Assembly (NCBI GenBank): GCA_020355165.1
Contig: CP070661.1
Location: 3,102,601 to 3,166,600, forward strand
Source: Burkholderiales bacterium
GTDB taxonomy: Bacteria; Pseudomonadota; Gammaproteobacteria; Burkholderiales; Burkholderiaceae_F
Direction: 5' to 3'
DNA length: 64,000 bases
In this document: positions 1 to 64,000 of the stretch, in pieces
Layout: each line of letters opens with the position of its first letter
How positions within the stretch are numbered: position 1 is the stretch's first letter
Translations under genes and position numbers: made by a program
The notes under the pieces: model-generated
Seen by the model: the letters and a program-made list of their open reading frames with translations, nothing else
Database searches by the model: none
What the model was told of the DNA's origin: nothing

Positions 1-510
1 CGGGATGACGACCAGCAGCGGCACCACCGCCAGGTCCTGGAACAGCAGCACGCCGACCATGCGGCGGCCATGCTCGGCTTCCAGTTCCAGCCGGTCGGCC
101 AGCAGCTTCATCAGGATCGCCGTCGACGACATCGCCAGCGTCGCGCCGAGCAGGAATGCCGCCGACAGCGGCAGCGGCCGGAACCAGCCGATCACCCAGC
201 CGCCGGCCAGCACGGCCGCGATGGTCAGCATCACCTGCCCCATGCCGAGGCCGAACACCGCGCTGCGCATCGTCTTCAGTTTCGGCAGCGAGAACTCGAG
301 GCCGATCGAGAACATCAGGAACACCACCCCGAACTCGGCCAGATAGCGGGCTTCCTTGGTGTCCGGCACCAGCCCCAGCGCATTCGGGCCGATCAGGATG
401 CCGACCGCCAGGTAGCCGAGCATCGGCGGCAGATTCAGCAGCCGGAACGCGACCACGCCGAGCACGGCAGCGGCCAGCAGGAGCAGGGTCAGTTCGAGCG
501 CGGTGGGCAT
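1..510 (-). CDS. CPA2-family monovalent cation:proton antiporter, N-terminal part (cut by window edge)
   Basis: The first 170 residues of a membrane antiporter; the rest lies beyond base 1. It opens with MPTALELTLLLLAAAVLGVV and shows alternating hydrophobic segments. Family landmarks are GYLAVGILIGPNALGLV near residues 31-47, FSIGLEFS near 68-75, and AMSSTAILMKLLADR in the fifth or sixth helix. These are hallmarks of KefB/KefC-type K+/H+ or Na+/H+ exchangers in the inner membrane. The C-terminal TrkA-N regulatory domain cannot be seen, so KefB cannot be told from related exchangers. It is divergent from kdsD, the usual betaproteobacterial arrangement. The start is the ATG whose complement lies at 508-510. 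Confidence 0.85.
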   Translation of the reverse strand, partial: MPTALELTLLLLAAAVLGVVAFRLLNLPPMLGYLAVGILIGPNALGLVPDTKEARYLAEFGVVFLMFSIGLEFSLPKLKTMRSAVFGLGMGQVMLTIAAVLAGGWVIGWFRPLPLSAAFLLGATLAMSSTAILMKLLADRLELEAEHGRRMVGVLLFQDLAVVPLLVVIP

Positions 511-545
511 CGGATCGGCCGGATCGGCTAATACGAGCAAGAGCC

Positions 546-574
546 GTGCCAGGCAGCAGGTGCCAGAGTATCAT
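546..574 (+). promoter_or_regulatory. Putative sigma-70 promoter for the kdsD-lpt operon
   Basis: A GTGCCA hexamer (546-551; 4/6 match to TTGACA) is followed by a 17-bp spacer and TATCAT (569-574; 5/6 match to TATAAT). It lies in the divergent gap between the antiporter gene and kdsD, and predicts a transcript start about 50 bases before the kdsD ATG. The call rests on the sequence match only. Confidence 0.35.
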
Positions 575-631
575 CGACTCGAATTACCGCCCTTTCCGAC
601 GGCTTTCCGTCGTCCCCGCCGCATCCGCGAC

Positions 632-1627
632 ATGCCCGCTGCCGAGGCCCCCGCCCCGACCCCCGCCAATGCGCTGGAACTGGCGCGCACGGTGCTGCGG
701 ATCGAGGCGCAGGCGGTCTCCGCGCTGGTCGACCGCCTCGACGGCAGCTTCCTGCGCGCGGTCGAGTTGCTGCTGCAATGCCGCGGCCGGGTGGTGGTCA
801 GCGGCGTCGGCAAGAGCGGCCATGTCGGCCGCAAGATCGCCGCCACCATGGCCTCGACCGGCACGCCGGCGATGTTCGTCCACGCCGCCGAGGCGGCACA
901 CGGCGACCTGGGCATGGTCACCCGCAGCGACGTGCTGGTGGCGCTGTCCTATTCGGGCGAGACCAGCGAGCTGCTGACCATCGTGCCGACCCTGAAGCGG
1001 GAAGGCACGCCGCTGGTGGCGATCACCGGCGACGCCGGCTCGTCGCTGGCCCGGCACGCCGACGTGCATCTCGACGTGCACGTCGACAAGGAGGCCTGTC
1101 CGCTGAACCTGGCGCCGACCTCGTCGACCACCGCGATGCTGGCGCTCGGCGACGCGCTGGCGGTCGCCTGCCTCGACGCGCGCGGCTTCGGCCTGGCGGA
1201 TTTCGCCCGCTCGCACCCCGGCGGCGCGCTCGGCCGGCGGCTGCTGACCAAGGTCGAGGACGTGATGGCGACCGGCGAGGACATCCCGTCTGTGCCTGCC
1301 ACCGCCAGCGTGATGGAGGCGATCCGCGAGATCTCGCGCAAGCGGCTGGGCATGACCGCGGTGCTCGAGGCCGACGGCCGCGTGGCCGGGATCTTCACCG
1401 ACGGCGATCTGCGGCGGCTGCTCGAGCGCGGCACCAGCGTGCGCGACCTGCGCGTGGCCGAGGTGATGACCCGCAACCCGCTGACCATCGACCCCGGCGC
1501 GCTGGCGGCCGAGGCGGCGCAGCTGATCGAGTCGACCCGCAAGAACCAGTTGCTGGTCATCGACGAGGGCGGCCGGCTGGTCGGCGCCCTGCACGCGCAC
1601 GACCTGACCGCGGCAAGGGTGCTGTGA
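632..1627 (+). CDS. kdsD: D-arabinose 5-phosphate isomerase KdsD
   Basis: Interconverts ribulose 5-phosphate and arabinose 5-phosphate, the first step towards Kdo for lipopolysaccharide; cytosolic. The 331-residue protein has an N-terminal SIS sugar-isomerase domain, with SGVGKSGHVGRKIAATMAS near residues 57-75 and the AAHGDLGMV substrate loop. Two CBS domains follow in the C-terminal third (one begins at VEDVMATGEDIPSV, the second at VAEVMTRNPLTI). Length matches E. coli KdsD (328). The frame is open upstream to 503, but the ATG at 632 gives the family length and follows the predicted promoter. It is the first gene of the kds-lpt-rpoN cluster. Confidence 0.95.
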   Translation: MPAAEAPAPTPANALELARTVLRIEAQAVSALVDRLDGSFLRAVELLLQCRGRVVVSGVGKSGHVGRKIAATMASTGTPAMFVHAAEAAHGDLGMVTRSDVLVALSYSGETSELLTIVPTLKREGTPLVAITGDAGSSLARHADVHLDVHVDKEACPLNLAPTSSTTAMLALGDALAVACLDARGFGLADFARSHPGGALGRRLLTKVEDVMATGEDIPSVPATASVMEAIREISRKRLGMTAVLEADGRVAGIFTDGDLRRLLERGTSVRDLRVAEVMTRNPLTIDPGALAAEAAQLIESTRKNQLLVIDEGGRLVGALHAHDLTAARVL

Positions 1628-1628
1628 G

Positions 1629-1787
1629 ATGACCGCCGCCTGGCCGCTGCGCAGGTGTTCGGCGCCGCCGGCGGCGCCGGCCGGAGTGCGCGCCCGCACC
1701 GGCGCGGGCGCTGGCGCCGGACAGGCGGCCGTCGGCGGCTCCGGCCAAGCGGGAACGACCGCCGGCCGGGCGAAGGCGGCGCAATGA
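1629..1787 (+). CDS. Possible 52-aa coupled micro-ORF between kdsD and kdsC
   Basis: An ATG one base after the kdsD stop opens a 52-codon frame that ends in TGA overlapping the kdsC start as ATGA. The gap between the two genes is therefore completely bridged. The product is rich in Ala and Gly (it starts MTAAWPLRRCSAPPAAPAGV) and has no recognisable domain. A GC hairpin lies inside it (arms 1690-1697 and 1704-1711). Open frames of this size are common by chance at this GC content. It may serve only to couple ribosomes from kdsD to kdsC, or may mean nothing. Confidence 0.25.
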   Translation: MTAAWPLRRCSAPPAAPAGVRARTGAGAGAGQAAVGGSGQAGTTAGRAKAAQ

Positions 1788-2326
1788 CCCCCGAGCAGCG
1801 CGCGGCTGCCGTCCGCCTGCTGGTGCTCGACGTCGACGGCGTGCTCACCGACGGCCGTCTTTACTTCGGCGCCGACGGCGAGGCGCTGAAGGTCTTCGAC
1901 GTGCGCGACGGTCACGGCGTCAAGCTGCTGCGCGAAGCCGGTATCGAGGTGGCGATCCTCTCGGCGCGCCGCTCGCCGATCGTCGAGCGGCGAGCGCGCG
2001 AACTCGGCATCACGCAGGTCATCCAGGGAGCGGCCGACAAGGGCGCGGGCTTCGCCGAGCTGGCCAGCGCGATGGGAGTGGATCCCGTCCGCTGCGGCTA
2101 CATCGGCGACGACTGGCCCGACCTCGCTGCGCTGGCGCAGGCCGGCTTCGCCGCCACGGTGGCCGACGCGGCACCGGAGGTGCGGCGGATCGCCCACTGG
2201 ATCAGCGCCGCGCCCGGCGGCCGCGGCGCCGTGCGCGAGCTGGCCGAGTTCATCCTGCGCGCGCAGGGGCGCCTGGAGGCGCTGCCGCGCCCGGCCGGCA
2301 GCGCCGCGGGAGGCAGTAGTGCGTGA
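1784..2326 (+). CDS. kdsC: 3-deoxy-D-manno-octulosonate 8-phosphate phosphatase KdsC
   Basis: Removes the phosphate from Kdo-8-phosphate to give Kdo. The 180-residue HAD-superfamily (C-type, tetrameric) enzyme carries the catalytic DVDGVLTDG motif at residues 16-24, with Asp16 as nucleophile and Asp18 as general acid. The third HAD motif, GYIGDDWPDL, lies near residue 105. Size agrees with other KdsC proteins (about 180-190). The ATG at 1784 was chosen over an open frame reaching 1655 because the upstream extension is Arg/Gly-rich and unlike KdsC, and a GAAGG element precedes this ATG. The 3' end overlaps lptC by 8 bases, pointing to translational coupling. Confidence 0.95.
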   Translation: MTPEQRAAAVRLLVLDVDGVLTDGRLYFGADGEALKVFDVRDGHGVKLLREAGIEVAILSARRSPIVERRARELGITQVIQGAADKGAGFAELASAMGVDPVRCGYIGDDWPDLAALAQAGFAATVADAAPEVRRIAHWISAAPGGRGAVRELAEFILRAQGRLEALPRPAGSAAGGSSA

Positions 2327-2891
2327 CCGCCTGTCGACGCTGATCGCCGCCGTGCTGCTGGCGGTGGTCACGGTCACCAGCTACTGGTACTCGCGCGAGA
2401 TGCGTCGGCCGATCGTCCGCACGCAGCCGACGCCGGGCACGCCGGATTTCATCGTCGAGCACGTCGTGCTGACGCAGTTCGACGAGCACGGCCAGGCCCG
2501 CTACAAGCTGTTCGCGGAGGAACTCTCGTACTTCAAAGAGAACGACGACATCGACCTGAACAAGCCGCGGCTGGTCAGCCTGCTGCCCGACCAGCCCCAG
2601 CTGCAGGCATCGTCGGCCCGGGCGCGGGTGACCAATGCCGGCGAGCGGGTCCTGATGCAGGGCGACGTGCAGCTTCGACGCGCTGCGACGGCGGACCGGC
2701 CGGCGCTGAGCATCCGCACCGAGCGCATGGCGGCGATCCCGGACGAGGAGCGCTTCTCCTCGGACGTCCCGGTGCTGATCGAGCAGGGCGGCACCCGACT
2801 GGCCGGCTCGGCGATGGACTACGACAACCTGACGCGCGTGCTGACGGTCAGCGGCGGCCTGCGCGGCGAGATGGCGCCGCCGCGCCGCTGA
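2319..2891 (+). CDS. lptC: LPS export ABC transporter periplasmic protein LptC
   Basis: Inner-membrane-anchored bitopic protein that passes LPS from LptBFG to LptA. The 190-residue product has an N-terminal membrane anchor (TLIAAVLLAVVTVTSYWY, about residues 6-23), followed by an LptC-type periplasmic beta-jellyroll (DFIVEHVVLTQFDEHGQ, then LMQGDVQLRR). The start is GTG at 2319, preceded by GGGAGG at 2308-2313; it overlaps the end of kdsC. Position between kdsC and lptA confirms the assignment, since LptC sequences are poorly conserved. Confidence 0.92.
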   Translation: MRDRLSTLIAAVLLAVVTVTSYWYSREMRRPIVRTQPTPGTPDFIVEHVVLTQFDEHGQARYKLFAEELSYFKENDDIDLNKPRLVSLLPDQPQLQASSARARVTNAGERVLMQGDVQLRRAATADRPALSIRTERMAAIPDEERFSSDVPVLIEQGGTRLAGSAMDYDNLTRVLTVSGGLRGEMAPPRR

Positions 2892-2905
2892 AGAGAGGAA
2901 TCCGC

Positions 2906-3493
2906 ATGCGATTGCTGCTGTTGCTGATCGCTCTGGCCGCCTGCACGCTGCCGGCGCGGGCCGAGCGGGCCGACCGCGAGCAGCCGACGATCATCGAGGC
3001 CGACCGCGGCGTCTTCGACGAGCTGAAGCAGGTCAACGTGGTAAGCGGCCGGGCGACGTTGACCCGCGGCACACTGCGCATCACCGGCGAGCGGATGGAG
3101 CTGCGCACCGCGCCGGACGGCTACCGAAGCGCCGTCGTGACCGCGGCAGCCGGCGAGCTGGCAACGTTCCGCCAGCGGCGCGATCCGACCCGGCCCGGCG
3201 TCGAGGAGTACATCGAAGGCACGGCCGAGCGCATCGAGTGGGACGAGCGGTCCGAGTCGGTTCGCTTCGTCAACCGGGCGCAATGGCGCCGGCTGGAGAA
3301 CGGCGCGGTCCGTGACGAGATCAGCGGGCAGGTGATCTCCTACGACGCCGCCGCGTCCACCTACCGCATCGAGGGCGGCGATCAGGGCAGCGGCCGTGTG
3401 CGGGCGGTGATCGCGCCGCGCACCTCGGAGGCGACCAAGCCGGCACCGGCGCCGCTGCGGCCGGCTCCCGAGCTGCCGGCCGGAAGGAAGTGA
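2906..3493 (+). CDS. lptA: LPS transport periplasmic protein LptA
   Basis: Periplasmic bridge protein that carries LPS from LptC to LptD. It has a clear signal peptide ([19 protein letters not shown]) with predicted cleavage after ARA. The OstA/LptA-N domain follows, with the typical opening [19 protein letters not shown] and [15 protein letters not shown]; the remainder predicts beta-strands. A Pro/Ala-rich tail ends the 195-residue protein. AGAGGAA upstream of the ATG is a good ribosome binding site. It lies 14 bases after lptC. Confidence 0.93.
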
Positions 3494-3554
3494 TGCAGCC
3501 GTCCCGCCGAAGCCCGACGGGCACCGCCGCCCGCGGTGCCGCAGCGGCAAGCCG

Positions 3555-4355
3555 ATGAACGCGGCCGGCGCCGCCGCCGTCGATGCCGGCCAGGTCAGCG
3601 GCGCCGCTGGCGACGCCAGCCAGCTGCGCGTCGAGCACCTGCACAAGCGCTACGGCGCCCGCGTGGTCGTCAAGGACGTCTCGCTGTCGGTCGAGGCCGG
3701 CGCGGTGGTCGGCCTGCTGGGTCCGAACGGTGCCGGCAAGACCACCTGCTTCTACATGGTGGTCGGGCTGGTGCCGATGGACGGCGGCGCGATCTTCCTC
3801 GACGGCGTGTCGATCGCCCACCTGCCGATCCACCGGCGCGCGCGGCTCGGCCTGTCCTACCTGCCGCAGGAGGCGTCGGTGTTCCGCCGCCTGACGGTCG
3901 AGGAGAACGTTCGCGCGGTGCTCGAACTGCAGCGCGCCGCCGACGGCGGGCCGCTGCCCGCAGCCGAGGTGGCCCGCCGTCTCGACGGCCTGCTGAACGA
4001 CCTGCAGATCAGCCACCTGCGCACCAACGGCGCGCTGTCGCTGTCCGGCGGCGAGCGACGGCGGGTCGAGATCGCGCGCGCGCTGGCCGCTGCGCCGCGC
4101 TTCATCCTGCTCGACGAACCGTTCGCCGGGGTCGACCCGATCGCGGTGATCGAGATCCAGCGAATCGTCCGCTTCCTCAAGGAGCGCGGCATCGGCGTGC
4201 TGATCACCGATCACAACGTGCGCGAGACGCTGGGCATCTGCGACCACGCCTACATCATCAACGAGGGGCAGGTGCTCGCCGCGGGAAGCCCGCGGGAGAT
4301 CGTCGAGAACGAATCGGTACGCCGGGTCTATCTCGGCGAGCACTTCCGGATGTAG
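3555..4355 (+). CDS. lptB: LPS export ABC transporter ATP-binding protein LptB
   Basis: Cytoplasmic ATPase that powers LPS extraction by LptFG. The complete ABC set is visible: Walker [10 protein letters not shown] (about residues 56-64), Q-loop in LPQEASVF, the LptB-type [17 protein letters not shown] signature, Walker [15 protein letters not shown], and the switch His in [11 protein letters not shown]. The 266-residue product has roughly 20 extra Ala/Gly-rich residues at the N-terminus compared with E. coli LptB (241), so an internal start is possible. lptF and lptG are not in this window, as is normal. The stop is 2 bases before rpoN. Confidence 0.95.
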
Positions 4356-4357
4356 CG

Positions 4358-5830
4358 ATGGCGATCAAGCCCGGTCTTCAGCTCAAGCTCGGCCAGCAGC
4401 TGACGCTGACGCCGCAGCTGCAGCAGTCGATCCGCCTGCTGCAGCTGTCGTCGCTCGAGCTTGCCCAGGAGATCGAGCAGGCGCTGAACGACAACCCGCT
4501 GCTCGAATGCGACGACCCGCCGGTCGGCGCCGCGATGCGGATCGCCGCCGACGGCGCCATCCTGAGCGAGATGGCGCCGGCCGGGTCCGGTGCCGGCGCG
4601 GCCGCCGAGCAGGACGCAGGCGAAGGCGAGAACGACACCGCGGCCGGCATGTCGGGCCTCGACTGGGGGCGCGTGCGCAGCGAGCGCGACGAGGACGACG
4701 ATGCACCGGGCGCCTGGGCCGCCACCGCGACGTCTTTGCGCGATCACCTGAAGGGGCAACTGGCCACGACCTCCGCGTCGCCGCGCGATCGCGCACTGGT
4801 CGAGATGCTGATCGAGTCGCTCGACGAGCATGGCTATCTGGCCGCCTCGCTGGAGGAACTGCTGGCGATCTGCCCGACCGAGGCCGGCGTCGAGCTCGAA
4901 GACCTGGCCACGGCCCTGAAGCTTCTGCAAAGCTTTGATCCGCCGGGAGTCGGCGCGCGCAGTGCAGCCGAGTGCCTGGGCATCCAGCTCGATGCCTTCG
5001 CCGCGCGGGTCCCTGCCCCCTGCCCCAGCGAGGTCATTGCCCACGCCAAGACGATCGTCAGTGAACACTTGCACCTGCTCGCCGCCAGGGACCTGCAGAA
5101 GCTGGCGCGGACGCTGGAACTGACCGAGGAGCAGGTGCAGCAGGCGAGCGCCCTGATTCGTAGACTCAATCCGTATCCGGGCGTAGGCTTTACCGAGACG
5201 GCGATCGACTACGTCGTCCCGGACATCCTGATCAGGAAGCACCGGAACGGATGGGTCGCGCAGCTCAACCCGGACGTGATGCCCCGCCTGCGGCTGAACC
5301 TGGCTTACGCAGCCGTGGTCAGACAGGAAAGAAGCAAGGAAGGCTTTTCCCAGTGGTCTTCGCGCCTGCAGGAAGCGCGCTGGCTGATCCGCAACATCCA
5401 GCAGCGCTTCGAGACGATCCAGCGAGTGGCGCAGGCCATCGTCGATCGGCAGGCCGGCTTCTTCGCCCACGGCGCCATCGCCATGAGGCCGCTGGTGCTG
5501 CGGGAGATCGCCGAGACCCTCGAACTGCACGAGTCGACGATCTCGCGCGTCACCACCAACAAGTACATGTCGACGCCTTTCGGCGTCTTCGAGCTGAAGT
5601 ACTTCTTCGGCAGCCACGTGGCGACCGACACCGGCGGCGCGGCGTCCAGCACGGCGATCCGCGCCTTGATCAAGCAACTGATAGGAGACGAAGACCCGAG
5701 GGAACCGCTATCGGATAGCCGTATCGCGGAGCTTCTCGCCGGACAGGGTCTCGTGGTCGCGCGGCGCACGGTCGCCAAGTACCGCGAGGCGCTGAAGATC
5801 CCGGCGGTGGCACTGCGCAAGAGCCCGTGA
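4358..5830 (+). CDS. rpoN: RNA polymerase sigma-54 factor RpoN
   Basis: Directs RNA polymerase to -24/-12 promoters that need AAA+ activators. The 490-residue protein has the Gln/Leu-rich region I ([20 protein letters not shown], about residues 11-30), an acidic region II, the core-binding region, a helix-turn-helix segment ([20 protein letters not shown]) and the C-terminal RpoN box [10 protein letters not shown]. The ATG at 4358 begins the usual [13 protein letters not shown]. The frame is open far upstream, across lptB, but that part is antisense-like and unrelated. The lptB-rpoN-hpf-ptsN order is conserved in Proteobacteria. Confidence 0.97.
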
Positions 5831-5876
5831 GACCCCAGCCGCCGGCCGTGCCGGCGACCAACCACAGGAGTGCAGC

Positions 5877-6209
5877 ATGAACCTCATCATCCAGGGCCAC
5901 CACGTCGAAGTGACTCCGGCCATGCGCGACTACGTGCACGGCAAGCTCGAACGGATCCGCAGGCACTTCGATCACGTGATCGATGCGGATGTGGTGCTGG
6001 CGGTTGAGGACAAGCTCAGGCAGAAGGCCGAGATCACGCTGCGCGTGCGCGGCGGCAGCCTGCATGCCGAATCCATCGACGGCGACATGTACGCCGCGAT
6101 CGACCTGCTGATGGACAAGCTCGACCGGCAGGTGCTGCGCCACAAGGACCGGGTCAAGACGCACACGCGCGACCCGCTCAAGCACCAGCAGAGCCCGTCG
6201 CAGCAGTGA
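5877..6209 (+). CDS. hpf: Ribosome hibernation promoting factor HPF (short form)
   Basis: Binds the 30S decoding centre in stationary phase and promotes inactive ribosome dimers. The 110-residue S30AE-domain protein starts MNLIIQGHHVEVTPAMRDYV and has the conserved KLERIRRHFDHVIDADVVL and SIDGDMYAAIDLLMDKLDRQ segments. It lacks the long C-terminal dimerisation domain, so it is the short gammaproteobacterial/betaproteobacterial type. AGGAG precedes the ATG. Its place after rpoN is conserved, and the nitrogen-PTS genes follow. Confidence 0.95.
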   Translation: MNLIIQGHHVEVTPAMRDYVHGKLERIRRHFDHVIDADVVLAVEDKLRQKAEITLRVRGGSLHAESIDGDMYAAIDLLMDKLDRQVLRHKDRVKTHTRDPLKHQQSPSQQ

Positions 6210-6419
6210 GCGGGGCCGGGCGCCGCCGCGGCCCGCTTCGGCGGACCGCGCCGAGTAAGGGAAAGCGCGTAGCAGCCCGAGGGGGCCGAATCTGACCGCC
6301 TGCGCCGGGCGCCGACCAGCGGTGCCGGCACTGCCGGCCGCGTTGCCGCGGGACGACACGCACGGCGCGCAGTGCCGCGCGCCCGGCAGTTCGCCGACGG
6401 GCACCGCCGCGGCCGCCCC

Positions 6420-6425
6420 TATACT
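6420..6425 (+). promoter_or_regulatory. Putative -10 element for ptsN-hprK
   Basis: TATACT (5/6 match to TATAAT) sits in the 246-base gap between hpf and ptsN, 30 bases before the ptsN ATG. A GC-rich discriminator, GCGCCCC, follows. No convincing -35 hexamer is seen at 16-18 bases. The rest of the gap (6210-6419) is GC-rich with no ORF or T-run terminator that I can support. Confidence 0.3.
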
Positions 6426-6455
6426 GCGCCCCTTCGCGAAGTTGCCAGACCGCTC

Positions 6456-6926
6456 ATGAACCAGATCTCCCGCCTGTTGCCCGTGTCGAACGTGGTGCTC
6501 GACATGCAGGCTTCGAGCAAGAAGCGCGTCTTCGAGCAGGTTGGCCTGCTGTTCGAGAACCACCAGGGCATCGCCCGCGCGACCGTCTTCGACAGCCTGT
6601 TCGCACGGGAACGCCTGGGCTCGACCGGGCTCGGCCAGGGCGTGGCGATCCCGCACGGCCGCATCAAGGGGCTCAAGGAGGCGGTGGCCGCGTTCGTCCG
6701 GCTGGCCGAGCCGATTGCTTTCGACGCGCCGGACGGCCGACCGGTCGGCATCCTGGTGGTACTGCTGGTGCCCGAGCAGGCCACCCAGCAGCACCTGGAC
6801 ATCCTGTCGGAGCTGGCGCAGATGCTCTCCGACCGCGCGTTCCGCGAGAACCTGTTCGCCGCCACCGACCCCAGCGTCGCGCACACCCTGCTGGCGCAGT
6901 GGGAACCGATGCGCCCGGCAGCCTAG
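6456..6926 (+). CDS. ptsN: PTS IIA-like nitrogen regulatory protein PtsN (EIIA-Ntr)
   Basis: Phosphoacceptor of the nitrogen PTS, which regulates K+ uptake and other processes rather than transporting sugar. The 156-residue PTS EIIA type-2 domain contains the phosphorylation-site region GLGQGVAIPHGRIKG, where the His of the IPHG motif is the acceptor. The downstream VVLLVPEQATQQHLDILSEL stretch is typical of PtsN. The frame is open upstream to 6372, but the ATG at 6456 gives the family start MNQISRLLPVSNVVLD. hprK follows 32 bases later, as in most betaproteobacteria. Confidence 0.95.
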   Translation: MNQISRLLPVSNVVLDMQASSKKRVFEQVGLLFENHQGIARATVFDSLFARERLGSTGLGQGVAIPHGRIKGLKEAVAAFVRLAEPIAFDAPDGRPVGILVVLLVPEQATQQHLDILSELAQMLSDRAFRENLFAATDPSVAHTLLAQWEPMRPAA

Positions 6927-6958
6927 GCTGCTGCTGAGCCGCGCCCGCGGCTGCCCCG

Positions 6959-7888
6959 ATGCCGACGCTGCAGACGCTGTTCGACGACAACGAGCAGACG
7001 CTGAAGCTCGCCTGGGTCGCCGGCCGCAGCGGCGGCCTGCGCACGCTGATCGGCACGACCGGTGCCGAGGTGCAGGCTGCGGACATCGTCGGTCACCTTA
7101 ACCTGATCCACGCCGACCGGCTGCACGTGCTCGGCGCGCCGGAGGTCCGCTACATGGCGCGCATGGACAGCGGGCGGCGCGCGCACTACGCGCACGACCT
7201 GATCGCCGGCGGCGCCCTGGGGCTGATCGTTGCCGAGGACCTGCGGCTGCCCGATGACATGGCCACCGTCGCCGAACAGGTCGGCCTGGCGATCTTCTCG
7301 TCGCCGCTGGCGGCCGGGCTGGTGATCGACCGGCTGCGCGTGTACCTGAACAAGAAGCTCGCCGCGCACTGCACCATGCACGGCGTGTTCATGGACGTGC
7401 TGGGCATGGGAGTGCTGATCGCCGGCGAGTCCGGCGTCGGCAAGAGCGAACTCGGGCTGGAGCTGATCAGCCGCGGTCACGGGCTGGTGGCCGACGACGT
7501 GGTCGACTTCGCGCGCACCGATCCCGATTCGATCGAAGGACACTGCCCGCCGCTGCTGGCCAACCTGCTCGAGGTGCGCGGGCTCGGCCTGCTCGACATC
7601 AAGGCGATCTTCGGCGAGACCGCCGTGCGGCGGAAGATGAAGCTGCGGCTGATCGTCGAGCTGCGCCGTCAGGCCGCCGCCGCCCTGATGGAGCGGTTGC
7701 CGCTGGCCGGCACCAGCGAGGAGGTGCTCGGCCTGCCGGTGCACAAGGTGGTGATTCCGGTGGCAGCCGGCCGCAACCTGGCCGTTCTGCTCGAGGCGGC
7801 AGTGCGCAACACCATCCTCAAGCTTCGCGGCATAGACACGATGGCCGAGTTCATGCAACGGCAAAGGCAGGCCATCGACGGCGGATAA
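6959..7888 (+). CDS. hprK: HPr kinase/phosphorylase HprK
   Basis: Bifunctional enzyme that phosphorylates or dephosphorylates a seryl residue of HPr/NPr. The 309-residue protein has the HprK N-terminal domain, then the P-loop GESGVGKSELGLELI (about residues 159-173), and the HprK signature LEVRGLGLLDIKAIFGE with the following TAVRRKMKLRL segment. In betaproteobacteria it usually feeds an incomplete PTS used for regulation. It follows ptsN and precedes a PsiF-like gene. Confidence 0.96.
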   Translation: MPTLQTLFDDNEQTLKLAWVAGRSGGLRTLIGTTGAEVQAADIVGHLNLIHADRLHVLGAPEVRYMARMDSGRRAHYAHDLIAGGALGLIVAEDLRLPDDMATVAEQVGLAIFSSPLAAGLVIDRLRVYLNKKLAAHCTMHGVFMDVLGMGVLIAGESGVGKSELGLELISRGHGLVADDVVDFARTDPDSIEGHCPPLLANLLEVRGLGLLDIKAIFGETAVRRKMKLRLIVELRRQAAAALMERLPLAGTSEEVLGLPVHKVVIPVAAGRNLAVLLEAAVRNTILKLRGIDTMAEFMQRQRQAIDGG

Positions 7889-7991
7889 TTCCGTCGCCGC
7901 CGCCGGCCGGCGGCGCTCAAATGTCTCCCGGGACAGCCGCCACGGCGCAGCAGGGCCGGCGGCCTACCGCAACCAACCTGGGAGACACCTC

Positions 7992-8201
7992 ATGTACGTA
8001 AAGCTGTTGCTTGCCGCCGCGATGGCGCTGCCACTCGCCGCCCACGCCGCCGAGACGAAGAAACCGACTCCGCAGCAGGAGAAGATGTCAGCCTGCAGCA
8101 AGGAGGCGTCCGCCAGGAAGCTCAGTCGGGAGGAACGCAACAAGTTCATGTCCTCCTGCCTGTCCGGCAAGACCGCTGCCCCGGCCAAGCAGGACAAGTA
8201 G
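7992..8201 (+). CDS. PsiF-family small secreted protein
   Basis: A 69-residue product with a signal peptide (MYVKLLLAAAMALPLAAHAA) and one PsiF-type repeat: KMSACSKEASARKLSREERN followed by a KFMSSCLSGK tail. Two conserved Cys residues are about 25 apart. E. coli PsiF is phosphate-starvation-inducible and carries two such repeats; its function is unknown. GGGAGAC lies before the ATG, and a strong terminator follows at 8307, so it is probably a separate short transcription unit. Confidence 0.85.
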   Translation: MYVKLLLAAAMALPLAAHAAETKKPTPQQEKMSACSKEASARKLSREERNKFMSSCLSGKTAAPAKQDK

Positions 8202-8306
8202 CGCGGCGTCCCCCGGCAGGCGTCGGTCAGTCGCTGACATGGTGCCGTCGGGACCGGGTGCACCGCGCCGGCCGCCTCGCCGCGGCCGGCCGGGCCGAGT
8301 GCAGAG

Positions 8307-8330
8307 GGCGCGGCCATGCCGCGCCTTTTT
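8307..8330 (+). terminator. Rho-independent terminator after psiF-like gene
   Basis: A perfect 8-bp stem (GGCGCGGC at 8307-8314, GCCGCGCC at 8318-8325) with a 3-base CAT loop is followed by five T at 8326-8330. It separates the PsiF-like gene from rapZ. The remainder of the 8202-8399 gap shows no other feature. Confidence 0.8.
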
Positions 8331-8399
8331 GTTCTTTGCTCCGCGTGCGTGACAGAATGAGTTCGGTTCGGTTGCGCTTGCGCAGGAGATGCTCGCCCG

Positions 8400-9269
8400 A
8401 TGCGGCTGGTGCTGATTACGGGAATGTCCGGCTCCGGCAAGTCGGTCGCCCTGCGTCTGCTGGAAGACATCGGCTACTTCTGCGTCGACAACCTGCCGCC
8501 GCGTTTCCTCGCGCAACTGGCCGCCTATCTCGCCGACGCGGGCCAGGAGGAGGTCGCGGTGTCGGTCGACGCGCGCTCGGAGCTCTCGCTCGGCGAATTG
8601 CCGCAGATCATCGGCCACCTGCGCAGCGCCGGCCATGACCTGCGCGTGCTCTTCCTGACCGCCTCCACCGAGGCGCTGGTGCACCGCTATTCGGAATCCC
8701 GCCGACGCCACCCGTTGTCGGAGCGGCTGGCGCTGGCCGAGCGCGGCCTGGAGCCGACCCTGATCGAGTCGATCGATGCCGAACGCGAGCTGCTCGCGCC
8801 GCTGGACAAGGCCGGTTATGTGATCGACACCAGCGGACTTTCTCCCGGCACGCTGCGCGAGTGGGTGCGTCGGTTCGTCGGCGGCGCCGCGGCGCCGCTG
8901 ACCCTGACCTTCGAGTCGTTCGCCTTCAAGAGCGGCGTGCCGGATGCGACCGACCTGCTTTTCGACGTGCGCAACCTGCCCAATCCCTTCTACGAGCCGG
9001 AACTGCGCCCGCTGACCGGCCTCGAGGCGCCGGTGGCGGAGTTCCTCGCCCGCGCGCCGATCGTCGGCCAGATGATCGACGACATCGAACGCTTCATCGA
9101 CAGGTGGCTGCCCAGCTACCACGCCGACAACCGTCACTACCTGACGGTGGCGATCGGCTGCACCGGCGGACAGCACCGCTCGCCCTACGTGGTCGAGCAG
9201 CTCGCCGCCCGCTTCACCGCCCGCGGCAAGCAGCGGGTGCTGACCCGGCACCGAACGCTCGCCCGCTGA
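8400..9269 (+). CDS. rapZ: RNase adapter/nucleotide-binding protein RapZ
   Basis: P-loop protein of the RapZ/YvcJ family (289 residues). Walker A is ITGMSGSGKSVALRLLED (residues about 6-23); YFCVDNLPPRFL and LFLTASTEALVHRYSESRRR follow. The C-terminal domain has the conserved GCTGGQHRSPYVVEQLA. In E. coli RapZ presents GlmZ sRNA to RNase E to control GlmS. That sRNA circuit is not established in betaproteobacteria, so the target here is unknown. It closes the rpoN-ptsN-hprK-rapZ cluster and overlaps the next gene by one base. Confidence 0.95.
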   Translation: MRLVLITGMSGSGKSVALRLLEDIGYFCVDNLPPRFLAQLAAYLADAGQEEVAVSVDARSELSLGELPQIIGHLRSAGHDLRVLFLTASTEALVHRYSESRRRHPLSERLALAERGLEPTLIESIDAERELLAPLDKAGYVIDTSGLSPGTLREWVRRFVGGAAAPLTLTFESFAFKSGVPDATDLLFDVRNLPNPFYEPELRPLTGLEAPVAEFLARAPIVGQMIDDIERFIDRWLPSYHADNRHYLTVAIGCTGGQHRSPYVVEQLAARFTARGKQRVLTRHRTLAR

Positions 9270-9904
9270 TGCAGGTGCCGCTGTTCCCGCTGAACACCGT
9301 GCTGTTTCCCGGCGGCGTGCTGCCGCTGCGGGTATTCGAGGCGCGCTACATGGACATGGTGCGGCAATGCATGAAGGCGAGCGCCCCGTTCGGCGTGGTG
9401 CTGATCGGCCGCGGCGGCGAAGTCGGCGCGCCGGCAACCACCGAATCGGTCGGCACGCTGGCGCGAATCGCCGCCTGGGACATGCCGCAGCTCGGGCTGC
9501 TGCATCTGCGCGCCATCGGCGGCGACCGCTTCCGCATCGAGCACAGCGACGTGCAGCCGGACGGCCTGCAGGTGGCGCGCGTCGAGCCGGTCGCCGCCGA
9601 CGACGACCCACCGCTGGACGAGCAGTACCGTCCCTGCGCCGACCTGCTGCGGCGGGTGATCGACGACGTCGGCCGCAAGGGCGGCGAGCAGGACGATGGC
9701 TCGCCGGATCCGGTCCGCTCGATCCCCTTCGAACCGCCCTATCAATTCGACTCCAGCGTGTGGGTCGGCAACCGGCTGTGCGAGTTCATGCCGATCCCGC
9801 TGCGCGCCAAGCAGAAGCTGATGGAGCTGCGCGATGCGACCTCGCGACTGCAGCTCGTGCAGCGATTCCTCCTTCAGCACGGCGTGCTGAAGTCGTCCGA
9901 CTGA
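9269..9904 (+). CDS. LON peptidase N-terminal (substrate-binding) domain protein
   Basis: A stand-alone LON-N/PUA-like domain of 211 residues without AAA+ or protease parts. The start has the diagnostic LFPLNTVLFPGGVLPLRVFE and ARYMDMVR; GVVLI and the Leu-rich LLLHLRAIGGDRFRI-like strand follow. The ATG at 9269 overlaps the rapZ stop (TGATG), implying coupled translation. Biochemical role unknown; the family is conserved in betaproteobacteria. Confidence 0.88.
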   Translation: MQVPLFPLNTVLFPGGVLPLRVFEARYMDMVRQCMKASAPFGVVLIGRGGEVGAPATTESVGTLARIAAWDMPQLGLLHLRAIGGDRFRIEHSDVQPDGLQVARVEPVAADDDPPLDEQYRPCADLLRRVIDDVGRKGGEQDDGSPDPVRSIPFEPPYQFDSSVWVGNRLCEFMPIPLRAKQKLMELRDATSRLQLVQRFLLQHGVLKSSD

Positions 9905-9919
9905 AGCGAGACTCCGCCC

Positions 9920-10459
9920 ATGCCGCGAATCGCCTACCAGCCAGAAGATATCGCCCAGCCCGCCGCACTGGTCGAGGCGATCCGCGCCCGCCGCGGCGGC
10001 CGCCTGCTCCATCTCGACCGCATGCTGCTGCACAGCCCGCCGCTGGCGGCCGGCTGGAACGGCTATCTGAAGGCGGTGCGCACCGAGCTGGCGCTGGATC
10101 CGCGCCTGCGCGAGCTGGCGATGTGCGTGGTCGCCTCGCTCAACGGCGCGCATTACGAGTTCCACCACCACGCGCCGGAGTTCCTGCGCGCCGGCGGCAC
10201 GGCGCCGCAGGCCGAGGCGCTGCGCGACCCCGAGCGGGCGCTGCAAGACGGCGCGCTGTTCGATGGCACCGCGCTCGCGGCGCTGCGGCTGTCGATCGAG
10301 ATGACGCGCCAGGTCGCCGTCGACGACGAGAGCTTCGCCGCCGTTCACGCCGCGCTCGGCGACCGGCAGACGGTCGAACTGGTCGCGGTGATCGCCACTT
10401 ACAACATGGTCTCGCGCTTCCTGGTGGCGCTGGGCGTCGAGCCCGAGCCGACCGCCTGA
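9920..10459 (+). CDS. Carboxymuconolactone decarboxylase (CMD)-family protein
   Basis: A 179-residue all-helical protein. Its core LRELAMCVVASLNGAHYEFH, then HHAPEFLRAGG, matches the CMD/AhpD fold (Glu, Tyr-Glu-x-x-His pattern). The CxxC pair of AhpD peroxidases is absent (only one Cys, in AMCVV), so AhpD-type disulfide chemistry is unlikely. Substrate unknown. It lies 15 bases downstream of the LON-N gene on the same strand and is convergent with mutY. Confidence 0.8.
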   Translation: MPRIAYQPEDIAQPAALVEAIRARRGGRLLHLDRMLLHSPPLAAGWNGYLKAVRTELALDPRLRELAMCVVASLNGAHYEFHHHAPEFLRAGGTAPQAEALRDPERALQDGALFDGTALAALRLSIEMTRQVAVDDESFAAVHAALGDRQTVELVAVIATYNMVSRFLVALGVEPEPTA

Positions 10460-10465
10460 GTCGGC

Positions 10466-11578
10466 TCAGGCTCGCGCACGGCCCCGGCGCCGCGCGGTCG
10501 CGCCGCTGGCGGCCGCGCCTGCCGCGGCGCCGGTGATCTCGCGCAGCAGGGCGAGGACCGGCGCCGGCAGCGGCGCGCCCTCGATGTCCGTCAGCGGCAG
10601 CCAGAGCAGGTCATCCTCGCGCAGCGCGGGCGCCGGCGCAGCCACCTCGAGACGCCGCGGCATCAGCGTCAGCGTGAAATGGGTAAACGCGTGCCGGCGC
10701 GACGGCAGCGGAAGCAGCCTCGGTCGGGTGTCGATCTCGCCGGCGGCACGACGCAGCGACGCCGCCGAGTCGAACTGCGGCAGCGCGTACAGGCCGCCCC
10801 AGATGCCGCTGGGCGCGCGCCGCTGCAGCAGAACGCGGCCCTCGTGCAGCGCCAGCAGGGCCCAGGCACGCCTGCCCGGCAGAGCCCGCCGCCGCCTGGC
10901 CCTGGGCAACTGCTCGGCGCGGCCGCTGGCGTGCGCCGCACAGCTGCCGACCAGCGGACAGGCCGCACACTTCGGGGCGGTCCGCGTGCACACCGTCGCG
11001 CCGAGATCCATCATGCCCTGCGTATAGGCGGGCATGTCGGCAGAAGCCGGCAGCAGCGACGCCGCCTTGGCCCACAGAACTCGCTCGACGCGGGCCGTCG
11101 TCATGTCGCCATCGACCGCGAAGTGGCGGGCGAGGACGCGCTTGACGTTGCCGTCGAGGATGGGTTCGCGCGCACCGGCACAGAAGGCGGCAATCGCGGC
11201 CGCCGTCGAGCGGCCGATGCCGGGCAGCTGCGCCAGCAGGCCCGCGTCGAGCGGCAAGCGGCCGTCGAACCGCTCGACGACCTGCCGGGCACAGGCGTGC
11301 AGGTTGCGGGCGCGGGCGTAGTAGCCGAGCCCGGCCCACAGCGACAGGACATCGGCCAGCGGCGCCGCTGCCAGCGCGGCGACGTCGGCGAAGCGCTCGC
11401 GAAAGCGCCGGTAGTACGGGATGACCGTGGCGACCTGCGTCTGCTGCAGCATCACCTCGGCCAGCCAGACGCCGTAGGGATCACGGCTCGCCTGCCAGGG
11501 CAGGTCGTGCCTTCCGTGCTCGGCCTGCCAGGCGACGACCCGCGCCGCGAAGCGGCGGCCGCCCCTAGGCGCTGACAC
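10466..11578 (-). CDS. mutY: Adenine DNA glycosylase MutY
   Basis: Removes adenine mispaired with 8-oxoguanine. Seen in order: EVMLQQTQV with the catalytic Glu, the helix-hairpin-helix LLAQLPGIGRSTAAAIAAFC, LDGNVKRVLAR with the catalytic Asp, the 4Fe-4S ligands in CTRTAPKCAACPLVGSC (Cys-x6-Cys-x2-Cys-x5-Cys), and a C-terminal NUDIX-like 8-oxoG recognition domain. I chose the GTG start complementary to 11576-11578, which overlaps the upstream GTPase gene by 14 bases and gives 370 residues. An ATG at 11608 would add ten Ser/Gly-rich residues. Confidence 0.95.
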   Translation of the reverse strand: MSAPRGGRRFAARVVAWQAEHGRHDLPWQASRDPYGVWLAEVMLQQTQVATVIPYYRRFRERFADVAALAAAPLADVLSLWAGLGYYARARNLHACARQVVERFDGRLPLDAGLLAQLPGIGRSTAAAIAAFCAGAREPILDGNVKRVLARHFAVDGDMTTARVERVLWAKAASLLPASADMPAYTQGMMDLGATVCTRTAPKCAACPLVGSCAAHASGRAEQLPRARRRRALPGRRAWALLALHEGRVLLQRRAPSGIWGGLYALPQFDSAASLRRAAGEIDTRPRLLPLPSRRHAFTHFTLTLMPRRLEVAAPAPALREDDLLWLPLTDIEGAPLPAPVLALLREITGAAAGAAASGATARRRGRARA

Positions 11579-13589
11579 GCTGCCTGACGAGCCCGAGTTC
11601 CTCGGCACTGATCAGCGGACGGTCACCGGCGGCCGGCCGAGAGGCGGCGAGCGCCGCCGGCTTGCGCTCGGCCCCGCCATCGGCGGCCCGCATGCCGTCG
11701 AGCTGCTGCTTCAGCGACTCGATCTTCTGCCGTACCGCCTGCAGCGCCTCGTCGAGCTCGCCGATGCGGCCCTCGAGCGACTCCTGGGCGTCGCGGATCT
11801 TCTGCACCGACTCGGCGCGGCGGACCAGCGTCGCGCGCTGCTCGCGGACCTGCGCCTCCACCGGCGGCAGCAGCGAACCGATCCAGGCTTCGACGTCGCG
11901 CTCGGCAGCGACGAAGATGTCGCGCGACCTGGCGACCACCGTTTCCAGGAAGCGCTCGATCAGCCCCCACTTGCCGCGGGTCAGCACGGCGAAGGTGGCG
12001 AACTGCGCCCGGGCGGCCTCCTGCAGGCGGTCGACCTCGGCCAGGTAGGAGTCGATCGAGAAGGCCATCGGCGGCGTCAGGCTCCAGCCGAGCTCCTGGG
12101 CGAAGCTCGCCTGCACGCCGACCATCATCTTGTGCATCTCCGCGATGCGCGCATTGCTCTGCCGGATGTCATCGCGCAGGCCGTCGAAGTACTCGCCGAT
12201 GATCGGCGCGAAGGCGGTCGGCAGCCATGCCTTGTGCATTCTTTCGCGGGCCCTGGTCGCCGACTCGCGCAGGGCCTCGCGCTTCAGGGGAGCCAGCGCC
12301 TGCGCGGCGATCTTGCCCAGGACGAACCGCGTCGCCACTGCCTTGCGCGCGACTTTTTCGAACTCCGCCGATTCCCGCTGCGCGCGCAGCAGCATGCGGC
12401 CGACCGAGCCCTGGTTCTTGCCCTGCAGCGAGCGCATCTCGTACAGCTGCTCGACCAGGCCCCTTTCGCGCACCGCCAGCGTCTGCCGTACCTCCTCGCC
12501 GACCCGCCCGACCAGCGACAGCGCCCGCGAGCGGATGATTTCCTGCTTGGCCGGCAGCATCGTGTCCACCAGCGCGTTCTCCAGCGCCGGCAGGCGGCTG
12601 GCCGCCAGCAGCGCCTGGTCGTCCTGCAGCTTGGCAAGCAGTCCCTTCTGTGCCGAGACGGCGAAGACGCGGCTGCGCGAAAGCGCCAGCCGCTGGCTGA
12701 CTAGGTCGACCTGCCGCTGCACCTCGACGTCGATCTGCTCGTCCGTCTTCAGCCCGTCCCACAGCCCGTCGATCTTGTTCAGCACCGCGATGTGGTGCTC
12801 GCTGGCGCCGGAATCGCGCACCAGGTGCCGCCACATCTCGAGGTCGCTCTTGGTCAGTCCGGTGTCGGCGGCGAGGACGAACAGCACGGCGTGCGCGCTC
12901 GGCACCAGCGACAGGGTCAGCTCCGGTTCGGCGCCGATGGCATTCAGCCCCGGCGTGTCGAGCACCACCAGCCCCTGCCTGAGCAGCGGGTGGGGAAAAT
13001 TGATCACGGCGTGCCGCCAGCGCGAGATCTCGACGGTGCCGTCGGCGTCGACGGCGTCCTGGTGGTCAGGCTCGTCCGGATCGAACAGGCCGTACAGCCT
13101 CGCTTCCTCGGCGCTCACGCGCACCGTCTCCGAGACCAGCTTGAACGCCTCCAGCATGCCCTCGGCGGAGCTGGCATCGACCGGGTAGGTCCGCCATTCG
13201 TCGGCGGTCTTCCGGAACTCGGCAGTGCCGCCGGCCCGCGCGCGCGTCTCGATCGGCAGGGCGCGGATGCATGGCGGCAGCGACTCGTCGTACATCAGCT
13301 CGGTTGGGCACATCGTCGTGCGCCCTGCCGATGTTGGCAGGATGCGCCGGCCGCAGTCGGCGAAGAAGATGGCGTTGATCAGCTCCGACTTGCCGCGCGA
13401 GAACTCGGCCACCACGGCGACGACCAGCTTGTCCTCGGCCAGCCGGTCGAGCGCCAGTCCGATCCGGCGCGACGCCTCGGCGTCGAGCAGCTTGTTCTCC
13501 TGCAGCCAGCGGCGGAACTGGACGATGGCCCGCGCCAGCGTGTCACGCCAGGCGCCGTACTGCTCGAACGAGCCGGCGAGTTCGGCCAT
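11565..13589 (-). CDS. Dynamin-family GTPase
   Basis: A 674-residue large GTPase, probably membrane-associated. G1 is VVAEFSRGKSELINAIFF (about residues 59-76), where Ala replaces the first Gly of the P-loop as in many bacterial dynamin-like proteins. G2 includes TTMCPTEL, G3 is VLDTPGLNAIG and G4 is VLNKIDGLWD. The long helical C-terminal part ends in a predicted coiled coil (SLEGRIGELDEALQAVRQKI). Related proteins act in membrane remodelling, but the role of this one is unknown. It lies between mutM and mutY, overlaps the start of mutY and is probably co-transcribed with it. Confidence 0.88.
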   Translation of the reverse strand: MAELAGSFEQYGAWRDTLARAIVQFRRWLQENKLLDAEASRRIGLALDRLAEDKLVVAVVAEFSRGKSELINAIFFADCGRRILPTSAGRTTMCPTELMYDESLPPCIRALPIETRARAGGTAEFRKTADEWRTYPVDASSAEGMLEAFKLVSETVRVSAEEARLYGLFDPDEPDHQDAVDADGTVEISRWRHAVINFPHPLLRQGLVVLDTPGLNAIGAEPELTLSLVPSAHAVLFVLAADTGLTKSDLEMWRHLVRDSGASEHHIAVLNKIDGLWDGLKTDEQIDVEVQRQVDLVSQRLALSRSRVFAVSAQKGLLAKLQDDQALLAASRLPALENALVDTMLPAKQEIIRSRALSLVGRVGEEVRQTLAVRERGLVEQLYEMRSLQGKNQGSVGRMLLRAQRESAEFEKVARKAVATRFVLGKIAAQALAPLKREALRESATRARERMHKAWLPTAFAPIIGEYFDGLRDDIRQSNARIAEMHKMMVGVQASFAQELGWSLTPPMAFSIDSYLAEVDRLQEAARAQFATFAVLTRGKWGLIERFLETVVARSRDIFVAAERDVEAWIGSLLPPVEAQVREQRATLVRRAESVQKIRDAQESLEGRIGELDEALQAVRQKIESLKQQLDGMRAADGGAERKPAALAASRPAAGDRPLISAEELGLVRQRVSA

Positions 13590-13700
13590 AAGTCAGTCGC
13601 GCATCAAGCCAACGAATCGATGACGCCGGGGGTTCCGGCGGCGCCGCAGGTGCGAATTCAATCTAGCACGGCGTCTTCGAGCGACGCCGGCCAGAGCCGA

Positions 13701-14543
13701 TCAGCGGCGCTGGCAGTGCGGACAGAAGTAGGTCGCCCGCCCCGACTGGACGATGCGCCGGACCGTCGCCGCGCCGCAGCGCAGGCAGGCTAATCCGTTC
13801 CGCTCATAGACCCGCGCCGCCAGCGTGAAGTAGCCGCTGCGTCCCTCGGCGTCGACGAAGTCACGCAGGCTGCTGCCGCCGGCCGTGATCGCCTGCGCCA
13901 GCACCGCCCGGATGGCCTGTGCCAGCCGCTCGCAGCGCCGCCGGGACAGCCGTGCCGCCGGCACGCGAGGATCGATGCCGGCCTCGAACAGACATTCCGA
14001 CGCGTAGATGTTGCCCACACCGACGACCAGGTCGCCGGCCAGCAGCACCTGCTTGACCGGCCCGCGGCGCGCGCGCGTGTGCCGGTACAGGAACGCAGCG
14101 TCGAAGCGCGGGTCGAAAGGCTCGATGCCGAGTCGAGCGAGCAGCGAGCTGCGGCGCAGTGCCCGTTCGCCGCCACGCTGCCACAACAGCGCGCCGAAGC
14201 GGCGGGGATCGGTCAGGCGCAGCACGAACACGCCCTGCGGCTGCTCGACGGTCAGGTCGACATGGTCATGGCGGCCGGGCGACGGCGCCGTTCGTCGGTA
14301 GATCCGCCACGAGCCGGACATGCCGAGGTGCGAGATCAGCGTGCCGTGCTCGAACCGCCACAGCAGGTACTTGCCGCGCCGCTGCAGGCACAGGACCTTG
14401 CGCTGGACGATTCGACGCTCGAGGGCCTTCGGCACCGGCCAGCGCAGTCGCCGCTCGCGCACGACCAGATCCCGCACCACGCCGCCCTCGACCACCGGCG
14501 CCAGCGCCCGTCGCGTCACCTCCACCTCGGGCAGTTCGGGCAT
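13701..14543 (-). CDS. mutM: Formamidopyrimidine-DNA glycosylase MutM (Fpg)
   Basis: Excises 8-oxoguanine and FapyG and nicks the abasic site. The 280-residue protein begins MPELPEVEVTRRALAPVVEG, so after Met removal Pro1 is the Schiff-base nucleophile and Glu2 is present. The conserved Lys of the N-domain lies in KVLCLQRRGKYLLWRF. The helix-two-turn-helix is followed by a C-terminal zinc finger with ligands in CLRCG and CPHC. Another GO-system gene, mutY, is two genes downstream on the same strand. Divergent from the TPR gene. Confidence 0.97.
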   Translation of the reverse strand: MPELPEVEVTRRALAPVVEGGVVRDLVVRERRLRWPVPKALERRIVQRKVLCLQRRGKYLLWRFEHGTLISHLGMSGSWRIYRRTAPSPGRHDHVDLTVEQPQGVFVLRLTDPRRFGALLWQRGGERALRRSSLLARLGIEPFDPRFDAAFLYRHTRARRGPVKQVLLAGDLVVGVGNIYASECLFEAGIDPRVPAARLSRRRCERLAQAIRAVLAQAITAGGSSLRDFVDAEGRSGYFTLAARVYERNGLACLRCGAATVRRIVQSGRATYFCPHCQRR

Positions 14544-14608
14544 CGGGGGCGGGATAAGATCGCAGGCTTACGGTCGCGGCAGCGGGTCGACGACCGGGTA
14601 GCGGAACG

Positions 14609-16423
14609 ATGACGATGAACAGTTGTTCGCCTCCAGCCGCCGCTGCAGTCGCTCGCGCTGCAGTCGCCGCGCTGTTGGCGCTGACCATTGTAGGTGGCGC
14701 GGCCGGGCTGCGCGCTCAGACGATGCTGCCGCGGAGCGGCGAAAGCGTCGAGCCGGGCGCCAACAGCGGCCTGCCGGAGATCGACCTGACCGGCCCGCTG
14801 CTGTACCAGATCATGGCCGCCGAACTCGCCCTGCAGCGCGGCGAGGCCGCCGCCGCCTTTGCCACCTATCTTTCGGTGGCGCGCCAGACACGCGACCCGC
14901 GCGTCGCCAGGCGCGCGGCCGAGATCGCCGTCGCCGGACGCGCCGGCCCGCAGGCTCTCGAGGCGACGGCGCTTTGGCGCGAACTGGCGCCCGACTCCCG
15001 CGAAGCACGCCAGGCCCATGCGCTGCTGCTGGCCGGCAGCGGCCAGCTCGCCGAGGCCGAACCTCTGTTTGCCGCCAACCTGCGCGAGTCGCGGCAGCCG
15101 GCGGCCGAGTTCGCGCAGATCCAGCGGGCGCTGGCACGGGTCGACGACCGTGCCGCCGCTTTCGCCACCCTCGAGCGACTGGCGACGCCGCTGCTGCAGC
15201 AGGAGGCCATCGCCGCCGATGTGCACCTGACGCTGGCGGCCGGCGCGCACCAGGCCGGCCTGCCCGAGCGCGCCGTGATGGCCGCGCGCTCGGCGCTCGC
15301 GCTGCGGCCCGACGACCCGCGGACCGTGCTGGCAGCAGCGCAGCTGCTCGCGCGGCCGCAGGGCAAGGACGATCCGGCCGGCCGCGCCCAGGCAATGCAG
15401 CTGCTTGCCGAAGCGCTGACCCGCCAGCCCGGCCAGCCCGACCTGCGGCTTGCCTACGCGCGGCTGCTGCTCGCCGACGGGCAGCGCGCGGCAGCGGTGA
15501 AGCAGTTCGAGCAGGTGCTGGTGGTCGATGCCGACAATCTCGACGCGCTGTTCGCGCTCGGCGTGCTGACGCTGGACGACCGCCCGCCCCGCACGCGCTC
15601 GCGCGGCTATTTCGAGAGCTACCTGCAGGTGCTGGAGAAGACTGCCGGCATGACCCACGACCCCGACCCCGCCTACCTGAACCTGGCCCGCATCGCCGAG
15701 GACGAGCGGCGTTTCGACGAGGCGCTGCAGTGGCTGGCACAGGTCGAGGACGGCCCGCAGGTGTTCACCGCGCGGCTGCGCCAGGCGATCGTGCTGGCCA
15801 AGCTGCAGCGTGTCGACGAGGCGCGCAGGCTGCTGGCCGAGACCTCGCCGGCCAGCGACGATCAGCGCCAGCAGCTGACGCTGGCCGAGGCGCAGGTGCT
15901 GCGCGAGGCGCGCCGGTTCGAGGAGTCGTACCAGCTGCTGGCCAAGGCACTGGAGCAGTCGCCGGAAGACACCACGCTGCTGTACGACGCTGCGATGGCC
16001 GCCGAGCGGCTCGACCGCATCGACGAGATGGAGCGGCTGCTGCGGCGGCTGATGCAGCTGAAGCCGGACGACCCGCACGCCTACAACGCCCTCGGCTACA
16101 CCTTCGCCGACCGCAACCAGCGCCTGCCGGAGGCCTACGAGCTGGTCGGCCGGGCGATGAAGCTGGCGCCGGAGGATGCGCACATCATCGACTCGATGGG
16201 ATGGGTCCACTTCCGCATGGGCAACTTCGCCGAGGCGCGCCAGCTGCTCGAGCGCGCCTTCGCCTTGCGGCCCGAGGCCGAGATCGGCGCGCACCTGGGC
16301 GAGGTGCTGTGGGCGATGGGCGAGCACGACGCGGCGCGCCGTATCTGGCGGCAGGTCCGCGCCGACGAGCCGGACAACGAAACGCTCAGCGCGACGCTGG
16401 CGCGGCTGCAGGTCAAGCTGTAA
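14609..16423 (+). CDS. Exported tetratricopeptide-repeat protein
   Basis: A 604-residue protein with an N-terminal signal or anchor (AVAALLALTIVGGAAGLRAQ) followed by many degenerate TPR units across its length. Examples are MQLLAEALTRQPGQPDLRLA, QVLVVDADNLDALFALGVLT and PDDPHAYNALGYTFADRNQR. It likely serves as a periplasmic protein-interaction scaffold. This gene sits directly upstream of lolB and ispE in many betaproteobacteria, which suggests an envelope role, but no function is assigned. The next gene starts 31 bases downstream. Confidence 0.85.
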   Translation: MTMNSCSPPAAAAVARAAVAALLALTIVGGAAGLRAQTMLPRSGESVEPGANSGLPEIDLTGPLLYQIMAAELALQRGEAAAAFATYLSVARQTRDPRVARRAAEIAVAGRAGPQALEATALWRELAPDSREARQAHALLLAGSGQLAEAEPLFAANLRESRQPAAEFAQIQRALARVDDRAAAFATLERLATPLLQQEAIAADVHLTLAAGAHQAGLPERAVMAARSALALRPDDPRTVLAAAQLLARPQGKDDPAGRAQAMQLLAEALTRQPGQPDLRLAYARLLLADGQRAAAVKQFEQVLVVDADNLDALFALGVLTLDDRPPRTRSRGYFESYLQVLEKTAGMTHDPDPAYLNLARIAEDERRFDEALQWLAQVEDGPQVFTARLRQAIVLAKLQRVDEARRLLAETSPASDDQRQQLTLAEAQVLREARRFEESYQLLAKALEQSPEDTTLLYDAAMAAERLDRIDEMERLLRRLMQLKPDDPHAYNALGYTFADRNQRLPEAYELVGRAMKLAPEDAHIIDSMGWVHFRMGNFAEARQLLERAFALRPEAEIGAHLGEVLWAMGEHDAARRIWRQVRADEPDNETLSATLARLQVKL

Positions 16424-16454
16424 CAGGGTGCGCCAGTCGACGCGACCCGCAGCG

Positions 16455-17090
16455 ATGCAGCAGCGACGCGGCGCTTTGGCCCGCGGCAGGCGAACGGCGA
16501 TCCTCGCCGCGCTGGCAGTTGCCGCCACCGCCTGCACCAGCTTTGCGCCGATCGAGCCGGCACCGCACGTCTACAGCGGCCGCTTCAGCGCCAGCATCGC
16601 GCGCGGCGAGCAGCGTGAAGCGGTTTCCGGCCGCTTCACGCTGGCGGCGGCCGCCACGCGGACCACGCTCGATCTCGCCTCGCCGCTCGGCAATACGCTG
16701 GCCCGCGTCGAGGCCGCAGCCGGTCAGGCGAGCTTGACCGCGCCGCAGCAGGACGGAACGCTGGCCACCTGGCAGGGCGAAAGTGCCGACGCACTGGCCG
16801 AAGCCGTACTCGGCTATCGGCTGCCGGTGGCGGGGCTGCCGGACTGGATCGCCGGCCGCGCCGTGCCCGGGCGCGCGGCGCAGGTGTTCCCGGGCAGCGG
16901 CCCGGCGCAGCGCATCGAGCAGGACGGCTGGGTGATCGTGATCGACGAACGTTTCGCCGACAGCGGCGCGCCGCGCCGGCTGTCGCTCGGGCGTGAGGCT
17001 GGCGGACCGGCCGCGCCGTCGGTGCGGCTGCGCCTGGTGCTCGACGCCGACGCAGGCACGCTCGACGCATCGGGACGGTCTCGACCATGA
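16455..17090 (+). CDS. lolB: Outer-membrane lipoprotein insertion protein LolB
   Basis: Outer-membrane lipoprotein that accepts lipoproteins from LolA. The 211-residue product has a Lys/Arg-rich N-terminus, a hydrophobic stretch (ILAALAVAATA) and a lipobox ending in the acylated Cys of TACTSF. A LolB-type domain follows (VYSGRFSASIARGEQREAVS, ASPLGNTLARVEA, GYRLPVAGLPDWIAGR). The ATG at 16455 follows AGCAGCGATG context with weak ribosome binding. It overlaps ispE by 4 bases (ATGA), the common lolB-ispE arrangement. Confidence 0.92.
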   Translation: MQQRRGALARGRRTAILAALAVAATACTSFAPIEPAPHVYSGRFSASIARGEQREAVSGRFTLAAAATRTTLDLASPLGNTLARVEAAAGQASLTAPQQDGTLATWQGESADALAEAVLGYRLPVAGLPDWIAGRAVPGRAAQVFPGSGPAQRIEQDGWVIVIDERFADSGAPRRLSLGREAGGPAAPSVRLRLVLDADAGTLDASGRSRP

Positions 17091-17965
17091 GCCGTCTCTT
17101 CCTCGGCCTGCCGGCGCCGGCCAAGCTCAACCTGTTCCTTCATGTCACCGGCCGCCGTGCCGACGGCTATCACGAGTTGCAGAGCCTGATGGTGCCGATC
17201 GCGCTGGCCGACACGCTCGACTTCGAACTGCGCGGCGATGGCCGCATCGATCGCCGCGGCGACCTGGCCGGGCCGGCCGAACAGGACCTGTGCAGGCGCG
17301 CTGCCGAGCTGCTGCAGCAGGCGAGCGGCACCGCGCTCGGCGTCAGCATCGTGGTCGAGAAACGCATCCCTGCCGGCAGCGGGATGGGCGGCGGGTCCTC
17401 GGACGCCGCGACCACCCTGCTGGCACTGAACCGGCTGTGGCGGCTGGGCTGGCCCCGCGATCGGCTGGCGGCGCTGGCCCTGCAATTGGGCGCCGACGTG
17501 CCGTTCTTCCTCGGCCATGGACCGGCACTGGCCGAGGGCGTCGGCGAGCGGCTGACCCCGTTTCACGTTCGGCCCCGATGGTTTGCCGTTATTCACCCGC
17601 AAGTCTTTGTTTCTACAGCCGAAATCTTCTCGGCGCCGGAATTGACACGGTCGACGAAAGCGCTGACAATCGCGGACTTTTCTGCGTTGCGGGATAATTC
17701 GACGCACGGCGAAGCGGGGCTGTCGGCTGACCGGTTTGGCGCCAACGATCTGGAACCGGTGGTGCGGCGCCGTCACGCCGCGGTCGACGCCGCGATCGTT
17801 CATCTATCCCGGTACGGTCCGGCGCGGATGACCGGTTCAGGCTCGGCGGTGTTCTCGATGTTGTCGTCGGAAGGCGCAGCGCAGGAGGCAATACGCGATC
17901 TGCCGGCGGGCTGGCAAGGCTGGGCAGTCTGCAGCCTTGCCGAACATCCGCTGGCGGGGTGGTGA
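17087..17965 (+). CDS. ispE: 4-diphosphocytidyl-2-C-methyl-D-erythritol kinase IspE
   Basis: ATP-dependent kinase of the MEP isoprenoid pathway. The 292-residue GHMP kinase starts with PAPAKLNLFLHVTGRRADGY, has the ATP-binding Gly-rich loop PAGSGMGGGSSDAATTLL (about residues 94-111) and the C-terminal motif MTGSGSAVF. The ATGA overlap with lolB suggests coupling. Bases 17570-17720 are visibly less GC-rich than the rest and contain a perfect TTGACA (17642-17647), 17 bases before GACAAT, which might serve as an internal promoter for the tRNA and prs. Confidence 0.96.
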   Translation: MSRLFLGLPAPAKLNLFLHVTGRRADGYHELQSLMVPIALADTLDFELRGDGRIDRRGDLAGPAEQDLCRRAAELLQQASGTALGVSIVVEKRIPAGSGMGGGSSDAATTLLALNRLWRLGWPRDRLAALALQLGADVPFFLGHGPALAEGVGERLTPFHVRPRWFAVIHPQVFVSTAEIFSAPELTRSTKALTIADFSALRDNSTHGEAGLSADRFGANDLEPVVRRRHAAVDAAIVHLSRYGPARMTGSGSAVFSMLSSEGAAQEAIRDLPAGWQGWAVCSLAEHPLAGW

Positions 17966-18019
17966 GCGATCGCCGTGCCGCAGCGGGCGCGCCGGTTTCG
18001 GTTGCAGGGGGTTTCGCGC

Positions 18020-18096
18020 TGGGGAGTCGCCAAGCTGGTTAAGGCACCGGATTTTGATTCCGGCATTCGAGGGTTCGAATCCTTCCTCCCCAGCCA
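18020..18096 (+). tRNA. tRNA-Gln (anticodon TTG), CCA encoded
   Basis: A full cloverleaf can be drawn. The acceptor arm pairs TGGGGAG (18020-18026) with CTCCCCA (18086-18092), followed by discriminator G and encoded CCA. The anticodon arm CCGGA-TTTTGAT-TCCGG gives anticodon TTG. The T arm GAGGG-TTCGAAT-CCTTC contains the universal TTCGAAT loop. Length is 77 with CCA. Location between ispE and prs is conserved in Proteobacteria. Confidence 0.97.
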
Positions 18097-18240
18097 TTGA
18101 CACGACACCGCCAGCGGCGGCGCTGACGGCGCTGCAGCCGGCGAATCGGTTCTGCATCCCGCGCCGCGCGCCGGGCACGACGTGCAAGGACCGTACGCGC
18201 AGTTGAAGATATCGGGAGCCGCTGGCGCGGAGCCGGGGTG

Positions 18241-19224
18241 ATGAAGTCTTTCGAGGGCCGCAACATGGGACCGAAGGTGCCGGAGAACCTGATGGTCTTT
18301 TCGGGTAATGCCAACCCGAAGCTGGCCCTGGCGGTCGTGCAGCACCTGAACCTGCCGCTGGGCCGCGCGCAGGTGTCCCGCTTCTCCGACGGCGAAGTGA
18401 TGGTCGAGGTCAACGAGAACGTCCGCGGCAAGGACATCTTCTTGCTGCAGTCGACCTGCGCGCCGACCAACGACAACCTGATGGAACTGATGATCATGGT
18501 CGATGCGTTCAAACGCGCGTCGGCCGCACGCATCACCGCCGCGATCCCCTACTTCGGCTACGCCCGGCAGGACCGCCGGCCGCGCTCGGCGCGCGTGGCG
18601 ATCAGCGCCAAGGTGGTAGCCAACATGCTGCAGTCGGTCGGCGTGCACCGCGTGCTGACGATGGACCTGCACGCCGACCAGATCCAGGGCTTCTTCGACA
18701 TCCCGGTCGACAACATCTACGCCAGCCCGATCCTGCTCGGCGACCTGTGGAAGCACAACTACGAGAACCTGGTGGTGGTCTCGCCGGACGTCGGCGGCGT
18801 CGTGCGCGCCCGGGCGCTGGCCAAGCGGATGGAGGCCGACCTGGCGATCATCGACAAACGGCGGCCACGGGCCAACGTCGCCGAGGTCATGCACATCATC
18901 GGTGAGGTCGACGGCCGCACCTGCGTGATCATGGACGACATGGTCGACACCGCCAACACGCTGTGCCAGGCCGGCGACGCGCTGCGCGAGCACGGCGCGG
19001 TGAAGGTGATGGCGTACTGCACGCACCCGGTCCTTTCGGGCCGGGCGGTCGAGCGCATCAACGCCTCGGTGCTCGACGAGGTGGTCGTCACCGACACCAT
19101 TCCGCTCGCCGACCAGGCGGCGGTGAGCCCGAAGATCCGCCAGCTGTCGTGTGCGGCACTGCTGGCGGAAACGATTTCGCGCATTTCGCGCGATGACTCG
19201 GTGAGCAGCCTGTTCATCGATTGA
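18241..19224 (+). CDS. prs: Ribose-phosphate pyrophosphokinase Prs
   Basis: Makes PRPP from ribose 5-phosphate and ATP for nucleotide, His and Trp synthesis. The frame contains [39 protein letters not shown] (ATP loop), the metal-binding [18 protein letters not shown], and the PRPP loop [13 protein letters not shown]. The ATG at 18241 gives 327 residues, about 10 longer than E. coli Prs. A second ATG at 18265 ([14 protein letters not shown]) would match the usual length better, so the start is uncertain. tRNA-Gln precedes and rplY follows. Confidence 0.96.
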
Positions 19225-19275
19225 CAACGCCTGCAGTGGCTGGTCGCGGCCCGCAGGTCAATTCCGGAGAAGGCA

Positions 19276-19971
19276 ATGAAAGTCGTAGCAAACACACGTA
19301 AAGCGCAAGGCACGAGTGCGAGCCGCCGCCTGCGCCACGCCAACAAGGTGCCGGGGATCCTCTACGGCGGCAGCGGCGCACCGATCCCGATCGAGGTCGA
19401 CCACAACCCGCTGTTCCACTCCCTGCGCAGGGAAAAGTTCCACGCCTCCATCCTCGACATGGAACTCGACGGCAGGAGCGAGCAGGTGCTGCTGCGCGAC
19501 TTCGAGATGCACCCGTACCGGCCACTGGTGATGCACGTGGACTTCCAGCGCGTCTCGGCAGACAAGCCGATCCACGTACGGGTGCCGCTGCACTTCGTCG
19601 GCCAGGAGAACTCGCCGGCGGTGAAGCTCTCGAGCGCCCTCATCGGCCACGTGCTGCAGGAGGTCGACATCGCCTGCCTGCCGAAGGACCTGCCCGAGTT
19701 CATCGAGGTCGACCTGTCCGGCCTGACCGCGCAGGACACCATCAAGGTGCGCGAGCTGAGGATGCCCGCCGGGGTGACGCCGGTGCTCAAGGGCAAGGAA
19801 AATCCGGTCGTCGTGTCGGTGACGACGCAGGGCGCCCAGGTCGAGGAGGAGGAGGTGGCTGCCGCCGCCGCGCCGGCGGCGGTCGAAGTGCCGGCCACGG
19901 CGCAGAAGGCGCCGCCAGCCGCCGCCGCGCCCGCCGAGAAGAAGGGCGCGGACAAGGAGAAGAAGAAGTAG
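19276..19971 (+). CDS. rplY: 50S ribosomal protein L25/general stress protein Ctc
   Basis: 5S-rRNA-binding ribosomal protein of the long CTC type (231 residues): an N-terminal L25 domain (ASRRLRHANKVPGILYGGSG) and a C-terminal TL5-like domain (LPEFIEVDLSGLTAQDTIKV). The Ala-Pro-Lys-rich tail ends in DKEKKK. GGAGAAGG precedes the ATG. It lies 51 bases downstream of prs and is followed by a terminator at 19992-20026. Confidence 0.96.
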   Translation: MKVVANTRKAQGTSASRRLRHANKVPGILYGGSGAPIPIEVDHNPLFHSLRREKFHASILDMELDGRSEQVLLRDFEMHPYRPLVMHVDFQRVSADKPIHVRVPLHFVGQENSPAVKLSSALIGHVLQEVDIACLPKDLPEFIEVDLSGLTAQDTIKVRELRMPAGVTPVLKGKENPVVVSVTTQGAQVEEEEVAAAAAPAAVEVPATAQKAPPAAAAPAEKKGADKEKKK

Positions 19972-19991
19972 ACCGCCCCTGCTGCAAAATG

Positions 19992-20026
19992 CGGCCCGAC
20001 GACGGCGACGTCTCGGGCCGTTTTTT
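19992..20026 (+). terminator. Rho-independent terminator between rplY and pth
   Basis: The stem CGGCCCGA (19992-19999) pairs with TCGGGCCG (20013-20020) around a 13-base loop; six T follow at 20021-20026. It lies 21 bases after the rplY stop and only 19 bases before the pth start codon, so pth must rely on read-through or a promoter very close by. Confidence 0.75.
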
Positions 20027-20045
20027 CTGAGTCCCCCGCACCCCC

Positions 20046-20660
20046 TTGAATCCACACGACCCATCGATCCGGCTGATCGTCGGCCTCGGCAACGTCGGTG
20101 CCGAGTACGAGCGCACTCGGCACAACGCCGGCTTCTGGTTCGTCGATGCGGTGGCGCGCAAGGCGGGCGCCCGCTTCGCCGCCGAACGCAAGTTCCACGG
20201 CGAGGTGGCGCGGCTGCGCGACGGCGGCCGCGAGCTGTGGCTGCTGAAGCCGACTACCTACATGAACCGCTCCGGGCAGTCGGTGGTCGCCCTCGCCCTG
20301 TACTACCGGATCGTCCCGACCCAGATCCTCGTCGCGCACGACGAAGTCGACCTGCCGCCGGGCACGGTGAGGCTGAAGCGCGGCGGCGGTACCGCCGGCC
20401 ACAACGGCCTGAAGGACATCCAGGCCCGCCTGTCGACGCCGGACTTCTGGCGGCTGCGCATCGGCGTCGGCCACCCGCGCACGCTCGCGCTGACGCAGGA
20501 AGTGGCCGACTTCGTGCTGCACGGGCCGAGCCGCGAGCACGAGGCCGCGATCGACGAGTCGATCGGCCGCGCGCTGCAGGTCGTGCCGGCGCTGGTCGAG
20601 GGCCAGTTCGAGCGGGCAATGATGCAGCTGCACGCCGCGCCGAAGACGCCAGCGCCGTGA
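20046..20660 (+). CDS. pth: Peptidyl-tRNA hydrolase Pth
   Basis: Recycles peptidyl-tRNA released from stalled ribosomes. The 204-residue protein has [20 protein letters not shown], including the essential Asn of GLGN and the catalytic His of RHNAG. It also has [15 protein letters not shown] and the [20 protein letters not shown] segment with HNGLKDI. The only plausible start is TTG at 20046; no ATG or GTG lies near the conserved N-terminus and no clear Shine-Dalgarno is seen. The stop overlaps the next gene (GTGA). Confidence 0.95.
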
Positions 20661-21721
20661 ACGGCAATCGCTCGTTCGCCGTGCACGCCGGGGCGCGCGC
20701 GGCGGCCCACCTGCGCGCCGACGGCCTCGCGCCGTCGGACGTCCGCTGCGTGCCCGCGGCTGCCGGCGGGCCGAAGGGCCTGGCGCTGATACCGCTCGAC
20801 CGGCGGCTGTTCGATCCGGCGCACGGCTGGCTGCGCGAGGCGGCGCTCGAACTGGTCGGCGCCTCGATCGGCGCCTGGCGCATGGCGGCGGCGGCGATGC
20901 CCGAGCCGCTCGCCGCGCTCGACCGGCTGGCCAGCGCCTACGTCGGTCAGGCCTATTCGCGCCAGCCGACACCGCGCGAGGTCGCCGAACAGTGCCGCCG
21001 GCTGGCGCGGGCGGTGCTCGGCGACGCACACCGCATCGACACCCGGCCCGGCCGGGCGCTCAGCGTCGTCACTGCGCGGGCGCGCGGCTCCCTCGAAGGC
21101 GGCGGCACGCGCACTGCCTTCGCCCGCGCCGCGCTCGCCAACACGCTGTCTCGCTCGCGGCTGGCGGCGCACCTGCAGCGCGTCGTGTTCACCGCCGGCG
21201 GCTGCCGCTTCCCCGCTTCGTCCTTCGACCGCTTCGGCTTCGACCGGGTCACGCTGGATGCTCGCAACAGCGAGGACGCGCTGCTCGCCTCCGGCTCGAT
21301 CCCGCTGCTGTGCGAGCCGGTGCGCAACCCTTCCGGCGCCCCGCGCGGCGAATACTGGGACGGCGGCCTGATCGACTACCACCTGCTGCTGCCTTACGCG
21401 CAACTGCCGGGGCTGGTGCTGTATCCCCACTTCGCGCCGCACGTGACGGCGGGTTGGCTGGACAAGTTCCTGCCGTGGCGCAGGCACGCCGGCCCGCACC
21501 CGTGGCTCGACAATGTGCTGGTGGTCTCGCCCTCGCCGGCCATGCTCGCGCGGCTGCCGAACCGCAAGCTGCCCGACCGCAACGATTTCTACCGCTACGG
21601 GCCCGATCACGCCGGCCGGCAGCGCGATTGGCGGCGGGCGATGGCGGAGAGCGAGCGCTTTGCCGACGAGGTGATGCGCTGGCTCGAGCGACCCGATCCA
21701 TCGCTGGTGCGACCGCTGTAG
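20657..21721 (+). CDS. Patatin-like phospholipase-family protein
   Basis: A 354-residue protein with the features of a patatin acyl hydrolase. These are a Gly-rich oxyanion stretch [11 protein letters not shown], the nucleophile elbow GASIGAW (G-x-S-x-G, Ser about residue 75) and the DGG of the catalytic dyad in [10 protein letters not shown]. The oxyanion motif is GGPKG rather than the textbook GGxRG. No signal peptide is seen; substrate unknown. The GTG start overlaps the pth stop by 4 bases, so translation is probably coupled. Confidence 0.82.
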
Positions 21722-22121
21722 GCCTGGTTGCCGCCGCGGCTCCTCGTCCCCCAGGGTCGGCCGCCGCGGCGGACGGCGCACGCGAGCGATGGCTGACCGG
21801 TCGAGCAACTGGGCGCGGCTTGACGCAGGTGAACCGGCTCCGGCTGCCGCGGGCGCACACTGTGCACAGCGAGTGACAGTCGGCCGCCGGTCGGATTCCG
21901 CAGGGGTGCCGACGACGGCATCGCCGCACCCGGAGCCGAGGCTTCCCAGCGGGCGCGGCTGATACCGGCGGCCCTGGCCTGTGCGCCGGCCGCCGCTTTG
22001 TTGGTCAACGGGAGCAGTCGCGTGCCCCGCCAGACTCATCGATCCTCACCAGGCCGGCCGGCCCGCTGCCCGGCCGTGCGCCGTGCGCTGCCCGCCGCCC
22101 GCAGGATCATCGGAGACGATC
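21722..22121. other. 400-base non-coding gap before fadD
   Basis: GC-rich spacer. I see no supported ORF, RNA gene, terminator with T-run or convincing promoter pair. A lone TTGACG at 21820-21825 has no matching -10 at the usual distance. The fadD promoter is presumably here. Confidence 0.5.
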
Positions 22122-23816
22122 ATGGACAGACTTCCTGAAGTGGCATTGAACCGTATCTGGCTGTCGCAGTATCCGCAGGGCATCCCCGCCGATGTCGACG
22201 TGACGGCGTACGCCTCGCTGAAGGAGATCCTCGAGCAGAGCTGCGAGCGCTTCGCCGGCCTTCCCGCCTACAGCAACATGGGCGTGGCGATGACCTACCG
22301 CGAACTCGACCAGGCGAGCCGCGCCTTTGGCGCCTACCTGCAGAAGGACGCCGGGCTGCAGCGCGGCGACCGGCTGGCGATCATGATGCCCAACCTGCTG
22401 CAGTACCCGATCGCGCTGTTCGGCGCGCTGCGGGCCGGCATCACGGTGGTCAACACCAATCCCCTGTACACCGCGCGCGAGCTGGAACACCAGCTGAAGG
22501 ACTCCGGCGCGGTGGCGATCGTCGTGCTGGAGAACTTCGCCGCCACGCTGCAGCAGGTGCTGCCGAGCAGCGCCGTGCGCACGGTGATCACCACGCAGGT
22601 CGGCGACCGGTTCCCGGCGGTCAAGCGCCTGCTGACCAACCTCGTCGTCAAGCACGTCAAGAAGATGGTGCCGCCGTGGAGCATCGACGGCACGACCGCC
22701 TTCAACGACGCGCTGGCGGCCGGCCGCGCGCGGACGCTCGACGAGGTCGCCTTGACGCGCGACGACCTCGCCTTCCTGCAGTACACCGGCGGCACCACCG
22801 GCGTGGCCAAGGGAGCGATGCTCACGCACGGCAACCTGGTCGCCAATCTGCAGCAAGTACACGCATGGATCGCGCGGGACTTCGTCGAGGGCAAGGAAGT
22901 CACCGTGATTCCGCTGCCGCTTTATCACATCTTCGCGCTGACCGCGAACATGGTGTTCATGAAGACCGGCGCGCATACGATCCTGATTACCAACCCGCGC
23001 GACATCCCGGCTTTCGTCAAGACGCTGAAGCACACTCCGTTCACGGCAATGATCGGAGTGAACACCCTTTACAACGCACTGTTGAACGCGCCGGGATTCG
23101 GCGAGGTGCCGCTGAAGCAGGCCAAGCTGTGCGCCGCCGGCGGCATGGCGGTGCAGCGCGCGGTGGCCGAGCGCTGGAAGGCGGCCACCGGCGTGCCGAT
23201 CGTCGAGGGCTACGGCCTGACCGAGACCTCGCCGATCGCGATCTGCAACACGCTCGCCATCAAGGACTGGACCGGCAACATCGGCGTGCCGATCCCGAGC
23301 ACCGAGGTGGCGATCCTCGACGAGCGCGGCGAGCGGGTGCCGCTCGGCGAGGTCGGCGAGATCTGCATCCGCGGGCCGCAGGTGATGAGGGGTTACTGGA
23401 ACCGGCCCGACGAGACGGCCAAGGTCTTCACCGCCGACGGCTGGTTGCGCAGCGGCGACATGGGTGTGATGGACGGCAACGGCAGCGTCAAGATCACCGA
23501 CCGCAAGAAGGACATGATCATCGTCTCCGGCTTCAACGTGTACCCGAACGAGATCGAGGACGTGGTGATGCTGCACCCCGGGGTGCTCGAGACCGCCGCG
23601 ATCGGCGCGCCCGACGAGAAGTCGGGCGAGGTGGTGAAGATCGTCGTCGTCAGGAAGGATCCCGGCCTGACCGAGCAGGACCTGCTCGCGCACTGCAGGA
23701 AGCACCTGACCGGCTACAAGGTGCCGAAGCTGGTCGAGTTCCGCGCCGAGCCGCTGCCGAAGACCAACATCGGCAAGATCCTGCGCCGCGAGCTGCGCGC
23801 GCCGAAGCCGGCCTGA
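22122..23816 (+). CDS. fadD: Long-chain fatty acid-CoA ligase FadD-type
   Basis: Activates fatty acids to acyl-CoA with ATP, at the inner face of the membrane. The 564-residue ANL-superfamily enzyme has the P-loop-like YTGGTTGVAKGAMLTHGN, the A5 motif GYGLTETSP, A7 WLRSGDMGVMDGNGSVKITD, A8 RKKDMIIVSGFNVYPNEIE, and the catalytic Lys in PKTNIGKILRREL. Length is almost the same as E. coli FadD (561). The ATG at 22122 has GGAGAC upstream. Substrate chain length cannot be read from the sequence. Confidence 0.92.
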   Translation: MDRLPEVALNRIWLSQYPQGIPADVDVTAYASLKEILEQSCERFAGLPAYSNMGVAMTYRELDQASRAFGAYLQKDAGLQRGDRLAIMMPNLLQYPIALFGALRAGITVVNTNPLYTARELEHQLKDSGAVAIVVLENFAATLQQVLPSSAVRTVITTQVGDRFPAVKRLLTNLVVKHVKKMVPPWSIDGTTAFNDALAAGRARTLDEVALTRDDLAFLQYTGGTTGVAKGAMLTHGNLVANLQQVHAWIARDFVEGKEVTVIPLPLYHIFALTANMVFMKTGAHTILITNPRDIPAFVKTLKHTPFTAMIGVNTLYNALLNAPGFGEVPLKQAKLCAAGGMAVQRAVAERWKAATGVPIVEGYGLTETSPIAICNTLAIKDWTGNIGVPIPSTEVAILDERGERVPLGEVGEICIRGPQVMRGYWNRPDETAKVFTADGWLRSGDMGVMDGNGSVKITDRKKDMIIVSGFNVYPNEIEDVVMLHPGVLETAAIGAPDEKSGEVVKIVVVRKDPGLTEQDLLAHCRKHLTGYKVPKLVEFRAEPLPKTNIGKILRRELRAPKPA

Positions 23817-23929
23817 GCCGGCGCGAGGCGGGCGGCGCGCGGCGACGCGCCGCCTGTGCATCGCATCGGCGGCGCGGCGAACTGGGATAATCGTCCGCTT
23901 TGCGCCGACCGGCGCGCGGGAAACGCTTC

Positions 23930-25024
23930 ATGTCCCTGAGATGCGGCATCGTCGGCCTGCCCAATGTCGGCAAGTCGACCCTGTTCAACGCGCTGACCAA
24001 GGCCGGCATCGCCGCCGAGAACTATCCCTTCTGCACCATCGAGCCGAACCTCGGCATCGTCGAGGTGCCCGACCCGCGGCTGGCGGCGCTGGCGGCGATC
24101 GCCAAGCCGGAGAAGGTGATCCCGGCGACGGTGGAGTTCGTCGACATCGCCGGCCTGGTGGCCGGCGCCAGCAAGGGCGAGGGTCTCGGCAACCAGTTCC
24201 TCGCCAACATCCGCGAGTGCGACGCGATCGCGCACATCGTCCGCTGCTTCGAGGACGAGAACGTGGTGCACGTCGCCGGCCGCGTCGACCCGGTTTCCGA
24301 CATCGAGGTGATCGACACCGAGCTGGCGCTGGCCGACCTGCAGACGGTCGACAAGCAGCTGGCCAGGTGGAGCAAGGTGGCCAAGGCCGGCGGCGACAAG
24401 GAGGCCAGGCGGCTGGTCGAGGCGCTGGAGAAGATCGCCCCGGCGCTCAACGAGGCCAGGCCGGTGCGCAGCGTCGAGCTGTACGAGGAGGAGAGGGCGG
24501 TGCTGCGCCCCCTGTTCCTGCTGACCGCCAAGCCGACCATGTACGTGGCCAACGTCGAGGAGCACGGTTTCGAGGGCAACCCGCTGCTGGACCGGGTGCG
24601 CGAGTACGCGGCGAAGGAGGGTGCGCCGGTGGTGGCGGTGTGCGCCAAGGTCGAGGCCGAGATCGCCGACCTGTCCGACGACGACAAGGAGGTGTTCCTG
24701 GCCGACATGGGGATGAGCGAGCCGGGGCTGAACCGGGTGATCCGCGCCGGCTACGAGCTGCTCGGCCTGCTCACCTACTTCACCGCCGGGCCGAAGGAGG
24801 TGCGGGCGTGGACGGTGGTCCAGGGCGCGACGGCGCCGCAGGCGGCCGGCGTGATCCACACCGACTTCGAGAAGGGCTTCATCCGCGCCGAGACCATCGC
24901 CTTCGACGACTACGTGCAGTGCCGGGGCGAGAACGGCGCCAGGGAGGCCGGCAAGATGCGGCTGGAAGGCAAGGACTACGTCGTGCGTGACGGCGACGTC
25001 ATGCACTTCCGCTTCAACGTCTGA
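23930..25024 (+). CDS. ychF: Redox-regulated ATPase YchF (Obg-like)
   Basis: Translation-associated P-loop protein of the OLA1/YchF family that prefers ATP. The 364-residue product has G1 [19 protein letters not shown], the G2/G3 region with YPFCTIEPN and [20 protein letters not shown], the altered G4 (NVEE), and a C-terminal TGS domain ending in [13 protein letters not shown]. The ATG at 23930 begins the canonical [14 protein letters not shown]. In many betaproteobacteria pth and ychF are adjacent; here the patatin-like gene and fadD lie between. Confidence 0.97.
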
Positions 25025-25132
25025 ACCGGCGCGCCGTCCCGCTGCCATGACGCCGGCCTGCCGACCCTTGCTGCGGCGCCTGCGCCGGGGCATGCTGCGC
25101 ACCGCCACGCCCAACCTGTCGAGAGCCTGCCC

Positions 25133-26566
25133 GTGAACGAAGCCGCCGCCCGCCGCACCGTGCTGGTCCGCGCCTTCGACCAGGAGCCCGCCTCCGACGT
25201 CTGGAGCGATGAAGATCGCGCCTGGGCCACGCAGGCCGCAGCCAAGGTGGAGGGCGAAGGCGCGACCGACGACGCCTTCATTGCGCGACGCGCCTCGCTT
25301 GCCCTGGAACGACTGGCCGCGCGCGAGAAGCGCGTGCCGCGGCTGCTGGCATCGGTCAGCTGGCCGGCGTGGATCGGCTGGCTGATCCCGCTGCTCGCCT
25401 TCGCCGCCGGCGCCGCCGCCGATTCGATCGGCGCCGGTCAGCGCGTCAACCTGCTGGCGCCGCCGCTGCTGGCACTGATGGTGTGGAACGTCTTCATCTA
25501 CCTGGCGATCCTCGTGCGCGGCACCTGGGGGCTCGTCGACGCGCGGGCGCGCGGCCTCGGTCCGATCGCGCGGCTGCTGGCGCGGCTCGCTCACGTCACC
25601 GGCGCTGCACCGAGGCGCGGCGGCAAGGCCGCCGCCGAGTTCTTCCGCGAGTGGATGCAGGTCAGCGCCGGGCTGACCGCGGCGCGCATCGGCCGCGTGC
25701 TTCACGCCTCGGCGGCGGCCTTCGCGCTCGGCGCGCTGGCGGCGCTTTATGTGCGTGGCATCGCCTTCGAGTACCGCGCCGGCTGGGAGAGCACCTTCCT
25801 CGAGGCGCCTGCGGTGCATGCGCTGCTCGACACCGTGCTCGGACCGGCGTCGGCGCTCACCGGTATCGCGCTGCCCGACCTCGACGGCTACGCCCGCCTG
25901 CGCTTTTCCGCCGGTGGCGGCGTGATCGCCGCACCGTGGCTGCACCTGTACGCGGTGACGGTGGGCCTGGTCGTCGTGCTGCCGCGGCTGCTGCTGGCGC
26001 TCGGCGACCGCTGGCTGGAAAAGCGCCGGACGGCGCGCTTCCCGCTGCCGCTGGAGGCGCCGTACTACCGGGCGCTGATCCGCGTGCTGCGCGAGGAGCC
26101 GGTCATCGCGCGCGTCGTGCCCTACAGCGTGCAGCTGTCACCGCAGGCAACGCTGAACCTGAGCTCGCTGTTCACCCAGGCGCTCGGCGCCCGCACCACC
26201 ATCAGCGTCGCCGCGGCGACGGCCTTCGGCGCCGAGGACGACATCGACCTGCAGCCAATCGTCGGCGACGCGACGCTGCTGGCCGGACTGTTCGCGCTCA
26301 CCGCCACGCCGGAAGCGGACAACCACGGCGCCTTCGTCGACAGGCTGCGTGCCGCGACGCAGGCGCACCAGCTCGTCGTGCTGGTCGACGAGTCGGCGTT
26401 CCGGCGCCAGTTCGGCGCGACGCCGCGACTCGACGAGCGGCGCGCGCTGTGGCGGGACTTCGCGGCCGAGCGCGGCGCGGCGGTCGTGTTCATCGATCTC
26501 GAGCAGCCCGACCTGCCGGCCGCCCGGCGGTCTCTGCAGGCGGCGCTGGCGAGCCCGGCCGCATGA
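25133..26566 (+). CDS. DUF2868 membrane protein
   Basis: A 477-residue protein with at least three or four membrane segments (SWPAWIGWLIPLLAFAAGAA, LLAPPLLALMVWNVFIYLAI, AAAFALGALAALYVRGIAF, LYAVTVGLVVVLPRLLLAL) and a soluble C-terminal domain. It is recognised as DUF2868 by its N-terminal EDRAWATQAA region and by linkage to a DUF3482 GTPase, whose start it overlaps by 4 bases (ATGA). The GTG start has GAGAG upstream. Function unknown; the pairing suggests a membrane receptor or effector for the GTPase. Confidence 0.8.
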   Translation: MNEAAARRTVLVRAFDQEPASDVWSDEDRAWATQAAAKVEGEGATDDAFIARRASLALERLAAREKRVPRLLASVSWPAWIGWLIPLLAFAAGAAADSIGAGQRVNLLAPPLLALMVWNVFIYLAILVRGTWGLVDARARGLGPIARLLARLAHVTGAAPRRGGKAAAEFFREWMQVSAGLTAARIGRVLHASAAAFALGALAALYVRGIAFEYRAGWESTFLEAPAVHALLDTVLGPASALTGIALPDLDGYARLRFSAGGGVIAAPWLHLYAVTVGLVVVLPRLLLALGDRWLEKRRTARFPLPLEAPYYRALIRVLREEPVIARVVPYSVQLSPQATLNLSSLFTQALGARTTISVAAATAFGAEDDIDLQPIVGDATLLAGLFALTATPEADNHGAFVDRLRAATQAHQLVVLVDESAFRRQFGATPRLDERRALWRDFAAERGAAVVFIDLEQPDLPAARRSLQAALASPAA

Positions 26567-28059
26567 GTGACGCCGATGTGCGGCGCGTCGCGCTGGCGCT
26601 GGTGTCGCACACCAACGTCGGCAAGACGACGCTCGCCCGCACCCTGACCGGCCGCGACGTCGGCAGCGTGCGCGACGCCCCGCACGTCACCGAGACCGCC
26701 GAGCGTTTCACGCTGGTCGAGACCTCCGACGGCGATTCACTCGAGCTGTGGGACACCCCCGGCTTCGGCGACAGCGTGCGACTGGCCCGCCGGCTGGCGC
26801 AGCGGAGCAACCCGCTCGGCTGGTTCCTGAGCGAGGTCTGGGACCGCTTCCGCGACCGCGCCTTCTGGTCGACCCAGCAGGCGGTGCGCGCGACGCTGGA
26901 GCACGCCGACGTGGTGCTGTACCTGGTCAGCGCCGCCGAGGGCCCGCAGTCGTCCGGCTATGTCGAGTCCGAGCTCAAGGTGCTCGAGCTGATCGGCAAG
27001 CCGGTGCTGGCGCTGCTCAACCAGACCGGGCAGCCGAAGCCGGCGCGCGAGGAAGCGGCCCAGATCGAGCTGTGGCAGCGGCAGCTCGGCGCGCATGCCG
27101 CCGTGCGTGCCGTGCTGCCGCTCGATGCCTTCGCCCGTTGCTGGGTGCAGGAGATCGCCCTGCTCGAGGAGGTGCGCCGCGCATTGCCGGCCGCCAAGCA
27201 GGCGTCGTTCTCGCGGCTGGCCGCCGCCTGGCGCGAGCAGCGCGAGGCGACCTTTGCCGAGTCGATGCAGGTGCTGGCGCAGCGGCTGGCGCGCGCCGCC
27301 ACCGATCGCCAGCCGGTCGAAGGCGACGGGCTGCGCGGCCGGCTGCGCGAGCTCGGCGCCGCACTCGGGCTGCCGGGCAACGGCGAAGCCACGCCGAAGC
27401 AGGCCGCGATGGCGGCGCTGGCCGCCCGGCTCGACGCCGACATCCGCGCCAGCACCGATCGGCTGATCGCGCTGCACGGGCTCGGCGGCCATGCCCGCGA
27501 CGAGATCCTGCATCGGCTGGCCGAGCACTATGCGGTCAGCGAGAGGCTCAGTGAAGGCAAGGCGGCGCTGCTCGGCGGCGCCATCACCGGCGCGCTGGCG
27601 GGCCTGAAAGCCGACCTCGCGACCGGCGGCCTCACGCTCGGCGGCGGGCTGCTCGTCGGCGGCGTGCTCGGCGCCCTGGGCGCGGCCGGACTGGCGCGCG
27701 GCTACAACGTGATCCGCGGCACCGAGCGGACCGAGATCGGCTGGACCGACGAAGTGCTCGACGGGCTTGCCACGTCCGCCCTGCTCGCCTACCTGGCGGT
27801 GGCGCACTTCGGCCGTGGCCGCGGCGACTGGGCCGAGTCCGAGCACCCGGCCCACTGGCAGGAGGCGGTCCGCGGCGTGATGCACGAGCATCGGGACGCC
27901 TTCGCCTCGCTATGGGCGCGGCGCGCCGGCATGCGCTCCGCTGAGCAGCTTGCCGCCGCTTTCGAGGCGGAACTGACGAAGGCTGCCCGCGCCGTGCTGG
28001 CCGGGCTGTATCCGCAGACGGCCGCCACCGGCCCGGCTGCCGGGCCGGCGCCCCGCTGA
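26563..28059 (+). CDS. DUF3482 GTPase
   Basis: A 498-residue P-loop GTPase. G1 is SHTNVGKTTLARTLTGRDVG (about residues 16-35), the switch region contains DAPHVTETAERF, G3 is WDTPGFGDS and G4 is ALLNQTGQPK (an NQTG in place of NKxD). The C-terminal DUF3482 region contains a Gly-rich hydrophobic hairpin (ATGGLTLGGGLLVGGVLGAL, with L and D swaps) that may touch the membrane. It is coupled to the preceding DUF2868 membrane protein. The pair is common in betaproteobacteria and gammaproteobacteria, but no role is established. Confidence 0.82.
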   Translation: MSDADVRRVALALVSHTNVGKTTLARTLTGRDVGSVRDAPHVTETAERFTLVETSDGDSLELWDTPGFGDSVRLARRLAQRSNPLGWFLSEVWDRFRDRAFWSTQQAVRATLEHADVVLYLVSAAEGPQSSGYVESELKVLELIGKPVLALLNQTGQPKPAREEAAQIELWQRQLGAHAAVRAVLPLDAFARCWVQEIALLEEVRRALPAAKQASFSRLAAAWREQREATFAESMQVLAQRLARAATDRQPVEGDGLRGRLRELGAALGLPGNGEATPKQAAMAALAARLDADIRASTDRLIALHGLGGHARDEILHRLAEHYAVSERLSEGKAALLGGAITGALAGLKADLATGGLTLGGGLLVGGVLGALGAAGLARGYNVIRGTERTEIGWTDEVLDGLATSALLAYLAVAHFGRGRGDWAESEHPAHWQEAVRGVMHEHRDAFASLWARRAGMRSAEQLAAAFEAELTKAARAVLAGLYPQTAATGPAAGPAPR

Positions 28060-28082
28060 CGCGAAGCCGGCCGGCGGCGCGG

Positions 28083-28916
28083 TCAGAACCTCAGTTCGAC
28101 CTCGACTGCGTCGCCGACCCGCAGCGCGGTGCCGGCACCCTCGACGACGATCGCGTTGACGCCGAACGTCACCCCGTCCGGCGTCGAGCGCATGGCCGCG
28201 AGCAGGTCCGTCACCACCGGCGAATGCTCGCCGGTGGCCGGATCGACGCCCGGCACCGAGCAGCGCGTGCAGGGCTTCACCGGCCGGATGGCCAGCGGGC
28301 CGACCCTCAGCAGCTTGCAGTAGTCCTCCTCGAACGCCGGCAGCCCGTCCAGCACGATGTTCGGCCGGAAGCGCGACATCGCGACAGCCGCCGCGCCCTG
28401 CCGCTGCAGGCGGCTGTTCAGCTCGCCGAGCGAGGCCGTGCTGGTGACCAGCAGCGGAAAGGCGTCGGCGAACTTGAACGGCGCATCGTCCTTGCCGGTG
28501 TAGCGGTGCGCCGCCAGCCGGGTTCCCTCGTAGTCGAACCGCATCAGCCGCGCCGGCACGCCGAGATACGTGCTGAGCCACAGGTCGGCGATCTCGCCCT
28601 GCGTCACCGCCGAGATGCGGTCGTCCCACACGCGCACCTTGACCACCTCGCCTTCGGATGCGAGCGGCACCTCGAGCAGCAGCATGCCCGGCGCCTTCAT
28701 CAGCAGGCCCTTCGGCGTCAGCCGGGTCTCGATCAGCGCCATCTTGGGGTACTCGCGCTGCGAGAGGAACTCGCCCTGCCCGTCGACCACCAGCCACTCG
28801 CGGTCGCCCACGCCGTCGACCTGCAGCCCGGTGGCGGCGAGTGTGGCTTCCTTCAGAGCGACGCCGCGGCAACCCTTGACGGGAAACAGGTTCAGTTCGG
28901 CAATGCGTGCGTTCAT
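28083..28916 (-). CDS. MOSC domain protein (YcbX-like)
   Basis: A 277-residue protein with an N-terminal MOSC-N beta-barrel (LNLFPVKGCRGVALKEATLA) and a C-terminal MOSC domain with the conserved Cys in VKPCTRCSVPGVDPATGE. MOSC proteins bind molybdenum cofactor sulfur; E. coli YcbX reduces N-hydroxylated bases. There is no C-terminal 2Fe-2S ferredoxin domain as in E. coli YcbX, so an external electron partner would be needed. It is divergent from the next membrane protein gene. Confidence 0.88.
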   Translation of the reverse strand: MNARIAELNLFPVKGCRGVALKEATLAATGLQVDGVGDREWLVVDGQGEFLSQREYPKMALIETRLTPKGLLMKAPGMLLLEVPLASEGEVVKVRVWDDRISAVTQGEIADLWLSTYLGVPARLMRFDYEGTRLAAHRYTGKDDAPFKFADAFPLLVTSTASLGELNSRLQRQGAAAVAMSRFRPNIVLDGLPAFEEDYCKLLRVGPLAIRPVKPCTRCSVPGVDPATGEHSPVVTDLLAAMRSTPDGVTFGVNAIVVEGAGTALRVGDAVEVELRF

Positions 28917-29078
28917 GCTTGCGGCAATCCCATCTGAGGCAGGCGCCCGGCGGTCGGATTGGACCCGAGGGTGGCGGCTGCGCTGATCGACGACAACTTA
29001 GCAATTATGCTTACCGGCGAAGGTTGCCTGACCCGAACCTGCCAACGACGGCTGCGCAACCCCCGGACCACGACCGCC

Positions 29079-30017
29079 ATGCCCGACGACACCCCCGGCA
29101 AGACCGCCACGCGACCCGCTGCCGCGGGCGCCGCTTTTCTGCCCGCGCTGGGCGAGTGGCCGGCGCGCGACGCGCAGTCGGCGGCGCTGGAAGCGGCGCT
29201 GCTCGACAGTGCCCGCGTGCTGCAGGCGCTGCGCGAGCGGCCGGTCGCCGTCGGCGACGAGCTGCGCGACATGCTCGGCCGCTGCGACGCGCTGCTGGCG
29301 CGGGCGGGCGAGGCAGCGCGGGCGCAGCGGGCCTACGTGGCGTGGGACTGCCTGCAGCAGATCGAGCGCGAGCGGGTGCTGGCGATGTCGGAAGAGGAGC
29401 GCCGTGCCGAGATGTCGCTGGCGCTCGCCGAGAGCCGCGCGTTGCCGTCCGGCTGGCGGCAGGAAGCCGCCGAGGCGCTGGCGGCGAGCGCTCGCGGCCA
29501 CGCGCCGACGGTGCCGGTGCTGCAGGGACTGCTGCGCAACATTCACGCCGTGCACCAGGAGCGACGGCATCGCGTCGCCCTGGTCCGCCAGCAGCTGCCG
29601 GCACTGGCGGCGATGCTGATCGCGGCGGTGGTGTTCTTCGGCCTGTGGGGCCTGCTCGGCGGCTTCGACTGGCTGGCGCGCGACGACGTCGACGTGACGG
29701 TCGGCATGCTCCTCGTCTCGGGCGTGCTGATGGGCTACTTCGGCGGTCTGGTCAGCTTCGCCTTCAACTGGCTGCGCGCCGACCTGTCGGCGCGCAGCCC
29801 CGACCTGCGCACGCACCGCTGGCTCAGCCTGGCCCGTCCCCTGATCGGCGCCGCGGTGGCCGTGCCGATCGTGCTGTTGGTCGAGGCCGGGCTGCTCAAC
29901 CTCGGTCAGCTGTCGCCGGCGCTGGTGCTGGTGCTGTGCTTCCTCGGTGGCTTCACCGAGCGGTGGTTCGTCGCCCGCATCGACCGCGTTGCCAGCGGCA
30001 GCGCCGATCGCGGCTGA
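29079..30017 (+). CDS. Hypothetical protein with cytosolic N-terminus and four membrane segments
   Basis: Not recognised. The 312-residue product has a helical soluble N-terminal half (about 180 residues, rich in Ala, Arg and Glu). Four C-terminal membrane helices follow: ALAAMLIAAVVFFGLWGLLG, VTVGMLLVSGVLMGYFGGLV, LIGAAVAVPIVLLVEAGLL and PALVLVLCFLGGFTERWFVA. The ATG at 29079 was chosen; an upstream in-frame start at 28959 exists. It is convergent with a DUF418 protein. The 162-base divergent gap with the MOSC gene contains an AT-rich patch (CAATTATGCT) that may be part of its promoter. Confidence 0.7.
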   Translation: MPDDTPGKTATRPAAAGAAFLPALGEWPARDAQSAALEAALLDSARVLQALRERPVAVGDELRDMLGRCDALLARAGEAARAQRAYVAWDCLQQIERERVLAMSEEERRAEMSLALAESRALPSGWRQEAAEALAASARGHAPTVPVLQGLLRNIHAVHQERRHRVALVRQQLPALAAMLIAAVVFFGLWGLLGGFDWLARDDVDVTVGMLLVSGVLMGYFGGLVSFAFNWLRADLSARSPDLRTHRWLSLARPLIGAAVAVPIVLLVEAGLLNLGQLSPALVLVLCFLGGFTERWFVARIDRVASGSADRG

Positions 30018-30038
30018 AGCGGCGGCGCGGCACCGGTC

Positions 30039-31244
30039 TCACTTCCAGCGCTGCGCGCCGTAGGTCGCCCGGCGCCACAGCGCCTCGAGCGGCCCCTGGC
30101 CAAAGCGGCCGACCCATGCGTGGCTGGCGAGGAGCTGGACGGCGACGATCGCCAACGCCAGCAGCGCCAGATCGACGCGGTCGAGCGTCGATCCCAGCCC
30201 GAGCCCCCAGCCGGAAAGCAGCAGCCCCATCGCCACCGACTGGCCGACGTAGTTGGTCAGCGGCATCCGCCCGGCCGGCGCCAGCCAGGCGATGAGGCGA
30301 CGGGTCGACGCCCGCTCGCCCAGGCGGATGAACAGGACGACGTACAGGCAGGCCATCAGGGTGCCGACGTTCTGCAGTGCATAGCCGATGGCCGCCGGAT
30401 CGCCCGGCGAATCGCGCATGGTGACGAAGTTCAGCCACGCCCCGCCGATGGCGAAGGGCAGCGCCGCGACGCCGACCAAGGCGGCCGCGCGCCAGACTCG
30501 CGGGTGCCGCTGCGGCTGCGCCAGCCAGCCGAGCCGGCCGGCGATGGCGCCGAGCAGGAACAGCGCCATGATCTGCGGCACGCCGAGCACGGCTGTCGTG
30601 CCGAGGACGCTCAGGTAGTCGGCCAGCCGCGGCCCGATCTGCTCGAGGTAGCCGGCCTGCGTGTAGATGGCGAGCCGGTCGATCGCCCAGGCCGGCACCC
30701 GCGCCGGATCCTCCTCGGGCGGCAAGACGCGCCTGAGCCCTTCGATGGCCGCGGCGCTGGCCACGGTCAGCAGGGCAAAGCCCAGCCACCAGGCGCGCGC
30801 GGCGGCCAGCAATGCCGACAGCCGCTGCCGCGCGTGGCCCAGCAGCAGGAAGCCGATCAGCGCATAGCCGGCGAGTATCTCGCCGAAGTACAGCAGCACG
30901 CCATGCGCCAGTCCGAGCACGAGCAGGAACCGCAGGCGGCGCCGGTAGACGCGCTGCGCCTGGTCAGCCGCGAGCCGCCGGGTCAGCGAGCGCCATTGCA
31001 GCGCGAAGCCGAGACCGAACAGGAAGGCGAACATCGACAGGAACTTGCCGGAGACGAAGATGCCGACCAGCAGGTGCGCCAGCGCATCGGCCGGGCCCGG
31101 CGGCTCGGCGAAGAAGCCGAGCGGGTCGCCGGCGCCCCAGGCGAACGACTGGATGTTGACCTGCAGGATGCCGGCCAGCGCGAAGGCGCGCAGCGCGTCG
31201 ACGACCTCGATGCGCCCGTGCTCCGGCTGCCGCGATCGGTCCAC
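30039..31244 (-). CDS. DUF418 multi-pass membrane protein (YeiB-like)
   Basis: Integral inner-membrane protein of the DUF418 family, related to acyltransferase-3-like membrane proteins. It has an N-terminal VVDALRAFALAGILQVNIQS and roughly ten hydrophobic segments. The C-terminal DUF418 part includes RLIAWLAPAGRMPLTNYVGQ and a terminal EALWRRATYG. I chose the GTG at complement 31242-31244 (401 residues), which clears coaD; an ATG at 31316 would overlap coaD by about 50 bases. It sits third in the rsmD-coaD line, where many relatives carry a ferredoxin gene. Substrate unknown. Confidence 0.78.
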   Translation of the reverse strand: MDRSRQPEHGRIEVVDALRAFALAGILQVNIQSFAWGAGDPLGFFAEPPGPADALAHLLVGIFVSGKFLSMFAFLFGLGFALQWRSLTRRLAADQAQRVYRRRLRFLLVLGLAHGVLLYFGEILAGYALIGFLLLGHARQRLSALLAAARAWWLGFALLTVASAAAIEGLRRVLPPEEDPARVPAWAIDRLAIYTQAGYLEQIGPRLADYLSVLGTTAVLGVPQIMALFLLGAIAGRLGWLAQPQRHPRVWRAAALVGVAALPFAIGGAWLNFVTMRDSPGDPAAIGYALQNVGTLMACLYVVLFIRLGERASTRRLIAWLAPAGRMPLTNYVGQSVAMGLLLSGWGLGLGSTLDRVDLALLALAIVAVQLLASHAWVGRFGQGPLEALWRRATYGAQRWK

Positions 31245-31267
31245 GCCGGGCGTCGCCGAGGAACCTT

Positions 31268-31768
31268 TCAGTCGTCTTCGGTGCGGCCCATCTGCTCCAG
31301 CTTCGCCTTCAGCCACCGTTCCACCGACGGGAAGACGAACTTGCTGACGTCGCCGCCGAGCATGGCGATCTCGCGCACGATGCTGCCGGAGATGAACTGG
31401 TACTGGTCCGACGGCGTCAGGAACATCGTTTCGACGTCCGGCAGCAGGTAGCGGTTCATGCCGGCGAGCTGGAACTCGTACTCGAAGTCGGACACCGCGC
31501 GCAGCCCGCGCACGATCACCCGCGCCTGGTGCTCGCGGACGAAGTCGCGCAGCAGACCGCGGAAGCCGGCGACCTCGACGTTCGGGTAGTGGCCGAGCAC
31601 CTCGCGGGCGATCGTCAGCCTCTCGTCGAACGAGAAGAACGGCCCCTTGGTGCGGCTGTCGGCGACGCCGACCACCAGCTTGGCGAAGAGTCCCGCCGCC
31701 CGGCGCACCAGATCCTCGTGCCCGCGCGTCAGCGGGTCGAACGTGCCCGGATAGACTGCGATGACCAT
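31268..31768 (-). CDS. coaD: Phosphopantetheine adenylyltransferase CoaD
   Basis: Adenylates 4'-phosphopantetheine to dephospho-CoA. The 166-residue nucleotidyltransferase has [20 protein letters not shown] with the TxGH motif, [20 protein letters not shown], and [10 protein letters not shown] near the C-terminus, matching the ISSTxVR nucleotide site. Length fits the family (159-170). It lies 50 bases downstream of rsmD, separated by an inverted repeat; rsmD-coaD is a classic pair. Confidence 0.97.
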
Positions 31769-31773
31769 CAGTG

Positions 31774-31815
31774 ATCCCCCCGGGTGCCGGCAGGCACCCC
31801 AGCCCGGTGGGGGAT
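31774..31815. repeat. Nested inverted repeat between rsmD and coaD
   Basis: Outer arms ATCCCCC (31774-31780) and GGGGGAT (31809-31815) enclose inner arms GGGTGCC (31782-31788) and GGCACCC (31793-31799) with a 4-base loop. There is no T-run on the minus strand, so it is not a standard terminator for rsmD. It could be an RNA stability or processing structure. Confidence 0.5.
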
Positions 31816-31818
31816 TAT

Positions 31819-32439
31819 TCAGGCATTGCGCAGTCGCAGCAAATGGAAGCAGACGCGGCCGGCGCGCGACGAGCGCATCGGCTCGAGCCCGTGCGCCGCC
31901 GCCTCATCCGCCGCGACCGGCTCGTCGGTTTCCGCGTAGAGGAGCCCACCGGGGGCCAGCAGCCGGCGACTGGCCTCGACCGCCGGCCACAACAGCCCGG
32001 CGCCGAAGGGCGGATCGAGGAAGACGATGTCGAAGGACGCTGGCGGCAGGCGGGCAGCGACCGCCAGCGCATCGCCGGCGATGACCTCGACCGACGTTGC
32101 CTGCAGCCTTGCCTGCAGCTCGCGCAGCCGCTGCAGCAGCAGCGGCTGCCGCTCGACCAGCACGACCCGCGCGGCACCGCGCGAGGCGAGCTCGAAGCCG
32201 AGCGCGCCGGTGCCGGCAAACAGATCGAGCCCGCGGAGCAGGTGGATGTCGGGACGCAGGTGCGCGAGCCAGTTGAACAGCGTCTCGCGCACGCGGTCCG
32301 GCGAGGGGCGCAGGCCGGGCACCCCGGCCACCGGGATCGGCGTGCGCCGCCATGCGCCACCGATGATCCGCACCTGCTGCGGCGCCCGCGCCGGGCCTGC
32401 GGCCGGTCGCGTGCGCGGCGGGCGTACCGGCTTGCTCAC
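31819..32439 (-). CDS. rsmD: 16S rRNA (guanine-966-N2)-methyltransferase RsmD
   Basis: Methylates G966 in assembled 30S subunits using SAM. The 206-residue Rossmann-fold protein has [27 protein letters not shown], the SAM motif [18 protein letters not shown] and the catalytic motif [15 protein letters not shown] start. Divergent from ftsY, the usual neighbour, and followed by coaD. Confidence 0.95.
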
Positions 32440-32440
32440 T

Positions 32441-32446
32441 TAAACT
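32441..32446 (+). promoter_or_regulatory. Putative -10 element for ftsY
   Basis: TAAACT in the 44-base divergent gap between rsmD and ftsY, followed by ACTGCGCCCC, a GC-rich discriminator shared with the element upstream of ptsN. No clear -35 partner, so low confidence. Confidence 0.25.
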
Positions 32447-32483
32447 GCGCCCCCTTGCTGACACGCAGCGATTCTCGCAGAGC

Positions 32484-33407
32484 ATGAGCACGGAAAAGAG
32501 CGGCTGGCTGGCGCGGCTGAAGAAGGGGCTGGAGCGCACGCGGGTGAACATCGTCGGCGTGTTCTCCGGCGGCGTGATCGACGACGCCCTGTTCGACGAT
32601 CTCGAGGTGGCGCTGCTCGGCGCCGACTGCGGTGCCGGCACCACCGCCGAACTGCTGGCCCGGCTGCGCGACCGCATCAAGCTCGCCGGCCTGAAGACGC
32701 CGGCCGAGGTGCGCGAGACGCTGCGCGACGAGCTGGCCGCGCTGCTGGCGCCGTGCGAGGCCCGCATCGATCTGGACCGCGCCCGGCCGCTGGTGATGAT
32801 GGTCGCCGGCGTGAACGGCGCCGGCAAGACGACCTCGATCGGCAAGCTGGCGCACTGGCTGGCCGACCAGCACAAGACGGTGCTGCTCGCCGCCGGCGAC
32901 ACCTTCCGCGCGGCCGCACGCGAGCAGCTGGCCGTATGGGGCGAGCGCAATGGCGTCGAGGTGATCTCGCAGAAGAGCGGCGACCCGGCGGCGGTGGTGT
33001 TCGACGCCGTCGCCGCGGCGCGCGCGCGCGGCATCGACGTGCTGATCGCCGACACTGCCGGCCGCCTGCCGACCCAGCTGCACCTGATGGACGAACTGAA
33101 GCGCGTGAAGCGCTCGATCGGCAAGTGCATGGACGGCGCGCCGCACGAGGCCATCCTGGTGATCGACGGCACCAACGGCCAGAACGCGCTGGCCCAGGTG
33201 AAGTCGTTCGACGAGGCGGTCGGACTGACCGGACTCATCATCACCAAGCTCGACGGCACGGCCAAGGGCGGCGTGCTGGCGGCGATCGCGCGCGAGCGGC
33301 GCGGCCGGCCGCTGCCGATCTACTTCATCGGCGTCGGCGAGAAGCTGGAGGACCTGCAGCCGTTCGTCGCCGAGCGCTTCGCCGCCGCGCTGGTCGGCGC
33401 CGACTGA
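32484..33407 (+). CDS. ftsY: Signal recognition particle receptor FtsY
   Basis: GTPase that docks SRP-ribosome complexes at the membrane. The 307-residue NG domain starts with the amphipathic SGWLARLKKGLERTRVN, then G1 GVNGAGKTTSIGKLAHWLAD, DTFRAAAREQL, the G3 DTAGRLPTQLHLMDELKR and G4 TKLDGTAKGG. The acidic A-domain of E. coli FtsY is missing, giving a short form; the N-terminal amphipathic helix is what remains for membrane contact. Confidence 0.96.
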   Translation: MSTEKSGWLARLKKGLERTRVNIVGVFSGGVIDDALFDDLEVALLGADCGAGTTAELLARLRDRIKLAGLKTPAEVRETLRDELAALLAPCEARIDLDRARPLVMMVAGVNGAGKTTSIGKLAHWLADQHKTVLLAAGDTFRAAAREQLAVWGERNGVEVISQKSGDPAAVVFDAVAAARARGIDVLIADTAGRLPTQLHLMDELKRVKRSIGKCMDGAPHEAILVIDGTNGQNALAQVKSFDEAVGLTGLIITKLDGTAKGGVLAAIARERRGRPLPIYFIGVGEKLEDLQPFVAERFAAALVGAD

Positions 33408-33432
33408 ACGGTTCCGCGCCGCGCGCAGTCGG

Positions 33433-33882
33433 TCAGGAATCGGACTCGGCGCGCACCGGCGGCGCGGTCTGCGCGGGTCCTGCCGGCGCGGCCGCTGTCG
33501 CCGCCAGCGCCTCGTTGGGCTTCGGCGGCGCCGGCCGCCTGCCGTCGACGACGTGCATGACGGCCAGATACGGATGGCGCAGCATCATGCGCGGTCCCGC
33601 ATAGCGCATCGTGTCGCGCACCTGCTCGCGCTGGCGCGGCCCGTAGCAGTGAATCCTGCAGTTGACGCAGGTGGGCTTGTCGGCGCCGTAGGGGCACAGG
33701 GCGAGCCGCTTGGCGGCGTAGTCGGCCAGCGCCGCGCAGTCGGCGCACAGGCCCCGCGCGGTGCCGTGGCGGTCACGGCAGGCGATGCGCAGCATCGCCC
33801 GGATCGTCTTCAGTTCTCGCGCCAGCCGCGGCGCCGACAGCCGCGCCAGGCGGTCCTCGTCCTTGCTCTGCATGGGCGGCAT
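33433..33882 (-). CDS. YgbA-type 'nitrous oxide-stimulated promoter' family protein
   Basis: A 149-residue protein with a Cys-rich core: CRDRHG, LCADCAALADYA, then CPYGADKPTCVNCRIHCYGP, followed by REQVRDTMRYAGPRMMLRHP. The Cys spacing suggests Fe-S or zinc binding. E. coli ygbA is nitric-oxide-induced and supports growth under nitrosative stress. This copy has an extra Pro/Ala-rich C-terminal tail of about 30 residues. Two in-frame ATGs (33882 and 33873) are possible starts. It is divergent from ppx. Confidence 0.82.
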   Translation of the reverse strand: MPPMQSKDEDRLARLSAPRLARELKTIRAMLRIACRDRHGTARGLCADCAALADYAAKRLALCPYGADKPTCVNCRIHCYGPRQREQVRDTMRYAGPRMMLRHPYLAVMHVVDGRRPAPPKPNEALAATAAAPAGPAQTAPPVRAESDS

Positions 33883-33988
33883 GGTGCCGCAGCGGCGGCG
33901 CGCGGAACATGCGCTGAATCAATTCCGACGGCGCCGCAGCGCGGCAACCATAGAATGCGACGAATGCGCACGCTCCTGCTCCGGCCGC

Positions 33989-35455
33989 ATGCAGCTCGCC
34001 GCCGTTGACCTCGGCTCGAACAGCTTCCGCCTGCAGATGGGGCGGGCCGACGGCCGGCACATCGAGCTGCAGGGCTACTGGAAGGAGACGGTGCGGCTGG
34101 CCGCCGGCACCGGCGCCGACCGGCGCATCTCGCGCAAGGCGATCGAGGCCGCCTGCGAGTGCCTGGCACGGATGAACGAGCGGCTGCGCGGCCTGCCGCC
34201 GGAGCAGGTGCGTGCGGTCGGCACGCAGACGCTGCGCGAAGCCCCCAACAGCGACGAGTTCCTGCTCGAGGCACAGCACGCGCTCGGCTACCCGATCGAC
34301 ATCGTCTCCGGGCGCGAGGAGGCGCGACTCACCTTCGAAGGCTGCATGCACTCCGTCCCGCCGTCGAAGGAGCCGCGCCTGGTGGTCGACATCGGCGGCG
34401 CGTCGACCGAGCTGATCGTAGGCCAGGGCTTCGAGCCGCGAGCCGCCGAGTCATTCAAGGTGGGCTGCGTCAACACGACGCTGCGCTTCTTCCGCGACGG
34501 CGTGCTCGACCGGGCCAGCTTCCGCAAGGCGCAGGTCGCCGCGGCGGCGGAGATCGAGGAAGCGGTCAGCGTCTTCGGCCGCGCCCACTGGCAGCAGGCC
34601 TTCGGTGCCAGCGGCACGATCGGCGCGGCGGCAGAGCTGATCCGCCAGGTCGACTGGGGCGACGGCACGATGATCACTGCCGACATGGTGCTGAACCTGC
34701 GGCAGCTGCTGATCGAGTATGGCGAGATCCGCAAGCTGAAGCTGCCCGGCATCAAGCCGGAACGGGCGCAGGTGCTGCCCGGCGGCATCGCCGTGCTCGG
34801 CGCCGTGTTCGAGACGCTGGGCATCACCGAGCTGGCGCCCGCGCGCGGTGGACTCAGGCTCGGGCTGCTGTACGACCTGCTCGGCCGGCGCGAGCGGCGC
34901 GACCTGCGCGACGCCACGGTGGCGCGGCTGCAGAGGCGATTCGACGTCGACCGCGCGCAGGCGCAGCAGGTCGGCCGCATCGCGCGCGAACTGCACGACG
35001 CGCTCGACCCGCGGGCCGGCGAGGAGGAGGTCAAGCGGCTGGCATGGGCGGCAGCGCTGCACGAGGTCGGCTTCGCCATTTCGCACAACGACCACCACAA
35101 GCACGGCGCCTACCTGGTCGGCAACGCCGACCTCGCCGGCTTCTCGACGACCGACCAGCAGCGCATCGCCACGCTGGTCCTCGCCCAGCGCGGCAACCTG
35201 AAGAAGGTGAGCGAGGCGCTGCAGGATCCGTCGCGCGCCGCCAAGATCCTGGCGCTGCGCCTGGCGGCGATCTTCTGCCACGCCCGCCGGCCGGTGCAGC
35301 TGCCGAAGTGGACGCTGCGCGCCTCGCGCGACGCCTACGAACTGCGGCTCGACGGCGACTGGCTCGGCCGCCACCCGCTGACGCAGTTCCTGCTCGACGA
35401 GGAGGCCGCGCAGTGGGACAAGACCGGACTGCGACTGACCATCAAGCCGCTCTGA
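33989..35455 (+). CDS. ppx: Exopolyphosphatase Ppx/GppA family
   Basis: Hydrolyses terminal phosphate from polyphosphate (or pppGpp). The 488-residue ASKHA-fold protein begins MQLAAVDLGSNSFRLQMGRA; EEARLTFEG and VVDIGGASTELIVGQG follow. The C-terminal HD-like domain contains AALHEVGFAISHNDHHKHGA. Ppx and GppA cannot be told apart with certainty by eye, but proximity to ppk1 favours polyphosphate. It is tail-to-tail with the ppk1-sixA operon. Confidence 0.92.
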   Translation: MQLAAVDLGSNSFRLQMGRADGRHIELQGYWKETVRLAAGTGADRRISRKAIEAACECLARMNERLRGLPPEQVRAVGTQTLREAPNSDEFLLEAQHALGYPIDIVSGREEARLTFEGCMHSVPPSKEPRLVVDIGGASTELIVGQGFEPRAAESFKVGCVNTTLRFFRDGVLDRASFRKAQVAAAAEIEEAVSVFGRAHWQQAFGASGTIGAAAELIRQVDWGDGTMITADMVLNLRQLLIEYGEIRKLKLPGIKPERAQVLPGGIAVLGAVFETLGITELAPARGGLRLGLLYDLLGRRERRDLRDATVARLQRRFDVDRAQAQQVGRIARELHDALDPRAGEEEVKRLAWAAALHEVGFAISHNDHHKHGAYLVGNADLAGFSTTDQQRIATLVLAQRGNLKKVSEALQDPSRAAKILALRLAAIFCHARRPVQLPKWTLRASRDAYELRLDGDWLGRHPLTQFLLDEEAAQWDKTGLRLTIKPL

Positions 35456-35479
35456 TCCTGCGGCGCCGGCGGCCCGCGG

Positions 35480-35944
35480 TCAGAGCAGATCGGGACTGAG
35501 CACGGCGCGCAGGACCACCTGTTCGACGCCGTCGCGCTCGCGCGAGCTGAACCACCAGACGGCGCCCTTCTTGATCGGCCAGTCGGCCTCCGCGCCGGCC
35601 AGCAGGTGGCCGGCAACCCGGCCGAGCGTCGGCTGGTGCCCGACGAGCACCACCACCGACTGGGCGTCGGGCCAGCGCGCCGCGCGCAGCAGGTCGCCGA
35701 CGCTGGCGCCGGGTGCCAGCGCATCGACCGTCTTCAGCTTGCGCGGCGCCAGTTCGGCCAGCGCCTGCGCCGTCTGCCGCGACCGTCGCGCCGGACTGGC
35801 GAGGATGCGCGCCGAATCGGGCAGGTGGGCATGCAGCCAGGCCGCCATGCGCTGCGCCTGCTTCTCTCCCTTGGCGGTGAGGGCACGGCCCAGGTCCGGC
35901 TCGCCGGCTTCGGCTTCGCAGTGACGCCAGAGCAGCAGTTCCAT
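35480..35944 (-). CDS. sixA: Phosphohistidine phosphatase SixA
   Basis: A 154-residue histidine-phosphatase-superfamily protein. The catalytic RHG-type motif is LLLWRHCEAEAGEPD near the start (RHC instead of RHG, as is usual for SixA: RH plus small residue), then SPARRSRQTAQ and the second His in VVLVGHQPTLG. E. coli SixA dephosphorylates histidine phosphocarriers, including the nitrogen-PTS protein NPr. That fits the presence of ptsN/hprK elsewhere in the window. It starts 8 bases after the ppk1 stop. Confidence 0.9.
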   Translation of the reverse strand: MELLLWRHCEAEAGEPDLGRALTAKGEKQAQRMAAWLHAHLPDSARILASPARRSRQTAQALAELAPRKLKTVDALAPGASVGDLLRAARWPDAQSVVVLVGHQPTLGRVAGHLLAGAEADWPIKKGAVWWFSSRERDGVEQVVLRAVLSPDLL

Positions 35945-35952
35945 TGCTGCCT

Positions 35953-38088
35953 CTAGGCCCGCTCGGCCAGCGCCTCGAGCAGCGAGCGCTGCGCGCTGCG
36001 ACCGCCGCTGCCGGCCTTCGGCGGCTGATAGGCGCCGTCCGGGCCGAGGACCCAGGCCTCGACGGTGTCCTCCAGGTACGGCTTCAGCCCCTCGTCGAGC
36101 ACGCGCCGCTTCAGCCTGGCGTCCAGCACCGGCCAGGCCACCTCGATGCGGCGGAACAGGTTGCGGCCCATCCAGTCGGCGCTCGACAGGTAGACGTCGT
36201 CGGCGCCGCCGTTGCGGAAGTAGTAGATGCGATGGTGCTCGAGCAGACGGCCGATGATCGAGCGCACGGTGATGTTCTCCGACAGGCCCTTGACGCCGGG
36301 GCGCAGCGCGCAGGCGCCGCGCACCACCAGGTCGATGCGCACGCCGGCGCAGGAGGCCTCGTACAGCGCGTTGATCGTCGCCTCGTCGATCAGCGCGTTC
36401 ATCTTGGCGATGATCCGCCCGGGCTTGCCCTGCCTCACCCAGGCCGCCTCGCGGGCGATCGCCGCCAGGACCTGCTTGTGCAGGGTGAACGGCGCCAGCC
36501 ACAGGTGGGTCAGCTTCTCGACCTTGGCCAGGCTGGTGATGTGCATGAACACCCGCTCGACGTCGCGGCAGATCGCCGGCTCCGCCGTCAGCATGCCGAA
36601 GTCGGTGTACAGGCGGGTGGTGGCCGGGTGGTAGTTACCGGTGCCCAGGTGCGCGTACTGCACCAGCTTCTGCCGCTTGCCCTCGCCCTCGCGCCGCAGG
36701 ACGAGCAGCAGCTTGGCGTGCGTCTTCAGGCCGACCACCCCGTAGACGACCTGCGCGCCCTCCTTCTCGAGCCGCTCGGCCAGCCCGATGTTGGCCTCCT
36801 CCTCGAAGCGCGCCTTCAGCTCGACCACCACCGTGACTTCCTTGCCGCGCCGCGCCGCCTCGATCAGCAGGTCGACCAGGACCGACGACACCCCGGTGCG
36901 GTACAGCGTCATCCGCAGTGCCACCACCCGCGGGTCGGACGCCGCCTGGCGCAGGAATTCGATCACCGGCTCGAAGCTCTCGAACGGATGGTGCAGCAGC
37001 AGGTCGCCGGCGCGCAGCCGCTCGAACATGTCGACGCCGACCTTGAGCTTCGCCGGCCATGCCGGCGTGAACGGCGTCCAGCGCAGCGCCGGCCCTTTCA
37101 GGTGGTCGACCAGTTCGTTCAGCCGCACCAGGTTGACCGGCCCGTCGACGCGGTAGACGGCCTCGTTGGGCAGCGCGAACTGCTCGCGCAGCAGGTTCTC
37201 CAGGTGCTGCGGGCAGCTGCGCAGCACCTCCAGCCGCACGGCGGCCCCGTAATGCCGCTGGGTCAGCTCCATGCGCAGCGCCTGCCGCAGGTTGTGCACC
37301 TCGCGCTCGTCGATCCAGAGGTTCGAGTCGCGGGTGACGCGGAACTGCGAGAAGCCGGCCACATTGCGTCCGGCGAAGACGTCGGCCAGATGCGCGCGGA
37401 TCACCGACGACAGCATGACGAATGCCTGCGTGCGCGGCGCCAGCTTCGCCGGCAGCGGGATCACCCGCGGCAGCACGCGCGGCACCTTGAGCACCACGAT
37501 CGACGACGGCCGGCCGAAGGCGTCCTTGCCCTCGACCTGCACGACGAAGTTCAGCGCCTTGTTCATCAGCAGCGGGAACGGGTGCGACGGATCGAGCCCG
37601 ATCGGCGACAGCAGCGGCCGCACCTCGCGTTCGAAGTACTCGCGCACCCACTTGCGCTGCCGGCTGCTGCGCTGGCCGTGGCTGACGATGGCGATCCGGC
37701 GCCTGGCCAGCGCCGGCGTGAGCACCTCGTTGAACAGGCGGTACTGCTTGTCGACCAGCGCGTGCGCGCGATCGGAAACGCGGACGAACGACTCCCACTG
37801 CGGCGCCGCCGGCCCCCAGCCACCCGACTCGATCATCTCGTCGATCAGGTCGGACATGCGGACCTCGAAGAACTCGTCGAGAATCGACGAGACGATGCAC
37901 ACGTAGCGCAGCCGCTCGGCCAGCGGCACGTCCTCGCGCACCGCCTGTGCCAGCACGCGATCGGCGAAGGCCAGCTGCGACAGCTCGCGGTCGAGGAGAC
38001 GTTGCGGCGGCGTGGCCGCCGGCAGGCGGGCGCGGGCGACGATCGGAGAGTCTGCCTTGCTCTGTCTGCGCTGTTTCTTCTTGACCAT
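35953..38088 (-). CDS. ppk1: Polyphosphate kinase Ppk1
   Basis: Reversibly polymerises ATP gamma-phosphate into polyphosphate at the membrane. The 711-residue protein has the N domain (RLLDRELSQLAFADRVLAQA), the head domain, and the two catalytic phospholipase-D-like domains. The autophosphorylated His lies in LKTHAKLLLVLRREGEGKR and a second conserved His in LGTGNYHPATTRLYTDFG. The ATG at 38086-38088 gives MVKKKQRRQSK. It is the first gene of a ppk1-sixA unit and divergent from ftsE. Confidence 0.97.
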   Translation of the reverse strand: MVKKKQRRQSKADSPIVARARLPAATPPQRLLDRELSQLAFADRVLAQAVREDVPLAERLRYVCIVSSILDEFFEVRMSDLIDEMIESGGWGPAAPQWESFVRVSDRAHALVDKQYRLFNEVLTPALARRRIAIVSHGQRSSRQRKWVREYFEREVRPLLSPIGLDPSHPFPLLMNKALNFVVQVEGKDAFGRPSSIVVLKVPRVLPRVIPLPAKLAPRTQAFVMLSSVIRAHLADVFAGRNVAGFSQFRVTRDSNLWIDEREVHNLRQALRMELTQRHYGAAVRLEVLRSCPQHLENLLREQFALPNEAVYRVDGPVNLVRLNELVDHLKGPALRWTPFTPAWPAKLKVGVDMFERLRAGDLLLHHPFESFEPVIEFLRQAASDPRVVALRMTLYRTGVSSVLVDLLIEAARRGKEVTVVVELKARFEEEANIGLAERLEKEGAQVVYGVVGLKTHAKLLLVLRREGEGKRQKLVQYAHLGTGNYHPATTRLYTDFGMLTAEPAICRDVERVFMHITSLAKVEKLTHLWLAPFTLHKQVLAAIAREAAWVRQGKPGRIIAKMNALIDEATINALYEASCAGVRIDLVVRGACALRPGVKGLSENITVRSIIGRLLEHHRIYYFRNGGADDVYLSSADWMGRNLFRRIEVAWPVLDARLKRRVLDEGLKPYLEDTVEAWVLGPDGAYQPPKAGSGGRSAQRSLLEALAERA

Positions 38089-38253
38089 GGGCAGCACACG
38101 TGACGTCCGGATGACGGCGCGCCGCCATCGCCTGCCGGCGCACTGTACCGCGGGCGTGCGCCGGCGCTCGCCGGCCCGTTGCGGTCGAGAACCTAGAATC
38201 GGCGCCGCCGCGCGGGACGCTGCAGCGGCAATCGAATACGGACTGTCCAGCCG

Positions 38254-38937
38254 ATGACCGAGGCCGACGCCACTGCCGAGCTGCCGCTGATCGAGTTCGA
38301 CCGGGTGCGCAAGGCGTTCGGCGTCGGACCCGCGGTGCTGGAGCAGGCGAGCTTCACCGTCGGGCGCGGGCAGCTGGTCGTGCTCAGCGGAGCCAACGGG
38401 GCCGGCAAGTCGACCGTGCTGAAGCTGATCACCGGCGACCTCGCGCCCGACCGCGGCCGCGTCGCCGTCGCCGGCGAGCAGCCGGCACGGCTGCGCGGAG
38501 CGCCGCTGCGCACGCTGCGGCAGGCAATCGGCATCGTGCCGCCGGACCCGCACCTGCTGGCCGATCGCAGCGTGCTGGAGAACGTGATGCTGCCGGCGCT
38601 GGTCGGCGGGCTGTCGCGCCGGGCGGCGGCCGAACGGGCCCGCACGGCACTGCTGCGGCTTGGCGTATCCGACCACGCCAGGATGCCCGCGCAGCTGTCG
38701 GCAGCGGCGCAGCTGCGCGCGGCACTGGCCCGCGCGGTCGTCAACCGGCCGGCCATCCTGCTGCTCGACGAGCCGACCGCCTTTCTCGACACCGAGGGGG
38801 CGGCCGGGCTGCTGCGCCTTCTCGACGAGTTCGCCCAGGCCGGCATGGCGGTGCTGCTGGCCTCGCACGGTGAACCGGCACCGCTGCCGCCCACCGCACG
38901 CCGGCTGCGCCTGGTCGAGGGACGGGTCTGCGCATGA
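38254..38937 (+). CDS. ftsE: Cell division ATP-binding protein FtsE with degenerate ABC motifs
   Basis: Partner of FtsX, controlling septal peptidoglycan hydrolases. The 227-residue ABC ATPase has an intact Walker A (SGANGAGKST, about residues 48-57), Walker B (AILLLDEPTAFLD) and the switch His (LLASHGE). The signature is LSAAAQLRAALARAV instead of LSGGEQQR, and the Q-loop reads IVPPDPHLL instead of VFQDHxLL, so both key elements are changed. Identity is secured by the ATGA overlap with ftsX and by ARAVVNRPAILLLDEPT. Either ATP hydrolysis is weakened or catalysis is rearranged. Confidence 0.88.
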   Translation: MTEADATAELPLIEFDRVRKAFGVGPAVLEQASFTVGRGQLVVLSGANGAGKSTVLKLITGDLAPDRGRVAVAGEQPARLRGAPLRTLRQAIGIVPPDPHLLADRSVLENVMLPALVGGLSRRAAAERARTALLRLGVSDHARMPAQLSAAAQLRAALARAVVNRPAILLLDEPTAFLDTEGAAGLLRLLDEFAQAGMAVLLASHGEPAPLPPTARRLRLVEGRVCA

Positions 38938-39851
38938 GGACGCTGGCAGTGCGCGCTCATGGGCTGCGCGAGATGGCGCGGCTCATCGGCCGCCGGCCCG
39001 GCAGCTTCCTGCTCGCCGTCCTGCTGGCGGCTGCGGCTTTCACGGTGCCGCTTGCCGGCGCCTCGATCGCCCGTTCGGTCGCGCCGCTGGCGGAACAGCT
39101 TCCGCTCGGGCCGGAGGTCAACCTGTTTCTCGCATCGTCGGCGTCGCCGGCCGACATCCGCCAGCTGCAGTCGCAGCTGGCCGGCCGGGCCGACGTGAGC
39201 CGGGTCGAGTGGGTCAGCCGCGACGAGGCGCTCAGGGCGCTTGCCGAGCGCACCGGCGGGAGCAGGCTGGCCGAGCTGAAGGTCAATCCGCTGCCGGACG
39301 TCCTGGTGGTCACGCTGATGCCGCGGACGCCGCCGGCCGAGATCGAGGCGGCAGTCGGCGAGCTGCGCAGAATCGCGCGAGTGGACTCGGTGGCCGCCGA
39401 CACCGGCTGGCATCGGCAGCTTCACACCCTGCTGCGCGCGCTGGCGGCAGCCGGGGCGCTGGTCGGCGGTCTGGCGGCCTGCCTGCTGGTCCTGATCGTG
39501 CTGGCCTCGGTCCAGCTGCAGCTCAGCGGTTCCGCCGAGCAGGTGCGCCTGCTGCGCCTGGTCGGTGCCGAGCCCCGCTACATCGTCCGCCCCTACGCCT
39601 ACGCCGGTGCGCTGACGCTGGCCGCCGGTGCCGGTCTGGCAACCGGACTGGCCTGGATGTTCCTGGCCGCGGCCGGCGAGCCGGCGACCGAACTGGCGCG
39701 GGCCTATCGCGCCGCCGTCACCCTCGAGCCCCTGCCTTTGCCCTGGCTGGCCGCCTTCGTCGCCGGCGCTGCTGCCGTCGGCGGCCTCGTCGCCTCGATC
39801 GGCACCCGCTGGGCCCTGCGCCGCAACCCCGACGCCGGCCATCGGCACTGA
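38934..39851 (+). CDS. ftsX: Cell division protein FtsX
   Basis: Permease-like membrane subunit of FtsEX. The 305-residue protein has an N-terminal membrane helix (FLLAVLLAAAAFTVPLAGAS) and the FtsX extracellular domain (EVNLFLASSASPADIRQLQS, SRVEWVSRDEALRALAERTG). Three C-terminal helices follow, including ACLLVLIVLASVQLQLSGSA with the conserved EQVRLLRLVGAEPRYIVRPY. The ATG overlaps the ftsE stop. The ftsE-ftsX-rpoH order is the standard proteobacterial one. Confidence 0.93.
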   Translation: MRTLAVRAHGLREMARLIGRRPGSFLLAVLLAAAAFTVPLAGASIARSVAPLAEQLPLGPEVNLFLASSASPADIRQLQSQLAGRADVSRVEWVSRDEALRALAERTGGSRLAELKVNPLPDVLVVTLMPRTPPAEIEAAVGELRRIARVDSVAADTGWHRQLHTLLRALAAAGALVGGLAACLLVLIVLASVQLQLSGSAEQVRLLRLVGAEPRYIVRPYAYAGALTLAAGAGLATGLAWMFLAAAGEPATELARAYRAAVTLEPLPLPWLAAFVAGAAAVGGLVASIGTRWALRRNPDAGHRH

Positions 39852-39895
39852 CGGGCACGACGTAGGTATGCGCTCACTTTCATAAAACAGCATAT

Positions 39896-39908
39896 AAAAC
39901 AATGTTTT
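39896..39908. repeat. AT-rich 13-base palindrome upstream of rpoH
   Basis: AAAACA-A-TGTTTT inside a short AT-rich island (about 39878-39908) in otherwise very GC-rich sequence. It lies 102 bases before the rpoH ATG. It could be part of a promoter or a regulator site; no matching -35/-10 pair was found. Confidence 0.4.
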
Positions 39909-39958
39909 GGCCGCGCGCTCTCGCGGCTGAACCAATAGGTTGGCGGGCGGTCTATGGT

Positions 39959-39985
39959 TTGGCACTCGATCGCACCGAGTGCTAA
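39959..39985 (+). promoter_or_regulatory. CIRCE element (HrcA operator) upstream of rpoH
   Basis: TTGGCACTC (39959-39967), a 9-base spacer, then GAGTGCTAA (39977-39985). This is the CIRCE consensus TTAGCACTC-N9-GAGTGCTAA with one mismatch in the left arm and the exact spacer length. It ends 25 bases before the rpoH start codon, a position where HrcA binding would block transcription or clearance. HrcA itself is not in this window. Confidence 0.88.
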
Positions 39986-40010
39986 CATCACCCTCAAAGG
40001 AGATGGCTGC

Positions 40011-40904
<894 letters not shown>

Positions 40905-40986
40905 GTTGCCAGAGCGCTGATCGCTGGCTGCTTTCTTGCAGTGTCCGCCTCTCCTCCTCCCCCTCTCCTCCGAAGAGGCGGATTTC

Positions 40987-41019
40987 AGAACCCCGCACCC
41001 CCTGCGGGGTTCTTTTTTT
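40987..41019 (+). terminator. Strong rho-independent terminator after rpoH
   Basis: A perfect 11-bp stem (AGAACCCCGCA at 40987-40997 with TGCGGGGTTCT at 41003-41013), a C5 loop and seven T to 41019. The next ORF begins immediately after it. Confidence 0.93.
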
Positions 41020-41025
41020 GCGCCG

Positions 41026-41646
41026 GTGAAGGCGGGATTCGCTGACCTCGGCTGCGCGCCGGCCATCTGCCGATGCGCGGGCGCCGCCGACCGCGGCAGC
41101 GCGGCGCGGCTGCTCGCCGGAAAGCTCGCCCTGCCTGAACTGCCACTGCCCGATCTGACGGCCGTGCGCAGGCCGGGGCAGGTCCTGGGCCTCGGCCGTT
41201 TCGCCAGCCGCGAGATCCAGCGGGCGCTCGCCCGGGTGCTGCCGGCTGCCGTGGGCGACTCGCTGCGCAGCGAGTTCGAGTGGTACGCCTGCCGCGGCGC
41301 CTTCTTCCACAATGACGCCCACTACGGGGCGGTGCTGTTCGGCGCCTGGTGCGCGGCCGGTCCGCCGCGGGAGATCGTCTTCGCAAGGGCGGCCACCCGC
41401 GTGCCCGCCGGGCCCGGCCAGTGGGTGGTCTTCGATCCGTTCGAGCCGCACGCGGTGCTCGAGCCCGGCGCGCGCCACTACCGGCGCGAGCGCTATGAGG
41501 GCGCGCCGGTCAGCCTGTTCGTCGGCTTCGAACTGGAACTCACACCCGCCGTACGCGAGGTGTTCGGCATCGGCGAGGCGCCCACTGGCGCGCCGGTGCT
41601 TGCCAGCAGCGTCGCCATCAACGCCGAGACCGGCGTCCTGGACTGA
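41026..41646 (+). CDS. Hypothetical protein with HxD...H pattern (possible 2-oxoglutarate/Fe(II) or cupin-like fold)
   Basis: Not assigned to a family. From GTG 41026 the product has about 206 residues. The segment CRGAFFHNDAHYGAVLFGAW, and later WVVFDPFEPHAVLEPGARH, gives His-x-Asp and a distal His about 50 residues later. That spacing resembles the metal triad of 2OG-Fe(II) oxygenases or cupins, but I could not confirm the rest of the fold. The open frame extends upstream through the rpoH terminator (to a TTG at 40936), so the true start is unclear and no good Shine-Dalgarno is seen. It is convergent with sco1. Confidence 0.6.
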   Translation: MKAGFADLGCAPAICRCAGAADRGSAARLLAGKLALPELPLPDLTAVRRPGQVLGLGRFASREIQRALARVLPAAVGDSLRSEFEWYACRGAFFHNDAHYGAVLFGAWCAAGPPREIVFARAATRVPAGPGQWVVFDPFEPHAVLEPGARHYRRERYEGAPVSLFVGFELELTPAVREVFGIGEAPTGAPVLASSVAINAETGVLD

Positions 41647-41671
41647 GTCGTCGGCCGCGACGGCGCCGTCG

Positions 41672-42235
41672 CTACAGCAGCTGCCGCAGGTCGGCGACGA
41701 TCGGCGCGGCGCCCTGGTTGTGCTTGAGGAACAGCCGCGGCTCGCCCGACCTGTCGATCACGTAGCTGCCGGCGGTGTGGTCGATGGTGTACGAGGTCTC
41801 GGTCGGGCCGGGAACCTTCTGGTAGAAGATCTTGAACTGCTTGGCTACCCGGGCGGTTTCCTCGGTGGTGCCGTACAGCCCGACGAAGCTCGGGTCGAAC
41901 CCCGGCACGTATTGCGCCAGCACCTCGCGCGTATCGCGCTGCGGGTCGACGGTGACGAACAGCACCTGCACCTGGTCGGCATCCTTGCCGAGCGAGCGCC
42001 GGACCTCCGCCATCTCCTGCATCGTCGTCGGGCACACGTCCGGGCACTGCGTGTAGCCGAAGAAGATCACCACCACCCTGCCGCGGTAGTCGGCGAGCGT
42101 GCGTCGCGCCCCGGTGTGGTCGGTCAGCGAGAACTCCCTGGCGTAGCTGGCGCCGCTGATGTCGACGTTGTTGAAGCCCGGCTTCGAGCAGGCGGCGAGG
42201 ACGGCGGCAAGGGCGACGGCGAGGAGGCGCTTCAT
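41672..42235 (-). CDS. SCO1/SenC copper chaperone for cytochrome c oxidase
   Basis: Membrane-anchored thioredoxin-fold protein that delivers copper to the CuA site of subunit II. The 187-residue lipoprotein has a signal ending in the lipobox LAAVLAACSKPG. The copper ligands lie in GYTQCPDVCPTT (CxxxC) and the conserved His in YTIDHTAGSYVIDRSG. The ATG at 42233-42235 gives MKRLLAVALAAV. It is the last gene of the ctaA-ctaB-sco1 line on the minus strand. Confidence 0.95.
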   Translation of the reverse strand: MKRLLAVALAAVLAACSKPGFNNVDISGASYAREFSLTDHTGARRTLADYRGRVVVIFFGYTQCPDVCPTTMQEMAEVRRSLGKDADQVQVLFVTVDPQRDTREVLAQYVPGFDPSFVGLYGTTEETARVAKQFKIFYQKVPGPTETSYTIDHTAGSYVIDRSGEPRLFLKHNQGAAPIVADLRQLL

Positions 42236-42272
42236 GGCACTGCGGCCGTTGCCGCGGCGGCGCAGCAGGTGC

Positions 42273-43175
42273 CTAGCCGGCGATGTAGTGGTCGACCAGC
42301 AACGCGGCGAACAGCGCCGCCAGGTAGACGATCGAGTAGTTGAAGGTCGCGCGCGCCAGCCGATCGCTGTAGCACCGATAGAGCCGCCAGGCGTAGGCGA
42401 GGAAGATGGCGCCCAGCCCGAGTGCGCAGGCGAGATACGGCAGGCCGGCCATCTGGATCGCATGCGGCAGCGTGGTGGTGGCCACCAGCACGATCGTGTA
42501 CAGCAGGATGTGCAGGCGGGTGAACTGCTCGCCGTGGGTGACGGGCAGCATCGGCAGGCCGGACTTGCGGTAGTCGTCGAGGCGGTACAGCGCCAGCGAC
42601 CAGAAATGCGGCGGCGTCCAGACGAAGATGATCAGGGCCAGCAGCCACGCCTGCGCCGGCGCGTCGCCGGTCATCGCCGCCCAGCCGAGCACCGGCGGCA
42701 TGGCGCCGCTGATGCCGCCGATGACGATGTTCTGCGGCGTGTTCGGCTTCAGCAGCACCGTGTAGACGACTGCGTAGCCGACGAAGGTGGCGAAGGTCAG
42801 CCACATCGTCAGCGCGTTGACCTGCGTGTACAGCACCCACATGCCGATGCCGCCGATCACCCCCGAGAAGACGATCGCCTGCAGCGGCGTGATCTCGCCG
42901 CGCGCGACCGGCCGCATGCGAGTGCGGGCCATTTTCGCGTCGATCTGCCGCTCGATGATCGAATTGACCGCGAAGGCCGCGCCGGCCAGCAGCCAGATGC
43001 CGACGGTCGACACGGCCACCGAAGCCAGCGCCGGCAGTTCGCGGCTGGACAGGAACATGCCGATCACGGCGCAGAAGATCGCCAGCTGCGTCACCCGCGG
43101 CTTGGTCAGCAGCCAGTACTGGCGCGCGAGGTGCTGCCAGGCGGGACGCAGGACGGTGTCGGCTTGAAACTGCAT
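42273..43175 (-). CDS. ctaB: Protoheme IX farnesyltransferase CtaB (heme O synthase)
   Basis: Adds the farnesyl tail to heme B, giving heme O, in the inner membrane. The 300-residue UbiA-superfamily protein has [20 protein letters not shown] near the start. The Asp-rich [20 protein letters not shown] motif (NxxxDxxxD-like) binds the prenyl diphosphate; the second loop is [16 protein letters not shown]. About nine membrane helices. The ATG at 43173-43175 begins [14 protein letters not shown]. It acts before CtaA, whose gene is directly upstream. Confidence 0.95.
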
Positions 43176-43231
43176 GTTGGTTCGGTCGGCGCCGGTGGAC
43201 GGGCGCGGGCAGGCGCGGAAAGGGCGGGATT

Positions 43232-44356
43232 CTAACCGCGGCCCTGCGCCGGTGCACGGGCCAACGCGCCGCCGACAGGCAGGTTGCCGCCCGCCGAAAG
43301 CCGGTAATTGATCGTCACCAGCAGTGCCAGCAGCACCGCCGCGCCGCCGTTGTGCAGCACCGCCAGCAGCAGCGGCCAGCCGAGCAGGACGCTCGACAGG
43401 CCGGTGGCGAACTGCAGCGCCAGCACCGCTGCCAGCGCGCGCGCCGGCCCGGCGAGCCCCGCCAGCGACCACAGCCGCCAGGCCAGCAGGCCCAGCACCG
43501 CGACGACCAGGTAGGCAAAGCTGCGGTGTGTCCAGTGGATGGCGACCAGGGCCTGGAAAGCAATCGGCGTGCCGTCGGCGGTCATGCCCAGATCGCGCCA
43601 CAGGGTGAACCCGGCACCGAAGTCCATCTGCGGCGGCACGAGTCGGCCGTGGCAGGTCGGGAAGTCCGGGCAGGCCAGCACCGCGTAGTTGGTGCTGACC
43701 CAGCCGCCGAGTGCGATCTGCACCACCAGCAGCAGCACGGCAACCGCGGCCAGCCACCGCACGCCGCTGGCCCGCGGATCCACCGGAGGCGACGGCGACT
43801 CGCGCAGCGCCAGCCAGGTGAGCAGCGCCAGCAGGCCGACGCCGCCGAGCAGGTGACCGGTGACGATCGCCGGTTGCAGCTTCATGGTGACGGTCAGTGC
43901 GCCGAAGGCACCTTGCAGGCAGACGGCGACGAGGGCGAACGTGGCGAGCCACGGCGATCGCCCGGGCACACGCCGCCAGCGGCGCCAGGCGAGCACGGCC
44001 AGCACGATGATCAGGAAGCCCACCGCCATCGCGAAGTACCGGTGCAGCATCTCGATCCACGCCTTGGTCATCGTCACCGGGCCGGACGGCAGCGCCGTCT
44101 CGGCGGCACGGATCTGCTCGCCGGCAGACAACGGGTTCGAGTGCCCGTAGCAGCCCGGCCAGTCCGGGCAGCCAAGGCCGGAGTCGGTGAGCCGCGTGAA
44201 GGCGCCGAACATGACCAGGTCCAGCGTCAGGAACGCCGTCACCCAGGCCAGCTTGCGGTGCTTGTCCGGATCCTTCGACAGCGTGACGTAGGCGAGCGGC
44301 AGCGCGGCGATCGCCACCGCCTTCAAGGCCAGCCAGGACAGCGCGGACGGGTCCAT
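43232..44356 (-). CDS. ctaA: Heme A synthase CtaA (COX15 family)
   Basis: Oxidises heme O to heme A. The 374-residue membrane protein has the COX15/CtaA hallmarks [20 protein letters not shown], the heme-ligand His segments [20 protein letters not shown] and [20 protein letters not shown], and a second Cys-containing loop [10 protein letters not shown]. About eight membrane helices. It lies 84 bases downstream of the SCO-like gene and 56 bases upstream of ctaB. Confidence 0.95.
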
Positions 44357-44439
44357 GTCAGTGGCGCCCGGCCGCCCGAAGCCGGTGACGTCCCGCTCGG
44401 GGTGCAGCGCGCGAAGGCGACCGCTGGGATCGTTTCATT

Positions 44440-45051
44440 TCAGCCGATCTTGGAGGTCTTCAGCAGCTTGATCAGGTCCTTCTTCATCCGGCTCGGATCG
44501 GCATCTTTCGGCCAGCGCAGCATCAGGTTGCCGAGCGGATCGATCAGCCAGATCGGGCCGGCAAGGCCGGCCCCCGGCTCGGCCGGCAGCGGCAGGAAGG
44601 CGGCCAGTTCGTCGGCGCGCGCCCGCAGGAACAGCGTGCCGTCGTACTCGCGCATCACCAAGGTGGCGAGCGGCGCCTCGTCGACGATCAGCCAGAGCCG
44701 CTGCACGCGGTCGGCGTCCTTGCCGGTCGTCAGCCTGACCTGCCGCATCTTCCACAGCTTCTGCTCGCAGGCGGCGTCGCAGGCGCCACCGTCGACCTGC
44801 ACCATCAGCCACGAGCCGCGCAGGCTGGCGGCTTGCACGGCGGTGCCGTCGAGCCGCCGTAGGGACAGCGCCGGCAGCGGCCGCTGCGGCTCGACCAACG
44901 TGCCGTAATTGGTGCGCCCGGAGGGCGGCAGAAGGTAATAGGCGGTGTACGAGGCGAGCACCGGCGCCACGCACACGGCGAGCAACAGGTACAACGTGCG
45001 GTAGCGGCGCCAGTGCGAAGCCGGCCTCGACGCGGGCACTGTCTCGGTCAT
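44440..45051 (-). CDS. SCO-like membrane-anchored thioredoxin-fold protein
   Basis: A 203-residue protein with an N-terminal anchor (TLYLLLAVCVAPVLASYTAY) and a thioredoxin-like periplasmic domain. It keeps the copper-type CxxxC (GGACDAACEQKLWKMRQVRL), but at the place of the SCO His the sequence is GPIWLIDPLGNLMLRW, with no His. It lies between SURF1 and ctaA, a conserved location in betaproteobacterial cox clusters. A role in oxidase assembly is likely from context, but its copper or redox activity is unknown. Confidence 0.82.
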   Translation of the reverse strand: MTETVPASRPASHWRRYRTLYLLLAVCVAPVLASYTAYYLLPPSGRTNYGTLVEPQRPLPALSLRRLDGTAVQAASLRGSWLMVQVDGGACDAACEQKLWKMRQVRLTTGKDADRVQRLWLIVDEAPLATLVMREYDGTLFLRARADELAAFLPLPAEPGAGLAGPIWLIDPLGNLMLRWPKDADPSRMKKDLIKLLKTSKIG

Positions 45052-45055
45052 CGGT

Positions 45056-45781
45056 TCACGTCCGACGGGAACGCCGGCGCAGCGCGCGCAGGCCGAAGAA
45101 AGCGGTCAACGCCGTGATCAGCGCCGCCAGCGCAAACCACTGCAGCGCGTAACCGTAGTGCTTGTCCACCCCGGCACTGAATCGCGGCCAGTTGCGCAGC
45201 AGGCCGTCGTCGGCACCATTGGTCTGCTGCACGACCCATCTTGCCACCGACAGCCCGCTGGCGCGCTCGAAGGATTCGTAGTCGAGATTCTGCCAAACGA
45301 CCGGCCCGCTGCCGGCCGGGGCGTTCTCGCCGAGCTGCAGCACGCGTGCCGTGTGCGCCATGGCCAGCCCGTCGACCGTGACCTCGCCTTCCGGCCGCTC
45401 GACTGCCGGCAGTCGCATCCGGTCGCGCGGATCGCGCCGAGCGAAGCCCCGGTTGACCAGCACCACGGCACCGTCAGCGAGCTGCAGCGGCGTGACCAGC
45501 ATCAGGCCGGCCTGGCCGTCCATCTGCCGGTTGTCGAGCCACACCTCGTGCGCGAACACGAAACGGCCACGCAGTCGCACGCGCAGCGGCAGGCGATCCG
45601 CGACGCCGGCGATGTCGACGCCGGCCACCGGTAATGCCGGCGTCTGCTCGGCACGGTCCCACGCCGCCTGCAGGGCCAGCTTCTCGTCGGCCCGCCGCAA
45701 CTGCCAGTTGCCCAGGGAAACGGTCAATGCGATCGCCGCCAGGGCGGCGACGAAGGCGACCATAGTCGGTGTGCGCGTCAT
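45056..45781 (-). CDS. SURF1-family cytochrome oxidase assembly protein
   Basis: Inner-membrane assembly factor for heme-copper oxidases. The 241-residue product has an N-terminal helix (MVAFVAALAAIALTVSLGNW), the SURF1 motifs GNWQLRRADEKLALQ, WLDNRQMDGQAGLMLVTPLQ and VLVNRGFARRDPRDR, and a C-terminal helix (YALQWFALAALITALTAFFG). I chose the ATG at complement 45779-45781; a TTG codon lies just upstream. It ends 4 bases before the SCO-like gene. Confidence 0.93.
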   Translation of the reverse strand: MTRTPTMVAFVAALAAIALTVSLGNWQLRRADEKLALQAAWDRAEQTPALPVAGVDIAGVADRLPLRVRLRGRFVFAHEVWLDNRQMDGQAGLMLVTPLQLADGAVVLVNRGFARRDPRDRMRLPAVERPEGEVTVDGLAMAHTARVLQLGENAPAGSGPVVWQNLDYESFERASGLSVARWVVQQTNGADDGLLRNWPRFSAGVDKHYGYALQWFALAALITALTAFFGLRALRRRSRRT

Positions 45782-45838
45782 CAACCGCTCGTCGCAGCGG
45801 CACTGCGATAATGTGCTCGGTCAATCGCATCGCGTGAG

Positions 45839-46039
45839 ATGAAAGCTGTCATCGCCATCGCGTTCGCCGGCATCCTGGTCGCGCTCGGCTCGGCGCTGCT
45901 GTTCCTCGTTCGCGACCGCGGCTCGACCAGCCGCACCGTCAACGCGCTGACCGTTCGCGTCGCCCTGTCGGTGCTGCTGCTGCTGTTCATCTGGTTCAGC
46001 TACTGGATGGGCTGGATCGAGCCGAGCCGCTACGGCTGA
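45839..46039 (+). CDS. Twin transmembrane protein (DUF2909-type)
   Basis: A 66-residue protein with two membrane helices (AVIAIAFAGILVALGSALLF and VALSVLLLLFIWFSYWMGWI) joined by a basic loop (RDRGSTSRTVNALTVR). Such small proteins are conserved between coxC and SURF1 in betaproteobacteria and are encoded on the opposite strand, as here. GTGAG precedes the ATG and GATAAT (45807-45812) may be its -10 element. A bidirectional terminator follows. Function unknown, probably oxidase-related. Confidence 0.85.
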   Translation: MKAVIAIAFAGILVALGSALLFLVRDRGSTSRTVNALTVRVALSVLLLLFIWFSYWMGWIEPSRYG

Positions 46040-46055
46040 CGCCGAGGTGCGGAAA

Positions 46056-46081
46056 AAAACGGCGCCCGCGGGCGCCGTTTT
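46056..46081. terminator. Bidirectional terminator between twin-TM gene and coxC
   Basis: AAAACGGCGCCC-GC-GGGCGCCGTTTT: a 12-bp perfect palindrome arm on each side, with A-run and T-run so it can work in both directions. The genes on either side are convergent. Confidence 0.88.
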
Positions 46082-46104
46082 CGCTTGCCGCGGCTGGCTG
46101 GGGG

Positions 46105-46968
46105 CTACAGCCAGTACACGATGATGTACAGGCCGATCCAGACCACGTCGACGAAGTGCCAGTACCAGGCGGCGGCCTCGAACGCAAAGTGGTGCTCCGG
46201 CTTGAAGTGGCCCTTCAGAACGCGCAGCAGCACCACCGTCAGCATGATCGCGCCGACCAGCACGTGGAAGCCGTGGAATCCGGTCAGCATGAAGAAGGTC
46301 GAGCCGAAGATGCCCGAATCCAGGCGCAGGTTCAGGTCGCGGTAGGCGTGCATGTACTCGTAGGCCTGGATGCCGACGAAGGTGAAGCCGAACAGCAGCG
46401 TCATGAACAGCCAGAAGGCCGTCTTGCCGCGCTGGTTGGCGCGCAGCGCGTGGTGGGCGATGGTCAGCCAGATGCCCGAGGTCACCAGCAGGATGGTGTT
46501 GATGGTCGGCAGCGGCCAGGCGTGGATCTTGGTGAATTCCTCGACGATGCCGGCCGGGCCGGCGTGCGGCCAGGCGGCGGTGAAATCGGGCCACAGCAGC
46601 TTGTGGTCGAAGTCGCCGAGCGACGGCAAGGTGATGACCCGCGCGTAGAACAGGGCGCCGAAGAAGCCGGCGAAGAACATCACCTCGGAGAAGATGAACC
46701 AGCCCATCGCCCAGCGGAAGGAGACGTCCTCCTTGTGCCGGTACTTGCCACCCTCCGACTCGCCGATGACGGTGCCGAACCAGCCGAACATCATGTAGGC
46801 GAGCACCGCCATCCCGGCCAGCAGCAGCCAGCCGCCAAGCGGCACCTTGTTCACCAGCATCGCCGCACCGAAGGTGGTCAGGACCATGGCGATCATGCCG
46901 ACCATCGGCCAGTTCGACGGCGCCGGCACGAAGTAGTCCGGCGCCGTGCCGCTGTGCGTGTTGCCCAT
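46105..46968 (-). CDS. coxC: Cytochrome c oxidase subunit III
   Basis: Membrane subunit of the aa3-type oxidase. The 287-residue protein has seven predicted helices and conserved YFVPAPSNWPMVGM near the start, FRWAMGWFIFSEVMFFAGFF, TINTILLVTSGIWLTIAHHA and the C-terminal FHVLVGAIMLTVVLLRVL with HFAFEAAAWYWHFVDVVW. GGGAGAGC precedes the ATG. It is the last gene of the DUF2244-coxB-coxA-ctaG-DUF2970-coxC operon. Confidence 0.97.
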   Translation of the reverse strand: MGNTHSGTAPDYFVPAPSNWPMVGMIAMVLTTFGAAMLVNKVPLGGWLLLAGMAVLAYMMFGWFGTVIGESEGGKYRHKEDVSFRWAMGWFIFSEVMFFAGFFGALFYARVITLPSLGDFDHKLLWPDFTAAWPHAGPAGIVEEFTKIHAWPLPTINTILLVTSGIWLTIAHHALRANQRGKTAFWLFMTLLFGFTFVGIQAYEYMHAYRDLNLRLDSGIFGSTFFMLTGFHGFHVLVGAIMLTVVLLRVLKGHFKPEHHFAFEAAAWYWHFVDVVWIGLYIIVYWL

Positions 46969-47013
46969 GTTGCTCTCCCCTCTCGTGCCTCTCGCTTTGC
47001 GCTGCGCCGGCGG

Positions 47014-47226
47014 TCAGCCGACGACCCAGCGGACGATCAGGATCAGCACGGCGACGAAGATCGCCGCGCCGATCACCCCCATGATGATCACGTGCACCGG
47101 ATTCAGCTGCGCCGAATCGGCCTCGTAGTGGGCGCGCTTGCGCACGCCGAAGAACGACCAGGCAACCGCGCGCGCCGTCTGCGCCAGCGACGCCTTGCGA
47201 CGGTGCGGAGCCTCGGCCGGCTTCAT
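47014..47226 (-). CDS. DUF2970 small membrane protein
   Basis: A 70-residue protein with a soluble basic half (ARAVAWSFFGVRKRAHYEAD) and one C-terminal membrane helix (HVIIMGVIGAAIFVAVLILI). It is found between ctaG and coxC in betaproteobacteria; role unknown. The ATG at 47224-47226 lies one base after the ctaG stop; an ATG at 47241 would overlap ctaG. Confidence 0.85.
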   Translation of the reverse strand: MKPAEAPHRRKASLAQTARAVAWSFFGVRKRAHYEADSAQLNPVHVIIMGVIGAAIFVAVLILIVRWVVG

Positions 47227-47227
47227 C

Positions 47228-47812
47228 TCAGCTGCGTGCATCCCTGCCGCCCGTGGCCGCCGGCGCTGCCGCCGCGCCCGCCACTTCGAAGAAGGTGTAG
47301 GAAAGCGTGATCTGCGTCACATCCTTCGGCAGATCCGGGTCGATGAAGAACACCACCGGGAATCTGCGCGTCTCTCCGGCCGCCAGCACCTGCTGCTTGA
47401 AGCAGAAGCACTCCAGCTTCTGGAAGTAGCGCGCCGACTGCATCGGCGCGTAGCTCGGGATCGCCTGCCCGGTCATGGCGCGCCCCTCGAGGTTCACCAG
47501 GTCGTAGTCGACGTGGATCAGTTCGCCCGGGTGCACGGTGAGGTGGTTGACGTGCGGCCTGAAGCGCCAAGGGCCCTGCTTGTTGGCGTCGAACTCGACG
47601 ACGATCGTCCGGCTGGTGTCGACCTGGGTGTTGCGCGCCCGCGCCTCGACCGCCGGGTCCTTGTTGGTCAGCAGGTTGATGCCCGTGACCTCGCAGATCT
47701 TGCGGTACAGCGGGATCAGCGCCCAGCCGAAGCCGAACATCAGCACCGCCACCACCAGCAGCTTGCGCAGGATGGTGCGGTTCTCGGCCGCTGCGGCGCG
47801 GGGCTCGCTCAT
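47228..47812 (-). CDS. ctaG: Cytochrome c oxidase assembly protein CtaG (Cox11)
   Basis: Membrane-anchored chaperone that delivers copper to CuB of subunit I. The 194-residue product has one N-terminal helix (KLLVVAVLMFGFGWALIPLY), then KICEVTGINLLTN. The copper motif is KLECFCFKQQVLAAGE (CxC), and the domain ends with DLPKDVTQITLSYTFFEV. Order and spacing within the cox operon are standard. Confidence 0.95.
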   Translation of the reverse strand: MSEPRAAAAENRTILRKLLVVAVLMFGFGWALIPLYRKICEVTGINLLTNKDPAVEARARNTQVDTSRTIVVEFDANKQGPWRFRPHVNHLTVHPGELIHVDYDLVNLEGRAMTGQAIPSYAPMQSARYFQKLECFCFKQQVLAAGETRRFPVVFFIDPDLPKDVTQITLSYTFFEVAGAAAAPAATGGRDARS

Positions 47813-47827
47813 CTGGGTCGCTCCAGG

Positions 47828-47941
47828 TCAGCCGCCGTAGAGCCAGTGGCGGAGCACGACGCCGATGAAGAACACGGCCACCACCGACAGCAGGATCAGC
47901 GCTGTCCTGCGGTTGGCCCGCTTGTCGCCCTCGGTCATCAT
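47828..47941 (-). CDS. Cytochrome oxidase small assembly protein (37 aa)
   Basis: A tiny single-helix protein: basic N-terminus (MMTEGDKRANRRTALILLS), then VVAVFFIGVVLRHWLYGG. Two adjacent ATGs are possible starts. It sits 23 bases after coxA and 15 before ctaG, a position where a small assembly protein is conserved in betaproteobacteria. It is easily missed because of its length. Confidence 0.82.
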   Translation of the reverse strand: MMTEGDKRANRRTALILLSVVAVFFIGVVLRHWLYGG

Positions 47942-47964
47942 GGTCCGGCCGGCCGCCCGCCCGC

Positions 47965-49569
47965 TCAGTGGACGTGCTTCCACTGCACCTTCGGCGGCGT
48001 CTCGAAGGTGTGGAACGGCGCCGGCGACGGCACCGTCCACTCGAGCCCGTCGTCCTGCGCGTCGAAGTAGTTGTCCTTGGCCTTCTGGCCGCCCTTGATG
48101 CACCTGAGCACGGCGACCAGGAAGATCAGCTGCGACAGGCCGAAGCCGAAGGCGCCGATGCTCGCCACCATGTTGAAGTCGGCGAACTGCATCGGGTAGT
48201 CGGCGTAGCGGCGCGGCATGCCGGCCAGGCCGAGGAAGTGCATCGGGAAGAAGGTGATGTTGAAGGTGATCATCGAGGCCCAGAAGTGCCACTTGCCGAG
48301 CTTCTCGTCGTACATGTGGCCGGTCCATTTCGGCAGCCAGAAGTAGGTGCCGGCGAACAGCGCGAACAGCGAGCCGGCAACCAGCACGTAATGGAAATGC
48401 GCCACCACGTAGTAGGTGTCCTGCACCTGGATGTCGATCGGCGCCATCGCCAGGATCAGTCCGGTGAAGCCGCCCATGGTGAAGACGAAGATGAAGCCGA
48501 CCGCGAACAGCATCGGCGTCTCGAAGGTCAAGCTGCCGCGCCACATCGTCGCCAGCCAGTTGAAGATCTTCACGCCGGTGGGCACCGCGATCAGCATCGT
48601 CGCGTACATGAAGAACAGCTGCCCGGTCACCGGCATGCCGGTGGTGAACATGTGGTGCGCCCAGACGATGAACGACAGGATGGCGATCGACGCGGTGGCA
48701 TAGACCATCGATGCATAGCCGAACAGCGGCTTGCGCGCGAACACCGGCACGATCTGGCTGACGATGCCGAACGCCGGCAGGATCATGATGTACACCTCGG
48801 GGTGGCCGAAGAACCAGAAGATGTGCTGGTACATCACCGGGTCGCCGCCGCCGGCGGCGTTGAAGAACGAGGTGCCGAAGTGGCGGTCGGTCAGCGTCAT
48901 CGTGATGGCGCCGGCCAGCACCGGCATCACGGCGATCAGCAGGTAGGCGGTGATCAGCCAGGTCCAGACGAACATCGGCATCTTCATCAGCGTCATGCCG
49001 GGGGCGCGCATGTTCAGGATCGTGGTGATGATGTTGATCGAGCCCATGATCGAGCTGGCGCCCATGATGTGCAGGGCGAAGATGCCCATGTCCATCCCCA
49101 TCCCCATCTGCAGGGTGAGCGGCGCGTAGACGGTCCAGCCGGCGGCAATCGCCCCGCCGGGCACGAAGAACGAGGCAACCAGCAGCAGCGCCGCCGGCGG
49201 CAGCAGCCAGAAGCTGAAGTTGTTCATCCGCGCGAAGGCCATGTCCGGCGCGCCGATCTGCAGCGGGATCATCCAGTTCGCGAAGCCGACGAACGCCGGC
49301 ATGATCGCGCCGAAGACCATGATCAGCCCGTGCATCGAGGTGAGCTGGTTGAAGAACTCCGGCCGGAACACCTGCAGTCCCGGCTGGAAAAGCTCGGTGC
49401 GGATGCCCAGCGCCAGGACGCCGCCGGCGATGAACATGGTGAAGCTGAACCACAGGTACATCGTGCCGATGTCCTTGTGGTTGGTGGCGAACAGCCAGCG
49501 CCGCCAGCCGTGCGGATGGTCGTGCGCGTGATCGTGTCCGTGCAGGTGGTCGTGGGCGACGGCGCTCAT
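47965..49569 (-). CDS. coxA: Cytochrome c oxidase subunit I
   Basis: Catalytic heme a/a3-CuB subunit. The 534-residue protein has 12 membrane helices. Conserved segments include [20 protein letters not shown] (heme a His), [20 protein letters not shown] (CuB His and cross-linked Tyr), [16 protein letters not shown] (CuB His pair) and [20 protein letters not shown] (heme a3/a His). A His/Asp-rich N-terminus ([19 protein letters not shown]) is common in this family. GAGGT precedes the ATG. Confidence 0.98.
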
Positions 49570-49603
49570 GGGCTACCTCGGTTGCAAATTGCTGGTCGAC
49601 TGA

Positions 49604-49633
49604 TCCTGGATCCCCGCCTGCGCGGGGATGACG
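49604..49633. repeat. REP-like palindrome between coxB and coxA
   Basis: ATCCCCGCCTGCGCGGGGAT (49609-49628) is an imperfect palindrome, flanked by CTGG and GACG. This matches the dispersed betaproteobacterial REP-like repeat type seen as TTCCCGC...GCGGGAA. Only one copy is in this window. It lies inside the coxB-coxA transcript. Confidence 0.7.
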
Positions 49634-49685
49634 CGGCTGTTTCCGTTCGCCGCGACGCTGCGCATCTTGCTCACGGACATCCGCG

Positions 49686-50831
49686 TCACTTGCGGGCGGC
49701 GGCGAACTCGGCCGGCTGCACCGCCGAGCCGGCGCTGTTGCCCCAGCTGTTCTTGACGTAGGTGGCGACCGCCGCCAGCTCGACGTCCGACAGCTGCTTC
49801 CACGGCGGCATCGCGCCCTTGCCGTTGAGCATGATGGCGATCTGCTGCTCCTTGTTCATCACCACCTGGCTGCCGTCGAGGGCGGGGAACGCGCCCTTGA
49901 CGCCCTGCCCGCTGGCCTGGTGGCAGGCCTGGCAGTTGGCGGCATAGACCTTGGCGCCGCGCTCCTTCAGCTCGGCCAGCTCCCAGGTCTTGTTCGGGTC
50001 GTCCCTGGACGCGGCCAGCGCCTGCTTCTTGTCGTTGACCCACTTGCTGTAGTCCTCGGCGCTGACGACGCGCACGACGATCGGCATGAAGGCGTGGTCC
50101 TTGCCGCACAGCTCGGCGCAGTTGCCCCGGTAGGTGCCGACCTTTTCGGCGCGGAACCAGGTGTCGCGGACGAAGCCCGGAATGGCGTCCTGCTTGACGC
50201 CGAAGGCCGGCACGAACCACGAGTGGATGACGTCGTTGGCGGTGGTGATGACGCGCACCTTCTTGTTCACCGGCACCACGACCTCGTTGTCGACCTCGAT
50301 CAGGTAGGTCTTGTTCGCCTCGCGGGCGGCCTTGTCGCCGCCGTCGATCTGCGAGCGCGGCGTCGACAGGCGCGACAGGAACGAGATGCCCTCGCCCTCG
50401 CCCTTCAGGTAGTCGTAGCCCCACATCCACTGGTAGCCGGTCGCCTTGATCGTCAGGTCGGCGTTGCTGGTGTCCTTCATCGCCACCACCGTCTTGGTCG
50501 CCGGCACCGCCATGCCGATCACGATCAGGAACGGGATCACCGTCCAGATGATCTCCACCTTGGTGCTTTCGTGGAAGTTGGCCGGCACCGCCCCCTTCGA
50601 CCTGCGGTGGGCGTAGATCGAATAGAACATGACGCCGAAGACAGCCACGAAGATCACGCCGCAGATGGCCATCATCATCCAGTGCAGGCCATGGATCTCC
50701 TCGGCGATGCGGGTGACCGGCGGCGCCAGGTTGTAGCGGCTCTGGACCGCGGCGGCGCTGCCGGCGGCGGCGAGCGCCGCGGCGGCCACGGCGGACCTGA
50801 GAAGTGTCTGCCTCGTCGAGCGAATGGTCAT
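49686..50831 (-). CDS. coxB: Cytochrome c oxidase subunit II with fused cytochrome c domain
   Basis: Accepts electrons from cytochrome c via CuA. The 381-residue product has a signal (SAVAAAALAAAGSAAAVQSR), two helices and the cupredoxin domain with CuA ligands in YRGNCAELCGKDHAFMPIVV. A C-terminal class I cytochrome c domain follows: heme site ANCQACHQASGQGVKG, distal Met in KGAMPPW. This makes it caa3-like. The ATG at 50829-50831 was preferred to an upstream TTG. It follows the DUF2244 gene by 43 bases. Confidence 0.96.
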   Translation of the reverse strand: MTIRSTRQTLLRSAVAAAALAAAGSAAAVQSRYNLAPPVTRIAEEIHGLHWMMMAICGVIFVAVFGVMFYSIYAHRRSKGAVPANFHESTKVEIIWTVIPFLIVIGMAVPATKTVVAMKDTSNADLTIKATGYQWMWGYDYLKGEGEGISFLSRLSTPRSQIDGGDKAAREANKTYLIEVDNEVVVPVNKKVRVITTANDVIHSWFVPAFGVKQDAIPGFVRDTWFRAEKVGTYRGNCAELCGKDHAFMPIVVRVVSAEDYSKWVNDKKQALAASRDDPNKTWELAELKERGAKVYAANCQACHQASGQGVKGAFPALDGSQVVMNKEQQIAIMLNGKGAMPPWKQLSDVELAAVATYVKNSWGNSAGSAVQPAEFAAARK

Positions 50832-50874
50832 GTCTTGATTCCCGCGCTGCAATTCACGATCCGTCGAAGGGCGC

Positions 50875-51339
50875 TCATGCCGGCAGTGGCCGGGCGAGCG
50901 CCGTCTTCAGTTCCTCCGCCAGCTGCACGCGCCGCGCATCGAGCAGGTGCCGACCCACCTCGATACGCCGCGCTCCGGCCACCAGCCATACCCTGACGCG
51001 GCCAGCCCGGCCATGCCGCTGCAGTTCGACCCGCACCCACGGCGACGGCAGGCACCGCACCGTGCGCTGGCTCCCCTCCACCTGCTCGACGGCGACCTCG
51101 CCGCCGACGATCTCGATCCGCTCGTAGTCCGCCGCCCGCCGTCCGTAGCAGAGGAACGCCGCCGCCACCGCCAGCATCTCGATGCCGACGAACGGCAGCA
51201 CCAGCCACAGGCCCTGCGCCGCGAACACCGCGCCGAAGGCGAACGAAACGGCGACGATCGACGCGAAGACCCCGGCCACCTGCATCGGGCTCGCCGAGCA
51301 GTTGCGCTTGATCATCCAGCGGCAGGCGGGATCAACCAT
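50875..51339 (-). CDS. DUF2244 membrane protein
   Basis: A 154-residue protein with two adjacent helices (AGVFASIVAVSFAFGAVFAA and LWLVLPFVGIEMLAVAAAFL) and a C-terminal beta-rich domain (YERIEIVGGEVAVEQVEGSQ, PSPWVRVELQRHGRAGRVRV). It is typically found just upstream of coxB, as here, and is probably the first gene of the cox operon. Function unknown. The ATG at 51337-51339 (MVDPACRWMIKRNCS) was chosen over an upstream ATG at 51429. Confidence 0.85.
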   Translation of the reverse strand: MVDPACRWMIKRNCSASPMQVAGVFASIVAVSFAFGAVFAAQGLWLVLPFVGIEMLAVAAAFLCYGRRAADYERIEIVGGEVAVEQVEGSQRTVRCLPSPWVRVELQRHGRAGRVRVWLVAGARRIEVGRHLLDARRVQLAEELKTALARPLPA

Positions 51340-51437
51340 CGACAGGGCTTCGCGAAGGACCACGCGCACACGGGTACCACCGGCGGAGCCCCGTCGATCG
51401 GGCCGCCCATGGCGGGCAGCCCGGCGCAAAGCGGCGG

Positions 51438-51443
51438 ATTATA
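51438..51443 (-). promoter_or_regulatory. Putative -10 element for the DUF2244-cox operon
   Basis: A perfect TATAAT on the minus strand, about 99 bases upstream of the DUF2244 ATG. No strong -35 is present (GATGCA or similar at 17 bases). A 12-base palindrome at 51467-51478 lies just upstream and could be an operator. Confidence 0.45.
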
Positions 51444-51466
51444 TGCATTCACGGCCGCCTTGCATC

Positions 51467-51478
51467 CCCCTTAAGGGG
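51467..51478. repeat. CCCCTTAAGGGG palindrome upstream of cox operon
   Basis: A 12-base perfect palindrome in the gap between the LysM gene (51524 onward) and the cox promoter. It sits directly upstream of where the -35 should be. There is no T-run, so it is not a terminator for the LysM gene. Role unknown. Confidence 0.35.
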
Positions 51479-51523
51479 AGAGAGCGCACCGGCCGACCGG
51501 GGGTGGCCGGCGCAGCAACGCGG

Positions 51524-52015
51524 CTACTTCGGCGGAATGCGCAGGTTCTGCCCCGGGTAGATCTTGTCGGGGTCGGCGAGCATCGGCTTGTTGGCCTCGA
51601 AGATGCGCATGTACTCGTTGGCGTTGCCGTAGAACTCCTTGGCGATCTTCGACAGGGTGTCGCCCTTGACCACCGTGTAGAACTTCGCCTGCGGCGCAGC
51701 GACCGACACCGTCATCTGGTCGTCGACGCCGGCCACCCCCTCGACGTTGCCGGCGGCGAGGATCGCCTTCTCCTTGGCTGCCTGGTCGTCGGCCACGCCG
51801 TAGACCTTGGCGATGCCGGTGGCGCTGTCGAAGGTCACGGTGAAGGCGGTGATCTTCAGGCCCAGGGTCTTGACGTAGTCCTCGATCGCCGTGGCCGCGG
51901 CCCGGTCGACCTCGGCCTTCTTCGCGGGATCCGCCGCCGCGGCCTGCTCGGCCGCCTTGACCTCCTTGCCGAAGAGCTTCTGCCCTGCTTCCTTCAGGAA
52001 CGTGAACAGACCCAT
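51524..52015 (-). CDS. BON-LysM protein (YgaU/Kbp-like)
   Basis: A 163-residue cytoplasmic-looking protein without a signal peptide. An N-terminal amphipathic segment (LFTFLKEAGQKLFGK) leads into a BON domain (IAKVYGVADDQAAKEKAILA, NVEGVAGVDDQMTV) and a C-terminal LysM domain (FYTVVKGDTLSKIAKEFYGN, YPGQNLRIPPK). E. coli Kbp of this architecture binds K+. AGGAGG precedes the ATG. Not obviously in an operon with its neighbours. Confidence 0.88.
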   Translation of the reverse strand: MGLFTFLKEAGQKLFGKEVKAAEQAAAADPAKKAEVDRAAATAIEDYVKTLGLKITAFTVTFDSATGIAKVYGVADDQAAKEKAILAAGNVEGVAGVDDQMTVSVAAPQAKFYTVVKGDTLSKIAKEFYGNANEYMRIFEANKPMLADPDKIYPGQNLRIPPK

Positions 52016-52085
52016 CGTTGCGTCCTCCTGTCATCAAGCGCGGCCGGTCGACCGCATTGGTCGGTGAATCGGTGTCCCGCCGCCG

Positions 52086-53015
52086 TCACGGGCGCAGCTG
52101 CGCCCGCAGGCGTTCGAGCGATATGGTCGACTCGCCGCGAGTGCGCGGCGACGGCCGCCACCCATGGCCGTAGGCGATCTCGAAACTCAGCGCGATCCGG
52201 CCGTCCCGGTCGCGCATCTGCTCGAGCGCCGCCAGCAGCGCTCGAGCGCGCCGGCCGGAGACCAGCCCGGCGGCGCGGTCGTCACGCGGGTTGCCGCCGA
52301 GCGCGGCCACCTCCCGCAGCAGCGCCTCCGGCGTCGCGTAGGTGAGGCGGATCGTCTCCGCATCCATCACCGGGGCGGCGAAGCCGGTCGCGACCATCAT
52401 ATCGCCGAAGTCGTGCATGTCGACGAACGGCATCGGCCGCGCCGCGATGTCCGCCGCGCCGAAGGCACGGCGCAGTTCCTTCAGCGTGTCCGGGCCGAAG
52501 CAGGAGAACATCAGCACGCCGTCGACGCGCAGCACGCGCAGCCACTCGGCGAACACGGCATGCGGCTGCGGATGCCAGTGCAGCATCAGGTTGGAGAACA
52601 GCAGGTCGGCGCTGCCGTCGGCCAGCGGCAGCGCCGCCGCGTCGGCGCATACCCGTGGCGCGCGTGCCGCCCGCCGCGGCCACCATCGCGCCAGCATCGG
52701 CGCCGGCGCTGCCCGGGCCAGCATTGTCGGCGAGAGGTCGACGCCGAGCCATTCGGCGCGCGGATAGCGCTCGCGCAGCGCCGCGCGTGCGCCTGCTGCG
52801 CCACAGCCGACATCGATGATCCGCCGCGGATCGAGGCGAATGAAGTGCAGCCGTTCGAGCAGCCGCCGACCGACCTCGCGAACGATGAACTCGTGCTCGG
52901 CGAATCGTGCGGCGCGGCGGTCGAACTGCCGCCGCACGGTGTCGATCCGCGCCGGCATGCGCGGCGGATCGACGATGGTCGGCGTCAGTTCGGAGGTGCC
53001 GGGGCCGAGCGACAT
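52086..53015 (-). CDS. BioC-like malonyl-ACP methyltransferase
   Basis: A 309-residue class I SAM methyltransferase. It has the N-terminal RRQFDRRAARFAEHEFIVRE typical of BioC, motif I IIDVGCGAAGARAALRERYP, the acidic motif EWLGVDLSPTMLARA, SADLLFSNLMLHWHPQPHAV, and FSCFGPDTLKELRRAFG. BioC caps malonyl-ACP to start pimelate synthesis for biotin. No other bio gene is present in the window, so this rests on sequence resemblance only. It is divergent from comF. Confidence 0.72.
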   Translation of the reverse strand: MSLGPGTSELTPTIVDPPRMPARIDTVRRQFDRRAARFAEHEFIVREVGRRLLERLHFIRLDPRRIIDVGCGAAGARAALRERYPRAEWLGVDLSPTMLARAAPAPMLARWWPRRAARAPRVCADAAALPLADGSADLLFSNLMLHWHPQPHAVFAEWLRVLRVDGVLMFSCFGPDTLKELRRAFGAADIAARPMPFVDMHDFGDMMVATGFAAPVMDAETIRLTYATPEALLREVAALGGNPRDDRAAGLVSGRRARALLAALEQMRDRDGRIALSFEIAYGHGWRPSPRTRGESTISLERLRAQLRP

Positions 53016-53084
53016 GGCGGCGGACCAGGGCGGCGCGCGACGCGCCTGGCAGGCAGCGCGGGCGCCGAGTATATGCTGGCCTGC

Positions 53085-53825
53085 ATGGCGAACGTCGACT
53101 TCGACGGCTCCCGCAGCGCCGCGCGGCAGCCGTGGGCGCATGGCCTGGCGCGGCTGCGCCGGCTGCTGGCGCCGCGCTGCGTCGTCTGCGACCTGCACCA
53201 CGGCGATCCGCTGTGCCCCGGCTGCGCCGGCGACTACTTCGCCGACGCGGTGGCTCGTTGCGCTGCCTGCGGCATTCGCCTGCCGGCGGCGCGCGACGGC
53301 GAACGCTGCGGCCGCTGCCTGCATTCGCCGCCGAGCTTCGACGGCACGGTGGCCGTCGCCGACTATGCGCCGCCGGTCGACCGCATGGTCGCCGCGCTGA
53401 AATTCGGCGGCCGGCTGCCGCTCGCCGAGGCGTTCGGCAGGCTGCTGGCTCGCGCCGGAGCGCAGTTGCTGCGCGACGCCGACGCGATCTGCCCGGTGCC
53501 TCTCGCCTTCGAGCGCCAGGCCGAACGCGGCTTCAACCAGGCGCAGGAGATCGCGCGGCGCGTCGCCGCCGATTGCGGCCGCCGCCTGCGCACGGACATC
53601 CTGCTGCGCGTGCGGCACACCTCGGCACAGATGGATCTGGCGCCGGCCGAGCGGCGGCGCAACGTGCGCGGCGCCTTCGTCGCCCGCGGCGCGCTCGAGG
53701 GCATGCAGATCGTGGTGGTCGACGACGTGATGACCACCGGCGCCACGCTCGAGGAGATCGCCGCGGCGCTGAAGCGCAGCGGCGCATCGCGGGTCAGCAA
53801 CCTGGTGGTCGCACGCACGCCGTGA
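53085..53825 (+). CDS. comF: ComF-family protein
   Basis: A 246-residue protein with an N-terminal zinc-finger region (CVVCDLHHGDPLCPGC, CAACGIRLP, CGRCL) and a C-terminal type I phosphoribosyltransferase domain. The PRPP-binding motif is VVVDDVMTTGATLEEIAAAL. ComF proteins act in DNA uptake in naturally competent bacteria; elsewhere called GntX. An in-frame ATG at 53073 is an alternative start. bioC-like and comF are divergent neighbours, as in many betaproteobacteria. Confidence 0.9.
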   Translation: MANVDFDGSRSAARQPWAHGLARLRRLLAPRCVVCDLHHGDPLCPGCAGDYFADAVARCAACGIRLPAARDGERCGRCLHSPPSFDGTVAVADYAPPVDRMVAALKFGGRLPLAEAFGRLLARAGAQLLRDADAICPVPLAFERQAERGFNQAQEIARRVAADCGRRLRTDILLRVRHTSAQMDLAPAERRRNVRGAFVARGALEGMQIVVVDDVMTTGATLEEIAAALKRSGASRVSNLVVARTP

Positions 53826-53855
53826 CGGCGGCGGCCGTCCCGCGGATCAGCCGGT

Positions 53856-54290
53856 TCAGCCGACGCAGGCCAGCCTGCCGGCGATCGCCGCGCGCAGCGC
53901 GCCCAGGCGCGCACGGCGGGCGGCCAGCTGCGCCGGATCGGCCTGGCGCTGCCTTGCGCCCCAGACCGGCTCGGGGAAGTGCGGGTCGTCGGCGTAGCGC
54001 GGGATCACGTGCCAGTGCAGGTGCGGCGTCACGTTGCCGAAGCTGGCGAGGTTGACCTTGTACGGCGCCAGCACCTCGCGCTGCGCTGCCTCGACGGCGA
54101 GCACCGCCGCCAGCAGCCGCTGCCGGTCCGCCGGCGCGAGGTCGGTCATCTCGCGCAGGTGCGCGTTGGCGATCACCCGCACGTAGCCTGGATAGTCGGC
54201 GTCGTCGACCAGCACCGCGCGCAGCAGGTCGTCGCGGAACAGCACCTCGCCGCCGTCGCCGGCGCACAAGACGCAGCGATCGCGCGTCAC
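53856..54290 (-). CDS. HIT-family nucleotide hydrolase
   Basis: A 144-residue histidine-triad protein. CVLCAGDGG near the N-terminus suggests zinc binding, followed by [18 protein letters not shown] and the catalytic triad [16 protein letters not shown] (H-x-H-x-H). Such proteins hydrolyse dinucleotide or nucleoside phosphoramidate substrates. The GTG start overlaps the stop of the large FAD/Fe-S gene by 4 bases (GTGA), a sign of translational coupling. Confidence 0.9.
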
Positions 54291-57200
54291 ACCAGCACCC
54301 GCTCGATGCCGCCGTTGTTGGCCGCCGCCACGTAGCGCGGCAGCCAGTCGGATCCGAGCAGGTGGCGCGCCAGCTCGACGACGATGTAGTCGGCGTCGAG
54401 TCCGGCGTCGTCGTTGTAGCGCTTCAGGCCCTGCAGGCACGACGGGCACGAGGTCAGCACCCGGACCTCGCCCCGGAAGCCGTCGGCGCGCAGCTGCCCG
54501 GCGCCGGCGCGCATCTCGCCCTCCTTGCGGAAGCGCACCTGGGTGGCGACGTCGGGCCGGGTGACCGCCAGCGTGCCGCTCTCGCCGCAGCAGCGGTCGT
54601 TCTTGTCGATCTTCCAGCCGTCGGCGGTGGCGATCAGCGCGTTGACGGTCTTCACCGGGTCCTGCTGCTTCATCGGGCTGTGGCAGGGGTCGTGGTACAG
54701 GTAGCGCACCCCGCCGACGCCTTCCAGGCGGACGCCCTTCTCGAGCAGGTACTCGTGGATGTCGACGATGCGGCAGCCCGGGAAGATCTCGCCGAACTGG
54801 TAGCCGATCAGCTGGTCGTAGCAGGTGCCGCAGGAGACCACCACCGTCCTGATGTCGAGGTAGTTCAGCGTGTTGGCGACGCGGTGCAGCAGCACCCGGT
54901 TGTCGGTGATGATCTTCTCGGCCCGGTCGAACTGCCCCGCGCCGCGCTGCGGGTAGCCGCAGCACAGGTAGCCCGGCGGCAGCACCGTCTGCACGCCGAC
55001 GTGCCAGAGCATCGCCTGGGTGGCCAGCCCGACCTGCGAGAACAGCCGCTCCGAGCCACAGCCGGGGAAATAGAACACCGCCTCGGCGTCGGCCGGCGTC
55101 GTCGCGGGGTTGCGGATGATCGGCACGTAGCGGCGGTCCTCGATGTCGAGCAGCGCGCGCGCGGTCCTCGCCGGCACGCCGGCCGGCATCTTCTTGTTGA
55201 CGAAGTGGATCACCTGTTCCTTCAGCGGCGGCCGGCCGGTGGACGCCGGCGGCTGGCGGGTCTGCGCGCGCGCCGCCAGCGCGAAGAAACGGTTGCCGAG
55301 CCGCTGTGCCCTGAAGCCCCAGCCGATCATCAGCCGGCGCACCAGCTTGATCGTCTCCGGCCGCGTCGCGTTGAGGAAGAACATCGACGCCGCCGCGCCG
55401 GGGTTGAAGCGCTTCTTGCCCATCCGCCGCAGCAGGTCGCGCATCGCCATCGTCACGTTGCCGAAGTCGATGTCGACCGGGCACGGCGTGGCGCACTTGT
55501 GGCAGATCGTGCAGTGGCCGGCGACGTCGTCGAACTCGTCCCAGTGGCGCAGCGAGATGCCGCGCCGCGTCTGTTCCTCGTACAGGAACGCCTCGATCAG
55601 CAGCGAAGCGGCGAGTATCTTGTTGCGCGGCGAGTACAGCAGGTTGGCGCGCGGCACGTGGGTGGCGCAGGCCGGCTTGCACTTGCCGCAGCGCAGGCAG
55701 TCCTTGATCGCGTCCGACACGCCCTTGATGTCGGACTGCTGCATGATCAGCGACTCGTGGCCCATCAGGCCGAAGCTCGGCGTGTAGGCCGCCTCGAGCG
55801 TCGCGCCGGGAAGCAGCTTGCCCTTGTTGAAGCGGCCCGCCGGGTCGATGCGGCTCTTGTAGGCGCGGAACTCGCGCAGCTCCTCCTCGGCGAGGAACTC
55901 CAGCTTGGTCATGCCGATGCCGTGCTCGCCGGAGATCACGCCGCCCAGCTGGCGGGCGATCGCCATGATCCGCGCCACCGTGCGGTGCGCGGTCCTGAGC
56001 ATCTCGTAATCGTCCGAGTTCACCGGGATGTTGGTGTGCACGTTGCCGTCGCCGGCATGCATGTGCAGCGCGACGAACACGCGGCCGTGCAGGATCCGGC
56101 GGTGGATCGCCTGGCACTCGGCAAGCACCGGCGCAAAGGCCGCTCCCGAGAGGATCCGCTCCAGCGGCGCGCGGATCTCGATCTTCCAGGAGACGCGGAT
56201 CGTGCGCTCCTGCAGCAGGTCGATGATCCGCGCCGTCGGCCGGCCGTCGGCGCCGGCCACGTGCGTGATGCCCAGCCTGGCCAGCTCCGGCGCCGCCTGC
56301 GCCACCGGCTCGTCGAAGTGCTGCAGCAGGAAGGTCCAGCGGCGGCGGGCGAACGCCAGCAGCTCGCGCGCCGCCTCGACGCGGTCGCCGACGATCTCGT
56401 CGCGCGACAGCCGGTCGAAGTCCGGATCGCCGGTGCTGCCGAGCGCGAACTCGGTGCCGAGATACTCCTCGAGGGCGTCGAGCAGCGCCAGCTTGTTGCG
56501 GATCGACAGCTCGATGTTGATGCGCTCGATGGCGTCGGTGTAGTCGCCCATCCGCTCGAGCGGGATCACCACGTCCTCGTTCAGCTTGAAGGCGTTGGTG
56601 TGGCGGGCGATAGCCGCCGTCTTGGCCCGGTCGAGCCAGAACTTCTTGCGCGCCTCGCCGCTCACCGCGATGAAGCCCTCGCCGCCGCGGGCGTTGGCGA
56701 TGCGCACGACCTCGCTGGCGGCGAGCGCCACCGCCGTGTCGTCGTCGCCGACGATGTCGCCGATCAGCACCATCTTCGGCAGCTCGGCCCGCCGCGACTT
56801 GGTCGTGTAGCCGACCGCGCGCAGGTAGCGCTCGTCCATGTGCTCGAGCCCTGCGAGACGGACGCCGCCGGCGGACGCCTCGGTCTGCACGTAGCCCTTG
56901 ATCTCGACGATCGACGGCACCGCCTGGCGCGCCGGGCCGAAGAACTCCAGGCACACGGTGCGGATGTGCGGCGGCATCCTGTGCAGCACCCAGCGGGCCG
57001 CGGTGATCAGCCCGTCACAGCCCTCCTTCTGGATGCCGGGCAGCCCGCCGAGGAACTTGTCGGTGACGTCCTTGCCGAGGCCGAGCCTGCGGAACCGCCG
57101 TCCCTCGATCTCCAGGATCTCGCGGCGCAGCGCCTTTGCCCGCGCCGCCGCCTGCCGTCCGTCCTTCCACAGCAGCTCGAACCTGGCCACCGGCACGTCG

Positions 57201-58228
57201 TGGATCTTGCCGCGGTTGTGCGCCAGCCGCGTCACCTCAAGCCAGTTGCCCTCCGGGTCGACCATCCGCCACCAGGCGAGGTTGTCGAGCGCCGTGCCCC
57301 AGAGCACCGCCTTCTTGCCGCCGGCATTCATGGCGATGTTGCCGCCGACGCACGACGAATCGGCCGAGGTCGGGTCGACCGCGAACACCAGCCCGGCCGC
57401 CTCGGCCGCGTCGGCCACGCGCCGGGTGACGACGCCGGCGCCGGTGAAGATCGTCGGCACCTCGCCGTCGACGCCGGGCAGGCCGATCCGCTCGACCGCG
57501 TCGAGCTGCACCAGCTTCTCGGTGTTGATCACCGCCGACCGCGAAGTCAGCGGCACGCAGCTGCCGGTGTAGCCGGTGCCGCCGCCGCGCGGGATCACCG
57601 TCAGGCCGAGATCGAAACAGGCCCGCACCAGCGCCGGCACCTCGTCCTCCTCGTCCGGCGCCAGCACGACGAACGGGTACTCGACGCGCCAGTCGGTCGC
57701 ATCGGTGACATGCGAAACCCGTGCGAAGGCGTCGAAACAGACGTTGTCGGCGCGCGTGATCCGCTCGAAGCGCCGGCGCGCCGCCTTGCGCAGGTCCCAG
57801 GTATCGGAGAACTCGCGCTTGAACGCCTCCACGCAGCGGGTCGCCGCCTGCAGCAGATGGCCGACCTTGGCATCGCGCGCCGGATCGGTCGGGTCGCGCC
57901 GCTTCTCGACCTCGTGCAGCCGGTGATGCAGCGCCTCGACCAGCATCGCACGGCGCTTCGGGTTGTCGAGCAGGTCTTCCTGCAGGTACGGGTTGCGCTG
58001 CACTGCCCACACGTCGCCGAGCACCTCGTACAGCATGCGCGCGCTGCGCCCGGTGCGGCGCTCGCCGCGCAGTTGGTCGAGCACCCGCCACGCGTCCGCG
58101 CCGAGCAGGCGGATCACGATCTCGCGATCCGAGAACGACGTGTAGTTGTAGGGGATCTCGCGCAGGCGCACGCCCTCGACCGGCGGGGCAGCAGGCTTGA
58201 GCGAACCTGGCGGCGGCGGGGCGTTCAT
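54287..58228 (-). CDS. DUF3683 giant FAD-linked oxidase/Fe-S oxidoreductase
   Basis: A 1,313-residue fusion. In order: a DUF3683 N-terminus ([19 protein letters not shown]), a PCMH FAD-binding domain ([40 protein letters not shown]), a FAD-oxidase C-terminal domain ([35 protein letters not shown]), two 4Fe-4S sites ([25 protein letters not shown]), and two CCG (heterodisulfide-reductase-type) regions ([38 protein letters not shown]). This architecture resembles D-2-hydroxyacid (D-lactate or glycolate-type) dehydrogenases that pass electrons to quinone. Substrate unproven. The ATG is at 58226-58228. Confidence 0.9.
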
Positions 58229-58308
58229 GACGGAGCAGCCAACTTGGGGCGGCAGGATCCTGCAGCGGACAGTGTATCTGTTGCACCGCATCAACACCTG
58301 CGCCTGAC

Positions 58309-59088
58309 ATGGGGTCAAGCACTCCGCGCCCGAGCCGCTATCGTGGGCGGGAGATCGCAGCCGACCGGATCGATGTGAGAGCGAGCGACGCGCACGACGC
58401 GCTGCGGCTGTGGTGGCTGCCCCTTGCCGCGGGGCTGCTGCCGGCGGCGGGTACCGTCATCGCCTTTTGCCTCGCGGTGGCGCAGGGTCAGTTTCCCTCC
58501 TGCAATCCGCTGCTCGACGGCTGCGTGTCGATCAGCCGCGCCGGCCGCCACGACCTGCCGAACATCGTCTTTCGCGCGCTCCTGCTGCCGGGCGCGACGC
58601 TGCAGGGAGTCGTCTGGCTGCTGACCCGCGCGTGGCTGGGCAGCCTCGGTGCGCCGCCGGATCGCCTGCTGCGGCTGCTGCCCTGGGTCGGTGTCACCGC
58701 GGCGCTGTTCCTCGTCCTGTACGGCACCTTTCTCGGCACCGAGGGTCCCGGCTACCAGTGGACGCGACGCTACGGCGTGGTCGTCTACTTCGGCTTCACC
58801 TGCATCGCCATGCTGATCGTCGGCGGGGCGCTGCAGCGCGTGGCGGCGGCCGCCGGCCGGCTGCGCCACTCGTCGGTCGTGCTGTACCTGCTGGTCGCGG
58901 CGCTGCCGGTGCTGGGCCTCGTCAACTCCACCTCACCGCTGTTCCTGCAGGGCGAAGCGGCGCGGGACGCGCTCGGCAACGCCACCGAGTGGTGGGGCGC
59001 GCTGGTGTTCACCGTGTTCTTCGTCCTGCTCGCGCGGCTGTGGCACGCGACGCGTCTTTCGGCGCGCCTCGGCGCTCGTGCCGGCTGA
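58309..59088 (+). CDS. Frag1/DRAM-like membrane protein
   Basis: A 259-residue membrane protein with about six helices ([98 protein letters not shown]). The loop [20 protein letters not shown] and EWWGALVFT resemble the Frag1/DRAM/Sfk1 family. The start at 58309 is uncertain; a GTG at 58375 would remove a charged leader. It is divergent from the DUF3683 gene across 80 bases. Function unknown. Confidence 0.72.
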
Positions 59089-59139
59089 GCCGAAGCGGGC
59101 CCGTGGCGGCGACCGGCCCGCAATCGGTCCGGGGCGCCG

Positions 59140-59316
59140 TCAGCGCAGCGGCGCGGCGGCAAGCACGGTTGCCGGGTAGGCGGCCTGCTGGCCGGGCTTC
59201 GAGTGATGCTGCGCCAGCCCGTCGATGAAGACGCCGGTCGAGAAGGTGGCAACCAGGGCGACGATCACGAACACGGTGCGAAGCAGCGGCCGGGTCGGGG
59301 TGTAGGACTTGTTCAT
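59140..59316 (-). CDS. Small membrane protein (58 aa)
   Basis: A 58-residue ORF with a strong Shine-Dalgarno (GAAGGAG, 7 bases before the ATG at 59314-59316). It begins MNKSYTPTRPLLRTVFVIVA and has one membrane helix (VFVIVALVATFSTGVFIDGL), then a short polar C-terminus (AQHHSKPGQQAAYPATVLAA). It is too short for standard ORF cut-offs. No named family is recognised, though similar short one-helix proteins exist in betaproteobacteria. An array of regulator-like half-sites lies 80-125 bases upstream. Confidence 0.72.
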   Translation of the reverse strand: MNKSYTPTRPLLRTVFVIVALVATFSTGVFIDGLAQHHSKPGQQAAYPATVLAAAPLR

Positions 59317-59395
59317 CGCGTACTCCTTCAGGGTCGGGCGGCATAGCGATCGGTGATCGCACCGTCGATGGCCACACTGTGCGCGCCGCGCCCCG

Positions 59396-59440
59396 CTTCA
59401 GTCCTTGAGCGGCCTGAAGCCCGGCTTAAGCGTTCTGAAA
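59396..59440 (-). promoter_or_regulatory. Half-site array resembling PmrA/QseB-type response-regulator boxes
   Basis: Five hexamers related to CTTAAG occur in phase: CTTCAG (59396-59401), CTTGAG (59404-59409), CTGAAG (59414-59419), CTTAAG (59425-59430) and CTGAAA (59435-59440). The third and fourth form CTGAAG-N5-CTTAAG, close to the PmrA/QseB box CTTAAG-N5-CTTAAG. The last four start at 10-11 base intervals, about one helical turn. The array precedes the 58-aa gene on the minus strand. The remainder of 59317-59591 shows no other feature. Confidence 0.4.
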
Positions 59441-59591
59441 CCGCGTTGCCGCCGCGCTGCAGGCCCTCGCCCGGTTGAGGCGGGCGGCGGCTGGCGCCGT
59501 GACGGCGACGCCGGCTCGGAGCGAGTCCGTCGAGCGGCCGGCGCTCGGCCTCGCACGGCGCAGGCGAGGCAGACCGGCGGCAGCAGCCGCT

Positions 59592-60590
59592 TCAGCCCGC
59601 CAGCGGCGGTTCCTGCATCGCCGCGACCTGCTCGCGCAGCTCGAGGATCCGCTCTTCCCAGTAGCGCGGCGTGTCGAACCAGGGGAAGGCGGCCGGAAAC
59701 GCCGGATCGTCCCAGCGGCGCGCGATCCAGGCGCTGTAGTGGACCAGCCGCAGCGTGCGCAGCGCCTCGATCAGGTGCAATTCGCGGCGGTCGAATTCGG
59801 CGAAGTCCTCGTAGCCGGCCAGCAGGTCGGCCAGCTGCGCCTGCCGCTCGTCGCGCGAGCCGGACAGCAGCATCCACAGGTCCTGCACCGCCGGCCCCAT
59901 GCGCGAGTCGTCGAAGTCGACGAAGTGCGGCCCCGGCTGCGCGCCGCTGTCGGTCCAAAGCACGTTGCCGACGTGCACGTCGCCGTGCAGGCGGATCGTC
60001 CGCAGGTCGCCGGCGCGCCCGTAGCAGCGCCGCACCTCGTCGATCGCCTGGGCGCTGACGCCGGCGTACACGTCGCGCAGTTCGTGCGGCAGCCAGCCGC
60101 TCGCCAGCAGGTACGCCCGCGGCTCGTCGCCGAAGGTGGCCACGTCGAGCGACGGCCGATGCTGGTAGCGCGAGGTGCCGCCCACCGAGTGGATGCGGCC
60201 GATGAAGCGGCCGAGCCACTCGCGCACCTGCCGGTCCTCGATCTCGGGCGCGCGGCCGCCGCGCCGTGGATACAGGGCAAATCGGTAGCCGCCGCGCTCG
60301 TGCAGCGTCGCGCCGTCGATCGCCAGCGGCGGCACCGCCGGCACCTCGACCCCGGCCAGTTCCCCGGTGAAGGCATGCTCCTCGACGATCTGCGCGTCGG
60401 TCCAGCGGCCCGGCCGGTAGAACTTGGCCACGACGAAGCGCTGCGCGTCGTCCTGCACGCCGACCTGGAAGACGCGGTTCTCGTAGCTGTTCAGCGCCAG
60501 CAGCGTGCCGCTGGTAGGCACGCCGATCGCGTCGATCGCGTTCAGAACCGCGTCGGGCGTCAGGTCGGCGAACGGTGCGATGCGGTCCAT
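59592..60590 (-). CDS. srkA: Stress-response Ser/Thr protein kinase SrkA (YihE)
   Basis: A 332-residue kinase of the RdoA/YihE type with an aminoglycoside-phosphotransferase-like fold. It opens with FADLTPDAVLNAIDAIGVPT and LNSYENRVFQVG, has the ATP Lys in RFVVAKFYRPGRW, the catalytic loop RLHGDVHVGNVLW and the metal site HFVDFDDSRMGPAVQDLW. In E. coli SrkA counters stress-induced death (MazEF and Cpx links). Length fits (328). Next to a YncE-like protein gene on the same strand. Confidence 0.93.
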   Translation of the reverse strand: MDRIAPFADLTPDAVLNAIDAIGVPTSGTLLALNSYENRVFQVGVQDDAQRFVVAKFYRPGRWTDAQIVEEHAFTGELAGVEVPAVPPLAIDGATLHERGGYRFALYPRRGGRAPEIEDRQVREWLGRFIGRIHSVGGTSRYQHRPSLDVATFGDEPRAYLLASGWLPHELRDVYAGVSAQAIDEVRRCYGRAGDLRTIRLHGDVHVGNVLWTDSGAQPGPHFVDFDDSRMGPAVQDLWMLLSGSRDERQAQLADLLAGYEDFAEFDRRELHLIEALRTLRLVHYSAWIARRWDDPAFPAAFPWFDTPRYWEERILELREQVAAMQEPPLAG

Positions 60591-60620
60591 CTGGCGCGGG
60601 GCCCGGCCTGTCGCTGCAGG

Positions 60621-61679
60621 CTAGCGGCGCGGCTGCACCCGCACCGGGGTCCAGGCGAGCCCGTCGGGTTCCCTGCCGCTCGGCAGCGTCCTGAGCAGCC
60701 TGCCGTCGGCCGCATCGAACTCGGCCACCTGGTCGGCGTTGGCCTGTGCGACGTAGACGCGCCGGCCCGCGCCGTCGGTCACGACGCCAATGGGCACGGT
60801 GCTGCGGCCGAACATGGCGCCGAGCAGCCTGCCCTCGGTCTGCACCGCGGCGGCCGGCAGCCCGATCCGGCGCTCGAGCACCCGGCTGCTGCGGTCGAAG
60901 ACCAGCAGGGCATCGTCGCGCGGCACCGTCACGAAGGCGCGCGCGCCCGCCGGATCGAAGCGCACGCGGATCGGGAAGCCCGGGGCCGCCAGCGAGGCAA
61001 GCGGCTGCAGGCTGCCGGCATCGATCACGCTCAGCGTGTCGGCGCCGCGGTTGCTGACCCAGACCTCCCGCCCGTCGGGGCTGACGTCGACGCCCTCTGC
61101 ACCCTGCCCGGTCGGAATGTGCGCGACGGCGGCACCATCGCGCAGGTCGAGCACCGACACGCTGCCCGATCCGATGTTGGCGACGAAGGCGCGCCCGCGG
61201 CCGGGCGACGCGGCGACCATGTGGGAGACGCGCTGGCCGGTCGCCATCACCTTGTCGATCCGACCGCCGACGACGTCGACGATCAGCACGCTCGCCTGCG
61301 CTTCCGCGGTCACGACGACCCGGCGCTGGTCGAGGAACTGCAGGCCGTGCGGGCGCTGGTAGGGGTCGACGACGACCGTCCTCACGACCTGCGCCGTCGC
61401 CACGTCGATCACGCTGAGGCTGTTGCCGGGCGTCGTCTGGCCGTAGTTGGTCACCACCACCACGCTGCCGTCGGGCGACGCGGCGGCTTCGTGCGGGCCG
61501 TCGCCGACCGGGATGCGCGCGACCTCCGTGCCGGAGGCCAGGTCGATCAGCGAGGCGCTCGCCTCGGACTTGTTCAGCACCACCAGCGTGCCCGCCGGGC
61601 TGGCGGCGTCGCCCGAGGCGGCGCCGCCGGCAAGCAGCGGCCACAGCAAAGCCACAAACCAGCCGATCCTGCGCGCCAT
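60621..61679 (-). CDS. Exported YncE-like beta-propeller protein
   Basis: A 352-residue protein with a signal peptide (MARRIGWFVALLWPLLAGGA) and seven-bladed-propeller repeats of the PQQ/YVTN type: SASLIDLASGTEVARIPVGD, SLSVIDVATAQVVRTVVVDP, SVSVLDLRDGAAVAHIPTGQ, TLSVIDAGSLQPLASLAAPG. An AAAGGAGG Shine-Dalgarno just upstream fixes the ATG at 61677-61679 rather than 61700. Such proteins are periplasmic; function unknown. It lies 30 bases upstream of srkA on the same strand. Confidence 0.85.
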   Translation of the reverse strand: MARRIGWFVALLWPLLAGGAASGDAASPAGTLVVLNKSEASASLIDLASGTEVARIPVGDGPHEAAASPDGSVVVVTNYGQTTPGNSLSVIDVATAQVVRTVVVDPYQRPHGLQFLDQRRVVVTAEAQASVLIVDVVGGRIDKVMATGQRVSHMVAASPGRGRAFVANIGSGSVSVLDLRDGAAVAHIPTGQGAEGVDVSPDGREVWVSNRGADTLSVIDAGSLQPLASLAAPGFPIRVRFDPAGARAFVTVPRDDALLVFDRSSRVLERRIGLPAAAVQTEGRLLGAMFGRSTVPIGVVTDGAGRRVYVAQANADQVAEFDAADGRLLRTLPSGREPDGLAWTPVRVQPRR

Positions 61680-61825
61680 GCTCCTCCTTTGCTGGGCCAC
61701 CGGCGTCGCCCGGCGGCGCCCGCTCGGTCGTCATTGTCGCAGCGCCGGCCCGGCGCCGCCGAGGCAGGGCGGCCGCGGTGCGGCGTGATAACTTCAAACA
61801 AGACCGGCCCCCGCGAGGACGTTCC

Positions 61826-63352
61826 ATGCCCGCACAGGAATACCTGCGCCGCATCCTGAATGCGCGCGTCTACGACGTCGCCGAGGAGACGCCGCTGGAG
61901 GTCGCGCCGCAGCTGTCGGTTCGGCTGGGCAACCGGGTACTGCTCAAGCGCGAGGACCTGCAGCCGGTGTTCAGCTTCAAGCTGCGCGGCGCCTACAACA
62001 AGATGGTCGGCCTGCCGCCGGCGCAGCGCAGGCGCGGCGTGATCGCCGCCAGCGCCGGCAACCACGCGCAGGGCGTGGCGCTGGCGGCAGCCAAGCTCGG
62101 CTGCCGGGCGGTGATCGTGATGCCGGTGACCACGCCGCAGGTGAAGATCGACGCCGTGCGGGCGCGCGGCGCCGAGGTCGTGCTGCACGGCGACTCGTAC
62201 TCGGACGCCTACGACCACGCGCTGGCGCTGCAGGCGAAGAAGGGCCTCACGTTCGTGCACCCGTTCGACGATCCGGACGTGATCGCCGGCCAGGGCACGA
62301 TCGGCATGGAGATCCTGCGCCAGCACCACCCGGCGGAGCACGGGCCGCTGCACGCGGTATTCGTCGCCATCGGCGGAGGCGGGCTGATCGCCGGCGTCGC
62401 CGCCTACATCAAGGCGCTGCGGCCCGAGATCCGCGTGATCGGCGTGCAGACCGAGGACTCGGACGCGATGGCCCGCTCGTTCGCCGCCGGTCGTCGCGTG
62501 CAGCTGCACCAGGTCGGGCTGTTCTCCGACGGCACCGCGGTGCGGCTGGTCGGCGAGGAGACCTACAAGCTGGCGAAGCTGTACGTCGACGAGGTCGTCA
62601 CCGTCGACACCGACGCCATCTGCGCGGCGATCAAGGACGTGTTCCAGGACACCCGCTCGATCCTCGAGCCGGCCGGTGCGCTCGCCATCGCCGGCATGAA
62701 GAAGTTCGTCGAGCGCGAGAAGCTGAAGGGCCGCACGCTGGTGGCGATCGCCTGCGGCGCCAACATGAACTTCGACCGGCTGCGCTTCGTCGCCGAGCGC
62801 GCCGAGGTCGGCGAGCAGCGCGAAGCGGTGTTCGCGGTGACCATTCCGGAGGAACGCGGCAGCTTCAGGCGCTTCTGCTCACTGGTCGGCAACCGCAACG
62901 TCACCGAGTTCAACTACCGCATCGCCGACGCCAAGGAGGCGCACATCTTCGTCGGCATTCAGCTGGCCGACCGCCGCGACGCCGGGGTACTGGCGAAGAC
63001 CTTCGGCAAGCACGGCTTCGCCACGCTCGACCTGACCGACGACGAGCTGGCCAAGCAGCACCTGCGGCACATGGTCGGCGGGCGCTCGCCACTGGCCAGG
63101 GACGAGCTGCTGTACCGCTTCGAGTTCCCGGAGCGGCCCGGCGCGCTGATGAAGTTCCTCACCAGCATGTCGCCGAACTGGAACATCTCGCTGTTCCACT
63201 ACCGAAACCAGGGCGCCGACTACGGCCGCATCCTGGTCGGCATGCAGGTGCCGGCCGACGAGAAGAAGCAGCTGAAGGAGTTCCTCGCCGCGCTCGGCTA
63301 CCGCCACTGGGACGAGAGCGGACACCCCGCCTACCGGCTGTTCCTCGCCTGA
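61826..63352 (+). CDS. ilvA: Threonine ammonia-lyase IlvA, biosynthetic
   Basis: PLP enzyme that makes 2-oxobutanoate for isoleucine. The 508-residue protein has the PLP Lys in QPVFSFKLRGAYNKMVGLPP, SAGNHAQGVALAAAKLG, the Gly-rich phosphate site GGGGLIAGVAAYIKAL and the conserved ACGANMNFDRLRFV. Two C-terminal ACT-like regulatory domains (EERGSFRRFCSLVGNRNVTE and FEFPERPGALMKFLTSM) indicate feedback control by isoleucine. The start ATG at 61826 gives MPAQEYLRRILNARVYDVA. Confidence 0.96.
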   Translation: MPAQEYLRRILNARVYDVAEETPLEVAPQLSVRLGNRVLLKREDLQPVFSFKLRGAYNKMVGLPPAQRRRGVIAASAGNHAQGVALAAAKLGCRAVIVMPVTTPQVKIDAVRARGAEVVLHGDSYSDAYDHALALQAKKGLTFVHPFDDPDVIAGQGTIGMEILRQHHPAEHGPLHAVFVAIGGGGLIAGVAAYIKALRPEIRVIGVQTEDSDAMARSFAAGRRVQLHQVGLFSDGTAVRLVGEETYKLAKLYVDEVVTVDTDAICAAIKDVFQDTRSILEPAGALAIAGMKKFVEREKLKGRTLVAIACGANMNFDRLRFVAERAEVGEQREAVFAVTIPEERGSFRRFCSLVGNRNVTEFNYRIADAKEAHIFVGIQLADRRDAGVLAKTFGKHGFATLDLTDDELAKQHLRHMVGGRSPLARDELLYRFEFPERPGALMKFLTSMSPNWNISLFHYRNQGADYGRILVGMQVPADEKKQLKEFLAALGYRHWDESGHPAYRLFLA

Positions 63353-63480
63353 GTCAAGCGGCCGCGTGCCGAATCTTCCGGCCGCGGCGGGCGCAATTTC
63401 CGGCAGCGCCCGGGGCGGCGCGCCCCGCAAGATGCCCGTCATTCGCCCGGGCGCGGGCGCGACGGCGCGAGGAGGCTGCC

Positions 63481-63693
63481 ATGGACCCGACGAAGGACTC
63501 GATCGAAGTCGCCGCGGCGCGATGGGAGCAGTGGCTCGGCGCCGCGATGCGCGCCGAGCGCTGCCGCGCCCTGAAGGCCAGCGCCCGGCCGCCGCGTCGC
63601 AGTACGCGGGCGCAGCGGGTCCGGCCGCGCATCCGCGCCGGCCTGCTGTGGCTGCTGGTCGTCAGCGTCGCCGGCTACTGGCTGCTGCGCTAG
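63481..63693 (+). CDS. Small hypothetical membrane protein (70 aa)
   Basis: Not recognised. GGAGG lies 6 bases before the ATG. The N-terminal half is soluble and Ala/Arg-rich (DSIEVAAARWEQWLGAAMRA) and is followed by a basic linker and a single C-terminal membrane helix (AGLLWLLVVSVAGYWLLR). It may be a tail-anchored protein. It lies between ilvA and the DUF4112 gene. Confidence 0.6.
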   Translation: MDPTKDSIEVAAARWEQWLGAAMRAERCRALKASARPPRRSTRAQRVRPRIRAGLLWLLVVSVAGYWLLR

Positions 63694-63762
63694 CCGCCGG
63701 CTTGAAAGGCGGCGGCTGGCCGCCATCTACAATTGGTTCCATCGCCGCAGGAGCCGCCGCCG

Positions 63763-64000
63763 ATGCACGCCATCACCGCCACTGGGATCGTCCGCCCGCG
63801 CTCGACGCGCAGCCGCAGCAGGAAGAAGGCCTCGTCGAGCAGCGCTGCCGCCGCGGCCCGTCGGCAGGCGGCGCGCGAGCGGCTGATCACCCTGACGCGG
63901 CTGATGGACGGGCTGTTCGAGATCCCCGTCCTCGGGCGCCGGGTCGGACTCGACGCGCTGATCGGCGTCGTGCCGGTGGCCGGCGACCTCGTATCGGCCG
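63763..64000 (+). CDS. DUF4112 protein, N-terminal part (cut by window edge)
   Basis: The first 79 residues are present. A basic N-terminus (RSTRSRSRKKASSS) is followed by LITLTRLMDGLFEIPVLGRR and VGLDALIGVVPVAGDLVSA, which match the DUF4112 pattern (LD....PGTxxRxGLDxxxGLxPGxGD). AGGAG lies upstream of the ATG. The family is a small membrane protein of unknown function. Confidence 0.78.
   Translation, partial: MHAITATGIVRPRSTRSRSRKKASSSSAAAAARRQAARERLITLTRLMDGLFEIPVLGRRVGLDALIGVVPVAGDLVSA

Follow-up and report, generated by a model that had tools for sequence, protein, structure and literature searches.

A natural FtsE with eroded catalytic motifs and a preserved nucleotide pocket in a betaproteobacterial family

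Septation in E. coli is considered to require the hydrolysis of ATP by FtsEX. The ftsE gene of a Burkholderiales bacterium (assembly GCA_020355165.1, contig CP070661.1) raises the question of how this complex works when its ATPase subunit departs from the canonical catalytic motifs. The gene is located at 38254..38937 on the forward strand of the window, the whole stretch of 64,000 nucleotides that was analysed, and encodes a protein of 227 aa. Residues 148-155 read LSAAAQLR where the canonical sequence is LSGGEQQR, with LSAAA (38695..38709) replacing the expected LSGGE, and both glycines of the canonical ABC signature (LSGGQ/E) are missing. The Q-loop region (residues 95-102) reads VPPDPHLL, with Pro97 (codon CCG, 38542..38544) in place of the canonical Gln. 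Each of the altered codons, P97 (CCG, 38542), A150 (GCA, 38701), A151 (GCG, 38704) and A152 (GCG, 38707), is one base away from the canonical codon. The other elements expected of an ABC ATPase are intact: the Walker A motif GANGAGKS (residues 46-53, 38389..38412), the Walker B Asp172 and Glu173 (codons GAC and GAG, 38767..38772) and the switch His205 (codon CAC, 38866..38868), all on the forward strand; the D-loop D179 is also present. The translation thus bears out what an earlier note had read at this locus, namely an FtsE with a changed signature and Q-loop, intact Walker A, Walker B and switch His, and an intact FtsX beside it.

This is a true ftsE, belonging to an ftsE–ftsX–rpoH locus. 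It is found directly upstream of ftsX (38934..39851, forward strand, 305 aa), which it overlaps by four bases, and rpoH (sigma-32; 39954..40904, forward strand) is the downstream neighbour, matching TIGR02392 with 409.3 bits, above its cut-off, and sharing 62-69% identity with the Undibacterium, Rhodocyclaceae MAG and Rugosibacter loci, which places the bacterium among the betaproteobacteria. FtsX is full length and carries the Pfam FtsX_ECD and FtsX C-terminal domains; its match to TIGR00439 covers positions 7-290 of 292, and its 164.1 bits do not reach the cut-off of 255. Among ABC ATPase families, FtsE fits TIGR02673 (FtsE) best, with 169.8 bits against 121.7 for the runner-up TIGR02211 (LolD), while remaining below the TIGR02673 equivalog cut-off of 264.85 bits. 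A sequence comparison with PDB chains likewise gives FtsE as the best matches. Furthermore, an AlphaFold2 model (mean pLDDT 89.5), whose input alignment combined this protein with 12 others taken from named records, has FtsE 9iue as its best PDB match (Z 30.0, rmsd 1.6 Å over 219 aligned residues). A second, canonical FtsE that could act as a partner was not seen in the genome, the next of 68 matches (L002) being only 38% identical; we take this one to be LolD. By regular expression, the 20 best ABC ATPase matches of the same genome comprised 12 proteins with LSGG, one with VSGG, one with LSQG, five with no clear signature and ftsE itself. Apart from these genes, a tRNA at 18020-18093 was the sole Rfam match at gathering score within the 64-kb window.

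The earlier note had proposed aligning FtsE from relatives to see whether the change is lineage-wide. The answer differs between the two motifs. A congener (G001), 68% identical and with its own assembly, reads ISAAARQR and has a normal Q-loop Gln, so that the altered signature, seen in two of three genomes, characterises the genus to that extent, and P97 is confined to the present species. No FtsE was found in the third genome of the genus (G002), which is 77% complete.

At the level of the family, 67 genomes were searched for FtsX, and the FtsE beside it was read in 59. Seven genomes with weak FtsX matches only (G002, G018, G078, G029, G027, G085 and G026) were left out of the tally; the match fetched from G026 (L104) had a LolD/MacB-like look. 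Three of the seven (G018, G078 and G029) are the genomes of g17, none of which gave a convincing FtsX match, and FtsEX may for this reason be lost in that genus. In a further genome (G077), one strong FtsX match was found with no adjoining FtsE and was not tallied; this match (L050, G077:C292) is the only family FtsX above the curated cut-off, and its contig is probably foreign to this incomplete MAG.

The tally separates the nucleotide pocket from the catalytic residues. The Walker A Lys and Ser/Thr, as well as the Walker B Asp, are kept in all 58 scorable family rows. The Q-loop Gln is kept in 39/58, the catalytic Glu in 45/58 and the switch His in 40/58 family FtsE proteins. The first signature Gly is kept in only 7 of the 59, and the second in 56, being lost in the present protein, its congener G001 and the broken G070. 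LSGGE is found in four of them (G008, G004, G030 and G079). The remaining signatures vary by genus: LSAG or LSSG in g9, g10 and g16, LSEG or LSNG in g2, LASG in g4, LAAG in g8, LSxG in g5, g6, g13 and g15, and xSAAA in g1, the genus studied here; LSGGA, LAGGA, LGGGD and LSVGQ also occur in the family. Gln, Glu and His are lost together in g4, g6, g13 and g5. The reading frame is intact in 57 of the 59 ftsE genes, the two fragments being G069 and G070. Different catalytic residues are therefore eroded in different genera of the family, with Walker A and the Walker B Asp preserved.

An order-level control of 120 genomes (4 in the family, 116 outside) gave FtsX in 100 and a readable FtsE in 98; 16 genomes had no FtsX match at 1e-10, and FtsE was missing in G137, where a contig end cuts it, and in G055. 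Nearly all of the 98, a few of them gapped, are canonical: both signature glycines were kept in 95/97, as was the first taken alone, Glu in 96/98, His in 96/98 and Gln in 90/97. The Gln alone was altered in G039 (Gly), G147 (Pro) and G037, G160 and G116 (Glu). In one other family, f42, the erosion equals that of the most degenerate members of the family studied here: both of its members (L304 in G151, L305 in G107) show an FSDSE or FSDTE signature and lack the switch His, the catalytic Glu being replaced by Asp and the Q-loop Gln by Arg, while Walker A is intact. Natural FtsE proteins with lost catalytic motifs were not found to be reported in the open-licence literature searched.

The history of these losses was approached with a quick tree of 77 rows, in which FtsE, its motif columns removed, was joined with FtsX, and from which G069 and G070 were left out. 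The minimum numbers of changes were seven for Gln, five for Glu, five for His, three for Ser, three for the first Gly and two for the second Gly, counts that cannot separate gain from loss; placement deep in this tree is uncertain owing to several long branches. With moderate support (87), the genus studied here lies close to the canonical G008, G004 and G012, and its loss of both glycines consequently looks recent.

Within genera that have lost several residues, the dN/dS of ftsE was 0.06-0.12 in g2 and 0.11-0.21 for pairs in g4, with values of up to 0.35 elsewhere (g18); many pairs are saturated at synonymous sites, above all in g9, and the rows of g6, g13, g5 and g15 are too distant for this analysis. 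In the genera that could be tested, the degenerate ftsE genes are under purifying selection. Between genera, the FtsE score correlates with those of FtsX (rho 0.86), EnvC (0.80) and the amidase (0.77), G069 and G070 being left out. A specific co-decay of FtsE, FtsX and EnvC was rejected since the amidase score falls too, and generally fast evolution may account for some of the signal.

The partners of FtsE are retained. In this genome (G000:C1:581539-582654, 428 aa), as in most family members, EnvC is full length, and the alignment of the present EnvC with that of E. coli (8hd0) spans the coiled coil and the LytM domain; the ORF beside envC is presumably a phosphoglycerate mutase. The genome also encodes a LysM+M23 NlpD-like protein and one Amidase_3 protein (G000:C1:3555650-3556297), and an Amidase_3 gene is present in 63 of the 67 family genomes, this one included. 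Both EnvC and the amidase of the FtsEX–EnvC–amidase system are hence found together with FtsEX.

In E. coli, EnvC L236 and I240 hold the restraining arm (PMC12505981). Their counterparts here, L249 and I253, are hydrophobic in 47/47 family rows, and the idea that EnvC autoinhibition has been lost is not supported; this conservation is weak evidence because hydrophobic residues at such heptad positions would be preserved in any coiled coil. FtsX keeps its extracellular domain, in which L103 aligns with F152 of E. coli FtsX, a residue required for EnvC binding (PMC12505981, PMC7668044). A short N-terminal tail of FtsX was rejected as the cause of the difference, since the tail is equally short in canonical relatives (median 21 aa in family and order alike). 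As a separate observation, two genomes of family f41 (L300 in G106, L301 in G150) have a canonical FtsE and no EnvC match at 1e-20.

Compared with the FtsE of E. coli, P. aeruginosa and V. cholerae, the type VII ABC proteins of known FtsEX–EnvC systems, the present protein has in common the fold, the ftsX neighbour, EnvC, Walker A and B and the switch His, and differs in its LSAAA signature, its Q-loop Pro and its score below the FtsE equivalog cut-off. To judge from its sequence, it is a natural variant within the known FtsE kind. The E. coli variants D162N and E163Q offer a close analogy, as they would, like this protein, be expected to bind ATP but not to hydrolyse it; they are laboratory mutants of Walker B, whereas the present protein has an intact Walker B, and its changes, natural and lineage-wide, affect other motifs. 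A likeness can also be drawn with the degenerate sites of TM287/288, TAP and MRP1, which work despite a non-canonical signature or catalytic residues. In these proteins, a degenerate site works alongside a canonical one. FtsE acts as a homodimer (PMC11627006) and, unlike in those proteins, both of its sites would be degenerate.

The earlier note had held that an FtsE able to bind ATP but lacking the signature glycines would break the model in which hydrolysis gates hydrolase activation, or need a different mechanism. That it would break the model is too strong, because published work on E. coli and P. aeruginosa describes EnvC as activated by the binding of ATP, not by its hydrolysis (PMC11139282; PMC12505981), and because in E. 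coli, given NlpD and a broken FtsEX–FtsA contact, hydrolysis-dead FtsEX still promotes EnvC-dependent separation (PMC7343993). The reports on amidase activation differ, attributing it to ATP binding in E. coli and P. aeruginosa, to hydrolysis in M. tuberculosis and to a nucleotide-independent mode in V. cholerae (PMC11139282).

The FtsEX of this family probably binds ATP, hydrolyses little or none of it and serves as a nucleotide-bound scaffold for EnvC. Catalytic residues have been lost from FtsE while the residues of the nucleotide pocket, FtsX, EnvC and the amidase are kept, with ftsE under purifying selection; the loss of hydrolysis and the scaffold role would be what this pattern implies. 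FtsE would then be a nucleotide-binding subunit with little or no hydrolysis, to a degree that would differ by genus. ATP-bound FtsEX, or FtsEX driven by nucleotide exchange, could position and open EnvC at the septum without a hydrolysis-driven cycle, with NlpD acting as a parallel amidase activator, and hydrolysis would be slow or absent; in E. coli, this step serves to reset the complex and to relieve a block on septal synthesis. The present FtsE may still hydrolyse ATP slowly, since it keeps the catalytic Glu and the switch His. Against a scaffold role stands the failure of both E. coli FtsE K41A and E163Q to restore separation (PMC7668044, PMC12505981), which indicates that hydrolysis matters in that organism.

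Three other explanations have to be weighed. It is highly improbable that the altered motifs are an assembly or base-calling artefact of a G+C-rich stretch. Such an origin would fit the single-base distance of every altered codon from its canonical form, and P97, which is not common to the congener, could be a single-base error. However, the same three Ala are found in the independently assembled G001, which argues that the signature change is real and, for the signature, removes the sequencing error that the earlier note had named as a possible refutation. In addition, related losses occur throughout the family, the reading frame and the codon-position G+C are normal, and the differences between the two ftsE genes per codon position (0.24, 0.18 and 0.43) fall mostly on third positions, the pattern of a working gene.

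The substitutions might instead be tolerated, with FtsE hydrolysing ATP at a useful rate despite its unusual signature, an explanation that the intact catalytic Glu and switch His of the present protein favour and that we nevertheless regard as unlikely. The second Gly is kept in 56 of the 59 family proteins, a majority of the family keeps Gln, Glu and His, and some half-sites of other ABC proteins, such as TAP2, may hydrolyse ATP with LAAGQ-type signatures. Tolerance leaves unexplained the genera g4, g6, g13 and g5, in which Glu, His and Gln are lost together, and the genus studied here has lost the second Gly too, the present protein also lacking the Gln. A decay of FtsEX, with relic genes left after first hydrolysis and later the entire complex had ceased to be needed in the family, has a slim chance of being correct. 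It draws on the seven of the 67 family genomes with weak FtsX matches only (E 4.5e-4 to 9.8e-7; all three g17 genomes included), on the fall of the FtsX and EnvC scores with that of FtsE and on the 16 of 120 order genomes lacking an FtsX match, and is opposed by the unbroken frames in 57 of 59 genes, the nearly invariant Walker A and a dN/dS that stays well under 1 in the most degenerate of the testable genera too.

If FtsEX acts in its ATP-bound form with little or no hydrolysis, a change in FtsA may have permitted it. An FtsEX unable to hydrolyse ATP acts through FtsA in E. coli to block septal synthesis, and FtsA G366D breaks this contact; FtsE D162N then supports EnvC-dependent separation, provided that NlpD is present (PMC7343993). 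The FtsA of the present genome has Pro at the E. coli G366 position and would lack the Gly needed for the block. Among family FtsA proteins, Gly was found at this position in 0 of 21 clearly aligned rows, genera with canonical FtsE included, as against 33/50 order rows; the 21 are those of 50 family rows for which a statement on residue 366 can be made, and Gly occurs in 13/50 when the rows are counted as aligned, the region around 366 being poorly aligned or unread in g2, g5, g6, g9, g10, g13, g15 and g16.

Within the order sample, Gly366 accompanies canonical FtsE in 29 of 37 cases and an altered or missing FtsE in 4 of 13 (Fisher P 0.005), an exploratory value that ignores relatedness among rows that are related and that were partly chosen knowing the FtsE state, the lower-scoring ones being hand-picked. 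Gly366 is missing despite a canonical FtsE in 8 of the 37 order members and also in some family members. It is possible that the change at the FtsA G366 residue permitted the loss of FtsE hydrolysis, a suggestion weaker than that of an FtsEX with little or no hydrolysis.

FtsA shows other peculiarities. It is strongly diverged in g2, g6, g9, g10, g13, g15 and g16 (L379-L387, L438-L457), with approximately 205-354 bits compared with approximately 465-483 in other genera (446 in one truncated row). An insertion of about 17 residues is found near the E. coli G366 region in g6, g13 and g15, and in f41 (G106, G150) FtsA is also strongly diverged and has Asp at the G366 position.

A bolder proposal, to be held tentatively and with some doubt, is that the whole betaproteobacterial family runs FtsEX without hydrolysis: a selected ATP-binding pseudo-ATPase would hold FtsX–EnvC primed, enabled once the contact with FtsA that obliges the E. 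coli complex to hydrolyse ATP had been lost, and the same conversion would have taken place at least one more time in the order (f42). A lineage from which the hydrolysis residues have been removed piecemeal, with the ATP pocket and EnvC kept, would offer a test of which step of the FtsEX cycle does the work, and of whether the contact with FtsA is what makes hydrolysis necessary.
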